Assembly (NCBI RefSeq): GCF_002094305.1
Contig: NZ_LWTX01000002.1
Span: forward strand, 1 to 64,000
Origin: Prescottella equi
GTDB taxonomy: Bacteria > Actinomycetota > Actinomycetes > Mycobacteriales > Mycobacteriaceae
DNA: 64,000 bases
Direction of reading: 5' to 3'
The first letter of the stretch is position 1; each line of letters begins with the position of its first letter. Shown piece after piece: positions 1 through 64,000 of this stretch. Below the pieces are notes generated by a model. That model worked only from the letters and a program-made list of their open reading frames with translations, ran no database searches and was not told the DNA's origin. The position numbers were made by a program, and so were the translations under genes.

Positions 1-933
1 ACTACCGACAACCGGCAGAGCCAAACTCCCGAACGGAAGCGCCAAACTCCCCAGCGCAGCCTCACCCAAGCTGCCCGGATCCAGGTCGCCGCTGCCCGCG
101 GCGAGATCGCCACTTCCGGCAGGTAGGTCCACGCTCCCCGGGGCCAACTCGGCCAAGCTGCCCAAGTCGAGGGTCGGCTCGGCGCTGCCGGCGGGCAGTC
201 CCAGGCTGCCGAGTGCCAGGTCCGCGAGGCTTCCGAGGTCGACTCCGCCGTCGCCGGAGCTGCCCAGCGCCAGCTGCGCCAAAGCGGCCAGGTCGAGGTT
301 GCCGCTTCCCGAGCCCAGATCAGCGAGGCTTCCGGCATCGCCGCTCCCGGAGGCGTCGCTGCCGGTATCGGCGCTACCGCCCCCGACCTCCCCGGCGCTG
401 CCTGCGGTCAGGTCACCGATGACACCGAGTCCTAGTTCGAGGCTGCCCGCGCCCGGAGCCGCTCCGGCACTGCCGGCTCCCGAGTCGCTTCCGGTGTCGC
501 CCAGGCTGCCGGCATCCGCCTCGCCGAGGCTGCCGACGCCGAGTTCGGGCATCGCATCCGTCACGCTCCCGGCGTCGATCCCGCCGCCGAGGCTGCCTGT
601 GCCCAGATTCGCGAGGCTGCCCAACGCGGTCTGTGCGAGGTTCGCCAAGTCGAGGTTACCGGCGCTGCCCGCGTCGACGCCCCCGTTGGCGCCTCCGGGC
701 CCCGCGGCGCTACCGAAGCCGGCGTCACCGTTCCCGCCGATGCTCCTGCCCAGACCCGAGAGTCCGCCGTTTGCGCCGCCGTTCGCGCTGCTCCCGAGTC
801 CGTTCTGGGGAGCGGGCTGGGCCTCGCCGACCGCCGGCGTGGCAATCGTCAAAGCCCCGACTGCGGTGGCCGCGACCATGATCCGGCTCTTCATCCGCAG
901 TGTTCTCGAGTTGCGGGCTCTGTGGGTAGACAT
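1..933 (-). CDS. Exported GSLG-repeat protein, 3' end missing
   Basis: Probable exported protein of unknown function; 311 codons are visible and the frame runs off the left edge. The ATG at 933 lies 10 bases after GAGGAGG. The start is a classic signal peptide: basic residues 4-17, then a hydrophobic stretch (VAATAVGALTIATPAV, about residues 20-35) and a likely cleavage near VGEA-QPAP. Everything after it is Gly/Ser/Leu/Ala/Asp-rich low complexity, with twelve GSL triplets and many further GS pairs, often as GSLGE, GSLGD or GSLADL. I see no cysteine and no enzyme motif. The repetition is at protein level, with varying codons. It follows the acyl-CoA ligase in the same direction but across 514 bases, so it probably has its own promoter. 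The same motif decorates the proteins at 20651 and 62271. Confidence 0.8.
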   Translation of the reverse strand, partial: MSTHRARNSRTLRMKSRIMVAATAVGALTIATPAVGEAQPAPQNGLGSSANGGANGGLSGLGRSIGGNGDAGFGSAAGPGGANGGVDAGSAGNLDLANLAQTALGSLANLGTGSLGGGIDAGSVTDAMPELGVGSLGEADAGSLGDTGSDSGAGSAGAAPGAGSLELGLGVIGDLTAGSAGEVGGGSADTGSDASGSGDAGSLADLGSGSGNLDLAALAQLALGSSGDGGVDLGSLADLALGSLGLPAGSAEPTLDLGSLAELAPGSVDLPAGSGDLAAGSGDLDPGSLGEAALGSLALPFGSLALPVVGS

Positions 934-1447
934 CGTTCCTCATCCTCCTCGATCGGCATGCCAGCGACGCACAACAAACACCCACCGCATGAAGACAGAA
1001 AACAGGTGAAGAAACGCCCCCCGAAAAATCCGTCAGACCCCCATCTGAACGGATAGCAAACCCCCAGCCACATGCATACAGGCGTGATGAAGATAGCATC
1101 TCGAACTTATATCGAAAGCCATCCCTTTCCACGGATCCGAGCAGATTCGATTCGCATTACTAACCAAAGATCGTGGCGCACGAGGCCCATCTGCAGCTTT
1201 CCATCCCGATGCGCCGCGCACCGAAGGAGATTTCACCCCGACGTTCACCCTACGACCGTCGACTCGCGGCAGACCCGCAGGAAGACGCGCATTTTCCCTG
1301 TAACGGCCGCGCCTCGAAATACGATAACGCGCGCCCGAAAGCGTATTCGGCGGCGACGGTTCTGCTGCCGGCATCCATTTCCGAGCTCCGACAGCCGCGC
1401 GGTTACTGCACAGATGGCGGTATTTCTCCGGCCGCCGGCGCCGACGT
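934..1447. other. Long intergenic region, no gene recognised
   Basis: No convincing coding frame on either strand. The part from about 1060 to 1200 is clearly AT-richer than the surroundings and probably carries the leftward promoter of the GSLG-repeat gene (a TATAAG-like -10 on the minus strand near 1105-1112), which would give that gene a leader of roughly 150 bases. I could not match the leader to a known riboswitch. Confidence 0.4.
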
Positions 1448-3073
1448 CTAATCGATCCGGTACGCGTGCGCGTGTGCGCCCGCGTGCCCCTTGGCCCAGC
1501 CATAGTCCGGCTTGCCACTCGGGGTGCGCAGCACCTCGTCGGCGATCCAGTAGGTTCGCGGGATCTTGTAACCGGCGAGCCGGCTTCGGGTGTGCTTCTC
1601 CACGGACTCGAAGTCCGGGTCGACGCCGTCGCGCACCCGGACGACCGTGGCCACGCGACTGCCCCAACGGTCGTCGGGTACGCCGATGACGATCGCGTCG
1701 TAGATGTCGGGGTGCGACTTGACGACGGCCTCGACTTCCTCCGCGAACACCTTCTCGCCGCCGGTGTTGACGACCATGTTTCCGCGCCCCAACAGCGTGA
1801 TCGATCCGTCGTCCTCAATTCGCGCACGGTCGCCCGTGACCACCGCGCGCTGCCCGTCGACGACGCGGAAGATCTCGGCCGATCTGACTGGGTCGTTGTA
1901 GTACCCGACGGGGACGTTGCCCAGTTTCGCCAACCAGCCTTCGGCTCCGGAACCCGGTACGAGGATGCGGTTCTCGTCGTCGACGACAACCGAGTACTTG
2001 TTCGCACCGACCTTCGGTCCACCGTGCTGCTCGAACCCCTTGGTTGCGAATCCGATTCCGCCGAAGCCGGTTTCGGACGATCCGACCGAGTCGGAGATCA
2101 TCAGGTTCGGCATCACCTCGAAGAAGGCATCCTTGACCGCGGCGGAGAACAGCGCTGCGCCGGACGCGAGCACGGCCAGGCTGGACGTGTCCCCCTCCTG
2201 TTCGCGATAGGCCTCGACGAGGGGCCGTCCCATCGCGTCGCCGGTGATGACCATGACCTGCGGCCGGTGTTCGGCTACGACCGCCCAGACACGGCCCGGA
2301 TCGAACTTCGGTTCCATGATGACGGTGTTGCCGGAGAAGAACGCCGTGAAGGTCGGCATCATCGCCGACGTGTGGATCAACGGCGGCAGCATCACCCAGC
2401 GCATCGCCTCGCCCGCTGCCACCCCTGCCCGGGACTGCTGGAACTCGTCGAGGATCGGTTCGCCCGTGTAGAAGTCCAGTCCCCCGCCCAGAACCCGCCA
2501 GATGTCCTCGTGGCGCCACACCACGCCCTTCGGTCGACCGGTGGTTCCACCGGTGTAGAAGATGTAGTGATCGTCGGGGCTGCGCTTCCCGAAGCCGCGC
2601 TCTGCACTTCCCGACGCGAGCGCGTCCCGGTATTCGACAGCCCCGGTGACCTCGCACTCGTCGCCGCAGGCCAGGACATCGGGAACCGAGACGAGGTGCC
2701 GGATGCGCGGAAGTTCGGGCAGCACCTCGGCGATCCGGTCGGCGAATCCCTGGTGGAACACCAGCCCCTCGAGGTCGGCATTGTCGTACAGATACCGCAG
2801 TTCGTCGGAGGTGTATCGGTAGTTCACCGTCACCGGAACGGCCCGGAGTTTGAAAGACGCGATGATCGAGACCATCGTCTCGATCGAGTTGTGCATGTGG
2901 ACTCCGATGTGGGCGCCCACGCCGAAACCCGCTCCCGCGAGGTGGTGCGCGAGCCGGTTCGCTCGCTCGTCCAGTTCTCGGTAGGTGACCTGCTCGTCGC
3001 CGACGATCATGGCGAGGCGGTCCGGCATCGCATCCACCGAATGCTCGAACAAGTCAGCGAACGTGTAGGCCAT
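1448..3073 (-). CDS. Fatty-acid/steroid-type acyl-CoA synthetase (FadD family)
   Basis: Predicted ATP-dependent acyl-CoA ligase of 541 aa, activating a carboxylic acid through an acyl-adenylate. The AMP-binding signature YTGGTTGRPKG is at residues 173-183, and the C-terminal domain ends with the usual TPSGK catalytic-lysine motif (K near 527). Length fits the family. ATG 3073 (MAYTFADLFE) is preferred over an upstream in-frame start because homology-like sequence begins there. It closes a leftward group headed by P450 and ferredoxin genes, so a sterol-derived, terpenoid or branched acid is a reasonable guess for the substrate; the overall look resembles the FadD17/FadD19 steroid group, but substrate cannot be read from sequence. 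Confidence 0.85.
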   Translation of the reverse strand: MAYTFADLFEHSVDAMPDRLAMIVGDEQVTYRELDERANRLAHHLAGAGFGVGAHIGVHMHNSIETMVSIIASFKLRAVPVTVNYRYTSDELRYLYDNADLEGLVFHQGFADRIAEVLPELPRIRHLVSVPDVLACGDECEVTGAVEYRDALASGSAERGFGKRSPDDHYIFYTGGTTGRPKGVVWRHEDIWRVLGGGLDFYTGEPILDEFQQSRAGVAAGEAMRWVMLPPLIHTSAMMPTFTAFFSGNTVIMEPKFDPGRVWAVVAEHRPQVMVITGDAMGRPLVEAYREQEGDTSSLAVLASGAALFSAAVKDAFFEVMPNLMISDSVGSSETGFGGIGFATKGFEQHGGPKVGANKYSVVVDDENRILVPGSGAEGWLAKLGNVPVGYYNDPVRSAEIFRVVDGQRAVVTGDRARIEDDGSITLLGRGNMVVNTGGEKVFAEEVEAVVKSHPDIYDAIVIGVPDDRWGSRVATVVRVRDGVDPDFESVEKHTRSRLAGYKIPRTYWIADEVLRTPSGKPDYGWAKGHAGAHAHAYRID

Positions 3074-3102
3074 GCGAAGATCCCCTTGTCTGGGTCGGTC
3101 GA

Positions 3103-4362
3103 TCAGATCACATAGAGCGGCAACGGAATTCCACGGTCCTCGAACGCGAAGGCGGCACCGGTGCTCACCTTGGTGATCACGACCTCGACGCATTCGGGCG
3201 CGGGGTCGGTGGTGACGTCGACGGTGACGTGCAGCCCGGCGGCGCCGTCACCGACGACCCGTACGGTGAAGCGCGGATTGACCCCGCGTACCAGGGCCTG
3301 CAGCGCTTCGAGGTGCTCGGCATCGATCAGCGTGGGCCAGCCACCGTCGACGTCCACGAGCCCGGTCCGTCGAATCACGAGCTCCAGTTGCTGTCCGTCG
3401 AAACGAATTTCGCTGTCCACGTACTGCGTGGGGTTCAGCAGTGGGTGCAGTGCCAGCACGGTCGCGAGGCCTTCGAGGTCGTCCGGCAGACCGAGCGCGT
3501 CGCGAATTCGTTGCGCGGTGACGCCGGCGATGCCGGTGAGCTGTTTGCGGGTGATCTCGCGGGTCTTGTCCTCGTCCGCGCGCTTGCGGACCGCGATCAG
3601 GAAGCCGAGGGCGAGCAGGTGTTGCTGCAGGCACACCTCCTCGGCGATCCGCACGAGAGCGGACTGCGAGAAGTCCTGGAACCGCAGGTCGGCGAGCAAC
3701 GGTCCCGCGTAGTCGTGGTTGCCGTCGCCGCCGTTGTCGATCGGGCTGAGTTCGACCGTGTTGGCGGCGGTTCGGCCGATCTGCTCGGTGTGCGGCTGCA
3801 TCGTCGGCGGGACGTGCTTCTCGTCGATGACGACGGTCCACGCGCAGTGCGGGTGACGGTCCGCCGGTCGGCGCGGGGGACGATGGATCGGACGGACCTG
3901 CGCGTGCGCATTGGTGGCCAGTGCCGTGGCGTCGAATGTGGGGTCCTCGATGTCGTGGCACATCGCGGTCACGTACTCGTCGCCCAGCGGTTCGACGTCC
4001 ATCAGCGCACCACAGTGGTCGAGCCAGAACTCGCCGTGCTGCGGATCGTCGACCCGGAAGCGGAAGTCCATGAATTGCGGCGGCGCCCCGATGTCGAGCT
4101 GCAGGCCCTTGAAGATGGTGACGACGTCGTCGCCCTCGTAGCGCAATGCACGCTGCATGCGCCGGGTGTACCAGGGACTCGCCGCCTGCCATTCCTCGAT
4201 CGCGACCTGAGCCATGCCCTCCCGCCCGAATTCGACGATCAGGTGGGCCATCCCGGATCGGTCGATCAACTGGCCGCACAGCAGCAGTTCCGGCACCAGT
4301 GCCGCCAGGTCCGTCCGCGACAGCGCCGCGAACGAGGGTGACCGCTGCGCCTCGGTGCTCAC
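3103..4362 (-). CDS. Conserved protein of unknown function (about 420 aa)
   Basis: I do not recognise this family. Residues about 100-170 carry conserved-looking Cys/His positions (LDHCGALMD, TAMCHDIED, RPIHRPPR, PHCAWTV), suggesting a metal site or catalytic residues; the pattern faintly recalls ATC-hydrolase-like proteins, a weak guess. The C-terminal third looks like an alpha/beta domain of hydrophobic strands. Two GTG codons (4365, 4362) are possible; 4362 gives a GTGA 4-base overlap with the upstream NTF2-like gene, the commonest junction in this window, so I chose it. The ligase follows after 29 bases. Operon membership with CYP51 and ferredoxin suggests a role with the same small-molecule pathway. 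Confidence 0.7.
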   Translation of the reverse strand: MSTEAQRSPSFAALSRTDLAALVPELLLCGQLIDRSGMAHLIVEFGREGMAQVAIEEWQAASPWYTRRMQRALRYEGDDVVTIFKGLQLDIGAPPQFMDFRFRVDDPQHGEFWLDHCGALMDVEPLGDEYVTAMCHDIEDPTFDATALATNAHAQVRPIHRPPRRPADRHPHCAWTVVIDEKHVPPTMQPHTEQIGRTAANTVELSPIDNGGDGNHDYAGPLLADLRFQDFSQSALVRIAEEVCLQQHLLALGFLIAVRKRADEDKTREITRKQLTGIAGVTAQRIRDALGLPDDLEGLATVLALHPLLNPTQYVDSEIRFDGQQLELVIRRTGLVDVDGGWPTLIDAEHLEALQALVRGVNPRFTVRVVGDGAAGLHVTVDVTTDPAPECVEVVITKVSTGAAFAFEDRGIPLPLYVI

Positions 4363-4910
4363 CACAGCGGGACCGGCGCCTGGCCGACCGGGTACCAGCC
4401 CGGCAGCTTCTCTCCGGAGATCGAGCGCTGGATGCGGGACTGCATACCCGTCGACAGCGCATTGTTCTGAATCATCTCCATGAACAGTGCCGAGACATTG
4501 CCGAAGTCGAAGAAGTCACGCTGCCAGGACCACTGGAAGTTCCCGCCGTACCGGAACCAGCTGCCACCGACGCCGTACACCGCATAGTTGGTGCCGTCCG
4601 GACGCGCCGCGTCGGAGATCTGCTTCCACAGCCCGATCACGTTGCCACTGCGCTCGTCGATCACGAACTCCTGGTAGGGATACTCCCAACCCTCGAGCCC
4701 CTGCATCTCCAGTCCGAGCGCGACGTCGCGGATCTCGTCACGCCCCACTGCCATGAAGTCCTGCTTGGGGCCGTAGTTCCAGCCGTAGGTGGCGTCCTCG
4801 GTATAGAAGTCCGCCAGCGGCTTCCAGTCGCCGGCCGCCTCGGCCTTCTTGTTGGCGTCCACCCAGCGCTGGACCATCTCGTCCAGTTCGCCACGGTCGA
4901 ATCCGGTCAT
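4359..4910 (-). CDS. NTF2/SnoaL-like protein
   Basis: A 183-aa single-domain protein with the alpha+beta cone pattern of the NTF2/SnoaL superfamily: an N-terminal helix (MVQRWVDANKKAEAAGDW), then LADFYTEDATYGWNYGP, the usual acidic/aromatic pocket segment, followed by strand-rich sequence. Members include ketosteroid isomerases, hydratases and non-catalytic lipid binders. As I recall, the corresponding M. tuberculosis neighbourhood also carries a ketosteroid-isomerase-like protein (Rv0760c). Function as isomerase, hydratase or carrier is open. It lies 49 bases downstream of the ferredoxin gene and overlaps the following gene by 4 bases. Confidence 0.75.
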   Translation of the reverse strand: MTGFDRGELDEMVQRWVDANKKAEAAGDWKPLADFYTEDATYGWNYGPKQDFMAVGRDEIRDVALGLEMQGLEGWEYPYQEFVIDERSGNVIGLWKQISDAARPDGTNYAVYGVGGSWFRYGGNFQWSWQRDFFDFGNVSALFMEMIQNNALSTGMQSRIQRSISGEKLPGWYPVGQAPVPLW

Positions 4911-4959
4911 GTCGTCGTCTCCTTCGATGGTTCTGGTGTGGTGCGTGCGCGAAACGCCG

Positions 4960-6574
<1,615 letters not shown>

Positions 6575-6578
<4 letters not shown>

Positions 6579-7375
6579 TTCGACTCCTCGGAACTTGGAA
6601 GGGGCGCGAGCGGCGCCTCGGGCTGGACTTCGATGAGGACGAGGTGGACACCGCGCGGGGCGCCCACCACCGCGACGACGGCGTTCGCCATGTCCGATGC
6701 GCGCAGCATGTATCCGTGGCGGGCGAAACCCCACTTGCCCCACAGCTCGGCGACGGGCGCGAGGATCTCGGGAGTGGAGTTCATGCCCATGCCCGTGAAG
6801 GTGGGACCGGGCCGCACGATCGAGGCTCGAATTCCGGTTCCCTCGAGTTCCATTCGCATTTGGCGCCCCATCGCCTCGAGGCCGGCCTTGGCGGCGTCGT
6901 ACGCACCCATCATCGGGCGTTGGCGGTCGGCGCAATCCGAGCCGATGAGCACGAAGTCGCCGCGGCGGCGTTCACGCATCCCGGGTAGGACGCGGTGTGC
7001 GAGCCGCTGCGCGCCGACGAGGTGCACGTCGATCTGCTTGGCGAAGCTGGCCGGGTCCATCTGGTCGGCGGCACCGAACTCGAGGTCGCCCGCACCGGAG
7101 ACGACGATCTCGGCGGGGCCCAGGGCCTCCTCGGCGGCCGTGACGAACGCGTCCACCGAGGCGTCGTCGGTGACGTCGAGGAAGTGGGCGAACGCCTCTC
7201 CCCCGTTGCTGCGGATCTTGTCCGCGATCGCCTCCGTCTCCGCGACCCGGCGGGCACCGAGCGCGACCGGGTGCCCCAGGTCGGCGAGCGCGTATGCGAC
7301 CGCCTCGCCGATTCCGGACGACGCGCCGCTGACCAAGGTCGGCCTGCGGGTGGGGTTGGGTTCGAAACGGGGCAT
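6575..7375 (-). CDS. Short-chain dehydrogenase/reductase in the cyp51 operon
   Basis: 266-aa classical SDR. The nucleotide-binding motif (SGASSGIG, residues 17-24) and catalytic YDAAK are present; NNAG is replaced by SGAG. The start ATG 7375 shares one base with the CYP123-like stop; an upstream extension of the frame is antisense-like noise and was discarded. As I recall, M. tuberculosis has an SDR at exactly this place (Rv0765c). An NAD(P)-dependent oxidation or reduction of a hydroxyl/keto group formed by a neighbouring P450 is the likely job. Confidence 0.9.
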
Positions 7376-8580
7376 CAGCGCACCTGCACCTTCATCGGCA
7401 GGGCCGCGAAGCCCCGCACGTTCGTGGAATGGACACGTTCGATTCCGGACTCGTCGACCTCGAAATGCCTCACGCTCTTGGCGAATTCGGCGAGGGCGAT
7501 GTTCGCCTCGAGCCGGGCGAGGTGTGCGCCGAGGCAGAAGTGCACACCGCCACCGAAGCTGACGAGTTTGTTGGTCGAGTCCCGGCCGATCCGGTAGCGG
7601 TCGCCGTCCTCGAACACGTCCTCGTCGCGGTTCGCGGAACCGATCAGCAGCAGCATCTTCTCTCCTGCCGGAACCGTCTGCCCGTAGTACTCGAGATCCA
7701 CGGCGGTGGTGCGGGCGACGATCTGGCTCGAAGTGTCGAATCGCAGCGTCTCCTCGACCCAATCCGTCACCCGCGCCGGGTCGTTCAGCACCTGCGCGAC
7801 CTGATCGGGATTGTGGGCGCCCCAGTACGCCGCGTTGCCGAGCAGCTTGGTCGTAGTCTCGTTGCCGGCGACCACCATCAGGAACAGGAACCCGAGAACC
7901 TCCTGGTCCGACAGCTTGTCGCCGTCGATCTCGGCGTCGAGCAACGCCGACGTCAGGTCCTCGGTACGCGAGCGTCGACGCTGCTCGATCATCTCCTTGT
8001 AGTAGGTCATAAGGCTCAGCGACGCCTCGACCGACGCCGGCGGCACGTCGAGGACGCCGTCCTCCCGGTGAACCACCAGGTCCGCGAGCCGTCGAAGTTC
8101 CGCGCGGTCGGCCTCCGGCACGCCCATCAGTTCGGAGATGACGTCCATCGGGAGCTTGCCCGCAACCTCGGCGATCCAGTCGAATTCACCGGCTTCCAGA
8201 GCCGGCTCGAGGTACTGACGGGTGAGTTCGAGGATCCGCCCGTCGAGCTCGGCCACACGGCGCGGAGTGAATCCGCGGGAAACCAACTGGCGCAGGCGTG
8301 CGTGCCGCGGGTCGTCCATCGCGAGGAAGGACATCACCAGGTGCGCGTGCGGCCCGTACGCGGCAGGGTCGAGGGAGACCCCGTTGGCACTCGACAGCCG
8401 GGTGCTGTCCCGAAAGGCACGCAGCACGTCGGAGTGACGCGACAGCGCCCAGAATCCGATCTCCGGATTGTGGTAGAGCGGGGACTCGTCGCGCAGCCGG
8501 GCGTAGATCGGGTACGGGTCGTCGTGGAAGTCGTAGTCGTAGGGATTGAAGACCACCGGGTCGACCAGCGCTTCGGTCAT
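7375..8580 (-). CDS. Cytochrome P450, CYP123-like
   Basis: 401-aa soluble bacterial P450. The oxygen-binding I-helix is VVAGNETTTKLL, the ExxR motif is EETLRF and the haem loop FGGGVHFCLGAHLARLE. Position and length match the CYP123 gene (Rv0766c) that accompanies cyp51 in mycobacteria, from memory; sequence alone supports a class I P450 that needs a ferredoxin. It is the first enzyme gene after the TetR gene and its ATG 8580 lies within 4 bases of the TetR stop, so the five genes TetR–P450–SDR–CYP51–ferredoxin are probably one transcript. Confidence 0.88.
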   Translation of the reverse strand: MTEALVDPVVFNPYDYDFHDDPYPIYARLRDESPLYHNPEIGFWALSRHSDVLRAFRDSTRLSSANGVSLDPAAYGPHAHLVMSFLAMDDPRHARLRQLVSRGFTPRRVAELDGRILELTRQYLEPALEAGEFDWIAEVAGKLPMDVISELMGVPEADRAELRRLADLVVHREDGVLDVPPASVEASLSLMTYYKEMIEQRRRSRTEDLTSALLDAEIDGDKLSDQEVLGFLFLMVVAGNETTTKLLGNAAYWGAHNPDQVAQVLNDPARVTDWVEETLRFDTSSQIVARTTAVDLEYYGQTVPAGEKMLLLIGSANRDEDVFEDGDRYRIGRDSTNKLVSFGGGVHFCLGAHLARLEANIALAEFAKSVRHFEVDESGIERVHSTNVRGFAALPMKVQVR

Positions 8581-8584
8581 GTGA

Positions 8585-9145
8585 TCACTCCAGAATCATT
8601 GTGGCGGAACGCTCCAACTGACCGGCGAGGCCTTGGTAGGAGCCGTACCCGATGCCGGCCCGGAGCAGCGCTCCGGCGTACAGGAGGTCGAGGGTCTCGA
8701 GAAGTTCGGGATCGGCGGGCTTCCCCAGCGCCTCTTCGAGGCGGCCGCGGATGTCGATGCCGATTCGCACCCGCAAGTGCTCGACGTCGGGGTCGCTCCC
8801 GAGGAGTGCGTTGGTGACGGCGCTCGACAAGCCGGGCTCGTCGGCGAGCAGGAGGGCGATGCCGCGCAGCACCGCTACGACGCGACCGGTCCGGTCGAGC
8901 CCGTCGGACTCCGGCCGCGGTGACTGCGAGAGCCGGCGCCAGAAGACCTCGGCCACCAGGTGTTCCTTGGACGAGAAGTACGTGTAAGCGGTGGCGGGCC
9001 CGACGCCGGCCCGCGAGGCGACCGCGCGAACGGTGAGACCGGCGAAATCCTCCTGCCGCAGCACCTGCACTGCGGACTCGCACAGTCGGTCGACGGTATC
9101 GGCCTGCTTCGGCGTAAGGCGCCGGCGCGTGGACTCGAAACTCAT
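8585..9145 (-). CDS. TetR-family regulator heading the cyp51 operon
   Basis: 186-aa regulator. The helix-turn-helix (LTVRAVASRAGVGPATAYTYF, positions about 38-58) is standard for TetR repressors; the C-terminal ligand domain is hydrophobic and unassigned. ATG 9145 was preferred to upstream GTG codons because the TetR-like sequence starts with TRRRLTPKQ right after it. The promoter contains GGACATGTGTCT, and the same 12-mer with one variable base recurs before the aldehyde dehydrogenase gene, so it probably represses both transcription units. Counterpart of Rv0767c by position, from memory. Confidence 0.88.
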   Translation of the reverse strand: MSFESTRRRLTPKQADTVDRLCESAVQVLRQEDFAGLTVRAVASRAGVGPATAYTYFSSKEHLVAEVFWRRLSQSPRPESDGLDRTGRVVAVLRGIALLLADEPGLSSAVTNALLGSDPDVEHLRVRIGIDIRGRLEEALGKPADPELLETLDLLYAGALLRAGIGYGSYQGLAGQLERSATMILE

Positions 9146-9148
9146 ACT

Positions 9149-9160
9149 AGACACATGTCC
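9149..9160. promoter_or_regulatory. Candidate TetR operator, site 1
   Basis: AGACACATGTCC (minus strand GGACATGTGTCT) sits immediately upstream of the TetR start, with half-sites GACA-N2-TGTC. It overlaps a perfect 10-base palindrome TGTCCGGACA at 9156-9165. A second copy is at 10141. Confidence 0.5.
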
Positions 9161-9195
9161 GGACACTACTACAGTTTCCTGTCTGTCGGCAGAGA

Positions 9196-10053
9196 TCAGA
9201 GGCCGATCTTCATGCCGGCTCCGGCGTCGATCCTCAGTTGCTGCCCGGTGACGTAACGCGATTCGTCGGAGGCCAGGTACACCACGGCGTGCGAGATGTC
9301 CTCCGGCTCGACCCACGGGATCGGCATGGCCTGCATGTACGGGAAGGTCACCGCAGCATCCTCCGCAGTGGGGTTCTCGAGGTCGGGCCGGAAGGTCTTG
9401 TACATGGGCGTGCTCTGCAGCATGTCGGTGTTGCAGTTGGTCGGGTGGATCGCATTGACCCGGATCGAATCGGGACCGAGAGTCAGCGCCAGCGAGTTCG
9501 TGTAGGTCTGGATCATCTTCTTGGCCAACCCGTATCCGTCGCCGCCGGGCCCCTGGAGCGCCTGCTGACCGTTGAAGCCGGTCTGCGGCACCAGTCCCGC
9601 GACCGACCCGATCGCGATCACCGAGGCGCCCTCCCCCAGGTACGGCAGCGCCGCGTGCACGGTGTTGACGACGCCCACGAAGTCGACGTCGAACGCGTCG
9701 ACGAACGCCTGCGCCGGCAAATGCTTGCCGAGCGGACAGATACCCGCGTTGGCCACCACGACATCGAGGCGGCCCAATTGCGCGACGGCGTCGGCCAGGC
9801 ACACCTCGAGCGCTGCCCGATCCCGGACGTCCACCTCGGCCGCGACGATCCTGCCGCCGGCCTTCTCGACGAGCCGCGCGGTCTCGTCCAGATCCGCCCC
9901 GGTCGCCAGCGGGTACTCGTTGGTTCCGATGTCGGCACAGACGTCGAAAGCGATCACGTCGGCGCCCTCCTCCGCCAGCCGAACCGCATGACTGCGCCCC
10001 TGACCGCGGGCGGCACCGGTGACCAGGACAACTTTCCCGGCAACTCTCCCCAT
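9196..10053 (-). CDS. Mycofactocin-type SDR oxidoreductase
   Basis: 285-aa SDR beginning MGRVAGKVVLVTGAARGQGR, with NAG at VVANAGIC and the active-site tyrosine in GYGLAKK. The insertion after the second strand (ADLDETARLVEKAGGR) is characteristic of mycofactocin-coupled SDRs, which hold NAD(H) tightly and pass electrons to the peptide-derived cofactor mycofactocin; the mft genes are not in this window. Transcribed divergently from the aldehyde dehydrogenase, so alcohol-to-aldehyde followed by aldehyde-to-acid oxidation is a sensible reading. Confidence 0.85.
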   Translation of the reverse strand: MGRVAGKVVLVTGAARGQGRSHAVRLAEEGADVIAFDVCADIGTNEYPLATGADLDETARLVEKAGGRIVAAEVDVRDRAALEVCLADAVAQLGRLDVVVANAGICPLGKHLPAQAFVDAFDVDFVGVVNTVHAALPYLGEGASVIAIGSVAGLVPQTGFNGQQALQGPGGDGYGLAKKMIQTYTNSLALTLGPDSIRVNAIHPTNCNTDMLQSTPMYKTFRPDLENPTAEDAAVTFPYMQAMPIPWVEPEDISHAVVYLASDESRYVTGQQLRIDAGAGMKIGL

Positions 10054-10073
10054 GACTGCTCCCTTGCACTACT

Positions 10074-10113
10074 GCAATGGATTCCGAATGACATTCCATC
10101 GGAACGGCATTGC
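10074..10113. promoter_or_regulatory. Nested inverted repeats in the SDR/aldA promoter
   Basis: Outer arms GCAATG (10074-10079) and CATTGC (10108-10113) enclose a second pair TTCCGA/TCGGAA, and inside lies GAATG-A-CATTC (10087-10097). Three concentric symmetric elements within 40 bases of a divergent promoter suggest a dimeric or tetrameric regulator besides the nearby TetR site. Confidence 0.4.
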
Positions 10114-10140
10114 TGGCGACATTTGTTCGTACTATAGTCC

Positions 10141-10152
10141 AGACACCTGTCC
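10141..10152. promoter_or_regulatory. Candidate TetR operator, site 2
   Basis: AGACACCTGTCC, identical to the site at 9149 in 11 of 12 positions, 20 bases before the aldehyde dehydrogenase start and so placed to block RNA polymerase or clearance. Confidence 0.5.
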
Positions 10153-10172
10153 AGTCAGAAAGGTTCTGCGCA

Positions 10173-11645
10173 ATGACGCTTCGACCGACCGACAGCTCCG
10201 CGCTCCTGATCGACGGCAAACTGGTTCCCGGTTCGGGCGGCGTGTTCGAGGTGCTCGCGCCCGCCACCGAGGAGGTGGTGGGCCACGCGGCAGAGGGCAC
10301 GGCCGCCGACATGGACGCGGCGATCGCGGCGGCCCGCCGGGCCTTCGACGAGACGTCCTGGTCGCGCGATCACAGTTTCCGCGCACGGTGTCTGCGTCAG
10401 CTGCGCGATGCCCTGCAGTCGCACATCGAGGAGCTGCGCGAGATCACGATCGCCGAGGTGGGCGCACCCCGCATGCTCACCGCCGGGCCGCAGCTCGAGG
10501 GCCCGATCGCGGATCTCGGCTACTTCGCCGACCTCGCCGAGTCGTACGCTTGGGAGTCCGATCTGGGCGTCGCGGCGCCGATGGGTATCAGAACGCGGCG
10601 CCGGGTCCTCAAAGAGGGCGTCGGCGTCGTCGGAGCGGTCACGCCCTGGAACTTTCCGCACCAGATCAACTTCGCGAAGCTCGGGCCCGCGCTCGCGGCC
10701 GGCAACACCGTCGTCCTCAAGCCGGCTCCCGATACACCCTGGTGCGCGGCATTGGTCGGCAAGGTCATCGCGGAGGAGACCGACATCCCGGCGGGCGTCG
10801 TCAACATCGTCACCTCGACCGACCATCGGCTCGGCGCGCAGCTCGCCGAGGATCCACGCGTCGACCTGATCTCCTTCACCGGCTCCACCGCGACCGGCAA
10901 AGCCGTCATGACCGCGGCCGCACAATCACTGAAGAAGGTGTTCCTCGAGCTGGGCGGGAAGTCCGCGTTCGTCGTCCTGGACGACGCCGACCTCGCCGCC
11001 GCCTGCGCGATCGCCGCGTTCACGGTGTGCACCCATGCCGGTCAGGGGTGCGCGATCACGACCCGCCTGCTGGTGCCCCGCGAACGCTACGACGAGGCCG
11101 TCACGGCCACCGCCCGCACGATGGCGGGGATCCGGCCCGGCGACCCCGACGAACGCGGAACCGTCTGCGGCCCATTGATCTCCGCCCGTCAGCGTGCACG
11201 CGTCGAGAGCTACCTGAAGCTCGCGGTGGAGGAGGGCGGGACGATCGTCGTGGGCGGCGGACGGCCCGCCGAGCACGAGCGTGGCTTCTTCGTCGAACCC
11301 ACCCTGATCTCGGGTCTCGACAACTCGTCCCGCGTCGCCCAGGAGGAGATCTTCGGGCCGGTACTGGTAATCCTCCCCCACGACGGCGACGACGACGCGA
11401 TTCGCATCGCGAACGACTCGCCCTACGGCCTCTCCGGATCCGTGTGGGGCACCGATCCCGATCGCGTCCGGCATGTCGTGGAGGGCGTCCGCACCGGAAC
11501 GCTCGCCGTCAACGGAGGCGTCTGGTACGCGGCGGATGCACCGTTCGGCGGCTACAAGCAGTCCGGAATCGGCCGGGAGATGGGCGTGGCCGGCTTCGAG
11601 GAGTACCTGGAGACCAAGCTCGTCGCGGAACCCGCTACCGCTTAG
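10173..11645 (+). CDS. aldA: NAD(P)-dependent aldehyde dehydrogenase
   Basis: 490-aa ALDH. The glutamate general base is in LELGGKSA, the nucleophile cysteine in GQGCAITTR, and TPWNFP and FTGSTATGK line the cofactor site. It oxidises an aldehyde to the acid. ATG 10173 (MTLRPTDSSALL) follows AGAAAGG; an upstream in-frame start would cover the operator-like sequence. It starts a tight rightward operon with SDR, beta-hydroxyacid-type dehydrogenase and CMD genes. Equivalent by position to mycobacterial aldA (Rv0768), from memory. Confidence 0.9.
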   Translation: MTLRPTDSSALLIDGKLVPGSGGVFEVLAPATEEVVGHAAEGTAADMDAAIAAARRAFDETSWSRDHSFRARCLRQLRDALQSHIEELREITIAEVGAPRMLTAGPQLEGPIADLGYFADLAESYAWESDLGVAAPMGIRTRRRVLKEGVGVVGAVTPWNFPHQINFAKLGPALAAGNTVVLKPAPDTPWCAALVGKVIAEETDIPAGVVNIVTSTDHRLGAQLAEDPRVDLISFTGSTATGKAVMTAAAQSLKKVFLELGGKSAFVVLDDADLAAACAIAAFTVCTHAGQGCAITTRLLVPRERYDEAVTATARTMAGIRPGDPDERGTVCGPLISARQRARVESYLKLAVEEGGTIVVGGGRPAEHERGFFVEPTLISGLDNSSRVAQEEIFGPVLVILPHDGDDDAIRIANDSPYGLSGSVWGTDPDRVRHVVEGVRTGTLAVNGGVWYAADAPFGGYKQSGIGREMGVAGFEEYLETKLVAEPATA

Positions 11646-11666
11646 CCGAATTCGACGACAGGAGAC

Positions 11667-12422
11667 ATGCAGATGGGACGTTTCGACGGACGCACCGCCA
11701 TTGTCACCGGCGCCGCCCAGGGCATCGGCGAGGGGTATGCCCGGGCACTTGCCGCCGAAGGCGCCGACGTGGTCGTCGCCGATCTCAACCGTGAGCTGGG
11801 CGAGACGGTCGCCAAACAGATCACCTCCGACGGCGGTTCCGCCGTCTTCAAGGAAGTCGATGTGGCCGAACCGGACTCGGCCCTGGATCTGGCGTCGTTC
11901 ACGATCGAGAGGTTCGGCCGCATCGACCACCTCGTGAACAACGCGGCGATCTACGGCGGCATGAAACTCGACTCGCTGCTCACGGTGCCGTGGCACTACT
12001 ACAAGAAATTCATGAGCGTCAACATGGACGGTGCGCTCAACGTGTGTCGGGCCGTCGTGCCGCACATGCGCGAGGGCGGCGGGTCGATCGTCAACCAGTC
12101 GTCCACCGCCGCGTGGGTGTACTCCAACTTCTACGGTCTGGCGAAGGTCGGGATCAACGGCCTCACCCAGCAGCTCGCGTTCGAACTCGGCTGGTCGAAC
12201 ATCCGGATCAACGCGATCGCCCCGGGCCCGATCGACACCGAGGCCACCCGGACGGTCACGCCCGGCAACATCGTCGCCGATATGGTGAAGCGGATTCCCC
12301 TGCAGCGCATGGGCACTCCCGAGGACCTGGTCGGCATGTGCCTGTTCCTGCTGTCCGACGAGGCGAGCTGGATCACCGGCCAGATCTTCAACGTGGACGG
12401 CGGGCAGGTGATCCGGTCGTGA
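11667..12422 (+). CDS. Short-chain dehydrogenase/reductase
   Basis: 251-aa classical SDR: TGAAQGIG, NNAA, the serine in NQSSTAAW, YGLAK and the PGPIDTEA loop. ATG 11667 or ATG 11673 (MGRFDG) could be the start; AGGAGA lies 9 bases before the first. Its stop overlaps the next gene (GTGA). Likely acts on the same alcohol/ketone series as the aldehyde dehydrogenase. Confidence 0.88.
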   Translation: MQMGRFDGRTAIVTGAAQGIGEGYARALAAEGADVVVADLNRELGETVAKQITSDGGSAVFKEVDVAEPDSALDLASFTIERFGRIDHLVNNAAIYGGMKLDSLLTVPWHYYKKFMSVNMDGALNVCRAVVPHMREGGGSIVNQSSTAAWVYSNFYGLAKVGINGLTQQLAFELGWSNIRINAIAPGPIDTEATRTVTPGNIVADMVKRIPLQRMGTPEDLVGMCLFLLSDEASWITGQIFNVDGGQVIRS

Positions 12423-13315
12423 GCGAACCCACCCGCGCGGTCGGCTACATCGGTCTGGGGAACATGGGCGCCCCGATGGCCACCCGACTGCTCGAACGTC
12501 CGGGCACGCTGGTCGTGTGCGACGCCCGCGCCGAGGCCGTCGAACCGTTCACGACGGCGGGCGCGACCGCGGTGTCGACGCCGGCGCAGGTCGCCGATCG
12601 CGCGTCGGTCATCTCGGTGACCGTCCTCGACGACGGCCAGGTCCGCGACGTCGTCGCCGGACCGGACGGCATCCTGTCCACGGCCCGGCCCGGCACGGTG
12701 ATCGCGGTGCACTCCACGATCAGCGACACGACGGCGACCGAACTGGCCGCAACCTGCAGGGCCAAGGGGGTCGACCTGATTGACGCACCGGTCAGCGGCG
12801 GAGCGCCGGGAGCACAGCAGGGCCGGCTCGCCGTCATGGTCGGAGGCAGCGACGAGGCATTCGAGGCGGTCCGCGAACCGTTCGGCTACTTCGCCGAGCT
12901 GGTGGTCCATGCCGGGCCGGTGGGCGCCGGAACCCGGATGAAGCTGGCGCGCAACCTACTCCACTTCGTGTCGTTCACCGCGGCGTGCGAGGCGGCGCGC
13001 CTGGCCGAGGCAGCCGGCATCGACATCCGCAAGCTCGGCAAGGTGGTCCGCCACACCGACGCGATCACCGGGGGCGCGGGGGCGATCATGCTCCGCGACA
13101 CGACCGCTCCGGTCGCGGACGACGACCCGTGGTTCTCGATCCTGTCCCACGTCCGCAACCTCGGGGAGAAGGATCTCGCGCTGGCGCTCGATCTGGGCGA
13201 CCGGTTCGACGTCGACCTGCCCCTCGGCGCCCGGGCCCTCGCCGGCCTCGGCCCCGGACTCGGTGTCGGGACTGGAACGGTCGCCGACCGCGCCCACCAC
13301 AAGGAGAACGCATGA
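12419..13315 (+). CDS. 3-Hydroxyisobutyrate-dehydrogenase-like NAD-binding enzyme
   Basis: 298 aa. N-terminal Rossmann motif GYIGLGNMGAPMA and the substrate signature DAPVSGGAPGA, with the catalytic lysine in GTRMKLARN, define the beta-hydroxyacid dehydrogenase family. GTG 12419 overlaps the SDR stop; longer readings are out-of-frame shadows of the SDR. Substrate unknown; oxidation of a 3-hydroxyacid fits the operon. Confidence 0.88.
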   Translation: MSEPTRAVGYIGLGNMGAPMATRLLERPGTLVVCDARAEAVEPFTTAGATAVSTPAQVADRASVISVTVLDDGQVRDVVAGPDGILSTARPGTVIAVHSTISDTTATELAATCRAKGVDLIDAPVSGGAPGAQQGRLAVMVGGSDEAFEAVREPFGYFAELVVHAGPVGAGTRMKLARNLLHFVSFTAACEAARLAEAAGIDIRKLGKVVRHTDAITGGAGAIMLRDTTAPVADDDPWFSILSHVRNLGEKDLALALDLGDRFDVDLPLGARALAGLGPGLGVGTGTVADRAHHKENA

Positions 13316-13728
13316 CCGACCACAACGGCGACGCCACCACGTCGGAACGACGCAAGCGCGGCGTCGCGATGATGAACCAGGTGTACGGCTGGGAGATGCC
13401 GTCGGACGTGCCGGGCGACTTCTTCGCCGTCACCGCCGACCACCTGTTCGCCGACATCTGGACGCGTCCGGGCCTGAGCCTGCGCGATCGGCGCCTGCTG
13501 CTGCTCGGAGCGATCGCGGCGCAAGGGCAGACCGATGTCGCGAAGATCCAGATCAACGCCGCGCTGGGCAACGAGGAGTTGACCGAACAGCAGATCGAGG
13601 AGGCCGCGATCTTCCTCTGCCACTACGTCGGCTGGCCGTTGGGCACCGGACTGAACAACGCGCTGATCGCGGTCAAGGCCGATCGTCGTAAGGCCGCGCG
13701 CGCCGCGGAGAAGCAGCGCTCCGAGTAG
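13312..13728 (+). CDS. Carboxymuconolactone-decarboxylase-family protein
   Basis: 138-aa all-helical protein of the CMD/AhpD superfamily (RPGLSLRDRRLLLLGAIAAQG). The AhpD CxxC pair is absent, so a decarboxylase/lactonase-like rather than peroxidase role is more likely. ATG 13312 overlaps the preceding stop. Positional counterpart of Rv0771, from memory. Confidence 0.85.
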   Translation: MTDHNGDATTSERRKRGVAMMNQVYGWEMPSDVPGDFFAVTADHLFADIWTRPGLSLRDRRLLLLGAIAAQGQTDVAKIQINAALGNEELTEQQIEEAAIFLCHYVGWPLGTGLNNALIAVKADRRKAARAAEKQRSE

Positions 13729-13774
13729 TCCGCCCGATTCGGGCACGCCGGCCGCCCGATACGCTACTGATTTA

Positions 13775-13788
13775 TAGAACACGTTCTA
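13775..13788. promoter_or_regulatory. KstR-type operator
   Basis: TAGAACACGTTCTA, a perfect match to the KstR pattern TnnAACnnGTTnnA with extended TAGAAC/GTTCTA arms, 23 bases before the flavoprotein start and overlapping a TTTATAG -10-like element. KstR is the TetR repressor of cholesterol catabolism in mycobacteria and rhodococci. Confidence 0.85.
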
Positions 13789-13811
13789 CCCAGTCGAAAG
13801 GATCCACCCAC

Positions 13812-15293
13812 ATGTCACAGCCGGTGTCCGGGGCCACCCCGGTCCGTCCCCTGTCCGCCGAGAGCATCGACGTCTGGGACTACGAGGCCGATGTCGTGAT
13901 CGCGGGCTACGGTATCGCCGGCGTCAGCGCCGCGGTCGAGGCTGCCCGCGCCGGCGCCGAGGTCCTCGTACTCGAGCGGGCCGGCGGGTGGGGCGGTGCG
14001 GCCTCGTTGGCGGGCGGATTCATCTACATGGGTGGCGGCACCCCGCTGCAGAAGGCACTCGGGTTCGAGGACACCCCCGAGAACATGAAGACGTTCATGA
14101 TGGCGGCACTCGGGCCCGGCGCCGACGAAGCGAAGATCACCGAATACTGCGAGGGCAGCGTCGACCACTACAACTGGCTGGTCGACTGCGGCGTCCCGTT
14201 CAAGGAGAGCTTCTACGGACAGCCCGGCTGGGAGACTCCGTTCGACGACGGCCTGATGTACTCGGGCGGCGAGAACTCGGCGCCGTTCAACACGATTGCC
14301 ACACCCGCCCCGCGCGGCCACATCCCGCAGATGGCGGACAAGAAGGTGGGCGAGAAGGGCGGCGGCTACATGCTCATGAAGCCGCTGGTCGAGACGGCCG
14401 AGAAACTCGGGGTGCAAGCCCAGTACGACATGCGGGTCCAGACCCTGGTCACCGATGCCACCGGCCGCGTCGTCGGCGTGCAGGCCAAGCAGTACGGCAA
14501 GGACGTGGTGGTGCGCGCCCGCAAGGGCGTCGTGCTCGCCACCGGTAGCTTCGCTTACAACAAGGACATGGTCGAGGCGTTTGCGCCCCGCCTCATCGGA
14601 CGTCCCGGCGCCGCGATCGAGGAGCACGACGGCCGGTCGATCCGGATGGCGCAGGCCCTCGGCGCCGACCTGGCGCACATGGACGCTACCGAGGTCGCCT
14701 TCTTCGGTGATCCGCAGATGATGGTCCGCGGCATCCTGGTCAACGGTCGCGGTCAGCGCTATGTCAACGAGGACACCTATCCGGGACGGATCGGTCAGCT
14801 CACGCTGCTGCAGAACGACAATCAGGCGTACCTGATCATCGACGAGGACGCGTACGAGGAGGCGAAGACTACGCCGAGTTCGACGCCGTTCTTCCGCTTC
14901 CAGCCCAAGTGGGTGGCCGAGACCGTCGAGGAACTCGAGGCCGAGATGGGGCTGCCGGAGGGCACACTGCAGGCGACGGTCGAGGTCTACAACAAACATG
15001 CCGCGAACGGGCAGGATCCGGTGCTCGGGAAGAAGCCCGAGTGGGTCAAGCCGATCGGCTCGCCGGTCGCAGCACTGGACCTGCGCAACTTCACCGCCGG
15101 ATTCACGCTGGGTGGTCTGCGCACCAACACTGCCTCGGAGGTGCTGCACGTGTCGGGCGATCCGATTCCCGGCCTCTTCGCGGCCGGTCGCTGCACCGCC
15201 GGCGTCTGCGCATGGGGCTACGCGTCGGGCACCTCGCTCGGCGACGGCAGCTTCTTCGGTCGTCGCGCCGGCATCAGCGCCGCGAAGGGCTGA
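13812..15293 (+). CDS. FAD flavoprotein of the ketosteroid dehydrogenase/fumarate reductase family
   Basis: 493 aa. The FAD motif is GYGIAGVSAAVEAARAGAEV (about 36-55), followed by an ERAGGWGGAASLAGGFIYMGGG active-site region and a C-terminal FAD contact GLFAAGRCTAGVCAWGYASG. This architecture is shared by 3-ketosteroid dehydrogenases and flavocytochrome-like reductases. RBS is AAAGGA before ATG 13812. The KstR-type box in its promoter argues for a role in sterol catabolism. It is shorter than a typical KstD and may act on a side chain or ring intermediate; which bond it dehydrogenates is unknown. Confidence 0.82.
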   Translation: MSQPVSGATPVRPLSAESIDVWDYEADVVIAGYGIAGVSAAVEAARAGAEVLVLERAGGWGGAASLAGGFIYMGGGTPLQKALGFEDTPENMKTFMMAALGPGADEAKITEYCEGSVDHYNWLVDCGVPFKESFYGQPGWETPFDDGLMYSGGENSAPFNTIATPAPRGHIPQMADKKVGEKGGGYMLMKPLVETAEKLGVQAQYDMRVQTLVTDATGRVVGVQAKQYGKDVVVRARKGVVLATGSFAYNKDMVEAFAPRLIGRPGAAIEEHDGRSIRMAQALGADLAHMDATEVAFFGDPQMMVRGILVNGRGQRYVNEDTYPGRIGQLTLLQNDNQAYLIIDEDAYEEAKTTPSSTPFFRFQPKWVAETVEELEAEMGLPEGTLQATVEVYNKHAANGQDPVLGKKPEWVKPIGSPVAALDLRNFTAGFTLGGLRTNTASEVLHVSGDPIPGLFAAGRCTAGVCAWGYASGTSLGDGSFFGRRAGISAAKG

Positions 15294-15311
15294 GCGTGAA
15301 CTGACACTGCG

Positions 15312-15341
15312 GACATGCCGGATCATTCGGTCCGGCATGTC
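15312..15341. terminator. Hairpin after the flavoprotein gene
   Basis: GACATGCCGGA and TCCGGCATGTC form a perfect 11-bp stem with an 8-base loop, 18 bases past the stop. There is no T-run, as is common for actinobacterial terminators. Confidence 0.65.
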
Positions 15342-15433
15342 GGCAGCTGCTGACCCAGGCCGTTCGAAGGTGGATACTCGGAGAAGACCGGGCCCCCGTA
15401 CGGGGCCGAGTCCAGCCGTTCGGGGATGCACCC

Positions 15434-17116
15434 ATGACCGACGTCGAGACTGTCGACGGAAACGAACTCGTCGTCGACGCGCTCGAAAATGTCGGGGTCA
15501 CAACGATCTACGGCGTCGTGGGGATACCGGTCACCGATCTCGCCCGGACCGCGCAGGCCCGCGGCATCCGCTACCTCGGGTTCCGCAACGAGCAGGCCGC
15601 CGGGCACGCGGCCGCCGCGGCGGGATTCCTCACCGGCCGGCCCGGCGTCTGTCTCACGGTGTCCGCGCCAGGATTCCTCAACGGGCTCGTTGCGCTCGCG
15701 AACGCCACCACCGACTGTTTCCCGATGATCCAGATCAGCGGGTCCAGCGAGCGATCGATCGTCGATCTACAGCAGGGCGACTACGAGGAGCTCGACCAAC
15801 TCGCCACCGCCCGGCCGTTCGCGAAGGCCGCGTACCGGGTCGACTCCCCTGAACTCATCGGGATCGGCATCGGCCGGGCCTTTCGCGCCGCGGTGTCCGG
15901 ACGCCCGGGCGGGGTGTACCTCGACCTGCCGGCCCGGGTGCTGGCCGCGACCGCGCCCCGCACGCCACGTCCACCGTTGGTCGATCCCGCGCCGCGCCAA
16001 TTGCCCGCGCCCGAGTCGGTCGAGCGGGCAGTTGCGCTCCTCGAACGCGCCGAGCGTCCCCTGATCCTGCTCGGCAAGGGTGCCGCGTATGCCCGCGCCG
16101 ACAAGGAGATTCGCGCGTTCGTCGAGGCAACCGGAGCCCCGTTCCTTCCGATGTCGATGGCCAAGGGGCTGCTGCCCGACGACCACCCGCAGTCCGCGGC
16201 CGCGGCCCGGTCGCTGGTGCTCCGGAGCGCGGATGTGGTCACTCTCGTCGGCGCACGCCTCAACTGGATGCTCGAGCACGGCCGCCCGCCGCAGTGGGCG
16301 CCCGATGCAGGGTTCGTCCAACTCGACATCTGTCCCACCGAGTTCGACAGCAACCGGCCGATCGCCGCCCCGGTCGCCGGTGACATCGCGTCCTCGATGA
16401 CGGCGTTGCTGGCGGCGTTGCGCCCCGGCGCGGTCGCGCCTGCGTCGCAGTGGCTCGACGAGATCGCCGCGAAGAAGCAGGCGAACGCCACGAAGATGGA
16501 GGCGCGCCTGCACGCCCACGCGCATCCGATGAACTTCGCGACCGCGCTCGGTGCCGTGCGCGACGCCCTGGCCGCGCGACCGGACGTGATCGTGGTCAGC
16601 GAGGGCGCGAACACCCTCGACAACGCACGCAACATCATTCCGATCCACCGGCCGCGCCACCGCCTGGACACCGGGACGTGGGGCGTGATGGGCGTGGGTC
16701 TCGGATACGCGATCGCGGCAGCCGTCGAGACCGGGTCGCCGGTGGTCGCGATCGAGGGCGACAGCGCGTTCGGGTTCAGCGGCATGGAGATCGAGACGAT
16801 CTGCCGGTACCGACTGCCCGTCGTCGTGCTCGTGTTCAACAACGGCGGCGTGTACCGGGGCGACGAGACCAACACGCACTCGGCCGATCCGGCGCCGACG
16901 GTGCTGCTGCACTCGAGCCGGTACGACACGCTGATCGAGGCGTTCGGCGGCGTCGGGTACCACGCGGAGACGCCCGACGAGGTGGCCGCGGCGGTGCGGT
17001 CGGCACTGGCGTCGAGTGAGCCCGCACTCGTCGACTGCGTGATCGACCCGGCCGACGGCACCGAGAGCGGCCACCTGCAGAAGCTGAACCGTCCGGCGCA
17101 CGAGGAGGAACCATGA
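15434..17116 (+). CDS. oxc: Oxalyl-CoA decarboxylase
   Basis: 560-aa thiamine-diphosphate enzyme. The N-terminal pyrimidine-binding domain has the conserved glutamate in FRNEQAAGHAAAAAG; the C-terminal diphosphate-binding domain shows GDSAFGFSGMEIETICRY, with Mg ligands. The YGVVGIPVTDLARTAQ opening is typical of Oxc. It converts oxalyl-CoA to formyl-CoA and CO2. The CoA-transferase that makes oxalyl-CoA follows with a 4-base overlap, a diagnostic pairing for oxalate degradation. Confidence 0.9.
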   Translation: MTDVETVDGNELVVDALENVGVTTIYGVVGIPVTDLARTAQARGIRYLGFRNEQAAGHAAAAAGFLTGRPGVCLTVSAPGFLNGLVALANATTDCFPMIQISGSSERSIVDLQQGDYEELDQLATARPFAKAAYRVDSPELIGIGIGRAFRAAVSGRPGGVYLDLPARVLAATAPRTPRPPLVDPAPRQLPAPESVERAVALLERAERPLILLGKGAAYARADKEIRAFVEATGAPFLPMSMAKGLLPDDHPQSAAAARSLVLRSADVVTLVGARLNWMLEHGRPPQWAPDAGFVQLDICPTEFDSNRPIAAPVAGDIASSMTALLAALRPGAVAPASQWLDEIAAKKQANATKMEARLHAHAHPMNFATALGAVRDALAARPDVIVVSEGANTLDNARNIIPIHRPRHRLDTGTWGVMGVGLGYAIAAAVETGSPVVAIEGDSAFGFSGMEIETICRYRLPVVVLVFNNGGVYRGDETNTHSADPAPTVLLHSSRYDTLIEAFGGVGYHAETPDEVAAAVRSALASSEPALVDCVIDPADGTESGHLQKLNRPAHEEEP

Positions 17117-18297
17117 CCGAACACGACCCCGGCGGACATCTCGACCCCACCAAACCGCAGGCGCTCGAGGGCATCACGGTCGTCGACTTCACCCACGTGC
17201 TCGCCGGACCGACCTGCACGCGGATGCTCGCCGACGCGGGTGCCCGGGTCATCAAGATCGAGCGCCCCGGGATCGGCGACGACACCCGGCAGATGGGCCC
17301 GTTCGCCGACGACGGCGGCTCGGAGTACTACCGGCTGGCGAACGTCGGCAAGGAGAGCATCGCGCTGAACCTGAAGGACGCCGACGACATGGCGTTGGTG
17401 CGCTCGATGATCAAGCACGCCGACGTGGTGGTGGAGAACTTCCGCCCGGGCGTGATGGCGCATCTCGGTCTCGCGCCGGACGACCTGGTTGCCGAGCATC
17501 CGCGACTGATCGTCTGTTCGATCTCCGGGTTCGGCCAGTACGGGCCGATGCATCAGGAATCGGCCTACGACACCGTGATCCAGGCGCTGTCGGGGATCAT
17601 GGACGCCACCGGATGGCCGGACGGCCCGGCCACCCGGGTGGGCACCTCGATCTCGGACATCACCGCCGGCATCATGGGGTACTGCGGAATCCTCACCGCC
17701 CTCGTCGCCCGGGATCGGACGGGGCGCGGCACCACAGTGGACATCGCGATGCTCGACAGCACGTTCTCGTTGATGGAGCACGGGCTCATGGATGCCCTCG
17801 GCCCCCGGGTACGCCCCACTCGTCTGGGGAACCGGCACCCGTTCATGTATCCGTTCGACACGTTCGAGTGCAGCGACCGCCCGATCGCGATCGCGGTCGG
17901 CAACGACCACCTCTTCGAACTCATGTGCGGCGCAATGGGCCTCACCCACCTACCCGAGGACACCCGGTTCGCCACCAACGTCGACCGCTGCGCCAACCAC
18001 ACCGACCTCAAGACCGCGATGGAGGATGTGTTGCGCACCGACACCGGCGAGGCGTGGCGGGGCCGCCTCATCGAGGCCGGTGTGCCGGTCGGAATCGTCC
18101 TCAACGTCGACGACACCCGCAAACTCGACCAGATCGCGGTCCGCGGAATGATCAAGAACGTGGGCGGGTTCGACGTTCCGGGCACACCGCTGAAGTTCGG
18201 GACATGGGATTCGCTCGGGGCGACGATCCCGTCACCCGAACTCGACGACTGCGGCGACATGCTGCGCACGGAGTTCGCGCCGCGCCCCGATGCGTGA
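17113..18297 (+). CDS. frc: Formyl-CoA:oxalate CoA-transferase-like (CaiB/BaiF family III)
   Basis: 394 aa. GITVVDFTHVLAGPTCTRMLADAGA and VIKIERP..GDDTR are family III CoA-transferase signatures; the catalytic aspartate is expected in the segment SEYYRLANVGKESIALNLKD (family-wise Asp about 60 residues after the first Rossmann half). Transfers CoA from formyl-CoA to oxalate. ATG overlaps the oxc stop, so translation is probably coupled. Exact donor could be another acyl-CoA, but pairing with oxc favours oxalate. Confidence 0.85.
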   Translation: MTEHDPGGHLDPTKPQALEGITVVDFTHVLAGPTCTRMLADAGARVIKIERPGIGDDTRQMGPFADDGGSEYYRLANVGKESIALNLKDADDMALVRSMIKHADVVVENFRPGVMAHLGLAPDDLVAEHPRLIVCSISGFGQYGPMHQESAYDTVIQALSGIMDATGWPDGPATRVGTSISDITAGIMGYCGILTALVARDRTGRGTTVDIAMLDSTFSLMEHGLMDALGPRVRPTRLGNRHPFMYPFDTFECSDRPIAIAVGNDHLFELMCGAMGLTHLPEDTRFATNVDRCANHTDLKTAMEDVLRTDTGEAWRGRLIEAGVPVGIVLNVDDTRKLDQIAVRGMIKNVGGFDVPGTPLKFGTWDSLGATIPSPELDDCGDMLRTEFAPRPDA

Positions 18298-18300
18298 CGG

Positions 18301-19737
18301 TCAGCCGCGCGGTGTGACGGTGACCGTGACCTCCTGCCGGGTGGCCGGCGCGCGCAAGGTCAGGATTCGGGTCTCGGGATTCCAGTTTGCAACGTGCGCA
18401 CCGTCGACGTCGGGACCGTCCGGGAAGGTCCGCACCGGCAGGTACACCTCGGTGGGTGCAGTGATCGACAGGTTCGGCACATAGGAGAATTCGAGGCGGT
18501 CCGCGTCGGCCGCCCATCGGACGGGTTGCCCGGCGATCGCCCGCGGGTACGGCTCGTCCAGCGTCGCAACCAGATTCCGCTCGGTGCCGTCCTCCTCGTA
18601 CGGACCCCAGGGCCCGGGGTCCCGCGACCAGTAGGAGACACCGGCACCCATCTCGCGGGCGGTGTCGTAGATCCGGTTCACGTAGTCCAGGGCACCGGGC
18701 AGTGTGGTGTCGAGTCCGAACTCTCCCAAAATGATCGGCACGTTCCCGAGTTCTGCCGCGGTGCGCAGGACGTTGCCGCGCCACGCGTCGATCGTCGCGT
18801 CCACCTGGGTCCGGGAACTGCCGGTATATCCGCCGCCGAGATCCATCGGCAGCGGGTAGATGTGCGGGCAGTACGCGACGCGCTGCTCGCCGTCACGGGC
18901 GTCGTCGATGGGGCGCAGTCCGCTGGGCGTGCCCCAGTTGGTGCCCATCGCCTGCGGGGCGACGCACACCCAGGTGTCCTGGTCGACTTCGCGGATCGCG
19001 TCGGACGTCTTCTGGTACAGCGCCGTCAGCGGCCCGGCCTCGAACGCCGGCCCCTGCAGGGTGCCGCCGTACGGCTCGTTCATCAGGTCGTACGCGACCA
19101 CCGCGGGGTTGCCGGCGAAACGTTCGGCGACCGCGCGCCACGCGTTCGCGTAGTGGTCGGTGAGTTCCGGATGCTTGCCGGTGGTGTTCCAGAAGTTGTC
19201 GAACGCCCGGATCACGCCGGGCTCGAGGTAGTACATCTCCCACATGTCGTTGTCGCCCACGGGCAGCCCGTCCAGGTACGTCGCCCACGCCGGCGCTCCG
19301 TTGCCGTTCTGTCCGCTCGGGGTGATGGCGCTCGAGTACAGGTCCTGGTGCATGTCGAGCATGACGCTGTAGCCGCGTTCGGCGTACCAGTCGACGCGTT
19401 CGGCGACGCGGTCCAGATACTCCTGGCTGTACACACCGGGTTCGGGTTCCACCGACCGCCACGAGATGAGGAACCGCACGAAGTTGGTGCCCATGTCGGT
19501 GTGCTCGCGGTCGAGGTCCGCCTCGGTGAACGTCGGCATGCCGTCCGGCGTGCTCTTGGCGCTCGATGCGGTGTTGAAGCCGTTGAGGATCAGCGCACGG
19601 CCGGCGTCGTCGGTGAGGTATGCGGTCGACGGTGCCGGGTCTGCCCGGAGCGCGGCACCGATGCCCCCGGCGAGGACCAGTGCCCCGACGGCCGCCAAGG
19701 ACAGCACCCTCACACGTCCCACCGCTCCACCACTCAC
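18301..19737 (-). CDS. Secreted endoglycoceramidase-like GH5 hydrolase
   Basis: 478 aa from GTG 19737. A hydrophobic signal segment (LSLAAVGALVLAGGIGAAL) is followed by a (beta/alpha)8 hydrolase: ILNGFNTASS near the start, the acid/base glutamate in YDLMNEPYGG, and the nucleophile in ILGEFGLD. A beta-sandwich completes the C-terminus. The layout and HQDLYSS motif match rhodococcal endoglycoceramidases, which release the glycan from glycosphingolipids; related EGALC enzymes act on other beta-glycosides. The frame stays open further upstream, but the signal peptide decides the start; GTG 19722 is also possible. Ends 3 bases from the oxalate operon, tail to tail. Confidence 0.87.
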   Translation of the reverse strand: MSGGAVGRVRVLSLAAVGALVLAGGIGAALRADPAPSTAYLTDDAGRALILNGFNTASSAKSTPDGMPTFTEADLDREHTDMGTNFVRFLISWRSVEPEPGVYSQEYLDRVAERVDWYAERGYSVMLDMHQDLYSSAITPSGQNGNGAPAWATYLDGLPVGDNDMWEMYYLEPGVIRAFDNFWNTTGKHPELTDHYANAWRAVAERFAGNPAVVAYDLMNEPYGGTLQGPAFEAGPLTALYQKTSDAIREVDQDTWVCVAPQAMGTNWGTPSGLRPIDDARDGEQRVAYCPHIYPLPMDLGGGYTGSSRTQVDATIDAWRGNVLRTAAELGNVPIILGEFGLDTTLPGALDYVNRIYDTAREMGAGVSYWSRDPGPWGPYEEDGTERNLVATLDEPYPRAIAGQPVRWAADADRLEFSYVPNLSITAPTEVYLPVRTFPDGPDVDGAHVANWNPETRILTLRAPATRQEVTVTVTPRG

Positions 19738-19754
19738 TTTCGCACGCAAAACCT

Positions 19755-19766
19755 GGACGATCGTCC
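19755..19766. promoter_or_regulatory. Palindrome GGACGATCGTCC (copy 1)
   Basis: Perfect 12-base palindrome in the 53-base gap between the endoglycoceramidase and a membrane protein gene. The 14-mer CTGGACGATCGTCC recurs at 47857. It overlaps the probable -35 of the membrane protein gene. Confidence 0.5.
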
Positions 19767-19778
19767 TACTTACTGGGC

Positions 19779-19784
19779 TAATGT
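19779..19784 (+). promoter_or_regulatory. Probable -10 box of a leaderless transcript
   Basis: TAATGT ends 6 bases before ATG 19791 and no ribosome-binding site is visible, so transcription would begin at or next to the A of the start codon. Leaderless mRNAs are common in mycobacteria and relatives. Confidence 0.45.
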
Positions 19785-19790
19785 TGCGCC

Positions 19791-20372
19791 ATGTCTGTCC
19801 AGTCCGGGGCGTTTTCGGCAAGGCCGCTGATCCAGCGGATCGCGGCGGGTCCGTGGCCCGCGACCGCGACGCTCGTCCTCGCGTCGATCCTGTTCGGCAC
19901 GTGGTCGATCACCGGCCGGGTCCTCACGTTCACCCCGGAGTTGCTGATCCCCAGCGCGATCGGGTTGCCGTTCGGGATCCCGCCGCTGCGCCTGTTCCCG
20001 TTGGGCGACACCACGTGGACGTTCTGGTTCGTCGACGTCGTCGCCGCCCTCGTGATGATCGCGACGGCCTGGTTCCGGTTGTCCGCGAGCCGGCGCCGCC
20101 CGTTCCTCGCCGGCCTGCTCGCCACCATGCTCGGTGTCGCGGTCGGCAACCTCGTGCGCATCGTGTATCTCAGCTTCGAGACCCATCAGGGCCTCGGAAC
20201 GTATGCCCTCGCAGTCATTCTCGGCCTGGTCGTCTCCGCGCTGTGGGGCGCCGCCGTCGGGATTGTCGTCGGGCTGGCGCACCTGCTCGACGACCGGCTC
20301 CGACGTCCCGTCGAACCGGTGCCGGCGAAGACTCGCGCTGCGGGGCGTCGCGTCAGGGCCGGATCGCGCTGA
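19791..20372 (+). CDS. Integral membrane protein, unknown function
   Basis: 193 aa with about four hydrophobic helices (around residues 20-40, 85-100, 105-125, 135-165) and a basic C-terminal tail (KTRAAGRRVRAGSR). No family recognised and no catalytic motif seen. The head-to-head pairing with the endoglycoceramidase across 53 bases and a shared palindrome suggests co-regulation. Confidence 0.7.
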   Translation: MSVQSGAFSARPLIQRIAAGPWPATATLVLASILFGTWSITGRVLTFTPELLIPSAIGLPFGIPPLRLFPLGDTTWTFWFVDVVAALVMIATAWFRLSASRRRPFLAGLLATMLGVAVGNLVRIVYLSFETHQGLGTYALAVILGLVVSALWGAAVGIVVGLAHLLDDRLRRPVEPVPAKTRAAGRRVRAGSR

Positions 20373-20523
20373 GCCGGAGCGTCACCGACCATCAGTCGGT
20401 ACGACATGGGGGTGATCGACCGGACCGTCCGGGGCGTCCGCAGCCGCCAATCGCATCGGCCGCACCATCCGCTGATTCACCTGATGCGCCGCAGACTCAC
20501 GCGCGCGGTCCGGCGTACGCGGG

Positions 20524-20540
20524 CTCCCATTGGATGGGAG
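20524..20540. terminator. Short hairpin after the membrane protein gene
   Basis: CTCCCAT-TGG-ATGGGAG, a perfect 7-bp stem with a 3-base loop and no T-run, within the 278-base gap before the phosphatase gene. The rest of that gap shows no gene. Confidence 0.35.
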
Positions 20541-20650
20541 ACCCCGTAGTCGGTCCCGACCACGAGCTGCTTCTGTGATCTTCGACACCCCGCAATTCGG
20601 TCCTTCGGCACACCTGAAGTGGGGTCCCCCCGATGAAAGGCTTTCTCACC

Positions 20651-21409
20651 ATGCGAATCCGACCTCTCCGGCTGTCCGTTGCGGTGATGGCGACCGCGGT
20701 CGCGGCCACAACCGCTGCCACCGGCGTCGCGTCCGCCGACATCTCCTTCGGAAGTCTCGGAGGCAGCTTCGGCAGCAGTTTCGGCAGCAGCGACGGCGAT
20801 ATGGTCATCACCCTGGTGCGCCACGCCGAGTCCGCCGGCAACCTCTCCGGACTGGTCGATACCAAGGTGCCCGGACCCGATCTGACGCCACGTGGCCGGA
20901 CGCAGGCCGACAATCTGGCCGTCCAGCTGGCCGACCAGAATTTCGACTGCGGCTTCGCGTCCAACATGGTGCGTACCGCGCAGACTGCGGCACCGACCGT
21001 CGCCGAGCACGACCTGAGCCTCGACATTCAGCCCGGTTTCCGGGAGATCGAGGCAGGCGACTACGAGGGCACCCCGGAGGCCGAGGCGCTGTCCGGTTAT
21101 CTGCAGGCGCCGATCAAGTGGCTCTCCGGCGACCTGAACGCACGGATTCCAGGCTCCATCGACGGCAACGAGTTCGACGACCGATTCGATGAGGCACTGC
21201 TCGATGTGCAGCGCCGCGGCTGCACCAACCCGGTGATCTTCTCGCACGGCGGCACGATCATGTTCTGGTCCATGATGAACGCCGACAACGCCGACATGAG
21301 CAAGCTCGGCACCGATCCGATGCGTAACGGCGGCCACGTCACCCTCGAAGGCAGCCCGCAGAAGGGCTGGACGATCGTCGACTGGGTCGGCCACCCGGAC
21401 CTCGGCTGA
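20651..21409 (+). CDS. Secreted histidine phosphatase with GSLGGSFGSS tract
   Basis: 252 aa from ATG 20651 (MRIRPLRLSV), preferred to ATG 20633 because it starts the basic signal-peptide n-region and has AAAGG 10 bases upstream. Signal peptide cleaved around VASA-DIS. Immediately after comes FGSLGGSFGSSFGSSDGD, a low-complexity tract of the kind in the proteins at 1 and 62271. The mature domain is phosphoglycerate-mutase-like: phosphohistidine motif LVRHAESAGN, SNMVRTAQTA, and the second histidine in FSHGGTI. Substrate unknown; extracellular or envelope phosphomonoesterase activity expected. A hairpin terminator follows. Confidence 0.87.
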   Translation: MRIRPLRLSVAVMATAVAATTAATGVASADISFGSLGGSFGSSFGSSDGDMVITLVRHAESAGNLSGLVDTKVPGPDLTPRGRTQADNLAVQLADQNFDCGFASNMVRTAQTAAPTVAEHDLSLDIQPGFREIEAGDYEGTPEAEALSGYLQAPIKWLSGDLNARIPGSIDGNEFDDRFDEALLDVQRRGCTNPVIFSHGGTIMFWSMMNADNADMSKLGTDPMRNGGHVTLEGSPQKGWTIVDWVGHPDLG

Positions 21410-21421
21410 TTCACCCCTTCC

Positions 21422-21463
21422 GCGCCCCGGTCGTCATCGACACAATCGATGGCACCGGGGCGC
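21422..21463. terminator. Terminator after the histidine phosphatase
   Basis: GCGCCCCGGT pairs perfectly with ACCGGGGCGC; an inner stem CATCGA/TCGATG extends the hairpin. It starts 13 bases beyond the stop. Confidence 0.7.
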
Positions 21464-21501
21464 AGTCGTATCCCGGCCGGGTGTGCCGCCTCGCCTCGCG
21501 G

Positions 21502-21660
21502 TCAGCGGCTGTCGAGGACGTCGAGCAGCAGCCGCAACACCTCGACCTCCTCACGCAGTTTGCCGACACCGTGAGCGGTGATCCGGATCCAGGAACGGAC
21601 GCGACGACCGGTGTACTCGCGGTGCACCTCGACGCAACCGGCCCCGAGCACCAGAAGGTT
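21502..21660 (-). pseudogene. C-terminal remnant of a winged-helix regulator
   Basis: The last 50 or so codons read VEVHREYTGRRVRSWIRITA followed by HGVGKLREEVEVLRLL, the wing and C-terminal helix of small MarR/ArsR-type winged-helix regulators. The preceding sequence in this frame (WRSDCSFGAPNLLVLGAG) does not look like the expected helix-turn-helix, and neither other frame restores it, so the N-terminal two thirds appear lost or scrambled. Left boundary is the stop at 21502; the right boundary is approximate. Could be a divergent intact gene, but less likely. Confidence 0.4.
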
Positions 21661-21727
21661 CGGCGCGCCGAACGAGCAGTCGGAGCGCCACATGACGTAT
21701 GACCCCGCGGTGTGAGAGCGTCTCGAC

Positions 21728-22636
21728 ATGGGCAGAACCAACACCTGGCCGGTGCTCGACCGCGGGACGCGACTGTGGTGAAGGACAGTTGGCCGCCGCA
21801 TCGATCTCGAAGGTGACCACGCGTGGCTGGCCGCGCCGGTCTCCGGGCGCGGCGCCGTCGCCGACCGTTGGCTCCCCGCCGAGGCCGAACGCATCGGCGG
21901 TCGAATCGACCGCGACCCCGACCCGTGGTCCGGGCTATTGCCCAGTCTGGACGCTCTGGCCGGTCCCGGCTTCGATCCGGCAGCGGTGCATCCGGCGCTC
22001 CGAGACTTCTACGAACACACCTCGGCGTGGCGAATGGACGCGTGGACGAAGTGGTCTCGCGGATTCGCCGGACCGGGGGCCGTGATCGAGTCGCTGTACG
22101 GCAAACGCCTGCAGCAACTCGCGCTACCCGTGGATGCACTGGCCGTCGCGCACGGCGTCGACAGCGAGATCGTGCGGATCGTCGGACCGGACGGCACGCA
22201 CGCCGGGTCGGCGTGGCTCCGTACTCTGCGCAAGACCGGTGACTACATGTTCAGCGGTTACTACCGGGTCGGCCGGCTTCCCGGTCACGATCAGCCCAGC
22301 GTCCACGTCAGCTTCCCGCTCGAGCAGGGCAACGTGCAGGTGTATCTCCGCCCGTCGAACGGGCCCGGCGGCGCGATGACGCTGTCGTCACCGCCCGGGC
22401 CGTTCGGCGACGACGGTGCGTACGTCATGGTGATCGACGATGGACGGACGTATGCCGCCCGCGTGCCGGTGCACGAGGAATTCCGGCTCTACGTCGACGA
22501 CGAGGGCATCGCCCGGACGGACCATGTCCTGAAGCTGTGGGGCGCCACGGCTGTTCGCCTGCACTACCGCCTGGTTCCGGTCCCCGACGCGCACTCGATC
22601 TCGGCTGCCGCCCGTGCAGCAGCCGAGATCGACTGA
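21728..22636 (+). pseudogene. Unknown protein gene interrupted by an in-frame TGA
   Basis: From ATG 21728 the frame reads MGRTNTWPVLDRGTRLW, then TGA at 21779-21781, then RTVGRRIDLEGDHAWLAAPV and on without a break to 22636. There is no ATG, GTG or TTG between the TGA and TTG 21938, yet coding-like sequence fills that interval. A single TGG-to-TGA change (giving LWWRTV) explains it. The body (about 300 aa) has no recognised domain; the C-terminal half is strand-rich. It could be a pseudogene, a sequencing error, or a gene starting at TTG 21938 (232 aa). Confidence 0.6.
22595..22632. terminator. Hairpin inside the last codons of the interrupted gene
   Basis: TCGATCTCGGCTGC and GCAGCCGAGATCGA form a perfect 14-bp stem with a 10-base loop, ending one base before the stop codon. 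It probably terminates this gene and, read from the other side, the epoxide hydrolase operon that ends at 22653. Confidence 0.65.
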
Positions 22637-22652
22637 ACGGCATCCACTACGG

Positions 22653-23627
22653 TCAGAAGTGCCGGTTGAGCCACTCGACGAGAATCTCGTTGGTGCCCTG
22701 TGGATCCTCGAGTTGCGTCCAGTGCCCGGTATCGATCATGCGGCGCTCGAAGGTCTCGAAGTACTGCAGCAGGTTGTCGGTGAGCATCGGATGGCAGATC
22801 GGGTCGTGTCGCGCCGCGACCAGCAGCGCGGGAACCCCGACCTTGGGCACGACGCCGTCCGGGAACAGTTCGGTGTGCACCTCCCAGTTGCGGATGATGC
22901 TGTGGTACCAGCTCAGTCCTCCACCGAAGCCGGTGCGCGCATAGGATTCCGCGTAGTAGCGCAGCTCTTGCGTGTCGAGGACGACCTCGCCCGGCCACGT
23001 CGACTCGTCGTCGGCGAGCCAGTGGATGTAGCTCATCGACTCGGGATCGTGCGTCCCGGAGCGGGACAGGTTGGTCCCCGACCCGGTGTCGCGCCGCATG
23101 AAGAACCGGAAGGTGCGCTCGGCGTCCTTGTCGAGGAGTTCCTCACATTCGGGAGTCTGGAAGTGCGCCACGTAGTTTCGCGGGCCGTACGCCTGCTCGT
23201 ACTTCTCGATCGGGTTCTCGCGCGAGTACCCGAACGGCGTGTTGAGCGTGATGACACCCGCCACGGAGTCGGGCTGCAGGTAGGGCATCATCCACGACAC
23301 CATGCCACCGAAGTCGTGACCCACCACGACGGCCTTCTCGTAACCGGCGTCGGCGACGAGTGCGGCGACGTCGGCGGTGGTCTCGGCGATGCTGTAGGCG
23401 CGGCGGTCGGCGGGGCCGGACGACTGTCCATAGCCCCGCATGTCCGGGGCCATGACGTGGAACCCGGCGTCGGCGATGGGTTGCAGCTGGTGCCGCCACG
23501 AAGCGGCCAGCTCGGGAAATCCGTGGCACAGCACGACACACACGTCGCGGGTGTCGTGCTCGGGGATCGCCTCGAAGACGGCGAGGCGGGCGCCGTCCGT
23601 GTCGACGAATCTCGGCTCGGGAAGCAT
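22653..23627 (-). CDS. Alpha/beta-hydrolase, epoxide hydrolase type
   Basis: 324 aa. Oxyanion motif HGFPE, nucleophile aspartate in VGHDFGGMVSW (characteristic of epoxide hydrolases and haloalkane dehalogenases), acid in ARHDPICHP and the base histidine in DTGHWTQLEDP. Tyrosines in the cap region (RYYAESYART, SWYHS) could activate an epoxide ring. ATG 23627 begins the homologous region; the longer frame upstream is noise. Last gene of an operon with a flavin monooxygenase, dehydrogenase and exporter, which suits epoxide-to-diol conversion. Confidence 0.88.
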   Translation of the reverse strand: MLPEPRFVDTDGARLAVFEAIPEHDTRDVCVVLCHGFPELAASWRHQLQPIADAGFHVMAPDMRGYGQSSGPADRRAYSIAETTADVAALVADAGYEKAVVVGHDFGGMVSWMMPYLQPDSVAGVITLNTPFGYSRENPIEKYEQAYGPRNYVAHFQTPECEELLDKDAERTFRFFMRRDTGSGTNLSRSGTHDPESMSYIHWLADDESTWPGEVVLDTQELRYYAESYARTGFGGGLSWYHSIIRNWEVHTELFPDGVVPKVGVPALLVAARHDPICHPMLTDNLLQYFETFERRMIDTGHWTQLEDPQGTNEILVEWLNRHF

Positions 23628-23646
23628 GTCTACAAGTCCTTTCGGG

Positions 23647-25110
23647 TCAGTGAGTGTGCGAGGCAACGGCTCGCTCGTTACGCGGGATCGCGAGCGAGAC
23701 CAGCGCGCCGATCGCAGCGGCGCCCGCCGCAACCAGGAACGCACTGCGGAAGCCGGCGGACTCGTACGCGACGCCGTGGCCGTCGGTGGCCACGACGTAG
23801 TGCGCGAGCACCGTGAATCCGACGGTGGAGATCAGCGTCCCGGCCAGTGTCTGGGCGACGCCGACGAAGTTGGATCCGACGGCGCGCTCGGTCTCGGGGA
23901 GGGCGAGCAGCGCGAGGTTCGGGACGGCCGCGTAGATCATGCAGCCGAGGCCGAACACCACCCACGCGAGCACTATCACCGCCGGGACGGTCGGCACCGC
24001 CGACAGCACCGCGGCCGCGGTCGCGATGAACACCGCACCGAACACCAGGTGGTTGTGGAAACCGATCCGCTTGGCGGTGGCGCCGACGATGAATCCGCTT
24101 GCGACGATCATCAACTGGCCCGGCAGTAGCCAGCCGGCCATCTCCGTCGCAGACAAACCGAACCCGTACGAGGTGCTCTCGGGGGCCTGCAGCAGCATCG
24201 GCGTGAGGCTTGCGAGCAGCGTCGTGGCGCCGTATGCGATGCCGCCGCCGATGAGTGTGTACCGCAGGGCCGGCTTCGCGATGAGGTCGAGACGGATCAG
24301 TGGCTCGTCGGTGCGGCGCTCCCACCACACCCAGACGGCGAAGCCGACGAGCGCGACCGCGACACACGTGATCGTGCGACCGTCGGTCAGTCCCCACTCC
24401 TTGCCGCGCGATAGCCCGACCATGATGACGAACATGCTCGCCGCCAGCAGCACCGCACCGAGCCAGTCGATGCGCGCGTGCGACCGGATCGGCGTCTCCG
24501 GCACGAAAAAGAACGTCAGCAGCGCACCGATCGCGCAGAAGCCGAACGCGAACCAGAACACCGACCGGACGCCGAGATGGTCGATGAGTACACCGGCGAC
24601 GAGCAGCGCCCCGACACCGACGGCGCCGACGCCGGTGTTCGCGATGCTGATCGAGATGGGTTGCAACCGCGCTGGGAACGTGTCGCGAATGAGCGTGTAC
24701 CCCAAGGCGAGGCAGGCGAAGCCGGCGCCCGACAGGAAGCGCCCCGCAACCAGCACCGGGAAGATCGGTGCGGTCGCGGAGATCAGGGCGCCGAGCGCAC
24801 CGATCGCCGCGGTGACGACGAGCATCTTCTTCTTGCCGTACAGATCGGCGAGCTTGCCGATGATGGGCGACGCGACCGCGCCCGACAGTGTGAAGGCCGT
24901 CATCACCCACACGACCTGCGTGGTCTGGAACTCCGCCGCGACCTTGGGCAGCGTGGGTGCGAACAGTGAGAATCCCAGCGCCGACTGCTCGGTGAGCAGC
25001 AGCAGAATCAGAAGGGCGCGCACCCAGTACCGGGTGGGCCGCTCGATCGTGTCCGTCGACGCCGGGCCGACGCGTTGTTCATCCGGTCCGTCGTTGGTCC
25101 GCAAAGACAT
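23647..25110 (-). CDS. MFS transporter (drug/H+ antiporter type)
   Basis: 487 aa with about 14 hydrophobic segments. The loop after TM2 is GKLADLYGKKKML, the MFS motif A region, and FAPTLPKVAAEFQTT precedes TM2 as in DHA2 exporters. ATG 25110 follows GAGG. Exports or imports a pathway compound; lying between the dehydrogenase and the epoxide hydrolase it probably moves the same substrate or its toxic intermediates. Confidence 0.88.
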   Translation of the reverse strand: MSLRTNDGPDEQRVGPASTDTIERPTRYWVRALLILLLLTEQSALGFSLFAPTLPKVAAEFQTTQVVWVMTAFTLSGAVASPIIGKLADLYGKKKMLVVTAAIGALGALISATAPIFPVLVAGRFLSGAGFACLALGYTLIRDTFPARLQPISISIANTGVGAVGVGALLVAGVLIDHLGVRSVFWFAFGFCAIGALLTFFFVPETPIRSHARIDWLGAVLLAASMFVIMVGLSRGKEWGLTDGRTITCVAVALVGFAVWVWWERRTDEPLIRLDLIAKPALRYTLIGGGIAYGATTLLASLTPMLLQAPESTSYGFGLSATEMAGWLLPGQLMIVASGFIVGATAKRIGFHNHLVFGAVFIATAAAVLSAVPTVPAVIVLAWVVFGLGCMIYAAVPNLALLALPETERAVGSNFVGVAQTLAGTLISTVGFTVLAHYVVATDGHGVAYESAGFRSAFLVAAGAAAIGALVSLAIPRNERAVASHTH

Positions 25111-25153
25111 GGAAACCTCGCTCGAATGAGTAGGGACAGAACTGGATCGAAGT

Positions 25154-25170
25154 CCGCACGTGAAGTGCGG
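25154..25170. other. Small hairpin within the operon
   Basis: CCGCAC-GTGAA-GTGCGG in the 67-base gap between dehydrogenase and MFS genes. It may attenuate or stabilise the mRNA; weak on its own. Confidence 0.3.
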
Positions 25171-25177
25171 TCGGGGC

Positions 25178-26257
25178 TCACGCCGAGCCGACGCCCCGCG
25201 GCAGGACCATGATCTTGACGTGGTCGTCCGGCGCCCGGAGAGCATCGAATGCGGACGCGACCCCGCCGAGATCCACCCTGCCGGTGATGATCGCGTCGGC
25301 GTCGATCTCTCCGGAAGCGAGGCGTTGGAGCACGATCTCGTAGCCGCGCTCGGTGGGGCCGTGCCCGAAGTTGATCGCGATCCGGCGCAGTTGGCCGATG
25401 ACCGGGATGATCGTCTCGTCGGCGAACGGTGCGGCCAGGACCTGGATCCGGGAGTCGTAGGGCAGGTTCCGCAGGAGCATGTCGAGCATCCCCTGGCGTC
25501 CGCTGCATTCGTAGGCGATGAGGATTCCCCCGCCGCCGCGCTCCGGGTCGTTGTGGCCGCCGGCGACCATGCGGTTCCACACCTCGATCGGATCGTCCTC
25601 GGACGGGTCGACCACGACGTCCGCGCCCATCCTCAGGGCGAGTTCCCGACGCTTCGGTGAGGGCTCGGACGCGATCACGGTGTGGGCGCCGCGCGCCTTG
25701 GCCGCGACGATCGCGCCGAGACCGATCGTGCCGCAGCCCAGCACGAGAGCCGAGTCCAGGTCGGTCAACCCGGAACGTTGCATGTGCAGTTCGCCGACGT
25801 GCAGCGGTTCCGCGAGGGCGGCGTGCTCGAACGACAACCCGTCCGGGATGCGGCGCACCCACACCGCGTCGACGAGGATCTGATCACCGAACCCGCCGTG
25901 GTACGTGTTCGAGTACCCGATGATCTTCGGGATGCCCGTGGAGGTGTCGGTGACGATCCCGAGTCCCGCCACTCGATCACCGACCGCGAAACCGGTGACG
26001 CCCGCGCCGATTTCGGCGACGACGCCGGCGTACTCGTGGCCGAGCACCACCGGACGATCGTGGTCGAACGTGGCGAGGGGGTAACGTGCGGCGTCGACGA
26101 CGTCGACGAAGCGGCACGGGTCCTTCGACACGCTCAGGTCGCTGCCGCAGATGCCGCAGGCCATGACGTCGATCCGCAGCTGCCCGGGCCCGGGAGCGGG
26201 AAGGTCGGCAACGTCGGCGAGCGTGAACTCGCCCCGATGGAACTGGACGGCGCGCAT
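25178..26257 (-). CDS. Zinc-containing alcohol dehydrogenase
   Basis: 359-aa MDR enzyme. Catalytic zinc ligands appear in ACGICGSDL and GHEYAGVVAEIGAGV; the NAD motif is LVLGCGTIGLGAIVAAKARG. The four-cysteine structural-zinc loop is not evident, so it may belong to the sorbitol/threonine-dehydrogenase branch. ATG 26257 (MRAVQFHRGEF) lies 2 bases after the flavin enzyme stop. Oxidises an alcohol, plausibly a diol from the epoxide hydrolase. Confidence 0.87.
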   Translation of the reverse strand: MRAVQFHRGEFTLADVADLPAPGPGQLRIDVMACGICGSDLSVSKDPCRFVDVVDAARYPLATFDHDRPVVLGHEYAGVVAEIGAGVTGFAVGDRVAGLGIVTDTSTGIPKIIGYSNTYHGGFGDQILVDAVWVRRIPDGLSFEHAALAEPLHVGELHMQRSGLTDLDSALVLGCGTIGLGAIVAAKARGAHTVIASEPSPKRRELALRMGADVVVDPSEDDPIEVWNRMVAGGHNDPERGGGGILIAYECSGRQGMLDMLLRNLPYDSRIQVLAAPFADETIIPVIGQLRRIAINFGHGPTERGYEIVLQRLASGEIDADAIITGRVDLGGVASAFDALRAPDDHVKIMVLPRGVGSA

Positions 26258-26259
26258 GT

Positions 26260-27444
26260 TCAGGCCCCCGTCTGCGCGGGCGCGCCGTAGTAGTCGGCGC
26301 TCGCCTTCTGGAGAGCCCCCACCAGGTTGCCGATGAGGTACTCGCGGTTGTCCTCGGCGAACTGCAGACTCGCCTGCCGCCGGACGTTGCGCCGACGGAA
26401 GTGCGGGACGACCTCGGAGGCGAACAGTTCGTAACTGCGCTTGGTGTCCTCCCAATTCGCCATGTCGACGTGCAGGATGAGCATGGTCCCGAAGCCGCCG
26501 GTCTTCTCGATGAGTCGCTCGATCTGCGCGATCGCCTGGTCCGGAGTGCCGATGATCGCCTGACCGAACTCACCCAGCGAATCGTGGCGCCAGTGGTCGA
26601 TGACGCCCTGCGGGGTCTCGCCCCACTCGGGGTAGCGGCCGTTCTGGCGGTTCGCGTAGTAGGCCATCGACTGGATGCGGCGGCTCACGGCGCGCTCGGC
26701 GTCGGCTTGGGTCTCGGCGAGGAACATCGGATTCACGACGCGCCACGTGGACCGATCCGCGGTGTGCCCGTGCTCGGCCGACACCTTCTCGTAGATTGCC
26801 CAGTTCCGGTCGAGCGCATCGAAACCGGACGGCGAGCTGGCCGCCAGCGACAGCAGCGACAGTCCGTTCGTGCCGGCCAGCACGGACCCGTTGGGTGAGA
26901 TCGTCGACGCCGTGACGACCTCGATGCCCGCGGGATCGTATGTGGGCAACTGCGCGCGGGCGTCCCGCAGCGTGAACCAGTCCGTTTCCATGTTCACGAT
27001 CTCGCCGCGGATCAGCGGCAGGATCGCCTCGAGTGCCTCGCCCTGTCGTCGCCGCTGCTCGCTGGGATCGATGCCCATCATGTGCGCATCCAGCGGGATT
27101 TTTCCCGGCCCGGTCCCGAAGATGACGCGCCCGCGAGTCTGCAGGTCGAGCTGCATGATCCGGTCGACGGTGATCAGCGGGTGGTGGTAAGGCAGCGAGA
27201 CGACGCCGGTGCCGAACCGGATTCGTTCCGTCCGCTCGGCGGCCGCGGCGATGAACACTTCCGGCGACGGCACGATCTCAGCGCCCGTCGAGTGGTGCTC
27301 CCCCATCCAGGCTTCCTCGAATCCCAGGTGATCGAGGTGCTCCATCAGGTCGATGTCACGCCGCAACTGAAGAGCCGGATCGGCGTCGAGGGGGTGGAAC
27401 GGTGCCAGGAAAGCTCCGAATCTGATCGAGTCCGGTGTCCACAT
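26260..27444 (-). CDS. Luciferase-like flavin-dependent monooxygenase
   Basis: 394-aa LLM-class enzyme: RFGAFLAPFHP, FEEAWMGEHHSTG, IRFGTGVVSLPYHHPL and GRVIFGTGPG are the flavin-binding barrel signatures. ATG 27444 is preceded by GCAGGAG. These two-component oxygenases use reduced FMN from a separate reductase, which is not encoded here. The operon partners (dehydrogenase, exporter, epoxide hydrolase) recall limonene-type degradation, where an LLM enzyme makes the epoxide; the substrate is inference. Confidence 0.85.
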   Translation of the reverse strand: MWTPDSIRFGAFLAPFHPLDADPALQLRRDIDLMEHLDHLGFEEAWMGEHHSTGAEIVPSPEVFIAAAAERTERIRFGTGVVSLPYHHPLITVDRIMQLDLQTRGRVIFGTGPGKIPLDAHMMGIDPSEQRRRQGEALEAILPLIRGEIVNMETDWFTLRDARAQLPTYDPAGIEVVTASTISPNGSVLAGTNGLSLLSLAASSPSGFDALDRNWAIYEKVSAEHGHTADRSTWRVVNPMFLAETQADAERAVSRRIQSMAYYANRQNGRYPEWGETPQGVIDHWRHDSLGEFGQAIIGTPDQAIAQIERLIEKTGGFGTMLILHVDMANWEDTKRSYELFASEVVPHFRRRNVRRQASLQFAEDNREYLIGNLVGALQKASADYYGAPAQTGA

Positions 27445-27658
27445 GTCGTCTCCTGCCTCGGTGATGCGTCGAACTTCTCGACGTCCGAGGTCTATCAAAG
27501 ATTTGAAACAGGTATTCGAATTCTTGCGAATCGGAGTTCACGCCTCCCACTCAGCGGGAGATTTCGACACCCTCGACGACCACGGCCGGAACCGGCGAAT
27601 ACGCCTGTGACGGTGCAGCTTCGAACATCACGCCAGCTGAACCCCGGACCGAGAACAG

Positions 27659-27700
27659 GGAAGCCCGCACCCCGATCACGGATGATCGAGGTGCGGGCTT
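27659..27700. terminator. Strong terminator hairpin
   Basis: GAAGCCCGCACC pairs perfectly with GGTGCGGGCTTC; an inner stem GATCA/TGATC closes the loop. It lies 22 bases past the stop of the esterase gene. The remaining 27445-27658 holds the promoter of the flavin monooxygenase operon, with an ATTCG/CGAAT repeat near 27515. Confidence 0.8.
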
Positions 27701-27722
27701 CCTTCCCGACGGCCGACCGGAG

Positions 27723-28667
27723 TCAGTCCGGTTCCGCGAGTGCCGTCTTCAGTCCGAGATGCATATCCTCACGCGTTCGATCGGAGACCGAGAACCCTGC
27801 AAAGCCGTTGGATCCGTGGAACGTCCCGGGCCGGTGATGCAGTTCGACTGGCACACCGGCACGCAGCAGCCGGAGCGCGTACTCGATGGCCTCGTCGCGC
27901 AGGGGGTCCAGTTCGTTCGCTGAGATCCACGCCGGAGGCAGTCCCGCGACGTCCTCGGCGCGCGCCGCTGCGGCGTAGGGCGGGGTCTGCCCCGATCGAT
28001 CGCCCAGATAGAAGTCCCACCCCAGAACCGCCTGCCCATGGGTCCACAGCGGCGTGTCCCTGAACTCGCGTATGGACGCGGTCTCCATGCGGTCGTCGAG
28101 CATCGGGTTGTCCAGCACCTGGTAGACGAGTCGCGGACCGTTCTCGTCACGCACCCGCAGCGCGAGGGCCGCCGCGAGCCCGGCACCGGCGCTGACACCT
28201 CCGACGGCAAGTCGTGCCGGATCGACTCCGAGTTCGTCGCCGTGAGCCGCTACCCAGGTCAGCGCTGCGCAGCAGTCGTCGAGTCCTGCCGGATACGGAT
28301 GCTCGGGCGCCAGACGGTACTCCACGCTGACGACGACGCACCCCACCACGTCCGCGATCTCGACGCAGGCACGCTCGGATGCCTCGATCTCGCCGAAGAC
28401 GTAGCCGCCGCCGTGGAACCACACGAGCGCCCCTACCTCGGACGAGGACCCGCCCGGAGCGTAGATCCGCACCGGCACGTCCGGCGCACCGGCCGGCCCC
28501 GGGACGAGACGGTCGACCACCGTCATGCCCGGCGGTCGCCGCACCGCCGCGGCCAGTTCGGCCGCACGGACCCGCTGACGCTCGCGGAAGGCCGCGGGCT
28601 CGGCGATGTCCACCCGTGGGAGCGCGGGGACCAGGGGACGGAGTTCGGGGTGGATGCGGTCGATCAA
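27723..28667 (-). CDS. HSL-type alpha/beta-hydrolase (esterase)
   Basis: 314 aa. HGGGYVFG oxyanion hole, nucleophile in VGGVSAGAG, acid in SANELDPLRDEA and base near RPGTFHGSNGF define a hormone-sensitive-lipase-type carboxylesterase. TTG 28667 was chosen because CCAGGAG precedes it by 6 bases; GTG 28697 is an alternative. In the same direction after a BVMO and a TetR gene, it probably cleaves the ester or lactone the BVMO makes. Confidence 0.87.
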   Translation of the reverse strand: MIDRIHPELRPLVPALPRVDIAEPAAFRERQRVRAAELAAAVRRPPGMTVVDRLVPGPAGAPDVPVRIYAPGGSSSEVGALVWFHGGGYVFGEIEASERACVEIADVVGCVVVSVEYRLAPEHPYPAGLDDCCAALTWVAAHGDELGVDPARLAVGGVSAGAGLAAALALRVRDENGPRLVYQVLDNPMLDDRMETASIREFRDTPLWTHGQAVLGWDFYLGDRSGQTPPYAAAARAEDVAGLPPAWISANELDPLRDEAIEYALRLLRAGVPVELHHRPGTFHGSNGFAGFSVSDRTREDMHLGLKTALAEPD

Positions 28668-28792
28668 CGCAGGCTCCTGGCGGGCTCGGAACGGCACATG
28701 ATCAGCAGTGACGCTGTCGGACCAGGATATGGAGGCACGTTTTCGACGGAAACGGGTGCGCCCACCGAGCGGGACGGCGCCGCCCGGGACCG

Positions 28793-29431
28793 TCACGTCA
28801 GCATGCGCTCCGCACCGCCGACGACGAAGGCCACGAGGTCCTCGTAGAATTCCGCCAGTTCGTCACCGTCGCGACGCGCCGCCTCGCCGGTCCACTCGTC
28901 CACCCGGCTGAGGGACTGCAGGAAGCTCATGACCGCGATGGGCCACCGCTGGTCGATCCGCTCGGGCGGTGTGTCGGGCAGCGCCCGCCGAACCTGTTCG
29001 CGCAACCGCAAGGACAACTCGTCCTGCCCCGTCGCGGTGACGGCGGGACGATTCTCGCGCGACACCTGTACGACGATCTTGATCCAGCGGACGCCTCGAA
29101 CCCTTTGTTCCAGAAGCAGTTCCAGGTACGGGTCGGTGAGGGCTCGGACCACGTCCGCGAGGTCGGGCCGCGACGGGCACGACGCCAGCTTCTCGACGCG
29201 TACGGAGATCGCATCGGACACCCGCGTGCCGACATCCAGGAGCACCGCGGACAGGAGGTCTTCCTTGGAACCGAAGTGGTAGTGGACGGCGGCCGGCCCC
29301 TGGCCTGCCGCCGCGGTGACCGCACGCACCGACACCGCGTCCACTCCCTGCGCAGCGAAGAGCTTCTCGGCTGTCGCGATCAGGCGGGTCCGGGTGGCGT
29401 CACCCTGTCGATTCGGCATCGTGCGGGCCAT
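28793..29431 (-). CDS. TetR-family regulator of the BVMO/esterase cluster
   Basis: 212 aa with the N-terminal HTH (VSVRAVTAAAGQGPAAVHYHF, about 33-53) and GSKEDLLSAV. The C-terminal domain resembles the TetR_C family of short-chain degradation repressors but no ligand can be assigned. It lies between the monooxygenase and esterase genes and is the natural candidate for the inverted repeat at 31552. Confidence 0.87.
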   Translation of the reverse strand: MARTMPNRQGDATRTRLIATAEKLFAAQGVDAVSVRAVTAAAGQGPAAVHYHFGSKEDLLSAVLLDVGTRVSDAISVRVEKLASCPSRPDLADVVRALTDPYLELLLEQRVRGVRWIKIVVQVSRENRPAVTATGQDELSLRLREQVRRALPDTPPERIDQRWPIAVMSFLQSLSRVDEWTGEAARRDGDELAEFYEDLVAFVVGGAERMLT

Positions 29432-29490
29432 GCGGTGAGCGTAGCCGACCTGCGAGAGCCGCCGTCACGAGCGGGAATCCGGGGATTCGA

Positions 29491-31425
29491 CTAGAAGCGG
29501 AGCACGAAGTGCTCCTCGATCGGCGTGCGATGCTGCTGCCACACATCCACCAGCCGCCACGGGCTCGCGACGATCACGCGTCCGCTGTCGTTGCGGTAGT
29601 AGGTGTGGGCGCTGGGCGTGTGCCGCCACACGGTGTTCTCCATCGCCCGGTCGATCTCGTCGACGTACTCCTCGTAGGCCTCCCGGGTGGGTTCGAGCGA
29701 CCGAGCGCCACGCTCGGCCAACAGATGCAGGCATTCCGTGAAGTAGTGCACTGCGACCTCGATACCGAAGTTGTTTCCGGCGCCGTGACTAGGGTTCGTG
29801 TTCGGTGCCGACGTGACGAACAGATTCGGAAAGCCCGGGACGGTCCCCCCGCGGTACGCCCGCGGGTTGCCCGACCATTCGTCGACGAGCGCACGCCCGT
29901 CACGACCACGAATGTCCATGGTGGACAGGAAGTCCAGATGAAAGCCCGTCGCGTACACGATGACGTCCACCTCCACGAGGGCGCCGTCCGGTGTCACGAT
30001 GCCCTCGGGCACGATCCGGGCGGGCTCGGTCACGAGTACGTCGACGTGGTCGCGCGTGAGCGCCGCATAGTAGCCGCCCGGGTCGCGGATGATGCGCTTG
30101 CCGAACGGCGCGAAGTCGGGCGTCACCTTCGCGGCCAGGTCCGACCCGGCACCGAAGGTGCGGTCGATGTATGCGAGGCAGTCCTGCAGCAACATGTCGT
30201 TGGCGCGGGAGATCGACAGGTGCGTCGGCGCCCATTCCGGGTCGACGATCACCACCGGGTAGGCGCTGTCCGCGGACCCCCAGAAGGCTTTGAGCCGCAG
30301 CCAGTTCGCATAGAACGGGACGTGCCGGGACAGCCACCGGTGGTGTGCCGGGACAGCGTCGCTGTCACGCTTACGCGGCGCTACCCAGTGGGGTTGGCGC
30401 TGGAACAGCGTCAGATGTGCGACGTCGTCGACGATGGAGTCGACGATCTGCGCAGACGTGCAGCCGGCCCCGATCACCGCAACCCGCTTGCCGGTCAGGT
30501 CGAGTTCAGGATCCCACTCCCCCGAGTGGACGCTGACGCCCGCGAAGGAGTCCCGTCCCTCGACCCGTGGGAACTGCGGCCGGTTGAGATAACCGAGCGC
30601 GGTCACCACCGTCGCCGCGTGCGTCACCGATACGGTGCCGTCCGCAGCGCGCGCATGGACGGCCCACCGGTGCTCCGTCTCGTTCCAGACGAGCGACTCG
30701 ACCGTGGTCCCGAAGCGGGTGTGGCGGCGTATCCCGTGCTTGTCGACGACCGCCTGCAGGTAGGCCTGATACTCGCCGCCCTTCGGGTAGTAGCTGGTCC
30801 AGTCCGAATTCAGCTCGGAGGACAACGAGTAGTACGACGACGGAGTGTCGACCCCGACGCCGGGGTACGTCTGGACGAGCCACGTGCCGCCGAGCTCGTC
30901 GTTGCGTTCGAGAATTTCGTACGAAACACCTTCCCGTTCCGCGGCCATCGCAGCCGCGATTCCGGCGAGCCCACCTCCGACGATTGCGACGTCCAGGGTG
31001 CGAGGCAGCGGCACGGTGCGCGGCAGCACCGGCTGCGCCGGGTGGAATCCTCCCTGCTCGAGGAGCATGGGCAGGAACTCGTCGCCGGGCGCCACCCCGA
31101 GCGCCAGCGGAACGAGCCGGGCGAAGAGTTCCGGGTCGTCCGGCGCGAGGCCGGGTGCCTTGCCGACGGCCAGCGCCACAGTCAGCTCCGCGACGATCGC
31201 GGCGGCCGTGGCGTGGTCGGTGACGCCGGCCATCTCGGGCGCATCCGGTACGTGGGAGATCGCGCCTTCGTACCGATCGAGTACGCCGGTGTCCCCCGTG
31301 ACCTGTGCCAGCACCGCCAGCAGCACGGCCGGGTCGGCCGACCGCAGCCGGTCCGCGAGGGCTCCGGCATCGGCGGGCGAGCAGTCGTCGTCCGTAGCGG
31401 CGGGAGCGGCGGTGCTGGATGTCAT
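29491..31425 (-). CDS. Baeyer-Villiger monooxygenase, HAPMO-like
   Basis: 644-aa flavoprotein. An N-terminal helical extension of about 150 residues precedes the FAD motif VGGGLAGIAAAMAAEREG; the BVMO fingerprint FAGVSVHSGEW (FxGxxxHxxxW) and a second Rossmann motif IGAGCTSAQI follow. The extension and length are typical of 4-hydroxyacetophenone monooxygenase. It inserts oxygen next to a ketone using NADPH and O2. ATG 31425 has AAGGAG 8 bases upstream. With the esterase downstream it forms a ketone-to-ester-to-acid/alcohol route. Confidence 0.9.
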   Translation of the reverse strand: MTSSTAAPAATDDDCSPADAGALADRLRSADPAVLLAVLAQVTGDTGVLDRYEGAISHVPDAPEMAGVTDHATAAAIVAELTVALAVGKAPGLAPDDPELFARLVPLALGVAPGDEFLPMLLEQGGFHPAQPVLPRTVPLPRTLDVAIVGGGLAGIAAAMAAEREGVSYEILERNDELGGTWLVQTYPGVGVDTPSSYYSLSSELNSDWTSYYPKGGEYQAYLQAVVDKHGIRRHTRFGTTVESLVWNETEHRWAVHARAADGTVSVTHAATVVTALGYLNRPQFPRVEGRDSFAGVSVHSGEWDPELDLTGKRVAVIGAGCTSAQIVDSIVDDVAHLTLFQRQPHWVAPRKRDSDAVPAHHRWLSRHVPFYANWLRLKAFWGSADSAYPVVIVDPEWAPTHLSISRANDMLLQDCLAYIDRTFGAGSDLAAKVTPDFAPFGKRIIRDPGGYYAALTRDHVDVLVTEPARIVPEGIVTPDGALVEVDVIVYATGFHLDFLSTMDIRGRDGRALVDEWSGNPRAYRGGTVPGFPNLFVTSAPNTNPSHGAGNNFGIEVAVHYFTECLHLLAERGARSLEPTREAYEEYVDEIDRAMENTVWRHTPSAHTYYRNDSGRVIVASPWRLVDVWQQHRTPIEEHFVLRF

Positions 31426-31551
31426 CGAAATCTCCTTGCAGGACGGGTGGTCCGGGGCGGAACTCGCACAGCGCCCGCGCGATCCGGCTCGGTGACGTTC
31501 CTCGGGACAGTAGGCCACGGCAACCCGCCTGTCCATACCTTCATCCCGTTT

Positions 31552-31570
31552 ACCAGACTCTCAGTCTGGT
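31552..31570. promoter_or_regulatory. Inverted repeat operator between divergent operons
   Basis: ACCAGACT-CTC-AGTCTGGT, perfect 8-base arms. Although followed by a T-run on the plus strand, no gene reads into it from either side, so an operator for the local TetR protein is likelier than a terminator. Confidence 0.6.
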
Positions 31571-31658
31571 TTTTTGCTCGAATGTCTACCCTCGGGCCGT
31601 TTCGTCGGCTACCGTCCGATCCGTACCCCTCCGAGCCCAGCGAAAGGCGTTGCCGGCC

Positions 31659-32594
31659 ATGAATGAACTTCGATTCGACGGACAGGTTGCACTCGTCACC
31701 GGCGTGTCCACCTTCGGGCTGGGCCTCACGTACGCGCGCACGCTCGCCGCGCGGGGTTGCGCGGTGGTGGTCAACGACCTCGGGCGCGATTGGGCCGGCG
31801 GCTCCAACGCCCCCGGAACCGACGAGGCCGTGCGCCTGATCGAGAGCGACGGCGGGACGGCGACGGGCGTGACCGGTGACGTCGTGACCGAGGCGGATCG
31901 CATCGTGCAGGCCGCGGTGGACACCTTCGGTCACCTGGACATCGTCGTCAACAACGCCGGAGCCGGCGGTGACTTCGATACCTTGGTGGACGTGCACCTG
32001 CGCGGCGCGCACCGCGTCACCGACGCCGCCTGGCCGCACCTGTCCGCCTCGGGCAACGGACGGATCCTCAACATCTCGTCGAACGGAAGCTACGGCGCCC
32101 CCGCGATGCCCGGTTACGCGGCCGCGAAGGGCGCGATCCTCTCCTTGACGCGAACGCAGGCGATTCTCGGGAAGCGAATCGGTGTGCGCTCCAACGCGAT
32201 CCTCCCCGCGGCCTGGACCCGTTCAACCGCCGGCATCGAGCAGCCCGGATTCGGGGAGTTCCTGCAGGCGCACTTCCCACCCGAGGCGGTCGCGGCGTTC
32301 GCCGCGTATCTCCTGCACGCCGACACCACACTCACCGGCGAGGTATTCGCGGTGGGCGGCGGGCTGGTCTCCCGGGTGGTGCAGGCCGAGACACCGGGTG
32401 CCCTCACCGACGAACACACCCCGGAAGCGTGGTCCGCGCTCATCGACGAGGTGATGACGCCGGGGACCATGACCGTATCGAAATCGCTGTGGTCACAGCT
32501 CGATTCGTTCGTCTCCCGCATGGATCCCCGGACCCGCGCCGACTGGGAAGCAGTCAAGGTCGCCCCCGACGTCGACGGCAAGGTCACGGCCTGA
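31659..32594 (+). CDS. Short-chain dehydrogenase/reductase
   Basis: 311 aa. TGVSTFGLG replaces the usual TGxxxGIG and is followed by a longer insertion (VVVNDLGRDWAGGSNAPGT) seen in multifunctional-enzyme/17-beta-HSD4-type SDRs; NNAG, ISSNGS and YAAAKG complete the active site. RBS AAAGG. The C-terminal 60 residues form an extra tail. Likely supplies the ketone for the divergent BVMO by oxidising an alcohol, or acts as a 3-hydroxyacyl-CoA dehydrogenase. Confidence 0.85.
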   Translation: MNELRFDGQVALVTGVSTFGLGLTYARTLAARGCAVVVNDLGRDWAGGSNAPGTDEAVRLIESDGGTATGVTGDVVTEADRIVQAAVDTFGHLDIVVNNAGAGGDFDTLVDVHLRGAHRVTDAAWPHLSASGNGRILNISSNGSYGAPAMPGYAAAKGAILSLTRTQAILGKRIGVRSNAILPAAWTRSTAGIEQPGFGEFLQAHFPPEAVAAFAAYLLHADTTLTGEVFAVGGGLVSRVVQAETPGALTDEHTPEAWSALIDEVMTPGTMTVSKSLWSQLDSFVSRMDPRTRADWEAVKVAPDVDGKVTA

Positions 32595-32621
32595 ATTTCC
32601 GGATCCGAGAGGACAACGCCC

Positions 32622-33548
32622 ATGCTCGAGCTCGACCCCGACGTCGCCGCCTACCTCGGCACCCGTGAGGACTGGGTACCGATGCACGTGGCAGGCGTGC
32701 AGGCTGCCCGCACCGCCTTCGAGTCGCTGCCGCAGCGACCGGGCCCGGACATGCACCGGGTCGAGGACCGCGTCGTCGACGGCCCGCACGGACCGCTCCG
32801 CCTGCGGATCTACCACCCGGTCGACGCACCGGACCTGCCCGCGCTCGTGTACTTCCACGGGGGCGGTCTCGTCATCGGCAGCATCGACAGCTTCGATCGG
32901 CTCGCCCGTCTCCTGGCCGTGGCGTCGGGCGCAGTCGTGGTGAGCGTCGACTACCGGCTCGCTCCGGAACACCCTTACCCAGTGGCTACCGACGAGGCGT
33001 ACTTCGCGACGCAGTGGGTGGCCGGCAACGCCGCCGGCCTCGGTATCGACGGAGATCGGATCGCGGTCGCCGGCGACAGCGCCGGCGCGACCCTCGCCGC
33101 CGGGGTGACCTTGCAGACCCGCGACGAGGGCGGGGCGCCGCTGGCGTTCCAGTTGCACATCTACGCGGGCATCGACCGCGACGACACCAGACCGTCGGTG
33201 CTCGAGTTCGCGGACGGCCCGATCATCACCGCCGGCGACTTCGCGTGGACGAAGAACCTGTATCTCGGTGACGATCCCAGCCGGGACCACCCGTACGGGG
33301 TGCCGAGCCTGGCAGCGGACCTGACGGTTCCGCCGGCGGCGATCGTGGTCACGGCGTCGCACGATCCCAGCCGCGACGGCGCCGAGGAATACGCACACCG
33401 CCTCCGGGACGCAGGGGTCCAGACCGCCGTTCTGCGGTATCCCGGTGTGGCGCACGGCTTCCTGATGCATGCCGATCTCCATGCCCGGGCGCGGCTGGCG
33501 CTCGCCGAGATCGGCGGCATCATGCGGGCCAAGTTCACGTACGGCTGA
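32622..33548 (+). CDS. HSL-type alpha/beta-hydrolase (second esterase)
   Basis: 308 aa with HGGGLVIGS, GDSAGATLAAGV, the acid in TASHDPSRDG and the histidine in GVAHGFLMH. Follows the SDR by 27 bases. A second ester-cleaving enzyme in the BVMO neighbourhood; the two esterases differ in sequence and may handle different chain lengths. Confidence 0.88.
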   Translation: MLELDPDVAAYLGTREDWVPMHVAGVQAARTAFESLPQRPGPDMHRVEDRVVDGPHGPLRLRIYHPVDAPDLPALVYFHGGGLVIGSIDSFDRLARLLAVASGAVVVSVDYRLAPEHPYPVATDEAYFATQWVAGNAAGLGIDGDRIAVAGDSAGATLAAGVTLQTRDEGGAPLAFQLHIYAGIDRDDTRPSVLEFADGPIITAGDFAWTKNLYLGDDPSRDHPYGVPSLAADLTVPPAAIVVTASHDPSRDGAEEYAHRLRDAGVQTAVLRYPGVAHGFLMHADLHARARLALAEIGGIMRAKFTYG

Positions 33549-33551
33549 GCG

Positions 33552-34148
33552 CTACTCCGACCGCAGTGCCGCGCACCAGACGTCGGTGAGCGTGTCGATC
33601 GCGCCGTCGCGATCGACACGCCACCCGCGCACCATCCACGTGTTGAGGAACAGCTCGAGCCCACTGATGAGCAACAGCGCGCGCCGCTCGACGTCGGCGG
33701 CGTCGAACCGCCTCCACAACACAGTGTTCGCAGTGAGCGCCGCGACGAAGCGGCGGTGGTAGCCGAGGTAGAAGTCGTCGAACCGGACCACCCCGGCCGA
33801 CTGGACGCGGAGCCTGTCTCCGCTCGCCTCCCACGCCTCGACGACGCGCCCCACCCAGGCACGGATCGTCGGTCGCGACCAGTCGTCCAAACCACCGAAA
33901 TCGCGGTACAGCGCCTCGGCGCGGTCCCAGACCTCGACGACGATCTCGTGGGCGATGGCGTCCTTGCTCGGAAAGTACGAGTACAGCGTGGCACGGCTCG
34001 CGCCGGCCGCCTTGGCGATGTCGTCGATGGTCGTCTCGCGAAATCCCCGCTCGCCGATCAGCCGCGCTGCGGTGTCCAGCAGGTGTGCCCGGCTCCGCTG
34101 CTTCTGTAACGCGCGCAGGGACGGCTTCTCGCCGGGTTCGGTTTCCAT
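33552..34148 (-). CDS. TetR-family regulator
   Basis: 198 aa; HTH at about residues 40-60 (TTIDDIAKAAGASRATLYSYF). Ends 3 bases from the esterase gene, tail to tail. It faces a winged-helix gene across 56 bases and may control it or itself. Ligand unknown. Confidence 0.87.
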   Translation of the reverse strand: METEPGEKPSLRALQKQRSRAHLLDTAARLIGERGFRETTIDDIAKAAGASRATLYSYFPSKDAIAHEIVVEVWDRAEALYRDFGGLDDWSRPTIRAWVGRVVEAWEASGDRLRVQSAGVVRFDDFYLGYHRRFVAALTANTVLWRRFDAADVERRALLLISGLELFLNTWMVRGWRVDRDGAIDTLTDVWCAALRSE

Positions 34149-34204
34149 ACTCGCAGTCTAGTGTCCGTGCGCGTTTGTCCGAGACCGCCCTTACACTCAC
34201 CGCT

Positions 34205-35326
34205 ATGACCGTGGAAGTGACCCGCGCGCAGGTGCTCTCGTACCGGTGGCATGTCCAGCAACTCGATCGTCCCCCCGGTTCCGCGCAGAACCCCACCGAC
34301 TGCGACCTTCTCGATCTCGGGATCCAGAACACCGGTCCCGACGGCGCGGCGTGGGCGCTCCACCTGCGGGGCACGCCGCCGGGCACCTCGGACGACCTCG
34401 CACTCGCCTGGACACTGCGCGGAGCACCACACCGGTACCGGCGCGCGGACCTGTCGGCGGTCGCGGTCGCCACCGCTCCACTGTCCGACGCGGACGCCGC
34501 CAAGCGCATCTTCGACGCCAACCGTCCGCTGAAGGCCGCGGGGATACCGACCTTCGACGCGCTTCGGACGGTGGCTGCCGAGATGCGCGACATCGTCCGG
34601 CAGCCCACCGTGAAGGGCGAGATGTCGTCGGCACTCACGGCGCGAATGGACGAGCCCTACCTGCGCTTCTGCCGTCCGTGCAATGCGACGCACATGTACG
34701 AGATGCCGTTTCGGCTCGCGGCGCTGCAGGCCGGTCTGGAACTGCGGCCCGAGACCTCACCGCCGGTGCTCGAACGGATCCCCGGATGGCGGGGCAAGCC
34801 TTACGCACGCACCGCCGCGGAGGCCGACGCCCGCTTCGACGTGATCCGCGGCTACCTGCGGTTCTTCGGTCCGACCGATCCCAAGGCAACCGCGTCGTAC
34901 ATCGACGCCCCGGTGAAGGACGTCAAGGCGCACTGGCCGTCCGACGTCACCGAAGTGTCGGTCGACGGCACCCCGAGGTGGATCCTGACCGAAAGCCTCG
35001 ATGCGCTCCTCGGGCCGCCCGCCGACGCTTCGGTTCGCCTACTCGGGCCGTTCGACCCGTACCTGCAACTGAAGGATCGCGAACTACTCGTACCCGATGA
35101 GGACAATCGAAAAGCGCTGTGGCCCACGCTCGGCCGCCCCGGCGCCGTCGCCGTCGGTGGCGAGATCGTCGGCCTGTGGCGGCCGCGCACTTCGGGGAAG
35201 AAGCTGTCAGTGGAGGTGACCGCGTGGGAGAAACTGCCGGCGCGGACCAAGGCCGCGATCGAGGAGCAGGCCGACACGCTGGCTGCGTTCCGCGGTCAGT
35301 CTGCCGGCGCCGTGACGGTGCTGTGA
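34205..35326 (+). CDS. Winged-helix DNA-binding protein, HTH_42 (YcaQ/AlkX-like) family
   Basis: 373 aa. LAWTLRGAPHRY corresponds to the conserved LRGT.H motif of this family, followed by FDALRTVAAEMRD and RIPGWRG. The family includes YcaQ/AlkX DNA glycosylases that unhook interstrand crosslinks and many uncharacterised actinobacterial members. The QxQ/QxD catalytic motif of the E. coli type is not obvious (VQQLDR at 18-23 is the nearest). A DNA-repair role is possible but unproven. Confidence 0.72.
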   Translation: MTVEVTRAQVLSYRWHVQQLDRPPGSAQNPTDCDLLDLGIQNTGPDGAAWALHLRGTPPGTSDDLALAWTLRGAPHRYRRADLSAVAVATAPLSDADAAKRIFDANRPLKAAGIPTFDALRTVAAEMRDIVRQPTVKGEMSSALTARMDEPYLRFCRPCNATHMYEMPFRLAALQAGLELRPETSPPVLERIPGWRGKPYARTAAEADARFDVIRGYLRFFGPTDPKATASYIDAPVKDVKAHWPSDVTEVSVDGTPRWILTESLDALLGPPADASVRLLGPFDPYLQLKDRELLVPDEDNRKALWPTLGRPGAVAVGGEIVGLWRPRTSGKKLSVEVTAWEKLPARTKAAIEEQADTLAAFRGQSAGAVTVL

Positions 35327-35335
35327 ATCGCCCCG

Positions 35336-35980
35336 TCACCCGCGCGTCACGCGTGCCGGTCCGGTGCTCATCACGCCGGATTCGATGACGATCCCAGGGT
35401 GCGGCCCCGGCCGCATCCACTGTCCGAGCGTGGGGCCGGTGGCGTCCACCGCGACCCGCGCACCACGGAACCTTCCGCGCAGCCGTGCGCGAGCCCGTGC
35501 GACACCGCCGTCCGGCAACGGCTGCGCGAACCCGAGCGCACCCACGATCGGTAACGAGGGCCCGAATGATCGCGCTGTGGTCCGCACTTCCCAACCGTCG
35601 GCGCTCGCGGTGAACGTGCCCGTGACATCCCCGTCGAAAGTGGCGAGCACCTTCGGCAGATGCCAGTGCTCTCGTCCGCCGTGGACCGACGGTTCGGAGT
35701 CGACTGCGATGAACGGGACCGCCATCGACGGAAGGACACCGGCGCGAAGGGACGGCGCACGGAGAACGGGACTGGCAAGGATCTCGCGGTACGGACCGAC
35801 CGGCGACTCGAGGTAGTCGACCATCATCGCGAGTGTGACGGGCAGTGCGCGGCCCCCCGGCCCGAACGATGCCGCTTCGGGCGTCGCGCGATGCCACCAC
35901 AGGGTGGCCCGGACCTTCGCCGGCCACGGCGGCGGCGGACTGATCGGCCAGTCCTGCCGGAGGTGTTCGCTCTCAGTCAC
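35336..35980 (-). CDS. Acetoacetate-decarboxylase-family protein
   Basis: 214 aa. HWHLPKVLATFDGDVTG contains the lysine position used for Schiff-base formation in acetoacetate decarboxylases, and the strand pattern fits. GTG 35980 overlaps the choD stop by 4 bases. Many actinobacterial members are not true decarboxylases; some act as isomerases or cyclases. In an operon with cholesterol oxidase and a BVMO it may act on a keto acid. Confidence 0.78.
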   Translation of the reverse strand: MTESEHLRQDWPISPPPPWPAKVRATLWWHRATPEAASFGPGGRALPVTLAMMVDYLESPVGPYREILASPVLRAPSLRAGVLPSMAVPFIAVDSEPSVHGGREHWHLPKVLATFDGDVTGTFTASADGWEVRTTARSFGPSLPIVGALGFAQPLPDGGVARARARLRGRFRGARVAVDATGPTLGQWMRPGPHPGIVIESGVMSTGPARVTRG

Positions 35981-37716
35981 GCTCCACACGGACGTTCCCC
36001 TCTCTCGTGGCGATCCCCGGCTGCGGACGAATGGCTCACCGGGGACACGGGCAGACGCAGCGCGCCCGGCGCCTCCGGCGGCACGGTGGGGTGCGCCGGG
36101 ACAACCGGCGCGACCGCCTCGTACGGCGCGTCGAGGTCGGGACGAGAGTCGTTCTCGCCCTTGTTGGGCCACAGAGCCATCGCACGTTCGGCCTGCGCGG
36201 TGATCGTCAGCGACGGGTTGACGCCGAGGTTCGCGCTGACGACCGAACCGTCCACGACGTGGAGCCCCTCGTGCCCGTACGCCCGCAGGTACGGGTCGAC
36301 CACGCCGGTCGCGGCACTGTCCCCGATGGTGCAACCGCCGAGGAAGTGCGCCGTCATCGGGATGTTCACCAGATCGAGCAGTGACCCGCCCGCGTCGCCC
36401 CCGATCCGCTCGGCCACGCGGCGGATGACCTCGTGCCCCACCGGGATCCACTCGGGTGGTGGCGCCCCCGGACCCGGACGGCTGGTGAGTCTGCGCCGGC
36501 CGAACAGACCCTTCTTGCCGGCGAGCTCGAGCGAGTTGTCGTCGGTCTGCATGACCAGTGCGATCACCGTGCGCTCGGACCAGTGCCGCACCGACAGCGT
36601 CCGCAGGAAGGCGCCCGGGTTCCGCAGCGCCACTCCCACTGCCCTCAGCGGTCGGGGCACGCGTCCGCCACCGTCGGTGAGAAGCGCCTGCAGCAACCCG
36701 ATCACGTTGCTGCCCTTGCCGTATCGAACGGGCTCGATATGGGTGTGATCGTCGGGATGGAACGAGGACGTGATGGCCACCCCGTGCGTGAAGTCCACCG
36801 ACCGCGTTCTCGCGGCCGCAGCGAGCACCGCTTCCGAATTCGTCCGCACCACGGCGCCCAGTCGGGGCGACAGCTTCGGAAGTAGGCCACGATCGCGCAT
36901 GGACAACAGCAGTCGGGCGGTCCCGTAGGTGCCTGCGGCGACGACGACCTGGTCGGCGGTGAACGTGGCGCGCGGTCTCCGAATCCCGCCCGTGACGCGG
37001 CCGGTGACCGTGTAGCCACCGCCGGCGCGCGGGCGCACCTCCTCCACCGTGGTCATGGGGTGGATGGTCGCTCCGGCGCGTTCGGCGAGGTACAGGTAGT
37101 TCTTCACGAGGGTGTTCTTGGCTCCGACGCGGCACCCGGTCATGCAGCTTCCGCACTCTGTGCAACCGGTCCGGTCCGGGCCGGCACCGCCGAAGAAGGG
37201 GTCCGGGACACGTGCGCCGGGTTCACCGAAGAACACCCCTACCGGCGTGGATGAGAACGTCTGCCCGACGCCCAGTTCCTCTGCGACCGAACGCATCACC
37301 TCGTCGGCGGCGGTGAAGGTCGGGTTCTCCCGGACGCCGAGCATTCGTTCGGCCTGCTCGTAGTAGGGCGCGAGTTCACGCTCCCAATCGGTGATGTGAC
37401 CCCACGGGGATTCGCGGAAGAATGCGGCCGGAGGCCGGTAGAGCGTGTTGGCGTAGTTGAGGGACCCACCACCCACACCGGCACCGGCCATCACGAGGAC
37501 GTCCGGAAGCAGATGCATCCGTTGCACGCCGTAGCAGCCGAGCCACGGCGCCCACAGGTACCGCCGCAGCCGCCACGACGTCTGCGGCAGTTCGTCGTCC
37601 GCGAAGCGCCGTCCGGCCTCCAGGACACCGACGCGATACCCCTTCTCGGTGAGGCGCAGGGCGGCGACGCTCCCGCCGAAGCCCGAACCGATCACCACCA
37701 CGTCGTAGTGCGTCAT
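35977..37716 (-). CDS. choD: Cholesterol oxidase, GMC family
   Basis: 579 aa, the same size as mycobacterial ChoD and strongly similar to it as remembered. FAD motif GSGFGGSVAALRLTEKGYRV at 9-28, LNYANTLYRPP, a cysteine-rich CTECGSCMTGCRVGAKNTL, GTARLLLSMRDRG, and the C-terminal HVVDGSVVSANLGVNPSL with conserved His/Asn region. Oxidises and isomerises 3-beta-hydroxysterols or a related alcohol; ChoD is not essential for cholesterol breakdown in mycobacteria and its true substrate is debated. The four Cys are unusual for this family and might bind a metal. ATGA overlap with the BVMO gene. Confidence 0.9.
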   Translation of the reverse strand: MTHYDVVVIGSGFGGSVAALRLTEKGYRVGVLEAGRRFADDELPQTSWRLRRYLWAPWLGCYGVQRMHLLPDVLVMAGAGVGGGSLNYANTLYRPPAAFFRESPWGHITDWERELAPYYEQAERMLGVRENPTFTAADEVMRSVAEELGVGQTFSSTPVGVFFGEPGARVPDPFFGGAGPDRTGCTECGSCMTGCRVGAKNTLVKNYLYLAERAGATIHPMTTVEEVRPRAGGGYTVTGRVTGGIRRPRATFTADQVVVAAGTYGTARLLLSMRDRGLLPKLSPRLGAVVRTNSEAVLAAAARTRSVDFTHGVAITSSFHPDDHTHIEPVRYGKGSNVIGLLQALLTDGGGRVPRPLRAVGVALRNPGAFLRTLSVRHWSERTVIALVMQTDDNSLELAGKKGLFGRRRLTSRPGPGAPPPEWIPVGHEVIRRVAERIGGDAGGSLLDLVNIPMTAHFLGGCTIGDSAATGVVDPYLRAYGHEGLHVVDGSVVSANLGVNPSLTITAQAERAMALWPNKGENDSRPDLDAPYEAVAPVVPAHPTVPPEAPGALRLPVSPVSHSSAAGDRHERGERPCGA

Positions 37717-39239
37717 GCGCGCGCCCCCGTGTCCTCGGTCGCCCGGCGGCCCTCGCCCGCGGTGGTCAGTCGGTAGTTCTCCCGGTCGAACCGCCTCGTG
37801 CGCCTGCGGAACCGCCACGTGTACGTGGGCCACATCACCGAGTTGCGTCCGCTGGCGTCCAGGTACCAGCTGTCGCAGCCACCGGCGTTCCAGACGGTGC
37901 GCGCCAGCTGCGGATCCAGTCCGTCGTTGTAGCGCCGCTGCGCGTCCCCGGTGACCTCGACGGTCGCGGCCCGTTCGTCCCGCATCACCCGCAGTGCGTC
38001 GGCGATGTAGGTGGCCTGCGACTCGAGCATGTACACGATCGAGCTGTGTCCGAGGTTGGTGTTGGGCCCGTACATGAGGAACAGATTCGGGAACCCGTGC
38101 ACCGTCGTGCCGAGATGCGCCGACGGGCTCCCCGACCAATGTTCGGCCAGCGTGCGACCGTCCGCTCCCCGGACGTGCCGCGCGACGGGCGGCTCGGTGG
38201 GGGTGAAGCCGGTGGCGAAGATGATTGCGTCGACCGGATACTCGTTGCCCGCGTCGTCGAACACTGCGGTCTCGGTGACAGCGGTCAGGCCCGACGACAC
38301 CACGGTCACGTCGCGGCGCGTGAGTGTCCGCAGCCAGTCGTTGGAGAGCAGAATCCGCTTGCACGTGATGGTGAACGCCGGCGTCAACGCGGCTCGCAGG
38401 CCGTCGTCCGGCACCTGCGCGCGCAGATACGCCTCGGCGCGACGCTGGAACAAGCGCAGTAGCCAGAGTTGGTGCGCCATACCGACGACGTAGCCCTCCT
38501 TCTGGGCGTACACCGCGCCGCGCACGAGCTTCTGGGTGGACGGGAACGCGCGGAACAGGGCGCGTTCGATGCGCGAGACGGCGCGGTCGTGCTTGGGCAG
38601 CACCCACGACGCCGTCCGCTGGAACAACGTGAGGTGCTCGACCCGATCGACGATCTCGGGAACGAACTGGATCGCCGACGCCCCCGTACCGATCACCGCG
38701 ACCCTCTTTCCGGCGAGGTCGTAGCCGTGGTCCCACGTCGCCGAGTGGAAGGTTGTACCGGTGAAGGATTCGACGCCCGGCACGTCCGGAAGCTTCGGCG
38801 CGGAGAGCGCGCCCGTGGCGGCGACGAGAACGGTCGCGGTGAGATCCCCCCGCCCGGTGCGGACCCGCCACTGCCTGCCGTGGGCATCCCAATGCGCTTC
38901 CACCAGTTCACATCCGGTCACCGTCCGGTCGGCCACACCGGTCTGATCGGCCACGCGCCGCAGGTAGGCGTGGATCTCGGGCTGCTTGCCGTAGGCGTAT
39001 CGCCAGTCCGGCTCCGGAGCGAACGAGTAGGAGTACAGGGCGCTGGGTACGTCGCAGGCGCAGCCCGGGTAGGTGTTGTCCCGCCAGGTGCCGCCGACGT
39101 CGTCGGCACGCTCGATCACGAGTAGGTCCGCCGCGGGGTCCTCGCGGAGAAGGGTGGCGGCGAGGCCGATACCGCCGAAGCCTGCACCCACGATCAGGGT
39201 GTGGACGTGAGCGGGCAGGGTGGTCCGTCCGGTTTTCAC
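37713..39239 (-). CDS. Baeyer-Villiger/flavin-containing monooxygenase
   Basis: 508 aa. FAD motif VGAGFGGIGLAATLL, BVMO fingerprint FTGTTFHSATW, NADPH motif IGTGASAIQFV and the C-terminal FATGFTPTEPP. GTG 39239 overlaps the TetR stop. Unlike the HAPMO-like enzyme at 29491 it has no N-terminal extension, and resembles the mycobacterial EthA/Rv3083-type monooxygenases. Likely ketone or thioether oxygenation. Confidence 0.88.
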   Translation of the reverse strand: MKTGRTTLPAHVHTLIVGAGFGGIGLAATLLREDPAADLLVIERADDVGGTWRDNTYPGCACDVPSALYSYSFAPEPDWRYAYGKQPEIHAYLRRVADQTGVADRTVTGCELVEAHWDAHGRQWRVRTGRGDLTATVLVAATGALSAPKLPDVPGVESFTGTTFHSATWDHGYDLAGKRVAVIGTGASAIQFVPEIVDRVEHLTLFQRTASWVLPKHDRAVSRIERALFRAFPSTQKLVRGAVYAQKEGYVVGMAHQLWLLRLFQRRAEAYLRAQVPDDGLRAALTPAFTITCKRILLSNDWLRTLTRRDVTVVSSGLTAVTETAVFDDAGNEYPVDAIIFATGFTPTEPPVARHVRGADGRTLAEHWSGSPSAHLGTTVHGFPNLFLMYGPNTNLGHSSIVYMLESQATYIADALRVMRDERAATVEVTGDAQRRYNDGLDPQLARTVWNAGGCDSWYLDASGRNSVMWPTYTWRFRRRTRRFDRENYRLTTAGEGRRATEDTGARA

Positions 39240-39811
39240 TGCGTCACCATCGCTTTCCAGACGGGCAGCAGACGATCACGCAACTGCCGGTCGGCTTCGG
39301 GAGTGCGGAACAGGGCGGAGACCGCCAGCCCCCTGGCGATCTCGATACTGAGATCGACGGCGTCCGCGCTCATGCGGTCGCCGACGATCTCGGCGAATCC
39401 GAGACGCAGCGCGTCTCCGACCTTGCGCTCGAGCGGAATCATCGCTTCGTGCAGGCCGGGATCGGTGCGGGCGGCGACCCAGAGTTCGAGGGCCGCATAG
39501 AAGAGCGGGCCGGTGAACGCCTCGCAGAGCGTCTCGAGCCCGCGGTCGGGATCGGGGCGTGAACGCAGCAGCTCGGCCAGGCGCCTGTCCACCAGATGGC
39601 CGACCGCGGCCACGACCAGCGATTCCTTGGTGGGGAACTGGTGCAGCTGGGCGCCCCGCGACACTCCGGCGCGCTTCGTCACGGCCTGACTGCTGGTGCC
39701 GGCGTAGCCCACCTCCACGAGCAGTTCGATGGTGGCGTCGAGGAGCTTTCCGCGGGTCGCGGCACTGCGTTCTGCCTGCGTGCGAGAAGTAGTTGCTGTG
39801 CCTTGGGTCAC
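39236..39811 (-). CDS. TetR-family regulator of the choD operon
   Basis: 191 aa from GTG 39811. HTH segment TSSQAVTKRAGVSRGAQLHQF followed by TKESLVVAAV. Start chosen because TetR-like sequence begins soon after and because the inverted repeat at 39840 then falls in the promoter. First gene of a four-gene transcript, so it should autoregulate and switch BVMO, choD and the decarboxylase-like gene together. Confidence 0.85.
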   Translation of the reverse strand: MTQGTATTSRTQAERSAATRGKLLDATIELLVEVGYAGTSSQAVTKRAGVSRGAQLHQFPTKESLVVAAVGHLVDRRLAELLRSRPDPDRGLETLCEAFTGPLFYAALELWVAARTDPGLHEAMIPLERKVGDALRLGFAEIVGDRMSADAVDLSIEIARGLAVSALFRTPEADRQLRDRLLPVWKAMVTQ

Positions 39812-39839
39812 ATGTCGGACATTATCGGGAAACTTACAA

Positions 39840-39853
39840 ACAGTCCAGACTGT
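39840..39853. promoter_or_regulatory. Inverted repeat operator of the TetR-BVMO-choD operon
   Basis: ACAGTC-CA-GACTGT, perfect 6-base arms, 28 bases upstream of the GTG start. A minus-strand GATAAT (-10-like) lies about 15 bases downstream of it, so the repeat covers the -35 region. Confidence 0.55.
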
Positions 39854-39879
39854 CGGCAAATCTGGTGGCACAGAAGACG

Positions 39880-39913
39880 GACGGCTCGCTCCGCCGGGGC
39901 GGAACGAGCCGTC
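39880..39913. terminator. Terminator of the CPBP protease gene
   Basis: GACGGCTCG and CGAGCCGTC pair perfectly with an inner TCCGCC/GGCGGA stem. It lies 16 bases beyond the stop of the leftward protease gene. Confidence 0.75.
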
Positions 39914-39928
39914 GAAACCAGGGCCGGG

Positions 39929-40690
39929 TCAGGCCAGGGAGGCGTGCCAGACGAGAGCGGCAGCGAGTGCGCCGATGCCGTTGAGCGACCAGTGCAACGC
40001 GATCGGGGCGAGCAGGCTGCCACTGCGACTACGGAGCCATGTGAAGACGAATCCGGCCGCGGCGGTGGCAGCGACCGCGCCGGCGATGCCGAGGATCTGC
40101 CCCATCAGCCCGCCGCCGAGGATCCCGGTGAGACCGCGATTGCCCGTCGTGAGTCCCAGCGACGAGGCGATGTGCCACAGCCCGAAGAGCAGCGATCCGG
40201 CAGCGAAGACACCACGTGCCCCGGAGACACGCGACAGGGTGCCCTGCAGCACGCCACGGAACGCGAGCTCCTCGGGGATCACGGTCTGCAGCGGAATGAC
40301 GATCATCGAGGCGATGAGGGCGCCGGAGACGGTCGCGTAGCGATCCGCCATGAAGAACTGCCGGGTGAACGGCAGCGCGATGCCGACAGCCACGACGGCG
40401 AGCACCAACCCCACACACGCGAGCGCATAGACCGTGCCCTTGCGCCAGTGTCGCGGCGACAACCCCAGTTCCGCCCAGCCGAGTCCGCGACGACGGGTGA
40501 GCCCGACCAGGACGACCGCGGCGATCGGAACCGTCGCGATACTCGCCCAGACCGTGGTGAAGTGCGCGACCAGATTGGTCGAGACCAGGACGGCGACGAC
40601 GACGACGACATCCAGCCAGGCGTGCGCGGCGCGGATGCGGTGAATGCCCGTGGTCGACACGGTGTCGGCGTTGGCTGTAGCGATGTTCAT
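39929..40690 (-). CDS. CPBP-family intramembrane metalloprotease
   Basis: 253 aa with about seven hydrophobic segments. The motif PEELAFRG (EExxxR) plus GLWHIA and ALHWSLNG supplies the glutamate/histidine metal site of the CAAX-processing-like (CPBP/Abi) family. Bacterial members cleave membrane substrates or protect against toxic peptides; no partner is obvious here. Divergent from fumarase across 233 bases that show no other gene. Confidence 0.88.
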   Translation of the reverse strand: MNIATANADTVSTTGIHRIRAAHAWLDVVVVVAVLVSTNLVAHFTTVWASIATVPIAAVVLVGLTRRRGLGWAELGLSPRHWRKGTVYALACVGLVLAVVAVGIALPFTRQFFMADRYATVSGALIASMIVIPLQTVIPEELAFRGVLQGTLSRVSGARGVFAAGSLLFGLWHIASSLGLTTGNRGLTGILGGGLMGQILGIAGAVAATAAAGFVFTWLRSRSGSLLAPIALHWSLNGIGALAAALVWHASLA

Positions 40691-40923
40691 ACGGTGAGGG
40701 GCCCCGTCCGTCCGATCTACCCGATACCGACAGACGACATACCGTTATCTGCCCGTTATCCAATTCAGCGTACGCCCTCCACTGCTGCGCGGCCGGTGAG
40801 CTTTCGCACACTGCACTGGGACTACCCCCGATTCGACGTGTTCACACGCTGCCCCGATTCGGAGCGGCGAATGCCCGCCGTTAGCCTGGAACCGAACTCA
40901 ACAGCCCGTGTTCAGGAGAAACG

Positions 40924-42621
40924 ATGCCGGAATTCCTCTACGAGGACCTGCTGCCGATCGGTGAAGACCCCACCGAGTACCGGCTGCTCACCACCGAGGG
41001 CGTGTCGACCGTCGAAGGACCGGACGGCCGCACGTTCCTGAAGGTCGAACCAGAGGCCCTGCGGCTGCTCACCGAGACCGCACTGCACGACATCTCGCAC
41101 TACCTGCGCACGGACCACCTGAAGCAGGTCGCGAGCATCCTCGACGATCCCGAGGCGTCGGGCAACGACAAGTTCGTCGCGTTGGACCTCCTGAAGAACG
41201 CCAACATCTCCGCCGCGGGCGTGCTGCCGATGTGCCAGGACACCGGCACCGCGATCGTCATGGGCAAGCGCGGCCAGCAGGTGCTCACTCCGGGCGACGA
41301 CGAGGAGTCGATCGCCCGTGGCGTGTACGACGCCTACACCAAGCTGAACCTGCGCTACTCGCAGAACGCTCCCATCACCATGTGGGAGGAGAAGAACACG
41401 GGCAACAACCTGCCCGCGCAGATCGAGCTGTACGCGGATACCGCGAAGGGCCACGAGAACTCCTACAAGTTCCTGTTCATGGCCAAGGGCGGCGGATCGG
41501 CCAACAAGTCGTACCTGTACCAGGAGACGAAGGCCATCCTGAACCCGGACTCGATGATGCAGTTCCTCGAGGCCAAAATCCGTTCGCTGGGCACTGCGGC
41601 CTGCCCGCCGTACCACCTGGCGATCGTCGTCGGCGGCACCTCCGCCGAGTTCGCGCTCAAGACAGCCAAGTACGCGTCCGCGCACTACCTGGACGAGCTG
41701 CCCACCGAGGGCGCAATCACCGGGCGCGGCTTCCGTGACCACGAGCTCGAGAAGAAGGTCTTCGAGCTCACCCAGAAGATCGGCATCGGCGCACAGTTCG
41801 GCGGCAAGTACTTCTGCCACGACGTCCGCGTCATCCGTCTCCCCCGCCACGGCGCCTCGCTGCCCGTCGCGATCGCCGTCTCGTGCTCGGCCGACCGCCA
41901 GGCCAAGGCGAAGATCACCCCCGAGGGCGTCTTCCTCGAGCAGCTCGAGTTCAACCCGGGCCAGTTCCTTCCCGAGGTCACCGACACCCAGCTCGACACG
42001 GAAACCGACGGCGTCTCGGGTACCGGCAAGGGTGCCGCGGTCAAGATCGACCTCACCCGCCCGATGCCGGAGATCCTGGCCGAGCTGTCCAAGCACCCGG
42101 TCAAGACCCGTCTGTCGCTGACAGGCCCGCTGGTCGTCGCGCGCGACATCGCGCACGCGAAGATCAAGGAGCGCCTGGACGCCGGCGAGGAGATGCCGCA
42201 GTACCTCAAGGATCACCCGGTGTACTACGCCGGACCGGCCAAGACCCCGGACGGGATGGCGTCGGGCTCCTTCGGACCCACCACCGCGGGCCGGATGGAC
42301 TCGTACGTCGAACAGTTCCAGGCTGCGGGCGGATCGATGATCATGCTCGCCAAGGGCAACCGGTCCAAGCAGGTCACCGACGCGTGCAACACGCACGGCG
42401 GCTTCTACCTCGGCTCGATCGGCGGCCCGGCGGCACGTCTGGCGCTGGACTGCATCAAGAACGTCGAGATCGTCGAGTACGAAGAGCTCGGCATGGAGGC
42501 GGTCTGGAAGATCGACGTCGAAGATTTCCCGGCGTTCATCGTCGTCGACGACAAGGGCAACGATTTCTTCGCCCACACCGGCGAAGTCACGCTGACGATC
42601 GGCAAGCGCCCCGGCCTGTGA
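40924..42621 (+). CDS. fum: Class I fumarate hydratase (4Fe-4S)
   Basis: 565 aa with fused alpha and beta parts as in FumA/Fum[31 protein letters not shown] and the later [19 protein letters not shown] are diagnostic; three cysteines should hold a 4Fe-4S cluster. Catalyses fumarate to L-malate in the TCA cycle. RBS CAGGAGAAACG before ATG 40924. M. tuberculosis, as I recall, uses the iron-free class II type. A clear terminator follows. Confidence 0.95.
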
Positions 42622-42644
42622 GCTGACGGCCGTCCCGAATACCG

Positions 42645-42678
42645 AAGGCCCGGTAGAGCATTCGCTCTACCGGGCCTT
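42645..42678 (+). terminator. Rho-independent terminator of fum
   Basis: AAGGCCCGGTAGAGC and GCTCTACCGGGCCTT form a perfect 15-bp stem with a 4-base loop, followed by TTTCGTCGTTTTT. Confidence 0.92.
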
Positions 42679-42781
42679 TCGTCGTTTTTGCCGCGTGCGC
42701 CGCGGGCCCTTGCCACGGTCCGTCCCTGCGGGTTTGACTGGAACACGGACCGCCGACCGCCACACCCGGAGCGAGGTGCCG

Positions 42782-43795
42782 ATGCCGACACATCGAGCAG
42801 TACACGTCCAGTCCCCCGGTGAACCACTGACACTCGCCGACGTCGAGACGACGCACCCCGATCGCGACCACGTCCGCATCGCGGTCGCCGCATGCGGCGT
42901 CTGCGGTACCGATCACGGGTTCGTCAACGGCGGATTCCCCGGAATGTCCTGGCCACTGACTCCCGGACACGAGATCGCCGGGACTGTAGCCGAACTCGGC
43001 GACGGCGTCGACGAGTTCGCGGTCGGCGACCGGGTGGCGGTCGGCTGGTTCGGCGGCCACTGCAACGAGTGCGTCCCGTGCCGGAAGGGCACCTTCATCC
43101 ACTGCGAGCGGATGCAGGTACCCAGCTGGCAGTATCCCGGCGGCTACGCCGAGTCGGTGACGGCGCCGGCCAACGCGCTCGCCCGGATCCCGGAGGGCCT
43201 CACGTTCGCGGAGGCCGCACCGATGAGCTGCGCCGGGGTCACGACGTTCGACGCGCTACGCAAGACTCGGGCGCGGCCCGGTGACCGCGTCGCCGTCCTG
43301 GGCGTCGGCGGACTCGGACACCTCGGAGTCCAGTTCGCCCGCGCGATGGGATTCGAGACGGTCGCCATCGCACGCGGCTCCGAAAAGCGGGACGACGCAC
43401 GCCGGTTCGGCGCCCACCATTATGTGGATTCCACAGCCGGCGACGTCGCTGCGGCCTTGCAGTCCCTCGGGGGCGTGTCGGCGATTCTGGCGACCGCCGC
43501 GAACTCGAAGGCCATGGCCGACACGATCGGCGGACTGACCCCGCTGGGCGAACTGGTCGTCGTGGGTGTCACGCCCGACCCACTGCCGATCAGCCCGATG
43601 CAGCTGATCACGCCCGGCGTCAGCGTGACCGGACACCCGTCGGGCACCGCTCGCGACGTCGAGGAGACGATGCAGTTCGCGGTCCTGACCGGCGTGCGTG
43701 CTCAGATCGAGGAGCGCCCGCTCGCCGAGGCCGCGGACGCGTACGCCGCAATGGACGAAGGACGCGCGCGGTATCGCATGGTGCTCACGATGTGA
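42782..43795 (+). CDS. Zinc-type alcohol dehydrogenase (AdhP-like)
   Basis: 337 aa. CGVCGTDHGF and GHEIAGTVAELG carry the catalytic zinc; NECVPCRKGTFIHCE retains three cysteines of the structural-zinc loop with Asn-Glu-Cys spacing. NAD motif VLGVGGLGHLGVQFA. ATG 42782 with GGAGCGAGG upstream. Oxidises primary alcohols or reduces aldehydes; single-gene unit, converging on the thioredoxin-like gene with a 15-base gap. Confidence 0.88.
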   Translation: MPTHRAVHVQSPGEPLTLADVETTHPDRDHVRIAVAACGVCGTDHGFVNGGFPGMSWPLTPGHEIAGTVAELGDGVDEFAVGDRVAVGWFGGHCNECVPCRKGTFIHCERMQVPSWQYPGGYAESVTAPANALARIPEGLTFAEAAPMSCAGVTTFDALRKTRARPGDRVAVLGVGGLGHLGVQFARAMGFETVAIARGSEKRDDARRFGAHHYVDSTAGDVAAALQSLGGVSAILATAANSKAMADTIGGLTPLGELVVVGVTPDPLPISPMQLITPGVSVTGHPSGTARDVEETMQFAVLTGVRAQIEERPLAEAADAYAAMDEGRARYRMVLTM

Positions 43796-43810
43796 CCGCG
43801 CCCGCCCGCG

Positions 43811-44404
43811 TCATTCGGCCGCGATCCGCTCGACCACGGGCTGGAGGTCCACGTCGAGCAGCTCGCGCAGGAACACCGCGGCGACGCGGTGCTGCCGGTC
43901 GAGGACGATCGTCGACGGGATGACACTCGTCGGGTACTTTCCGCCGAGCGCCAGCAGTGAGCGCATCGGCGGGTCGTAGATCGACGGGTAGGTGAGCCCG
44001 AAGTCGACCGCGAAGTCCTGGGCCTTGTCCCGCTGGGGATCTCGTACGTTGATCCCGAGGAACTGCACACCGCTCCCCCTGGTCGCCTGGTAGACGCGTT
44101 CGAGGTCGTCCGCCTCGGCGCGGCACGGCGCGCACCACTGACCCCACAGGTTGATCACCACAACCTGCCCGGGGAAGTCCGCGACGCCGACCTGCTGATC
44201 GGTGATCAGTTCCGGGCCCGCGAGGTTCCCGATCGTTCCTCTCGATTCGGGCGGGTCGTAGAAGATGTCCATCTGACCGCCGGGCGCGACGAAGTCGAAC
44301 GTCCCGCCCTGTGCGACGGCGTCCGTCCCGGTGGCGCATCCCGACAGCAGCATCGCGACCAGCCCCGCAGCAGCGATCGCCCGACCGTTTCTCCATCCCG
44401 GCAT
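43811..44404 (-). CDS. Thioredoxin-like (TlpA/ResA) lipoprotein
   Basis: 197 aa from ATG 44404 (TTG 44419 possible). Lipobox LLSGC near residue 22, then a thioredoxin fold with the redox motif WGQWCAPCR and cis-proline at VIPST. Located outside the membrane; TlpA/ResA relatives reduce disulfides, often for cytochrome c maturation, as I recall for Rv0526. Those partner genes are not in this window. Confidence 0.88.
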   Translation of the reverse strand: MPGWRNGRAIAAAGLVAMLLSGCATGTDAVAQGGTFDFVAPGGQMDIFYDPPESRGTIGNLAGPELITDQQVGVADFPGQVVVINLWGQWCAPCRAEADDLERVYQATRGSGVQFLGINVRDPQRDKAQDFAVDFGLTYPSIYDPPMRSLLALGGKYPTSVIPSTIVLDRQHRVAAVFLRELLDVDLQPVVERIAAE

Positions 44405-44420
44405 CCACACGACACCCAAC

Positions 44421-44446
44421 CTACTACCTATGTACGTAGATAGTAG
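44421..44446. promoter_or_regulatory. 26-base imperfect palindrome
   Basis: CTACTACCTATGT on the left mirrors ACGTAGATAGTAG on the right with two mismatched pairs, centred on GTAC. It is markedly AT-rich for this genome and sits 16 bases before the thioredoxin-like gene. Shape recalls BlaI/CopY or PadR operators; too little loop to be a terminator. Confidence 0.55.
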
Positions 44447-44464
44447 ATGCGGCCCCGCCGAGCA

Positions 44465-45067
44465 TCACAGTACGAAGGGGATCAATCGTCGTGTGCGGTG
44501 CATGTACTGCCGGTACGGGTCGCCCAGCCCCTCGACGAGCACCCGCTCCTCGTGCGGGATGCGCACGACGTACGCAGCCGCCAGACCCAGTACGGTCAGC
44601 GGCGCAAGCCAATTCGTGTAGGCGACAGTGAACCCGAGCGCACAGATCAGCGCACCCGTGTACGAAGGATGCCGGATCCGGCGGTAGAGGCCGGTGTCCA
44701 CGACGTGCTGCCCCTCCACGGTCTGGACCTGGAACGTGAACGAGGCACCGAGTTCGTGAACGGCCCGCAGGCGCAGCACCTGGCCCGCAGCGGCCACCGC
44801 GATGCCCGCCCCGAAGAGCCACCAGGCGCCGTCGGTGATCACGGTCGCCGACACCAGCACGCCGACCGTCGCACCGCCGACGTACGCCACCAACAGGCCC
44901 AGTCCCACGGCCGCCCCGGTCCAGCCGTCCCGGTGGGACCCGGCGCCCGGGTGCGTCCGGCCGATCCACAGTTCGGACAGCACGACGGCGAGGAAGGCGA
45001 CGGCCAGGATCGCTGCCGCGACCGGATCCGACGCGAAGAGCGGGAGTGCCGCACCGTTGTCCGCCAC
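44465..45067 (-). CDS. Isoprenylcysteine carboxyl methyltransferase (ICMT)-family membrane protein
   Basis: 200 aa with four or five hydrophobic helices and the C-terminal signature RRIRHPSYTGAL and HEERVLVEGLGDPYRQYM found in ICMT/NnrU-like methyltransferases. Binds S-adenosylmethionine in eukaryotic relatives; bacterial substrates are mostly unknown. GTG 45067 chosen; GTG 45100 is also in frame and neither has a strong RBS. Confidence 0.8.
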   Translation of the reverse strand: MADNGAALPLFASDPVAAAILAVAFLAVVLSELWIGRTHPGAGSHRDGWTGAAVGLGLLVAYVGGATVGVLVSATVITDGAWWLFGAGIAVAAAGQVLRLRAVHELGASFTFQVQTVEGQHVVDTGLYRRIRHPSYTGALICALGFTVAYTNWLAPLTVLGLAAAYVVRIPHEERVLVEGLGDPYRQYMHRTRRLIPFVL

Positions 45068-45140
45068 CCTTCGAGTGTGCCGCGTCCACGGCCGTCGCAC
45101 GGCCGGAACGAGAGGGCCGAGCGGGCGACCGGGCGCGTAG

Positions 45141-45710
45141 TCAGTCCGACACGACGCCCGCGTCGACCGCGGCGGCCCGGTACGCCCGGGCGAGGGAGTC
45201 CACGGTGTCGTGCGCGTTGAGACCGCTCGGATTCGGCACCACCCACAGCGCGGCGCCCTTGAAACCCTCGGGCTGACGTCCTGCCACCGCCTTCCGCATT
45301 CCGAAAGCTGTGCGGTACGCGGTGATCCCGGCTACCGCCACCACCCGCGGTCGCACCCGGGCAACCGTCTCACGCAGGCGGACACCGCCCGTCTGCAGCT
45401 CCTCTGCGGTGAGCTCGTCGGCGCGGGCGGTCGCACGGTGGGCGATGTTCGTTATCCCGATCCCGCGGGCTACGAGCAGGCTGCGGTCCTCGTCGGACAT
45501 GCCGGTGGTGGGGTCGATGGGGCGGTCGACGATGCCGGCCCGCAGCAACGCCGGGTAGAAACGGTTCCCGGGCCGGGCGAAGTGCGCGCCGGTGGCCGCG
45601 GTCCACAGGCCCGGGTTGATGCCCACGAAGAGCAGCCGGCAGCCTGGGCCGATCAGGTCCGGCACCTCCGCGTCCCGGAAGGCCTCGAGTTGGTCGCGCG
45701 TGAATCCCAT
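45141..45710 (-). CDS. mug: G/U mismatch-specific uracil-DNA glycosylase
   Basis: 189 aa. The two diagnostic Mug/TDG motifs are present: GINPGLW (residues about 30-36) and NPSGLNAH near 160. Removes uracil, ethenocytosine and related bases opposite guanine in base-excision repair. Single-gene unit. Confidence 0.92.
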   Translation of the reverse strand: MGFTRDQLEAFRDAEVPDLIGPGCRLLFVGINPGLWTAATGAHFARPGNRFYPALLRAGIVDRPIDPTTGMSDEDRSLLVARGIGITNIAHRATARADELTAEELQTGGVRLRETVARVRPRVVAVAGITAYRTAFGMRKAVAGRQPEGFKGAALWVVPNPSGLNAHDTVDSLARAYRAAAVDAGVVSD

Positions 45711-45750
45711 GACGCACAGCGAACCTCACCGACCAGGCGCGGCCAAACCG

Positions 45751-46227
45751 TCAGGGGTTCTCGTACGCCTCACGAATGACGTCGATGTCGAGCTTGCGCA
45801 TCTGCATCATCGCCTGTGTCGCGCGCTGCGCGGCTGCCGGGTCCGGTCCGCCGATATACGACGCCAGGGTCTCCGGGACGATCTGCCACGACACGCCCCA
45901 CCGGTCCTTCAACCAGCCGCACCGGCTCTCCTGGCCGCCGTCGGCGGTCAACCGGTTCCAGTACTCGTCGACCTCGGCCTGGTCGGCGCAGCTCACCTGA
46001 AACGACACAGCCTCGGTGAACGGGAACTCCGGCCCGCCGTTGAGAGCGGTGAACTTCTGGCCGTTCAGCTCGAACTCCACCGTCAACGCCAGCCCCTCCG
46101 GCCGGTGCATGCCCGGCCCGTACCGGGAGATGTTCAGAATCCTGGAGTTCTCGAACAGCGAGACGTAGAAGGTCGCGGCCTCCTCGCCTTCGGTGTCGAA
46201 CCACAGGCACGGGGTGATCGTCTGCAT
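45751..46227 (-). CDS. VOC-family protein (PhnB/3-dmu-9 type)
   Basis: 158 aa from ATG 46227 (MQTITPCLWFDTEGEEA), with GAAGGATC 8 bases upstream. ATFYVSLFENSRI, FELNGQKFTALNGGPEFPF and CGWLKDRWGVSWQIVP are typical of the DUF1338-unrelated, PhnB-like VOC proteins formerly named 3-demethylubiquinone methyltransferase. Biochemical role generally unknown. Confidence 0.87.
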   Translation of the reverse strand: MQTITPCLWFDTEGEEAATFYVSLFENSRILNISRYGPGMHRPEGLALTVEFELNGQKFTALNGGPEFPFTEAVSFQVSCADQAEVDEYWNRLTADGGQESRCGWLKDRWGVSWQIVPETLASYIGGPDPAAAQRATQAMMQMRKLDIDVIREAYENP

Positions 46228-46417
46228 GGTCGAGATCCTTCCGGTCGTCGTGTTCCGCATCGTGTTCGGTGGGATAGACCGCGACCGCGCCGAGAACTCA
46301 TCGGCCGGCGGTCGCGAGCGTACGACGAAGCGGTGACATCCGGCCGGTAGTCGGCTCCACCGGCGGTAGATTGGGACGCGAACGAACCCGCGTGTCGCCG
46401 ATCGCCGAGGGGGTTCC

Positions 46418-47338
46418 ATGTATCAGGTTCCCGACATCACGGGCCGGTACGTCGTCGTCACCGGCGCCAACAGCGGCATCGGCAAGGAAGCCACCCGGCG
46501 GCTGGCCGCGGCGGGCGCACACGTCGTGATGGCCGTGCGGACACCCGCCAGGGGCGAGTCGGCGTGCGCCGAGATCATGCACGAGAACCCCGACGCGCAA
46601 CTCGAGATCCGCCGGATCGACCTGGCCGACCTCGGCTCCGTGCGGGAGTTCGCCGCCGGTCTCCTCGACGACGGTCGACCGCTCGATCTGCTGATCAACA
46701 ATGCCGGCGTCATGTCGCCGCCGCGCAGGTTCGAGACGGTGGACGGGTTCGAGCTGCAGTTCGGCTCCAATTTCCTCGGCCCGTTCGCCCTCACCAACCT
46801 GCTGCTACCCCTACTGCTGGACGCCGCCATGCCGCGGGTCGCGACGATGACGAGCGGCACGGCGCACTACGGCCGGATCAACTTTCGGGACCTGCAGTCG
46901 CGGCACCGGTACAGCCCGGCATTGAGCTACGCGCAGTCCAAGCTCGCCGATATGCTCATGGCGCAACAGTTGGCACGGGTGGCCGACGAACTCGGCTGGC
47001 ACCTGCTGAGCACCTACGCTCACCCCGGTTACACCCGAACCAATCTCCAGACCGCCGGTGCGAGCCTCGGGCGCGAGCGGCCCCGCCACGGCATGTTCTC
47101 CGGCAACGACCGCACAATGCTGCCGTCGCAGGACGTCCGTGCGGGCGTCGAGCCGATCCTGTTCGCCGCGACCAGCCCTGACGCCGTCCAGGGCGGCTAC
47201 TACGGACCGGGTGGCCGGATGGCACTCGTCGGGCCCACCCGGCGGTACGACCCACCTCGCAGCTCCCGGGGCGAGGATCTGGCGCCGTCGCTCTGGGCGG
47301 TGGCCGAAAAGCTCACCGACACGACACTTCCCCTGTGA
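46418..47338 (+). CDS. SDR oxidoreductase, retinol-dehydrogenase/protochlorophyllide-reductase-like
   Basis: 306 aa. [25 protein letters not shown], and [10 protein letters not shown] in place of YxxxK with adjacent lysine match the extended RDH/WW-oxidoreductase-like group common in actinobacteria. Reduces or oxidises a lipid-like alcohol/ketone. The next gene starts 21 bases on, so the pair may be co-transcribed. Confidence 0.87.
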
Positions 47339-47359
47339 GCAGACACCGACGGAGGATCG

Positions 47360-47839
47360 ATGACCGACCGGACAGAAACCGCCACAGTTGCCACCACGGG
47401 TGACCGAGGCGTGCACATCGAACGCGTAGTCGGGGCGCCACGCGACCGCGTGTGGGCCGCCTACACCGAACCGGATCTCATCGCCAGGTGGTGGGGGCGC
47501 GGCAACCGGCTCGACGTCGAGAAGTGGGAACTGGGGCGCGGTGGGCATTGGCGCTTCGTCGAACACCACGAGGGCGGTGCGGCCGGATTCGAGGGGCGAT
47601 TCCGGGAGGTGACGCCGGGTGAGCGCATCATCTGGTCGTTCGAGTGGGACGGCATGCCGACCCACGTCTCGGTCGAGACGATCGAGTTCGTCGATCTCGG
47701 TGACGGCCGCACCAAGCTGGTGATGGATTCGATGTTCATGACGCCCGAGGACCGCGACGGCATGATGCAGTCCGGCATGGAGGCGGGTATGAACGCGAGC
47801 TTCGCCGCCCTCGACGCGTTGCTCGCGCAACCCTCCTGA
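47360..47839 (+). CDS. SRPBCC/AHSA1-domain protein
   Basis: 159 aa. IERVVGAPRDRVWAAYTEPD, WWGRGNRL and GGHWRFVEH are the hallmarks of the AHSA1 branch of START-like proteins, which form a hydrophobic ligand-binding cavity. Role unknown. Confidence 0.87.
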   Translation: MTDRTETATVATTGDRGVHIERVVGAPRDRVWAAYTEPDLIARWWGRGNRLDVEKWELGRGGHWRFVEHHEGGAAGFEGRFREVTPGERIIWSFEWDGMPTHVSVETIEFVDLGDGRTKLVMDSMFMTPEDRDGMMQSGMEAGMNASFAALDALLAQPS

Positions 47840-47856
47840 CCCACCGCGCGCGACTG

Positions 47857-47872
47857 CTGGACGATCGTCCAG
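47857..47872. promoter_or_regulatory. Palindrome CTGGACGATCGTCCAG (copy 2)
   Basis: Perfect 16-base palindrome without a loop, hence an operator rather than a terminator. Shares 14 bases with the site at 19753-19766. Lies 43 bases upstream of the TATATT box for the 29-aa peptide gene. Confidence 0.55.
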
Positions 47873-47914
47873 ATCACTTTCCGCAAAACGCCGTGGTCCG
47901 GGCCGACCCTCGGC

Positions 47915-47920
47915 TATATT
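47915..47920 (+). promoter_or_regulatory. Probable -10 box of the 29-aa peptide gene
   Basis: TATATT in an otherwise GC-rich stretch, about 50 bases before ATG 47971; a convincing -35 is not seen. Confidence 0.45.
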
Positions 47921-47970
47921 TCGGGCGCATAACGACCTTGTCGACCGGTCTCGCCCTGGAAAGGCCCACG

Positions 47971-48060
47971 ATGAACCTCAACCTCGTCTCGCTGTTCCCG
48001 TTTCTGATCGGACCGATCGGCAACCTCCTGAATTTCGGCAGCACCCTCGATTTCAGCTGA
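47971..48060 (+). CDS. 29-aa hydrophobic peptide, PorH/PorA-like in character
   Basis: Too short for routine gene calling. It begins MNLNLVSLFPFLIGP and ends NLLNFGSTLDFS-stop; GGAAAGG lies 7 bases before the ATG, a TATATT box lies upstream and a 14-bp terminator hairpin directly follows. It has no signal peptide, no charged residue except Asp27, and is amphipathic to hydrophobic. Its size, M-[N/D]-L-x-L opening, single domain and Ser-terminated tail resemble the small corynebacterial mycomembrane peptides PorA and PorH, which are O-mycoloylated on serine; that is analogy, not demonstrated homology. The FGS element echoes the GSLGS/FGS tracts of the exported proteins in this window. Confidence 0.65.
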   Translation: MNLNLVSLFPFLIGPIGNLLNFGSTLDFS

Positions 48061-48078
48061 GCGCGACACCCGTTCGCG

Positions 48079-48110
48079 GCGACACCCCGGGACAGATCCC
48101 GGGGTGTCGC
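48079..48110. terminator. Bidirectional terminator between peptide gene and rtcB
   Basis: GCGACACCCCGGGA and TCCCGGGGTGTCGC: perfect 14-bp stem, 4-base loop CAGA. Begins 18 bases after the peptide stop and 17 bases from the rtcB stop. Confidence 0.85.
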
Positions 48111-48126
48111 TGCTTCCACGGACCGA

Positions 48127-49323
48127 TCAGGTGCCCTTCACGTTGAGGATCTGCCGCAGCGTGTGCCGGACCTCCACGAGATCTCGAGCGTCGTCCATGA
48201 CGACGTCGATGTCCTTGTAGGCGTCCGGGATCTCGTCGATCCACTCGGCGCCGTGCCGGTACTCGATCCCCTTCATCCGGTCGGCCAGGTCCGCCACGGT
48301 GAACCGCTTGCGGGCCTGCGTCCGGGAGAATCGACGGCCGGCGCCGTGCGGGGCGGAGCACAGCCCGCGCGCATCGCCCTTTCCCCGGACCACGTAGGAC
48401 CGGGTGCCCATCGACCCCGGAATGACCGCGTCCACGCCCTCGTGCGCGTCCACCGCCCCCTTGCGGGTGAGCCACACCGTCTCTCCGTAGTGCTCTTCCT
48501 GCTCGGTGTAGTTGTGGTGACAGTTGATCCGCTCTTCCTCCACCACCGGCGCGCCGATCCACTCGCCGAACACTTCGGCGAACCGATCCATCATTTCCGC
48601 GCGGTTCAGCAGCGCGAACCGCTGCGCCCAACGCAGTTCCCGGATGTACGCCCAGAACTCGGGCGCACCCTCCGCCAGGTAGGCGAGATCCCGGTTGGGC
48701 AACCCGATGTGCCATGTCCGGCAGAGCTTCTGGGCGATCGCGATGTGCTTCTGTGCAATCTTGTTCCCCACCCCACGACTACCGGAGTGCAGGAACAACC
48801 AGACCCGATCCTCCTCGTCGAGGCACAGTTCGATGAAGTGGTTGCCGCCGCCCAGCGAACCCAACTGCTCACGCCACTTCGGGGAGTGCGACAGATCGAC
48901 GCCGTCGCGCGCCGCCCGCTCCTCGAGTTCGGCGATCTTGGGCTCCGCGAACCACTTCCCGAGCGACGCGGTCAGGTTGTAATTGCCCGGAGACAGCGGG
49001 ATCGCGCGCTCGACACCCAGGCGCAGCGTATGCAGCGTTCGTCCCGCACCGCCGCCACGCTCGATGTCGACCAGGCCGAACTGCGTTCGCGCGGCGATCA
49101 TTCCGCATCCGATGTCGACACCGACCGCCGCCGGGATCACTGCTCCGCGGGTGGGAATCACCGTTCCCACCGCCGAACCTTTGCCGAAGTGCGCGTCCGG
49201 CATCAGTGCAATGTGCGGGTACACGAACGGCATGGACGCGGTCTCCCGCGCCTGCGCGAGGGTTCCGTCGTCGATGTGGCTGGCGAAGTTCACGAGGTTG
49301 TGGTCGTGCTCGGTGGGGCTCAC
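48127..49323 (-). CDS. rtcB: RNA-splicing ligase RtcB
   Basis: 398 aa from GTG 49323, with GGAGCAGG just upstream. Mn2+/GTP-dependent ligase motifs: DAHFGKGS, VGVDIGCGM, GGGNHFIEL, HSGSRGVG, INCHHNYTE, and the guanylylated histidine in APHGAGRRFSR. Joins 2',3'-cyclic phosphate to 5'-OH RNA ends, for example after toxin cleavage. The archease partner and RtcA are not nearby, consistent with the bacterial type that works alone. Confidence 0.93.
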   Translation of the reverse strand: MSPTEHDHNLVNFASHIDDGTLAQARETASMPFVYPHIALMPDAHFGKGSAVGTVIPTRGAVIPAAVGVDIGCGMIAARTQFGLVDIERGGGAGRTLHTLRLGVERAIPLSPGNYNLTASLGKWFAEPKIAELEERAARDGVDLSHSPKWREQLGSLGGGNHFIELCLDEEDRVWLFLHSGSRGVGNKIAQKHIAIAQKLCRTWHIGLPNRDLAYLAEGAPEFWAYIRELRWAQRFALLNRAEMMDRFAEVFGEWIGAPVVEEERINCHHNYTEQEEHYGETVWLTRKGAVDAHEGVDAVIPGSMGTRSYVVRGKGDARGLCSAPHGAGRRFSRTQARKRFTVADLADRMKGIEYRHGAEWIDEIPDAYKDIDVVMDDARDLVEVRHTLRQILNVKGT

Positions 49324-49491
49324 TGTCCTGCTCCGGTCGGGGACGAACGACACGGGGATCGCCCACGCCGCTGTCCGATCAATTGTTCGATATTCCAACC
49401 GTAGAGCGATTTCGGGACAGGGCAAGCGAATTACCCTCCGGCAGCGTTCAATGGACCGCGGCGGACAACACATGCGAGGACGGTGACAGAC

Positions 49492-50382
49492 ATGACCGAG
49501 CACGACGACTGGGCACACCACAGCGGGGCTTCTGCCCTGCGCCACTTCGCTCCCGAGGTGGCGTCGACGCTCGATCGCATCGTCGCGACCGCTCCCACCG
49601 ATCTCGCCGCCGGCACCCGAGTGGTGTGCGCGCGGACCCTGTCACTTCCGCCGCTGCCGGCGCCCGCACGGATCGCCGACGACCTCACCGGTGCCTCGCT
49701 GGAGTTCGCCGAGCAATTCTCGGTGGACGTGTCGATGATCGACGATGCCCAGCGTGCCTCGTTGACCACCGCGATCGGTGCGGACACCGGCAGATTCGTC
49801 CAATTGCTGTACGTCGCCGACTGGGTGCCGCGGGCGCGGGCCGGCCTCGACGCGCTGTTCTCGGCGTCCGAACCGGGGTGGACGGTCCCCGTCGAGTGGG
49901 ACACCGCCGGCGAACCGTGGCCGCTGATCCAGCGCACCCTCGTCGAGATCGCACGGGTACGTGAACTGGACCCGGTGACCACCGAGGTGGTGCGCCTCTA
50001 TCAGGCCCGGCAGCACAATTGTCGTCTGTGCAAGTCGCTGCGCAATCGGACCGCGATGATGGCCGGCGGCCGCGAGGAACTGTACGACGAGATCGACGAC
50101 TTCCGGCGCAGCGGGTTGTCGCCGCGGCACAAGGCTGCGCTCGAGTTCGCCGACGCCTTGATCTGGCAGCCCGCTCGCATCGATCCGCAGGTGGTGGCCG
50201 ACGTCCGCACGCACTTCTCCCCCGCCGAGGCCGTCGAGCTCGTGATCGATCTGCTGCGTAACGCGTGCAACAAGATCGCGGTGTCGACGGGAACGGACGG
50301 CGCGAACGTCGCCGAGGGGATCGAGGTCTACGACGTCAATCCCGACGGCAGCGTCGACTTCGGTCTGGCGCTACCCGGCTGA
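49492..50382 (+). CDS. AhpD-like carboxymuconolactone-decarboxylase-family protein
   Basis: 296 aa. The redox pair sits in RQHNCRLCKSLRN, the AhpD-type CxxC with the usual histidine missing upstream; two CMD-like helical repeats are apparent. Members act as alkylhydroperoxidases. GTG 49483 is an in-frame alternative but sits only 2 bases after GAGGA. Divergent from rtcB across 168 bases. Confidence 0.8.
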   Translation: MTEHDDWAHHSGASALRHFAPEVASTLDRIVATAPTDLAAGTRVVCARTLSLPPLPAPARIADDLTGASLEFAEQFSVDVSMIDDAQRASLTTAIGADTGRFVQLLYVADWVPRARAGLDALFSASEPGWTVPVEWDTAGEPWPLIQRTLVEIARVRELDPVTTEVVRLYQARQHNCRLCKSLRNRTAMMAGGREELYDEIDDFRRSGLSPRHKAALEFADALIWQPARIDPQVVADVRTHFSPAEAVELVIDLLRNACNKIAVSTGTDGANVAEGIEVYDVNPDGSVDFGLALPG

Positions 50383-50392
50383 TCCCGCGCCG

Positions 50393-50881
50393 TCAGGTGT
50401 AGAGGCGATCGACGAACGCGTCGATGTTGGCCCGCACACGCTCGGTCTTCTCCTCCGGGCTGAGGTCCTCGCGGTACCGGCTGCCCAGCGCGGGCTTCTT
50501 CCGGCCGCGCGCGTACAGCGGGCAGGCCAGGTCGATGCACATGTAGATGCCCACCGAGTTGCCCGCGCGTCCCGACTCGCCGACCTTGTTCGCTGTCATG
50601 AGCGCGATACCACCGCGGGTGTGGGTGGTGAGGCAGATCGCGCACATCTGGGATTTGCCGGAACCGTTGGGTTCGAACCGCATGGCGACACCGACCGGGC
50701 CGTCCGCCCGGGGCACGACCAGGTAGCCGCGCCCCGGGAAAGCCGGGTCCGTCCAGCCGAGGAAGTCCAGGTCATCCCAGGGCCGATCGTCCAGGTCGCG
50801 CGGAGCGGGCAGGCGCTTGGCGTCCCCTTTGGAACAGTTGACGAACGACGCCCTCAGGTCGCCTTCGGTGATCGGATCCAC
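50393..50881 (-). CDS. EF-G-binding treble-clef zinc-finger protein (FBP family)
   Basis: 162 aa from GTG 50881, with AAGGAG 7 bases upstream. CAICLTTH and CIDLACPLYARGRKK provide the paired zinc ligands of the FusB/FBP C-terminal domain, which binds elongation factor G and speeds its release from stalled ribosomes (fusidic-acid protection in staphylococci). The actinobacterial members are mostly uncharacterised. Confidence 0.78.
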   Translation of the reverse strand: MDPITEGDLRASFVNCSKGDAKRLPAPRDLDDRPWDDLDFLGWTDPAFPGRGYLVVPRADGPVGVAMRFEPNGSGKSQMCAICLTTHTRGGIALMTANKVGESGRAGNSVGIYMCIDLACPLYARGRKKPALGSRYREDLSPEEKTERVRANIDAFVDRLYT

Positions 50882-50965
50882 GGGCCGACTCCTTCGATCG
50901 TTCGGGCGGCTAACTGCCGCCACGATACGACCGGTGCCGCGGACGGACAAACGGTTTTCCGGACG

Positions 50966-52063
50966 TCACGCGACGTGCAGCAGCCCCCGCCTGGACAGGA
51001 TCGGCCGCACCCCCTCCGCGAACCAGTACGCCTCCTCGATGTGCGGCTGGCCCGAGAGCACGAAGTGCTCGACGCCCACCGCCGCGTACTCCTGGATCAA
51101 CGACGCCACCTCTTCGTGGCTGCCGACCAGCGCGGTGCCGGCACCACCACGAACCAGGCCGAAGCCCGCCCACAGCCCCGGATACACCTCGAGGTTCCGC
51201 AGGTCCGCGCTGAGTCCGAGCTGGCGCCGCTGTCCCTCGGACTCACTCTGTGCCAGCCGGGCCCTGGCCAGCTCGATCTGGGCGGGACTGATCCGGCCGA
51301 CGAGCTTGTCGGCCTCGGCCCACGCCTCCTCGGTCGTGTCCCGCGCGATCACGTGGGCGCGGATGCCGAAGCTCAGCGTCCGCCCGTGAGCGGCGGCGCG
51401 GCGGCGCACGTCGTCGATCAGTGCCCCCACCTTCGCCGGCGGCTCCGTCCAGGTGAGGTACGTGTCGACATGCTTCGCCGCGACGTCGAGCGCCGGTTCA
51501 CTGGCGCCGCCGAAGAAGACCCCCGGCGCTGGGGACGGCGTCGGGAACGCCGCCGCGCCCTCGACCGTGTAGTACTTGCCGGAGAAGTCGTACGGCGCAC
51601 TGCCCCACGCCCCGCGCACGATGTCGAGGAACTCACCCGTCCGCTCGTACCGCTCCTCCTTGGAGTGGAAGTCACCGAAGCGGCGCTGCTCCTCGGCATC
51701 ACCGCCGGTGACGATGTTGAGCAGCAGACGACCTCCCGACAGCTGCTGGAACGCGGCCGCCTGCTGTGCCGCCAGCGTCGGGGTGATCAGACCGGGCCGA
51801 AATGCGACCAGGAACTTCAGGTTCCGTGTCTCCCGGATGAGTGCGGCCGTGGTGATCCAGGCGTCGGGGCACCACGATCCGGTGGGCGTGAGCACCGCCT
51901 CGAATCCGAGCTGTTCGGCGGTCTTCGCCACGAGCGTCAGATAGTCGAGCGACGCCGGACGGAACTCGGATGCCCGTCCCGACGCCTCCCGGGGTTCGAG
52001 TGCGCCGATCACCTCCCGCCCGTCCCCGTTCGTGGGCAGATACCAGTGGAAGTGCAGGGTCAT
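50966..52063 (-). CDS. ssuD: FMNH2-dependent alkanesulfonate monooxygenase
   Basis: 365-aa LLM enzyme. FHWYLPTNGDGREV, LTPTGSWCPDAW, PGLITPTLAAQQAAAF and LLLNIVTGGD closely follow SsuD. Releases sulfite from alkanesulfonates. ATG 52063 overlaps the ssuB stop (ATGA). The flavin reductase SsuE is not encoded here. Confidence 0.92.
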   Translation of the reverse strand: MTLHFHWYLPTNGDGREVIGALEPREASGRASEFRPASLDYLTLVAKTAEQLGFEAVLTPTGSWCPDAWITTAALIRETRNLKFLVAFRPGLITPTLAAQQAAAFQQLSGGRLLLNIVTGGDAEEQRRFGDFHSKEERYERTGEFLDIVRGAWGSAPYDFSGKYYTVEGAAAFPTPSPAPGVFFGGASEPALDVAAKHVDTYLTWTEPPAKVGALIDDVRRRAAAHGRTLSFGIRAHVIARDTTEEAWAEADKLVGRISPAQIELARARLAQSESEGQRRQLGLSADLRNLEVYPGLWAGFGLVRGGAGTALVGSHEEVASLIQEYAAVGVEHFVLSGQPHIEEAYWFAEGVRPILSRRGLLHVA

Positions 52064-52794
52064 GCCGAAATCCCTTCGAGAACACCGAGATGGGCGAGTA
52101 CTTGTTTGCGGAGGGCGACGACCTCCGGGTGCGCGCGTTGTCGTGGACGCGGCGCCGTCACGGACACGTCGTGCGCGATCCGTCCGCCGTCGAGAACGAG
52201 CACCCGGTCGGCGAGCAGGACCGCCTCCTCCACGTCGTGGGTGACGAGCAGGACGGCGAATCCGTGTCGCCGCCACAGGCGGATGAGCAACTCGTAGGCC
52301 GTGATCCGGGTGAGCGCGTCGAGCGCGCCGAACGGCTCGTCGAGCAGCAGCAGGTCCGGCTCACGGACCAGCGCGCGGGCCAGCGAGACCCGCTGCGCCT
52401 CGCCCCCGGAGAGGGTGAGCGGCCAGGCGTCGACCCGGTGCCCGAGGTTCACCTCGCCGAGTGCCTCGATCGCCCGCCGCTTGCCGTCGCCGTCGGGCAG
52501 TCCGAGGGAGACGTTGCGGTGCACCCGCTTCCACGGCAACAGACGCGGCTCCTGGAACGCGACGGCGACCGAGCCGTCCACGGCGATGCGCCCCTCGTGG
52601 CCGCGGTCCAATCCCGCGACCGTGCGCAGCAGTGTCGACTTGCCCGACCCACTCCGTCCCACGAGCGCGACGATCTCGCCGCGGCGCAGCGTCAGGTCGA
52701 TGCCGTCGAGCACCACGTCCGATCCGAACACCCGCCGCACGCCGCGGGCGGTGACGACGTCGTCGCTCACGCGCCCTGGTACGTCTTGCGCCAT
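52060..52794 (-). CDS. ssuB: Sulfonate ABC transporter ATP-binding protein
   Basis: 244 aa from ATG 52794 (RBS GGAGGGAAGG, 8 bases); GTG 52770 gives a GTGA overlap with ssuC and is the alternative. Walker A GRSGSGKST, signature LSGGEAQR, Walker B LLLLDEPFGALD and switch histidine THDVEEA. Energises sulfonate import with SsuA and SsuC. Confidence 0.92.
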   Translation of the reverse strand: MAQDVPGRVSDDVVTARGVRRVFGSDVVLDGIDLTLRRGEIVALVGRSGSGKSTLLRTVAGLDRGHEGRIAVDGSVAVAFQEPRLLPWKRVHRNVSLGLPDGDGKRRAIEALGEVNLGHRVDAWPLTLSGGEAQRVSLARALVREPDLLLLDEPFGALDALTRITAYELLIRLWRRHGFAVLLVTHDVEEAVLLADRVLVLDGGRIAHDVSVTAPRPRQRAHPEVVALRKQVLAHLGVLEGISA

Positions 52795-53609
52795 GTCAGC
52801 AGCCTTCCCTCCAGGGCCCGCACGATCGCGTCGGTCGCGAGACCGAGGAACGCGTAGACGAGCAGACCGAAGATGACGATGTCGATGCGGAAATAGATGC
52901 GGGCGTTGTTGATCAGGTAGCCGAGGCCCGCGTCGGCGTTGATCTGTTCGGCGACGATGAGCGCGAGCCACGCGACGCCGAGCGACATCCGCAGTCCGGT
53001 CAGTGCCTGCGGCAGCGCACCGGGCAGGACCACGTGGAGTGCCAGCTGGAATTTGTTCAGCCCGAGGGTCTCCGCCGCCTCGATCAGTTTGCCGTCGATG
53101 CTCCGGATGCCGGCGAACAGATTGAGGTAGAGCGGGAACAGCACGCCGAGTGCCACCAGGAACACCTTGGGCTGCTCACCGATGCCGAACCAGATGATGA
53201 ACAGGGGGATCAGCCCCAGGAAGGGCACTGTTCGCAGCATCTGGATCGGGGGGTCGATCGCGAGTTCCACGATCCGGGAGAACCCGGCCAGCACACCGAG
53301 GAGCACGGCGACCAGGATTCCGAGCACGGCGCCGAGCAGGACCCGCTGCAGTGAGACGGCCAGTGCATCCTGCAGGCTGCCGTCGGACCACAGTTCCGCG
53401 GCGGCGGCGACCACCTGCGCGGGCGATGCGAGTGTCTTGTCCGAGACGATCCCGGCGCTGCTGAGCACCTGCCACAGCACCAACAGCACCAGCGGGGAGA
53501 TCAGGCGGAGCACAGGCGTCCACGAACGCCGCGGCTGTTGCGGGCGACCCGGGGCGGTGGAGTCCGTCGCTGCGGCCTCCGGCAGACCCTTCGCCAGTAC
53601 GGCGGTCAT
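52767..53609 (-). CDS. ssuC: Sulfonate ABC transporter permease
   Basis: 280 aa, six hydrophobic segments and the EAA loop EAAETLGLNKFQLALHVVLP that docks with the ATPase. Overlaps ssuA by 4 bases. Confidence 0.92.
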   Translation of the reverse strand: MTAVLAKGLPEAAATDSTAPGRPQQPRRSWTPVLRLISPLVLLVLWQVLSSAGIVSDKTLASPAQVVAAAAELWSDGSLQDALAVSLQRVLLGAVLGILVAVLLGVLAGFSRIVELAIDPPIQMLRTVPFLGLIPLFIIWFGIGEQPKVFLVALGVLFPLYLNLFAGIRSIDGKLIEAAETLGLNKFQLALHVVLPGALPQALTGLRMSLGVAWLALIVAEQINADAGLGYLINNARIYFRIDIVIFGLLVYAFLGLATDAIVRALEGRLLTWRKTYQGA

Positions 53610-54616
53610 TTCGCGCCCGCCTGGATCTGCGCATTGAACCGGGCGTCGAACCAGTCACCGGCGACCGGTGCCTGCTTCACGAGTCCCGCAGCGGTGAACA
53701 AGTCGATCAGCTTCTGCTGCTTCGCGATCCGCTGGTCGTCGATGGGAACGTACGAACCCTTGGACGTGTCGAACGACGCCGCGGCGACATCCTCCGGCAG
53801 CTTGGTCAGCTTCGCGAAGATCGGCACCCATGCCTCGGGATGCGCGTCCGCCCACACCTGCGCGCGGGCCAGTCGTTCGAAGAAGTCGGCCAGCGCCGCC
53901 GACTTCTTCGGATCGGCCAGGGCCTCCGAGGCAGCCGAGAAGTACGACTGTCCGGTGGTCACCTCACGGCCGTCCGCGATGATCTTGGCGCCGGCGGTGT
54001 TCTTGCCGATCGTGGCGTAGGGATTCCATACCGCCCACGCGTCGACCTGGCCGGCCGTGAAAGCGCTCAAGGCGTCGGCGGGACCGAGGAACTGGAACTG
54101 GAAGTCCGAGACCGGCAACTTGGCCTGATCGAGAAGTCCGAGTACGAGACCGTGCGAGCTCGAGCCCTGCGTGACCGCGATCTTCTTGCCCTTCAGGTCC
54201 GCGATGGACGAGGCCGTCGAGTTCGCGGGTACGAGCAGGAAGTCGTTGGCCCCGGTCCGTGCCTGCACCGCCACGATGCGTCCGGAGTTGCCGTTCGCCT
54301 GTGCGAACACCGGAGGCACGTCACCCGTGCCACCCGCATCGATCTTGTTGGCGCCCAAAGCCTCCAACAGCGGCGGACCGGCCTCGAACGTCGACCACTC
54401 GATCTTGTAGTCGAGCCCGTCGAGCGCGCCGGCGGCCTCGAGCAGCGACTGCGTGCTCTTGACCTGGTCACCGATACGCAGGGTGACGTCGGACTGCGGG
54501 TCACCCGCGGTGTCCGACGCCTCGGATGCGCCGGAACTGCTGCAGGCCCCGATCGTGAGGGCCACGACCGCCGTCACGGCGGTCAGAACGAAACGTGCTC
54601 GCGTCGAACGACGCAT
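53606..54616 (-). CDS. ssuA: Sulfonate-binding lipoprotein
   Basis: 336 aa from ATG 54616, RBS GGAGG. Lipobox TIGACSSS (Cys about 25), then an NMT1/SsuA-type type II solute-binding fold: GANKIDAGGTGDVPPVFAQA and AFTAGQVDAWAVWNPY. Captures aliphatic sulfonates outside the membrane. First structural gene of ssuACBD; 106 bases downstream of a Cys-rich leader peptide. Confidence 0.92.
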   Translation of the reverse strand: MRRSTRARFVLTAVTAVVALTIGACSSSGASEASDTAGDPQSDVTLRIGDQVKSTQSLLEAAGALDGLDYKIEWSTFEAGPPLLEALGANKIDAGGTGDVPPVFAQANGNSGRIVAVQARTGANDFLLVPANSTASSIADLKGKKIAVTQGSSSHGLVLGLLDQAKLPVSDFQFQFLGPADALSAFTAGQVDAWAVWNPYATIGKNTAGAKIIADGREVTTGQSYFSAASEALADPKKSAALADFFERLARAQVWADAHPEAWVPIFAKLTKLPEDVAAASFDTSKGSYVPIDDQRIAKQQKLIDLFTAAGLVKQAPVAGDWFDARFNAQIQAGAK

Positions 54617-54722
54617 GAAGACCTCCGATGAGTACGTGAGGAGTGCGCGAGAAACCCGGGCCGACTCGGGACGACCGGCGGGTGCGGAGAATCGGCCTGG
54701 CGTGGATACGCGACCGGTGAGA

Positions 54723-54809
54723 TCAACAGGAACGCGGACAGGGCACACACGCGCAGCAGGCCGAGAAGGCGTGCCGGCGGGCCAGGAGGTCGACGCTGCC
54801 GTGGGTCAT
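54723..54809 (-). CDS. Cysteine-rich leader peptide of the ssu operon
   Basis: 28-codon frame: ATG 54809, RBS GAGGA 8-9 bases upstream, stop TGA 54723. It starts MTHGSVDLLARR and ends AFSACCACVPCPRSC, with five cysteines among the last 11 residues (18, 19, 21, 24, 28). Cys-rich upstream frames are known to attenuate sulfur-metabolism operons in mycobacteria: ribosomes stall on Cys codons when cysteine is scarce and expose the downstream genes. Here it precedes sulfonate uptake, exactly where cysteine sensing is useful. A small hairpin CCGAG-AATC-CTCGG (54811-54824) covers its own RBS. Confidence 0.72.
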   Translation of the reverse strand: MTHGSVDLLARRHAFSACCACVPCPRSC

Positions 54810-54979
54810 GCCGAGAATCCTCGGAGAGGCCGGTGCGACCGTCAACGGATGCGAGCGGGACGCCCCCACGCTTTCCGTCGCTGTGCAGGGAGTTCAAGGT
54901 TTTCGATCACCCGACGTCGATCCGCTCGGGATACGGCATATTCGGGACAGGCAGGTCACCGAACTGCCATACTCCGGCC

Positions 54980-55249
54980 ATGCTGATCATCGGGATCATC
55001 CTGTTCGGACTGCTCGTCGGCGCCGTCGCCCAGCTGATCGTCGGCAAGTCCAAGTCGGGCATCGACTGGGGTCTGGCCTGCGCCGCGGGAGTCGGCGGCT
55101 CGTTCGTCGGCGGTCTGGTCATCAGCCTGTTCGCCGGTGACGGCCTCGCACTGCGTCCCAGCGGCATCATCGGCTCGCTCGCGGGCGCGATCATCGTCAC
55201 CGCTGCCTGGTCGTGGTGGAAGTCGCGCCCGGCGGCGGAGACCAGCTGA
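54980..55249 (+). CDS. GlsB/YeaQ/YmgE-family membrane protein
   Basis: 89 aa, three hydrophobic helices, with VGAVAQLIVGKSKSGIDW and the Gly-rich GVGGSFVGGLV typical of transglycosylase-associated stress proteins. A CATACT box 6 bases before the ATG and no RBS suggest a leaderless mRNA. Divergent from the ssu operon. Confidence 0.87.
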   Translation: MLIIGIILFGLLVGAVAQLIVGKSKSGIDWGLACAAGVGGSFVGGLVISLFAGDGLALRPSGIIGSLAGAIIVTAAWSWWKSRPAAETS

Positions 55250-55388
55250 GACTCACTCCGCCACAGCACCACCCGCGGGCTGATCGTTTTGGTAGACATT
55301 GCCATTCGTGCCCATATCGGACATCACGCGACAACTCCCACCCACGTCGATGCGTGACGCCGACCCCTGCTCCGCCGAAGGAACAATC

Positions 55389-56459
55389 GTGCCCGCTCCC
55401 CTCCACCTGAAATCGTGTCGGCCGCTGCCGTTCGCCCACCGCGTGCGTTCGACGCTTCTCGGCGCTGCCGTCGCCGCCACCGTCGCCGCATCACTGGCCG
55501 CCTGCGGGAGTAGCGACTCCGCCGGGAACACGCTGACGGTGCCGAGCGCTTCACCGTCGACGACGACTCCTGCAGCAAAGTCGACGACGCGCGCCGCCAC
55601 CCCCGTGGCTGCAATGACCTCCGATGCCGCGACAACAGCCCTCGCCGCACTCGAGACGTTGCCGGTGAAAGGCCGGGCACCCAAGACCGGCTACGACCGA
55701 GCGCTTTTCGGTCAGGCGTGGTCCGACGACGTGACCGTCGCCGGTGGCCACAACGGCTGCGACACTCGCAACGACATCCTGCGTCGCGATCTGGTCGATA
55801 TCACCGTCAAACCCGGATCGAACAACTGCACGGTCCTGACGGGAACCCTCGACGACGTGTACACGGGCAGGACCATCGAGTTCGTTCGGGGAGAGGGCAC
55901 GTCGAACGCCGTGCAGGTCGATCACGTCGTCGCGTTGTCCGACGCCTGGCAGAAGGGTGCCCAGCAGCTGGACGAGACGGCCCGCCGCAACCTGGCGAAC
56001 GACCCGCGCAATCTCCAGGCCGTCGACGGTCCCACCAATGGGCAGAAGGGCGACGGAGACGCTGCGACGTGGCTGCCACCGAACAAGGCTTACCGCTGCA
56101 CGTACGTGTCCCGGCAGGTCGAGGTGAAAGCCGCGTACGGGCTGTGGGTGACCCAGGCCGAGAAGGACGCGATCGCCCGGGTTCTCGGCGACTGCGGCGC
56201 GGCTCCCCTCGGAGCCACCTCGGCGCGTGCACTGCCGTCGACCACTCCGACGCCGCCCGCGCCGCCGGTCACCGCCGCCGTCCGACAGCAGGCACCGGAA
56301 CCGGCGCCCGCGGTGGCGCCCGTGGCACCCCGCGCCGAGACCGTGTACTACGCCAACTGCGCTGCGGCCCGGGCGGCCGGCGCCGCCCCGATCTACGCCG
56401 GGCAGCCCGGTTACAGCAGCAAGCTCGACCGCGACAACGACGGGATCGCCTGCGAGTAG
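55389..56459 (+). CDS. Lipoprotein HNH-type nuclease with excalibur domain
   Basis: 356 aa from GTG 55389 (AAGGA 7 bases before). Lipobox ASLAACGSS, a Ser/Thr/Ala linker, then a DUF1524-like HNH core: GHNGCDTRNDIL, VQVDHVVALSDAWQKGA and NLQAVDGPTNGQKGD, followed by a Pro-rich spacer and a C-terminal excalibur motif DRDNDGIACE that binds calcium. Suggests a cell-surface, Ca2+-dependent nuclease, for nutrition, biofilm DNA or DNA handling. Two earlier in-frame starts (55299, 55350) would give an unnatural n-region. Confidence 0.85.
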   Translation: MPAPLHLKSCRPLPFAHRVRSTLLGAAVAATVAASLAACGSSDSAGNTLTVPSASPSTTTPAAKSTTRAATPVAAMTSDAATTALAALETLPVKGRAPKTGYDRALFGQAWSDDVTVAGGHNGCDTRNDILRRDLVDITVKPGSNNCTVLTGTLDDVYTGRTIEFVRGEGTSNAVQVDHVVALSDAWQKGAQQLDETARRNLANDPRNLQAVDGPTNGQKGDGDAATWLPPNKAYRCTYVSRQVEVKAAYGLWVTQAEKDAIARVLGDCGAAPLGATSARALPSTTPTPPAPPVTAAVRQQAPEPAPAVAPVAPRAETVYYANCAAARAAGAAPIYAGQPGYSSKLDRDNDGIACE

Positions 56460-56548
56460 CGTCGAACCGGACGCCGCCCACGTGAGGCACCAGCCTCGCA
56501 CTGGGCTGATGCCCCGGCCCACCGCGATACCGGGCCCGCGCCGGTGGG

Positions 56549-57547
56549 ATGATGGGGCACGTGCCGATGCCCTCACCGCTGCCCGTCCGGAACGGGGTCG
56601 GACCGACGCGACTGCGCGTCCCGACGTCCGGGCCGTGGGCGACGATCGCCGAGTACGTCGTGGCGCGGTTCGACCACATGGACGCCGACGACCTGCACCG
56701 CCGGTTCGACGCCGGCGAGATCGTGGGCCCGGGCGGGGTCCCGATCCGACGCGGCACGAGGCTCGGCGAGCACGTGTTCATCTGGTACTACCGCGACTTG
56801 CCCACGGAGGAACCAATCCCCTTCCGTGAGGAGATCGTCCACGTCGACGACGACCTCGTCGTGATCGACAAGCCGCACTTCCTGCCGACCACCCCGGGTG
56901 GGCGATACCTGCGCGAGTCGGCGCTGGTGCGGTTGCGCACGCGCCTGGACAATCCGGATCTGACACCGATCCATCGACTCGACCGCGCGACCGCCGGGCT
57001 GGTGATGTTCTCGGCTCGCCCCGCAACACGCGGCGCCTACCAGTCCCTGTTCGAGAAGCGTCGAGTCACGAAGGTGTACGAAGCCGTCTCGGCTCTACCG
57101 CCCGCCTGGAAGCCGGATGCCCCGGCGCTGGGCGGACACCCCGTGCCCGTGCTGTACCGCAACCACATCGAGGCCCGGCGCGGCGAGCTCCGCGTCGCCG
57201 TCGACCCGTCGCGGCCCCCGAACTCCGAGACGCTGATCGAGGTGCACGGAACCGGCGTGAGCGCGTCGGGCCGGACTGTGCTGCATACGATCCTGCGTCC
57301 GCACACCGGACGCATGCATCAGCTGCGGGTGCACCTGGCGGCGCTCGGCGCCGGAATCCTCGGCGACAGCTGGTACCCGGACCTCCTGCCCGAGGAGCCG
57401 GACGATCATTCCCTCCCGCTCCAATTGCTCGCGCGGGAGCTGGAATTCACGGATCCGCTGTACGGTGCGCCTCGGCGGTTCGTCACCGGGCGGACATTGA
57501 GCGAGGCGCCTGTGTCCGCGAGCGCAGATCCGCAGCGAGCTGGCTGA
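56549..57547 (+). CDS. RluA-type pseudouridine synthase
   Basis: 332 aa. Catalytic aspartate in IHRLDRATAGLV, plus RPHTGRMHQLRVHLA and VYEAV. Isomerises uridine in rRNA or tRNA. Starts at 56549, 56552, 56561 or 56567 are all in frame; MPSPLPV (56567) is plausible. The last 65 bases overlap the convergent reductase gene. Confidence 0.87.
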   Translation: MMGHVPMPSPLPVRNGVGPTRLRVPTSGPWATIAEYVVARFDHMDADDLHRRFDAGEIVGPGGVPIRRGTRLGEHVFIWYYRDLPTEEPIPFREEIVHVDDDLVVIDKPHFLPTTPGGRYLRESALVRLRTRLDNPDLTPIHRLDRATAGLVMFSARPATRGAYQSLFEKRRVTKVYEAVSALPPAWKPDAPALGGHPVPVLYRNHIEARRGELRVAVDPSRPPNSETLIEVHGTGVSASGRTVLHTILRPHTGRMHQLRVHLAALGAGILGDSWYPDLLPEEPDDHSLPLQLLARELEFTDPLYGAPRRFVTGRTLSEAPVSASADPQRAG

Positions 57548-58895
57548 CGGTCTCGGCCGCACACCCTCGGTTGTCACCGACACCGCCGGACGCGCCTCGT
57601 TTAGCCCAGCCGACCACGTACAGTCCGTCGAGCGGCTCGCCGGTCTCGTGGGAGATCACCTGTCCTCGACGGTTGGGGACGACGCCGCCGGCGCCCAGCG
57701 GGACGCCGTCGATCGCTTTGGTGGTGAAGCCGATGGCGCAGATCGCGGAGTGTGCGTAAAAGGTCCGTCCCGCGGTCGTGGTGACCGCGACGGCACCGGG
57801 CTCGGTCTTCACGAGGTCGGCCGCGTCCTGTCCGAACGACAGGACGATTCGCAGGGGGCGGTCGCCGGCCGGAGGGTCGGGCGATTCGCCCACGTCGATC
57901 GCGGGCAGGTGCGACAACGCGCGGAGCAGCGGTCTGTCGGCGTCGGCGGGCGGCGCGCTACCGCCTCGGTCGATCAGCACCTCGGTGTCCTCGAGGTGGA
58001 GCAGCTCGTGGAACGCGGACGCCGTGAAGGCTGCGCCGTCGGGCGCCGACCGGGACAGGATCACCAGTTCTCGGACCCGATCGTTCGCGGGCACCCGGTG
58101 ACGGGTCTTCGCGACCCACCGGGCGACGTCGAAGGCGACGTTGCCCGCTCCGATCACGATGCACCTGGGTCCGGCGGGCGCGGGCGGCTGGTGTGGGCCG
58201 CAGTTCTCGGCGACCAGAATGTCGATGGCCTGGTGGATCCCGTCGCCGGCGCCGCCGGCGCCGATTCGGCGCGGCTGGGAGGCACCGCAGGCGAGGACCA
58301 CGGCGTCGTAGCCCTTCCACAGCTCGTCGATCGAGATATCTACGCCCACTTCGGTTTCGGTCACGACCGTGACGCGGTCGTCACCGAAGGGCACGTCGAA
58401 GAGCTGGATCATGTCACGCACGCCGACGTGGTCCGGGGACACACCCCGGTACAACAGGCCCCCGACGGTGTCGTATTGCTCGTAGACGGTGACGCGGATC
58501 GACGACGACCGCTGCAGGAGTTCCCGGACGGTGTACATCGCGGCCGCACCCGCCCCGACGACGGCGACGTCGAGCCGGTCGTCCGGGCCGGTCAGCGGCA
58601 GCTCGAGGACGAGGCGGGACCGGGTGCGCGTCGCCGCGGACGCCTGCGCGAAGAATTCCCTGTTACGCGCGGCGTACGGGAGCTCGGCCGGGGTCAGCAC
58701 GTGCTCCGATTTGACGGCCGACGCCGGGCAGGCGTCGACACAGGCGGTGCAGTCGATACACGAGTCGGGGTCGATGTAGAGCGTCTCGGTGGACGCGAAG
58801 CCGTCCTCGCCGGGCGCGGGGTGGATGCAGTTCTGTGGACACACCCGCACGCACGACGCGTCCTTGCAGCAATGCCCCAGGATGACGTGGGCCAC
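57483..58895 (-). CDS. Ferredoxin–NADP reductase with N-terminal 7/8-Fe ferredoxin (FprB-like)
   Basis: 470 aa. N-terminal dicluster ferredoxin (CCKDASCVRVCPQNCIHP and CIDCTACVDACPASAV), then FAD motif VGAGAAAMYTVRELL and NADP motif VIGAGNVAFDVARW, ending GWAKRGASGGVGDNR. Moves electrons between NADPH and ferredoxin-type carriers in one chain. It follows an AurF-like oxygenase gene by 12 bases and is the obvious electron donor. As I recall, M. tuberculosis fprB has the same neighbour. Confidence 0.9.
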   Translation of the reverse strand: MAHVILGHCCKDASCVRVCPQNCIHPAPGEDGFASTETLYIDPDSCIDCTACVDACPASAVKSEHVLTPAELPYAARNREFFAQASAATRTRSRLVLELPLTGPDDRLDVAVVGAGAAAMYTVRELLQRSSSIRVTVYEQYDTVGGLLYRGVSPDHVGVRDMIQLFDVPFGDDRVTVVTETEVGVDISIDELWKGYDAVVLACGASQPRRIGAGGAGDGIHQAIDILVAENCGPHQPPAPAGPRCIVIGAGNVAFDVARWVAKTRHRVPANDRVRELVILSRSAPDGAAFTASAFHELLHLEDTEVLIDRGGSAPPADADRPLLRALSHLPAIDVGESPDPPAGDRPLRIVLSFGQDAADLVKTEPGAVAVTTTAGRTFYAHSAICAIGFTTKAIDGVPLGAGGVVPNRRGQVISHETGEPLDGLYVVGWAKRGASGGVGDNRGCAAETVSQLAADLRSRTQAPRSMSAR

Positions 58896-58907
58896 GACGA
58901 CTCCTAG

Positions 58908-59795
58908 TCAGAGAAGATGCGACTTGCGGTAGATCCATCGAGCGCCGGAATTCAGCAGCCCTTCTCGGCTCAGGAACTCGACGAACGGCTCCGCGGCCCT
59001 CCGGAACATCATCCGATGGTGTTCGTTCCCATCGATGTTCGCTTTCACGACATCCCAGTCGAGGCCGAGATCCTCGTACACCCGGCGGTTGATCAGACTC
59101 CGCGCGATCAGGTGCATACCGGCCGCGATGATCAGGGTGCTGACGAACCGCCGGAATCGGGTGCGCCCCACCAGTCGGTCGCGGATCTTCCTACGCGCGA
59201 ACGCCATGTGCCTGGACTCTTCGACGACGTGGATGTAGGCGGCCCGGCGGATGGGCGCAGCGACGTCGTCGCTGTTCATCCAGTCGCGTTGCATGACGTC
59301 GAACACCTCTTCGCCGGCGAGCACGATCCCGTACGCGACCTCGTCCCAGGCGAGGTGACGGAACAGCCAACCGAAGAAGTCGAGCATGCGGTCGCGCGGA
59401 TAGAAGTGGGACCCGATGCTCTCGATGGCGTTGGCGAACATCAACGAGTGCAGGTTCTCGTCGGCGCATTCGTTGAGGAGGAACTTGACGTCGGATCGCC
59501 CCGGATCGGCGCTGTGACTCGCCCGCAGCAGGGCCACCTGCAGGCCCACCTCGAGCCAGATGCCGATGCCCAGGAAATGTGCGACCTCGCACCGGGTGAG
59601 CCGCACGCGCTCCGTCTCGGACATGCTGTCCCACAGCGGGGTCCCGTAGAGCGGTGACCACTGCGGGGTCATGCCGTGTCGGTCGTCGTCTCCGGGTTCG
59701 GGCGCGTAGACCAGCGGACTTCTCGAGTCGAACGACAGCCGCTGGGCGGATTCCAGAAGAGTCCGGAACAGTGCATCGCTTTCGGAAGCTGTCAT
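58908..59795 (-). CDS. AurF-like diiron oxygenase
   Basis: 295 aa, all helical. Metal-ligand pattern: RCEVAHFLG, NECADENLHSLMF (ExxH), AGEEVFD and VVEESRHMAFARR (ExxxH), as in AurF-type N-oxygenases that turn aryl amines into nitro compounds. Other members are unassigned. Couples to the reductase immediately downstream. About 240 bases upstream (59796-60035) hold no gene. Confidence 0.82.
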   Translation of the reverse strand: MTASESDALFRTLLESAQRLSFDSRSPLVYAPEPGDDDRHGMTPQWSPLYGTPLWDSMSETERVRLTRCEVAHFLGIGIWLEVGLQVALLRASHSADPGRSDVKFLLNECADENLHSLMFANAIESIGSHFYPRDRMLDFFGWLFRHLAWDEVAYGIVLAGEEVFDVMQRDWMNSDDVAAPIRRAAYIHVVEESRHMAFARRKIRDRLVGRTRFRRFVSTLIIAAGMHLIARSLINRRVYEDLGLDWDVVKANIDGNEHHRMMFRRAAEPFVEFLSREGLLNSGARWIYRKSHLL

Positions 59796-60035
59796 TCCGT
59801 CCCATTCCTCCGATCACCGTGTCGCGGTGGACACAGGGGTGCCCGGACTTCCACTCGTACGGCATGGAACCACACGTTCGGCGCGCTGTCGCGCCGGAGC
59901 GGCGCCTCGAACCCGACCGATCCTCGCCGACGGCAGTCGCCGAGCGAGCGTAACCCCGATCACACCGAGACCGGCGCACGCGCGGCCGGTGCAGACACGG
60001 CGGATCAGGGATTCATCGCTGCGCCGCCGCCTGCC

Positions 60036-61022
60036 TCATGCGGGCTCGCGCATCACACCGAAGTGGCGCACACTCCCGGACAGACCCGGGATTTCGCGCA
60101 ACGGGGACCAACTGACCAGCCCGTCCGCGCTGTCGGAGTAGAGGTACTTGCCCTCGGTGTAGGCGTCGAGGTAGATCCGCCAGACCCCGTCCGGCAGCTG
60201 GACGACGGTGGGGCCCTCCACCAGCGTCCCCCAGTTTCCCGGCGGGACGAAGGAGTAGGGGCCCGTCGCCGACGGGGCGACGGCGTGCTCGACCACCTTG
60301 GTCGCCTCGTTCTTGGTGAACGCATGGTAGGTCGATCCCACCTTGACCACGGTGGTGTCGATGTGGTCGGCTCCGATCCCGGCGAGCGGCACGGGCAGAC
60401 TCCACTGCCGGAGCGAGGGTTCCAACGCCGTCAGCAGATACGGCACGAATCCCCCGCCGGTCGACATCGACAGGATGACGTTCACACGGTCACCGTCCAC
60501 GAACCATTCGGGCGCCCACGCCTTCGTAGTGAACGGGGACAGCGACGGTCCGTCTGCCGAGCCGGCCGACCCGGACGAGCCCGGCGGGCTCGCCGACCCC
60601 GTGCCGTCGCCCGTCCCCGGCATCAATGCGCAACAGAACGGAACCGGTAGGTCACCCATGTGCGTCCAGTTGACGCGGTCACTGCTGCGTGCGAACCCGA
60701 TGCTCGCGCCGCCGCCGTTCGTGTACGTGATGTAGTACAGCCCATCGGAGTTCCGGAAGATGCTCGGGTCCCGCACGAGCCCGGCCGGGGGCCGGTATGC
60801 CGCCGGCCGGACCATCTCGAACTGGGTGCCGTCCCCCGACTCGAACACATCCATGTCCTGGGCGCTGGTGTTGCTGAACGCCACCATGGTGTATCGCCAC
60901 TCCGACGGCGGCGCAGCCCCGCCGGCCCCCGATGCCGCGACCAACAGGCCTGCGACACAGAGCATCACCATCGGTACGGCGAGAAGGCTTCGCTTGGCGA
61001 GCGTCACCTCTGCAGCATCCAT
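60036..61022 (-). CDS. Secreted GH43-like five-bladed propeller protein
   Basis: 328 aa from ATG 61022; signal peptide through LLVAASGAGGAAP. GH43-type residues: VRDPSIFR, KAWAPEWFVDG and VEGPTVVQLPDG; the segment after PFCCALMPG is a Gly/Ser/Pro-rich insertion (GSASPPGSSGSAGSADGP) between blades. Probably cleaves an arabinose- or galactose-containing glycan; in this lineage arabinogalactan is a candidate but unproven. Confidence 0.78.
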   Translation of the reverse strand: MDAAEVTLAKRSLLAVPMVMLCVAGLLVAASGAGGAAPPSEWRYTMVAFSNTSAQDMDVFESGDGTQFEMVRPAAYRPPAGLVRDPSIFRNSDGLYYITYTNGGGASIGFARSSDRVNWTHMGDLPVPFCCALMPGTGDGTGSASPPGSSGSAGSADGPSLSPFTTKAWAPEWFVDGDRVNVILSMSTGGGFVPYLLTALEPSLRQWSLPVPLAGIGADHIDTTVVKVGSTYHAFTKNEATKVVEHAVAPSATGPYSFVPPGNWGTLVEGPTVVQLPDGVWRIYLDAYTEGKYLYSDSADGLVSWSPLREIPGLSGSVRHFGVMREPA

Positions 61023-61367
61023 GACAGCAGTCGCGCCCCGTCGCGCTTCGCCCACAGGGATTGGCAGATCGTTACCGACGGCGTTCCGGCGCCGCGGCGC
61101 CCGAACGAGCGCGGCGCCGCCCATTCCCTCTCGACTCGTCCGGGCCCGTCCGCGAGCCTTCGGATTGGGAAATCCTTTGCTACAGACTGTATCCCGACAT
61201 TCTTCCCAATATGACGTAGTCCGCCAACCGAGCAAGCTCTACTCATGCTCATGGCCCCGCCCAATGGATGTATCGGCAAGCCGCAGCGTAAGGGTCCGGC
61301 GCAGAACGTCCCGAAGTACGCTGACACCGTAGCGGTCGGGGCAGGTTCCACATCGGAGGTCCATGCC
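61023..61367. other. Divergent promoter region, no gene
   Basis: 345 bases between two oppositely directed secreted-protein genes. AT-rich near 61180-61220 (minus-strand GATACAGT and plus-strand AATATGAC), probably the two promoters. No small frame stood out. Confidence 0.4.
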
Positions 61368-61880
61368 ATGCGCCGTGCGCCTTGCCCTCGACTCGCCATC
61401 GTCGGCGCAGTCTCGTCCGTAGTCGCGCTCGGCGCCCTCGGGGCACCCGCGATAGTGTCCGCGGACCCCCAGGTGACGACGGCGGAGTTTTCGGTCCCAG
61501 TCGGGTTCGCCACAGCCTGCACGCTCACCGTCTGGGTCTGTGTGCCCAATCTGACTATCGTCACGCCGTCGGCAACCACTGGCGCACCCGGCGAGGTCAC
61601 CTTCACTGCGCAAGTCACGCTGCGGGGTTACTCCTGCCCCGATCTGTCGGTCAGATGGCTGAACCTGGCTACGGGCGCCTCGGGAACGACCGCGCTTCGA
61701 CGAGTGCCGGTCGACTACAGTCGCCCAGTCGCAGCGGACGAATGGTGCCGTTACGCCCCTGTCCTGGCGACCACCGGCGGAGGAACCCTGGTCGCGACGG
61801 CCGACGCCGGTTCGGTCGTCACACCGGGAGGTTTTCAGGTTCTGGTCAATCCTGGATTCGGGACCTTCAACGTTCCATGA
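61368..61880 (+). CDS. Secreted protein of unknown function
   Basis: 170 aa from ATG 61368, GGAGG 9 bases before. Signal peptide to about IVSA-DP. The mature part is strand-rich, with cysteines in TACTLTVWVCVPN, GYSCPDL and DEWCRYA that could make two disulfides; an Ig-like fold is possible. No family recognised. Confidence 0.72.
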   Translation: MRRAPCPRLAIVGAVSSVVALGALGAPAIVSADPQVTTAEFSVPVGFATACTLTVWVCVPNLTIVTPSATTGAPGEVTFTAQVTLRGYSCPDLSVRWLNLATGASGTTALRRVPVDYSRPVAADEWCRYAPVLATTGGGTLVATADAGSVVTPGGFQVLVNPGFGTFNVP

Positions 61881-62270
61881 CTCACCCGCGGCATCGTGGC
61901 GAGACCCGCGTCCGTCGCTTCCATAACCTGGCTCGACTCCGCCACGACGCACGGTTCACCTGAAAGCCGCCGAGGCTGCGACGTCGAACGGAGCCGGGGC
62001 CGCGTGCAACGACCTTGCATACCGGTCGTCCTGTCCTGTGTTGATTCCTATCGCCCGATTGGTTACGGTCGACCAAGTCGTTCAACAGTTCAACCACATG
62101 AATTGTGGCGGCGATCCTGTACCTGCGGGGGGTTACAGGGGGGGGAAGTCCACCAGTTCACGAAGCGGTGGCCCTTGCACATCACAAGACAGCCCCACGC
62201 AGGGCCCATTTCGGCTGCCCTGCCGTGGGGACAAACCGAACCCAGATACTCCCATGAGGTGAGTGAATTC
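61881..62270. other. Long leader/promoter of the GSLGS secreted protein
   Basis: 390 bases without a gene. TTGATT-N17-type promoter around 62039-62070, a G-run (62133-62150) and a hairpin at 62193-62230. Confidence 0.4.
62193..62230 (+). promoter_or_regulatory. Stem-loop in the 5' leader
   Basis: CCCCACGCAGGGC pairs with GCCCTGCCGTGGGG (one bulged C), loop about 11 bases, 40 bases before ATG 62271. May stabilise or attenuate the message. Confidence 0.4.
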
Positions 62271-63062
62271 ATGTCCCAGAAGACTTTCCGCGTCGGAACT
62301 ACGGCAGCAATCATCGGTGCCGCCGCCCTCATCATCCCCGCAGTCGCCGGCGCCGCACCCGCAGGCTCTCTCGGCTCGAGCGAAGCCCCCGAGGGGTTCG
62401 CTTGTTCCGCCCTCTCCACCGAGGCAACCCCGAACGGCTGGGGAATCCCGTTCGACGACGAGGTAGAGCAGGTCGCCTATTACACCGAGGATTCAGTCCT
62501 CGACGACGACGGATCGCTCGAGCTCGAGGTCGAGGGACCTGAAGATCGCTCGGTCAGCTACCACTCCGCCGGCGGCATCAAGCTCGCCGACGCGATTGCT
62601 CACGAGATCGGCTTCTCCGAGCGCGCAGCGCACCCGACCGCGTCGTTCCAGCTGCGACTGACCGGAACTACCGACAATGAGCGGTTCGAGAATGGCTTCA
62701 CCACGCTTGTGTGGGTGCCGGACGCTGAAGCCGAAGACACTTCCGAGGGCGGCGTCCACGCCAACCTGCAGGACGGCAAGTGGTGGAGCACCTCCAACAT
62801 CGCCGACGCGCACAACCGTGAACTCGTCCCGCTCGAGGACATCGCGGCTGCGAACCAGGATGCCGTCGTGGACCACTACGGCGTGAGCATCGGCACCGGC
62901 TCCGAGGCGACCTCGACCCTGGTCGACGCCGTCAAGTTCAACGGCTGCACGACCAACTTCGCGAAGAACGATCCGGCGCCGACAGGTTCGCTCGGGTCGC
63001 TCGGGTCGCTCGGGTCGCTCGACATCTTCGGCTCCCTGTCGACCGGTTCGCTCGGTTCCTGA
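62271..63062 (+). CDS. Secreted protein with N- and C-terminal GSLGS tracts
   Basis: 263 aa from ATG 62271, RBS GAGGTGA. Signal peptide to AVAGA-AP, then PAGSLGSSEAPEG. The mature domain (residues about 40-235) is acidic, soluble and has two cysteines (EGFAC, FNGCTTN) likely disulfide-bonded; family not recognised. The end reads TGSLGSLGSLGSLDIFGSL followed by STGSLGS-stop. Such a terminal tail on an exported protein suggests a surface anchor, modification site or assembly tag. A very strong terminator follows. Confidence 0.8.
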   Translation: MSQKTFRVGTTAAIIGAAALIIPAVAGAAPAGSLGSSEAPEGFACSALSTEATPNGWGIPFDDEVEQVAYYTEDSVLDDDGSLELEVEGPEDRSVSYHSAGGIKLADAIAHEIGFSERAAHPTASFQLRLTGTTDNERFENGFTTLVWVPDAEAEDTSEGGVHANLQDGKWWSTSNIADAHNRELVPLEDIAAANQDAVVDHYGVSIGTGSEATSTLVDAVKFNGCTTNFAKNDPAPTGSLGSLGSLGSLDIFGSLSTGSLGS

Positions 63063-63109
63063 CCCGCCCGCCCGCGACGCAGCGTGAGCGCCCAAGCGGG
63101 CGTCCGATA

Positions 63110-63147
63110 ACTTTGGCCCCCACCCAGTGAAGGGTGGGGGCCAAAGT
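63110..63147. terminator. Strong terminator after the GSLGS protein
   Basis: ACTTTGGCCCCCACCC and GGGTGGGGGCCAAAGT, perfect 16-bp stem, 6-base loop. Confidence 0.85.
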
Positions 63148-63166
63148 CATGCCGATGATCCGACGG

Positions 63167-63188
63167 GTTCCACTCCAGACTGAGTGGA
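63167..63188. terminator. Hairpin downstream of ychF
   Basis: TTCCACTC-CAGACT-GAGTGGAA, 8-bp stem, 31 bases past the leftward ychF stop. Confidence 0.55.
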
Positions 63189-63218
63189 AGCCGAGATTAG
63201 CCCCCCCGACCAGGGCTT

Positions 63219-64000
63219 CTAGACGTTGAAGCGGAACTCCACGACGTCGCCGTCCTGCATGATGTAGTCCTTGCCCTCCATGCGCACTTTGCCGGCGGAC
63301 TTGGCGGCATTCATGGAGCCGGCCTCGACGAGGTCGTCGAAGGAGACGATCTCGGCCTTGATGAAGCCGCGCTCGAAGTCGGTGTGGATGACGCCGGCTG
63401 CCTGCGGGGCGGTGTCGCCCTTGTGGATCGTCCAGGCGCGCGCTTCCTTCGGGCCGGCCGTGAGGTACGTCTGCAGGCCGAGGGTGTGGAAGCCGGTGCG
63501 GGCGAGGGCGTGCAGGCCGGGCTCGGACTGGCCGATGGAGTCGAGCATCTCCTGGCGGTCGTCCTCGTCGAGCTCGAGCAGCTCGTGCTCCACCTTGGCG
63601 TCGAGGAAGACTGCGTCGGCCGGGGCCACGGAGTCACGCAGCTCGGCGACCTTGGCCTCGTCGGTGAGCACCGACTCGTCCGCGTTGAAGACGTACAGGA
63701 ACGGCTTGGTGGTGAGCAGGTGCAGCTCGCGCAGCAGCGAGAAGTCCAGCTTGTCCTTGGCGGAGAACAGGGTCTTGCCCTCGTTGAGGATCTCCTGCGC
63801 CTTGAGCGCCTCCTCGTGCTGGGGCTTGAGTTCCTTGTTCTTCTTCGCCTCCTTCTCGAGGCGCGGCAGCGCCTTCTCGAGGGACTGCATGTCGGCGATC
63901 ACGAGCTCGGTCTCGATGACCTCGATGTCCGACGCCGGGTCGACACGGCCGTCGACGTGCACGACGTCGTCGTCCGCGAACACGCGGACCACCTGGCAGA
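63219..64000 (-). CDS. ychF: Ribosome-binding ATPase YchF, 5' part outside the window
   Basis: At least 260 C-terminal codons. KPFLYVFNADES is the nucleotide-specificity region (NxxE, which favours ATP), the helical arm contains EALKAQEILNEGKTL, and the TGS-like domain ends with GFIKAEIVSFDDL and KDYIMQDGDVVEFRFNV. Obg-family ATPase that binds ribosomes and modulates stress responses. The start and P-loop lie beyond the right edge. Confidence 0.95.
   Translation of the reverse strand, partial: CQVVRVFADDDVVHVDGRVDPASDIEVIETELVIADMQSLEKALPRLEKEAKKNKELKPQHEEALKAQEILNEGKTLFSAKDKLDFSLLRELHLLTTKPFLYVFNADESVLTDEAKVAELRDSVAPADAVFLDAKVEHELLELDEDDRQEMLDSIGQSEPGLHALARTGFHTLGLQTYLTAGPKEARAWTIHKGDTAPQAAGVIHTDFERGFIKAEIVSFDDLVEAGSMNAAKSAGKVRMEGKDYIMQDGDVVEFRFNV

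What the first reader, a model, noticed from the sequence alone, without database searches (positions are those of the whole stretch)
47971..48060. Hidden 29-aa PorH-like peptide gene with its own promoter and terminator
A complete small transcription unit: TATATT box, GGAAAGG ribosome site, 29 codons, and a perfect 14-bp hairpin 18 bases after the stop. The peptide is hydrophobic, begins MNLNL and ends LDFS, with no signal sequence. Corynebacterial PorA and PorH are mycomembrane peptides of similar size and style, carried outside without signal peptides and O-mycoloylated on Ser. Rhodococci are not usually credited with PorA/PorH, so this could be a new minimal mycomembrane peptide family.
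Basis: partly seen in the sequence, partly recalled or inferred. Interest (0 to 1): 0.8.

Follow-up and report, generated by a model that had tools for sequence, protein, structure and literature searches.

The report
Conserved 29-residue likely mycomembrane peptide gene
A tiny, easily overlooked gene in a Rhodococcus-group bacterium is real and conserved in the genomes of its genus that could be checked, belongs to a set of three kinds of very short peptides, and probably makes a small part of the cell's waxy outer membrane, although that role is untested.

Summary
In detail: 47971-48060 (+) encodes MNLNLVSLFPFLIGPIGNLLNFGSTLDFS, with the reported TATATT, GGAAAGG and 14-bp hairpin. It is a real gene: present in 14 of 14 genomes held of the genus (Prescottella, the Rhodococcus equi/hoagii group), under frame-specific purifying selection, with TATATT 44-51 nt before the ATG in 14 of 14 and rtcB convergent downstream in 12 of 14. 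A second locus, upstream of lpd in 14 of 14, encodes one to three 26-27-aa relatives (B) plus one 33-52-aa partner (C). All 55 peptides lack Lys and carry a C-terminal GS-x3-[FLIM]-S tail (3 with one extra residue), recalling the NFSS end of corynebacterial PorH, whose Ser56 is O-mycoloylated (PMC5310785). The genome encodes enzymes closest to Cmt1, which does this. No homology to PorA/PorH was detected, and outside the genus only weak partial hits. Best reading: a genus-specific set of signal-less mycomembrane peptides that works like PorA/PorH without belonging to those families. Export, lipidation, location and pore activity are inferred, not shown.

The parts
47971..48060 (+). Peptide gene (kind A), 29 codons plus TGA: MNLNLVSLFPFLIGPIGNLLNFGSTLDFS
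   Evidence: A-type homolog in 14 of 14 genus genomes; pooled pN/pS 0.22 among six close homologs, low only in this frame
47915..47920 (+). TATATT, -10-like box
   Evidence: ends 44-51 nt before the ATG in 14 of 14 genomes; CTATATT invariant in the 14-sequence upstream alignment
47958..47964 (+). GGAAAGG ribosome-binding site
   Evidence: in the upstream alignment GAAAGG stands at this place in 8 of 14 and GAAGGG in 4 of 14 genomes, other purine-rich sequence in 2
48079..48110 (.). Perfect 14-bp inverted repeat (17 pairs when folded, 48076-48113); possible terminator of the peptide gene, of convergent rtcB, or of both
   Evidence: perfect stem of at least 13 bp in 5 of 14 genomes; no T-run
48127..49545 (-). 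rtcB (RNA ligase), convergent neighbour; longest ORF given, true start probably further in; not part of the peptide unit
   Evidence: Pfam RtcB PF01139 E 4e-114, matching residues 98-471 of 472; within 1.5 kb of the peptide gene in 12 of 14 genomes
47360..47839 (+). AHSA1-family protein gene upstream; not part of the peptide unit
   Evidence: Pfam AHSA1 PF08327 E 5.4e-26; matched upstream in 6 of 14 loci

Best explanation
The ORF is a genuine small gene for a 29-residue mycomembrane peptide, one of three kinds found in the genus Prescottella. Kind A is encoded alone, mostly beside rtcB. Kinds B (26-27 aa, one to three tandem copies) and C (33-52 aa) are encoded together upstream of lpd. Proposed mechanism: the peptide leaves the cell without a signal peptide, as PorA, PorH and ProtX do in Corynebacterium; its hydrophobic part forms a mildly amphipathic helix; a Ser in the C-terminal GS-x3-[FLIM]-S tail is O-mycoloylated by a Cmt1-like mycoloyltransferase; and the lipidated peptides assemble in the mycomembrane, alone or as A/B/C hetero-oligomers, into a small channel or a membrane-to-wall anchor. 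Shown here: the gene, its conservation, selection on the peptide, the relatives, the shared tail and the presence of Cmt1-like enzymes. Inferred: export, lipidation, location, assembly and pore activity.
For: A-type gene in 14 of 14 genus genomes. pN/pS 0.26 in frame against 0.72-5.65 in the other five frames for five equal-length genes. 27 B peptides and 14 C peptides in 14 of 14 genomes. GS-x3-[FLIM]-S tail in 55 of 55: B 27 of 27 and C 14 of 14 exactly at the end, A 11 of 14 at the end and 3 of 14 with one extra residue (my count on the lists; the GS in B is partly by construction, as the script required it). No Lys in 55 of 55; B has no Arg or His either, so none has a Sec-like basic start. 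A DNA pattern for GS-x3-FS-stop (TAA/TGA only) gave 9 matches in the own genome against 4 for the reversed control; read codon by codon, 2 of 9 encode the exact tail, A and C. PorH ends NFSS with Ser56 mycoloylated and PorB has the same four residues (PMC5310785 passage); mapped sites lie among Gly, Ala and Ser (PMC11066868 passage). Two of four enzymes compared match Cmt1 well above PS1 and Ag85A: 247, 160 and 107 bits; 220, 132 and 111 bits. PorA, PorH and ProtX lack signal sequences and porH-porA is an operon (PMC12632848); B plus C has a similar layout.
Against: No sequence homology to a known mycomembrane peptide. No data on transcript, peptide, location or lipid. A and B in most genomes (26-29 aa) are shorter than the 37-aa PorACur that its authors call the smallest pore former (PMC5944148 passage). 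There is no strict mycoloylation consensus (PMC11066868), so the tail is only suggestive. MspA-type porins are present in 14 of 14 genus genomes, so the peptides are not needed to explain general permeability. Amphipathicity is modest: 1.9% (A), 5.4% and 5.9% (two B) and 10.1% (C) of shuffles reach the observed moment. Pooled pN/pS is 0.50 over all 14 A genes and 0.77 over 27 B copies, paralogs included. One A peptide (G012) is net +1, not acidic. The IGN motif shared by A and B is missing in 7 of 14 A peptides.
Confidence: 0.5

Rival explanations
1. Small plasma-membrane protein: a hydrophobic peptide that stays in the inner membrane and tunes a membrane enzyme or transporter, without export or lipidation.
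For: Size and hydrophobicity (GRAVY 0.96) fit known bacterial small membrane proteins (recalled); no export route was shown.
Against: No Lys in 55 of 55 peptides and no Arg in B (A 6 Arg in 14, C 12 Arg in 14), so little to set a membrane orientation; a C-terminal tail shared by three peptide kinds; tandem and paired genes in a mycolate-bearing genus, as with PorA/PorH.
Confidence: 0.25
2. Membrane-active secreted or toxic peptide: a multi-peptide leaderless bacteriocin, a phenol-soluble-modulin-like peptide, or a type I toxin.
For: Tandem signal-less peptide genes of 26-27 aa resemble the layout of multi-peptide leaderless bacteriocins and of tandem type I toxin genes (recalled).
Against: No Lys and no Trp in 55 of 55 peptides, and acidic residues outnumber basic ones in each kind as a set (G012 A is an exception at +1), whereas such peptides are usually cationic (recalled). 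Present at fixed loci in 14 of 14 species genomes. Of four window neighbours scanned, three are RtcB, AHSA1 and a short-chain dehydrogenase and one has no Pfam match: no immunity or transporter gene recognised; the upstream neighbours of the B/C locus were not scanned. B copies are 44-53 nt apart, too close for separate toxin and antisense units. No PADLOC or PHROGs match for the three peptides of this genome.
Confidence: 0.1
3. Leader peptide or attenuator: translation of the short ORF controls the hairpin and the gene after it.
For: Short ORF followed closely by a strong hairpin.
Against: The next gene, rtcB, is on the opposite strand; the next plausible + strand ORF past rtcB starts near 49483 and has no Pfam match at E 1e-5; a long perfect hairpin is found in 5 of 14 genomes while the peptide is in 14 of 14; the amino acids rather than the bases are conserved.
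Confidence: 0.03
4. Chance ORF with incidental signals.
For: Short length; seven of the 14 genomes match the window peptide only weakly (E 0.004-0.8).
Against: Conserved start, tail, promoter box and, in 12 of 14, neighbour across 14 of 14 genomes, with frame-specific selection.
Confidence: 0.01

Closest known systems
PorA/PorH of Corynebacterium (mycomembrane channel peptides, NCBIfam NF033925, NF033938)
   Same: Tiny, no signal peptide, paired genes; PorH ends NFSS with Ser56 mycoloylated (PMC5310785). Recalled PorA and PorH sequences are net -4 and -8 and hold few basic residues.
   Different: No detectable homology; loci beside rtcB and lpd rather than between groEL2 and the polyphosphate kinase gene (PMC5944148 passage); A is 27-39 aa and B 26-27 aa against 45 and 57 aa; channel activity untested.
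PorACj and PorACur (40-aa and 37-aa channels of C. jeikeium and C. urealyticum)
   Same: Single very short mycomembrane channel peptides (PMC5944148 passages).
   Different: Longer; at or near the groEL2 locus; proven pore formers.
ProtX and PorB/PorC of C. glutamicum
   Same: Mycoloylated mycomembrane proteins; PorB shares the NFSS end with PorH (PMC5310785 passage).
   Different: PorB/PorC are about 130 aa (PMC11927696 passage). Not compared directly; the family scans of the present peptides returned no porin family.
Anion-selective cell-wall channel reported in R. equi (Riess et al. 2003, known here only through PMC9233653)
   Same: Same group of species; an anion-selective activity besides the cation-selective one.
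   Different: No gene is tied to it in the passages I saw; a link to these peptides is a hypothesis.

Membership tests
PorA family (NF033925) | Match to the curated PorA profile | tested here: not met
   0 of 14 genus genomes match at E 0.01, in a search of 201 genomes; of 14 controls it rings, over cut-off, only in C. glutamicum. It also reached cut-off in 0 of the 201, Corynebacterium-like genomes not excepted, so the profile is narrow
PorH family (NF033938) | Match to the curated PorH profile | tested here: not met
   0 of 14 genus genomes over cut-off; 3 of 14 weak matches, E 0.087-0.995, at other places; hhalign with recalled PorH aligns 2 columns
PorA/PorH families | Gene position between groEL2 and the polyphosphate kinase gene | tested here: not met
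   Peptide genes lie beside rtcB and lpd; the groEL2 region itself was not looked at
Signal-less mycomembrane peptide (functional kind) | Short peptide without Sec or Tat signal | tested here: met
   26-52 aa, no Lys in 55 of 55 peptides; judged by eye and composition, no signal-peptide program was run
Signal-less mycomembrane peptide (functional kind) | O-mycoloylated Ser | not testable with these tools
   A candidate C-terminal Ser is conserved and Cmt1-like enzymes are encoded
Signal-less mycomembrane peptide (functional kind) | Mycomembrane location and channel formation | not testable with these tools
   Needs fractionation and bilayer recordings
Leaderless bacteriocin / type I toxin | Cationic membrane-active peptide with immunity gene or antisense RNA | tested here: inconclusive
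   No Lys, acidic as sets; no partner recognised among four window neighbours. Antisense RNA and the neighbours upstream of the B/C locus were not tested; the cationic expectation is recalled

The most novel reading that the evidence does not exclude
Prescottella (the R. equi group) builds an undescribed three-component mycomembrane assembly from 26-52-residue peptides A, B and C that share a C-terminal GS-x3-[FLIM]-S lipidation tail, arose independently of PorA/PorH, and accounts for the anion-selective wall channel reported in R. equi. It would contain the shortest genetically encoded outer-membrane channel subunits known.
Probability: 0.2. Interest if true: 0.85.

Novelty: new variant of a known kind. 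Interest (0 to 1): 0.6.

Why it matters
In the passages I read, channel peptides of 37-57 residues are described only from Corynebacterium. A conserved set of even shorter ones in the R. equi group would show that signal-less, probably lipidated peptides are a wider solution for mycolate outer membranes. It would give small models for two open questions, how such peptides cross the plasma membrane and what Cmt1-type enzymes recognise, and would offer candidate genes for the anion-selective R. equi channel. It is also a conserved peptide set without a match in Pfam or NCBIfam.

Tried and rejected
Rejected: membership of PorA or PorH; known families in Pfam and NCBIfam (the best weak hits for a C peptide were glycine-zipper profiles at E 0.04 and 0.44 and GltG at E 0.73, all below cut-off), PHROGs and PADLOC; relatives with solved structures (best E 1.1 and 0.026, the latter to inverted formin-2, taken as chance); Rfam families in loci L034, L040 and L003 (none); the leader-peptide reading (opposite-strand neighbour).

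Led nowhere: peptides in the lpd slot of other genera. One search matched lpd in 42 of 61 genomes, 28 of them outside the genus; I looked upstream in 16 of those 28, the ones returned as loci, on the sense strand only and with a size and composition filter: nothing with the tail. Outside the genus the A/B profile gives 4 of 387 genomes at E 0.01-0.04, all partial; the C profile gives 27 of 387 at E 0.005-0.094, all partial. Both are samples of a larger family, and at most 17 candidates per genome were scored. Viral, phage, plasmid and metagenome collections were not searched.

Rows left out of counts: pN/pS 0.22 is for six A genes (G000, G006, G004, G012, G007, G009); 0.42 for five shorter variants; 0.50 for all 14. 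The C ratio of 0.33 is for 13 of 14, without the divergent G008 copy. Alignment A1 held 13 of 14 A sequences; A2 held six distinct A sequences, standing for 7 of 14 genomes, and 13 B sequences; A4 held 7 of 14 C sequences.

Full report
What is there. The ORF at 47971-48060 (+) reads MNLNLVSLFPFLIGPIGNLLNFGSTLDFS. TATATT (47915-47920), GGAAAGG (47958-47964) and the 14-bp hairpin (48079-48110) are as reported. The consensus scan found no sigma-70 promoter and did not call the hairpin a terminator, as it has no T-run; its one terminator-like hit lies upstream, at 47898-47913. The hairpin lies between the peptide gene and the convergent rtcB (Pfam RtcB) and may belong to either.

It is a gene. The protein search found a match to the A-type gene in 14 of 14 genomes of the genus, own included: 7 of 14 at E 1.2e-5 or better and 7 of 14 weakly, E 0.004-0.8. 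The weak ones are shorter or longer variants that share the start, the tail, the upstream box and rtcB. One genome, G003, is only 79% complete. The genus is Prescottella with the Rhodococcus equi/hoagii group: the four named loci have the contig lengths of G004, G012, G006 and G001. The species of the window was not determined. rtcB is found within 1.5 kb downstream, convergent, in 12 of 14 (in G003 only the last 41 residues matched; none in G007 and G008, where the peptide gene is present). TATATT ends 44-51 nt before the ATG in 14 of 14 and CTATATT is invariant. Among six close genes pooled pN/pS is 0.22; over five equal-length genes the coding frame gives 0.26 and the other five frames 0.72 to 5.65, stop codons in those frames left out; over all 14 genes the ratio is 0.50.

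It has relatives. The same search and a profile search hit a second locus. There one to three B peptides (26-27 aa, copies 44-53 nt apart) are followed by one C peptide (33 aa in G008, 49-52 aa in the other 13), upstream of lpd (TIGR01350 for the G006 gene) in 14 of 14 genomes: 27 B and 14 C. The window's own genome has one B and one C on contig 5. In an alignment of six distinct A and 13 B sequences N, IGN, GS and the final S are invariant; but 7 of the 14 A peptides, not in that alignment, lack IGN. C shares the MN start and the tail, but hhalign between A/B and C aligns only the first six residues at 12% probability, so common descent of C with A and B is not shown. A perfect stem of at least 7 bp with a loop of at most 12 nt follows C in 9 of 14 genomes; in two more, G006 and G000, the same arms are read around a 13-nt loop; three were not examined further.

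Composition and tail. No Lys and no Trp occur in the 55 peptides. A has 6 Arg, 3 His and 24 acidic residues in 14 peptides; B has no basic residue and 51 acidic in 27; C has 12 Arg and 52 acidic in 14. One A, in G012, is net +1. The tail GS-x3-[FLIM]-S stands at the end in 52 of 55 and one residue before it in 3 of 55, all A (my count; the script required GS in B). In 48 long mechanical ORFs of the window, a rough background, 6 end in Ser and 1 in [FLIM]S. A DNA pattern for GS-x3-FS-stop gave 9 matches in the own genome against 4 for the reversed control; read codon by codon, 2 of 9 encode the exact tail, A and C (TAG stops and L, I or M before Ser were not in the pattern).

Why mycomembrane. 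In C. glutamicum PorA and PorH are 45- and 57-aa signal-less peptides from one operon, mycoloylated through Cmt1/MytC; PorH ends NFSS with Ser56 modified and PorB has the same end (PMC5310785, passages; PMC11927696, passages; PMC12632848, abstract, introduction, one results section and discussion). Mapped sites lie among Gly, Ala and Ser with no strict motif, and Cmt1 orthologs are reported from Rhodococcus (PMC11066868, passages). PorA/PorH and ProtX also serve a corynephage (PMC9671496, passages), which I did not follow. Of 15 esterase-family matches in the own genome I compared 4 with solved structures: two match Cmt1 well above PS1 and Ag85A (247, 160 and 107 bits; 220, 132 and 111 bits), two only slightly above PS1 (158 and 144 bits; 156 and 141 bits).

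Why not PorA/PorH proper. The curated profiles do not match: PorA 0 of 14 genus genomes, with the C. glutamicum control ringing, though that profile reached its cut-off in 0 of all 201 genomes searched and is therefore narrow; PorH 0 of 14 over cut-off. hhalign with the recalled PorA and PorH aligns one or two columns. Outside the genus only weak partial hits appear among 387 sampled genomes of the family, and none of 16 lpd loci of other genera shows such peptides. MspA-type porins are present in 14 of 14 genus genomes, as in R. ruber and R. corynebacteroides (PMC9233653, passages). That paper says that an anion-selective channel has been demonstrated for R. equi, citing Riess 2003, which I could not read. 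PorACur, 37 aa, is called the smallest stable pore former (PMC5944148, passages).

In print. Searches (9 of 9 papers listed; 14 of 14; 15 of 19; 10 of 19; 0 papers; 2 of 2) showed, by title and start of abstract, no paper on these peptides. The library lacks most subscription journals, so this is weak evidence of absence.

Judgement. That this is a selected, translated small gene: about 0.97. That it is a mycomembrane peptide working like PorA/PorH: about 0.5. That A, B and C act together and make the R. equi anion channel: about 0.2. All three are my estimates.

Noticed in passing
G000:C5:288958-289227 (-), outside the window (L040, L072): Second peptide locus of the same genome: one 26-aa B and one 50-aa C gene upstream of lpd; 14 of 14 genus genomes have C with 1-3 B copies.
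   Followed up: yes
About 250 nt upstream of the first B gene, e.g. L034:7330-7590: Conserved blocks such as TCACGGTC (14 of 14 in the alignment) and GGTAGCGGGGTCCCCCGG (many genomes) over a stretch longer than a simple promoter; a regulator site or long leader is possible. No Rfam match in L034 or L040.
   Followed up: partly
L035 (G001), B copies 1 and 2: Two adjacent B genes encode identical peptides, suggesting recent duplication or gene conversion in the tandem array.
   Followed up: no
L036 and L009 (G008): In this divergent genome C is only 33 aa, and no rtcB is found within 1.5 kb of the A gene.
   Followed up: no
G000:C1:132516-133325 (-) and G000:C2:404333-405154 (+): Two proteins closer to Cmt1 than to PS1 or Ag85: candidate protein O-mycoloyltransferases.
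   Followed up: partly
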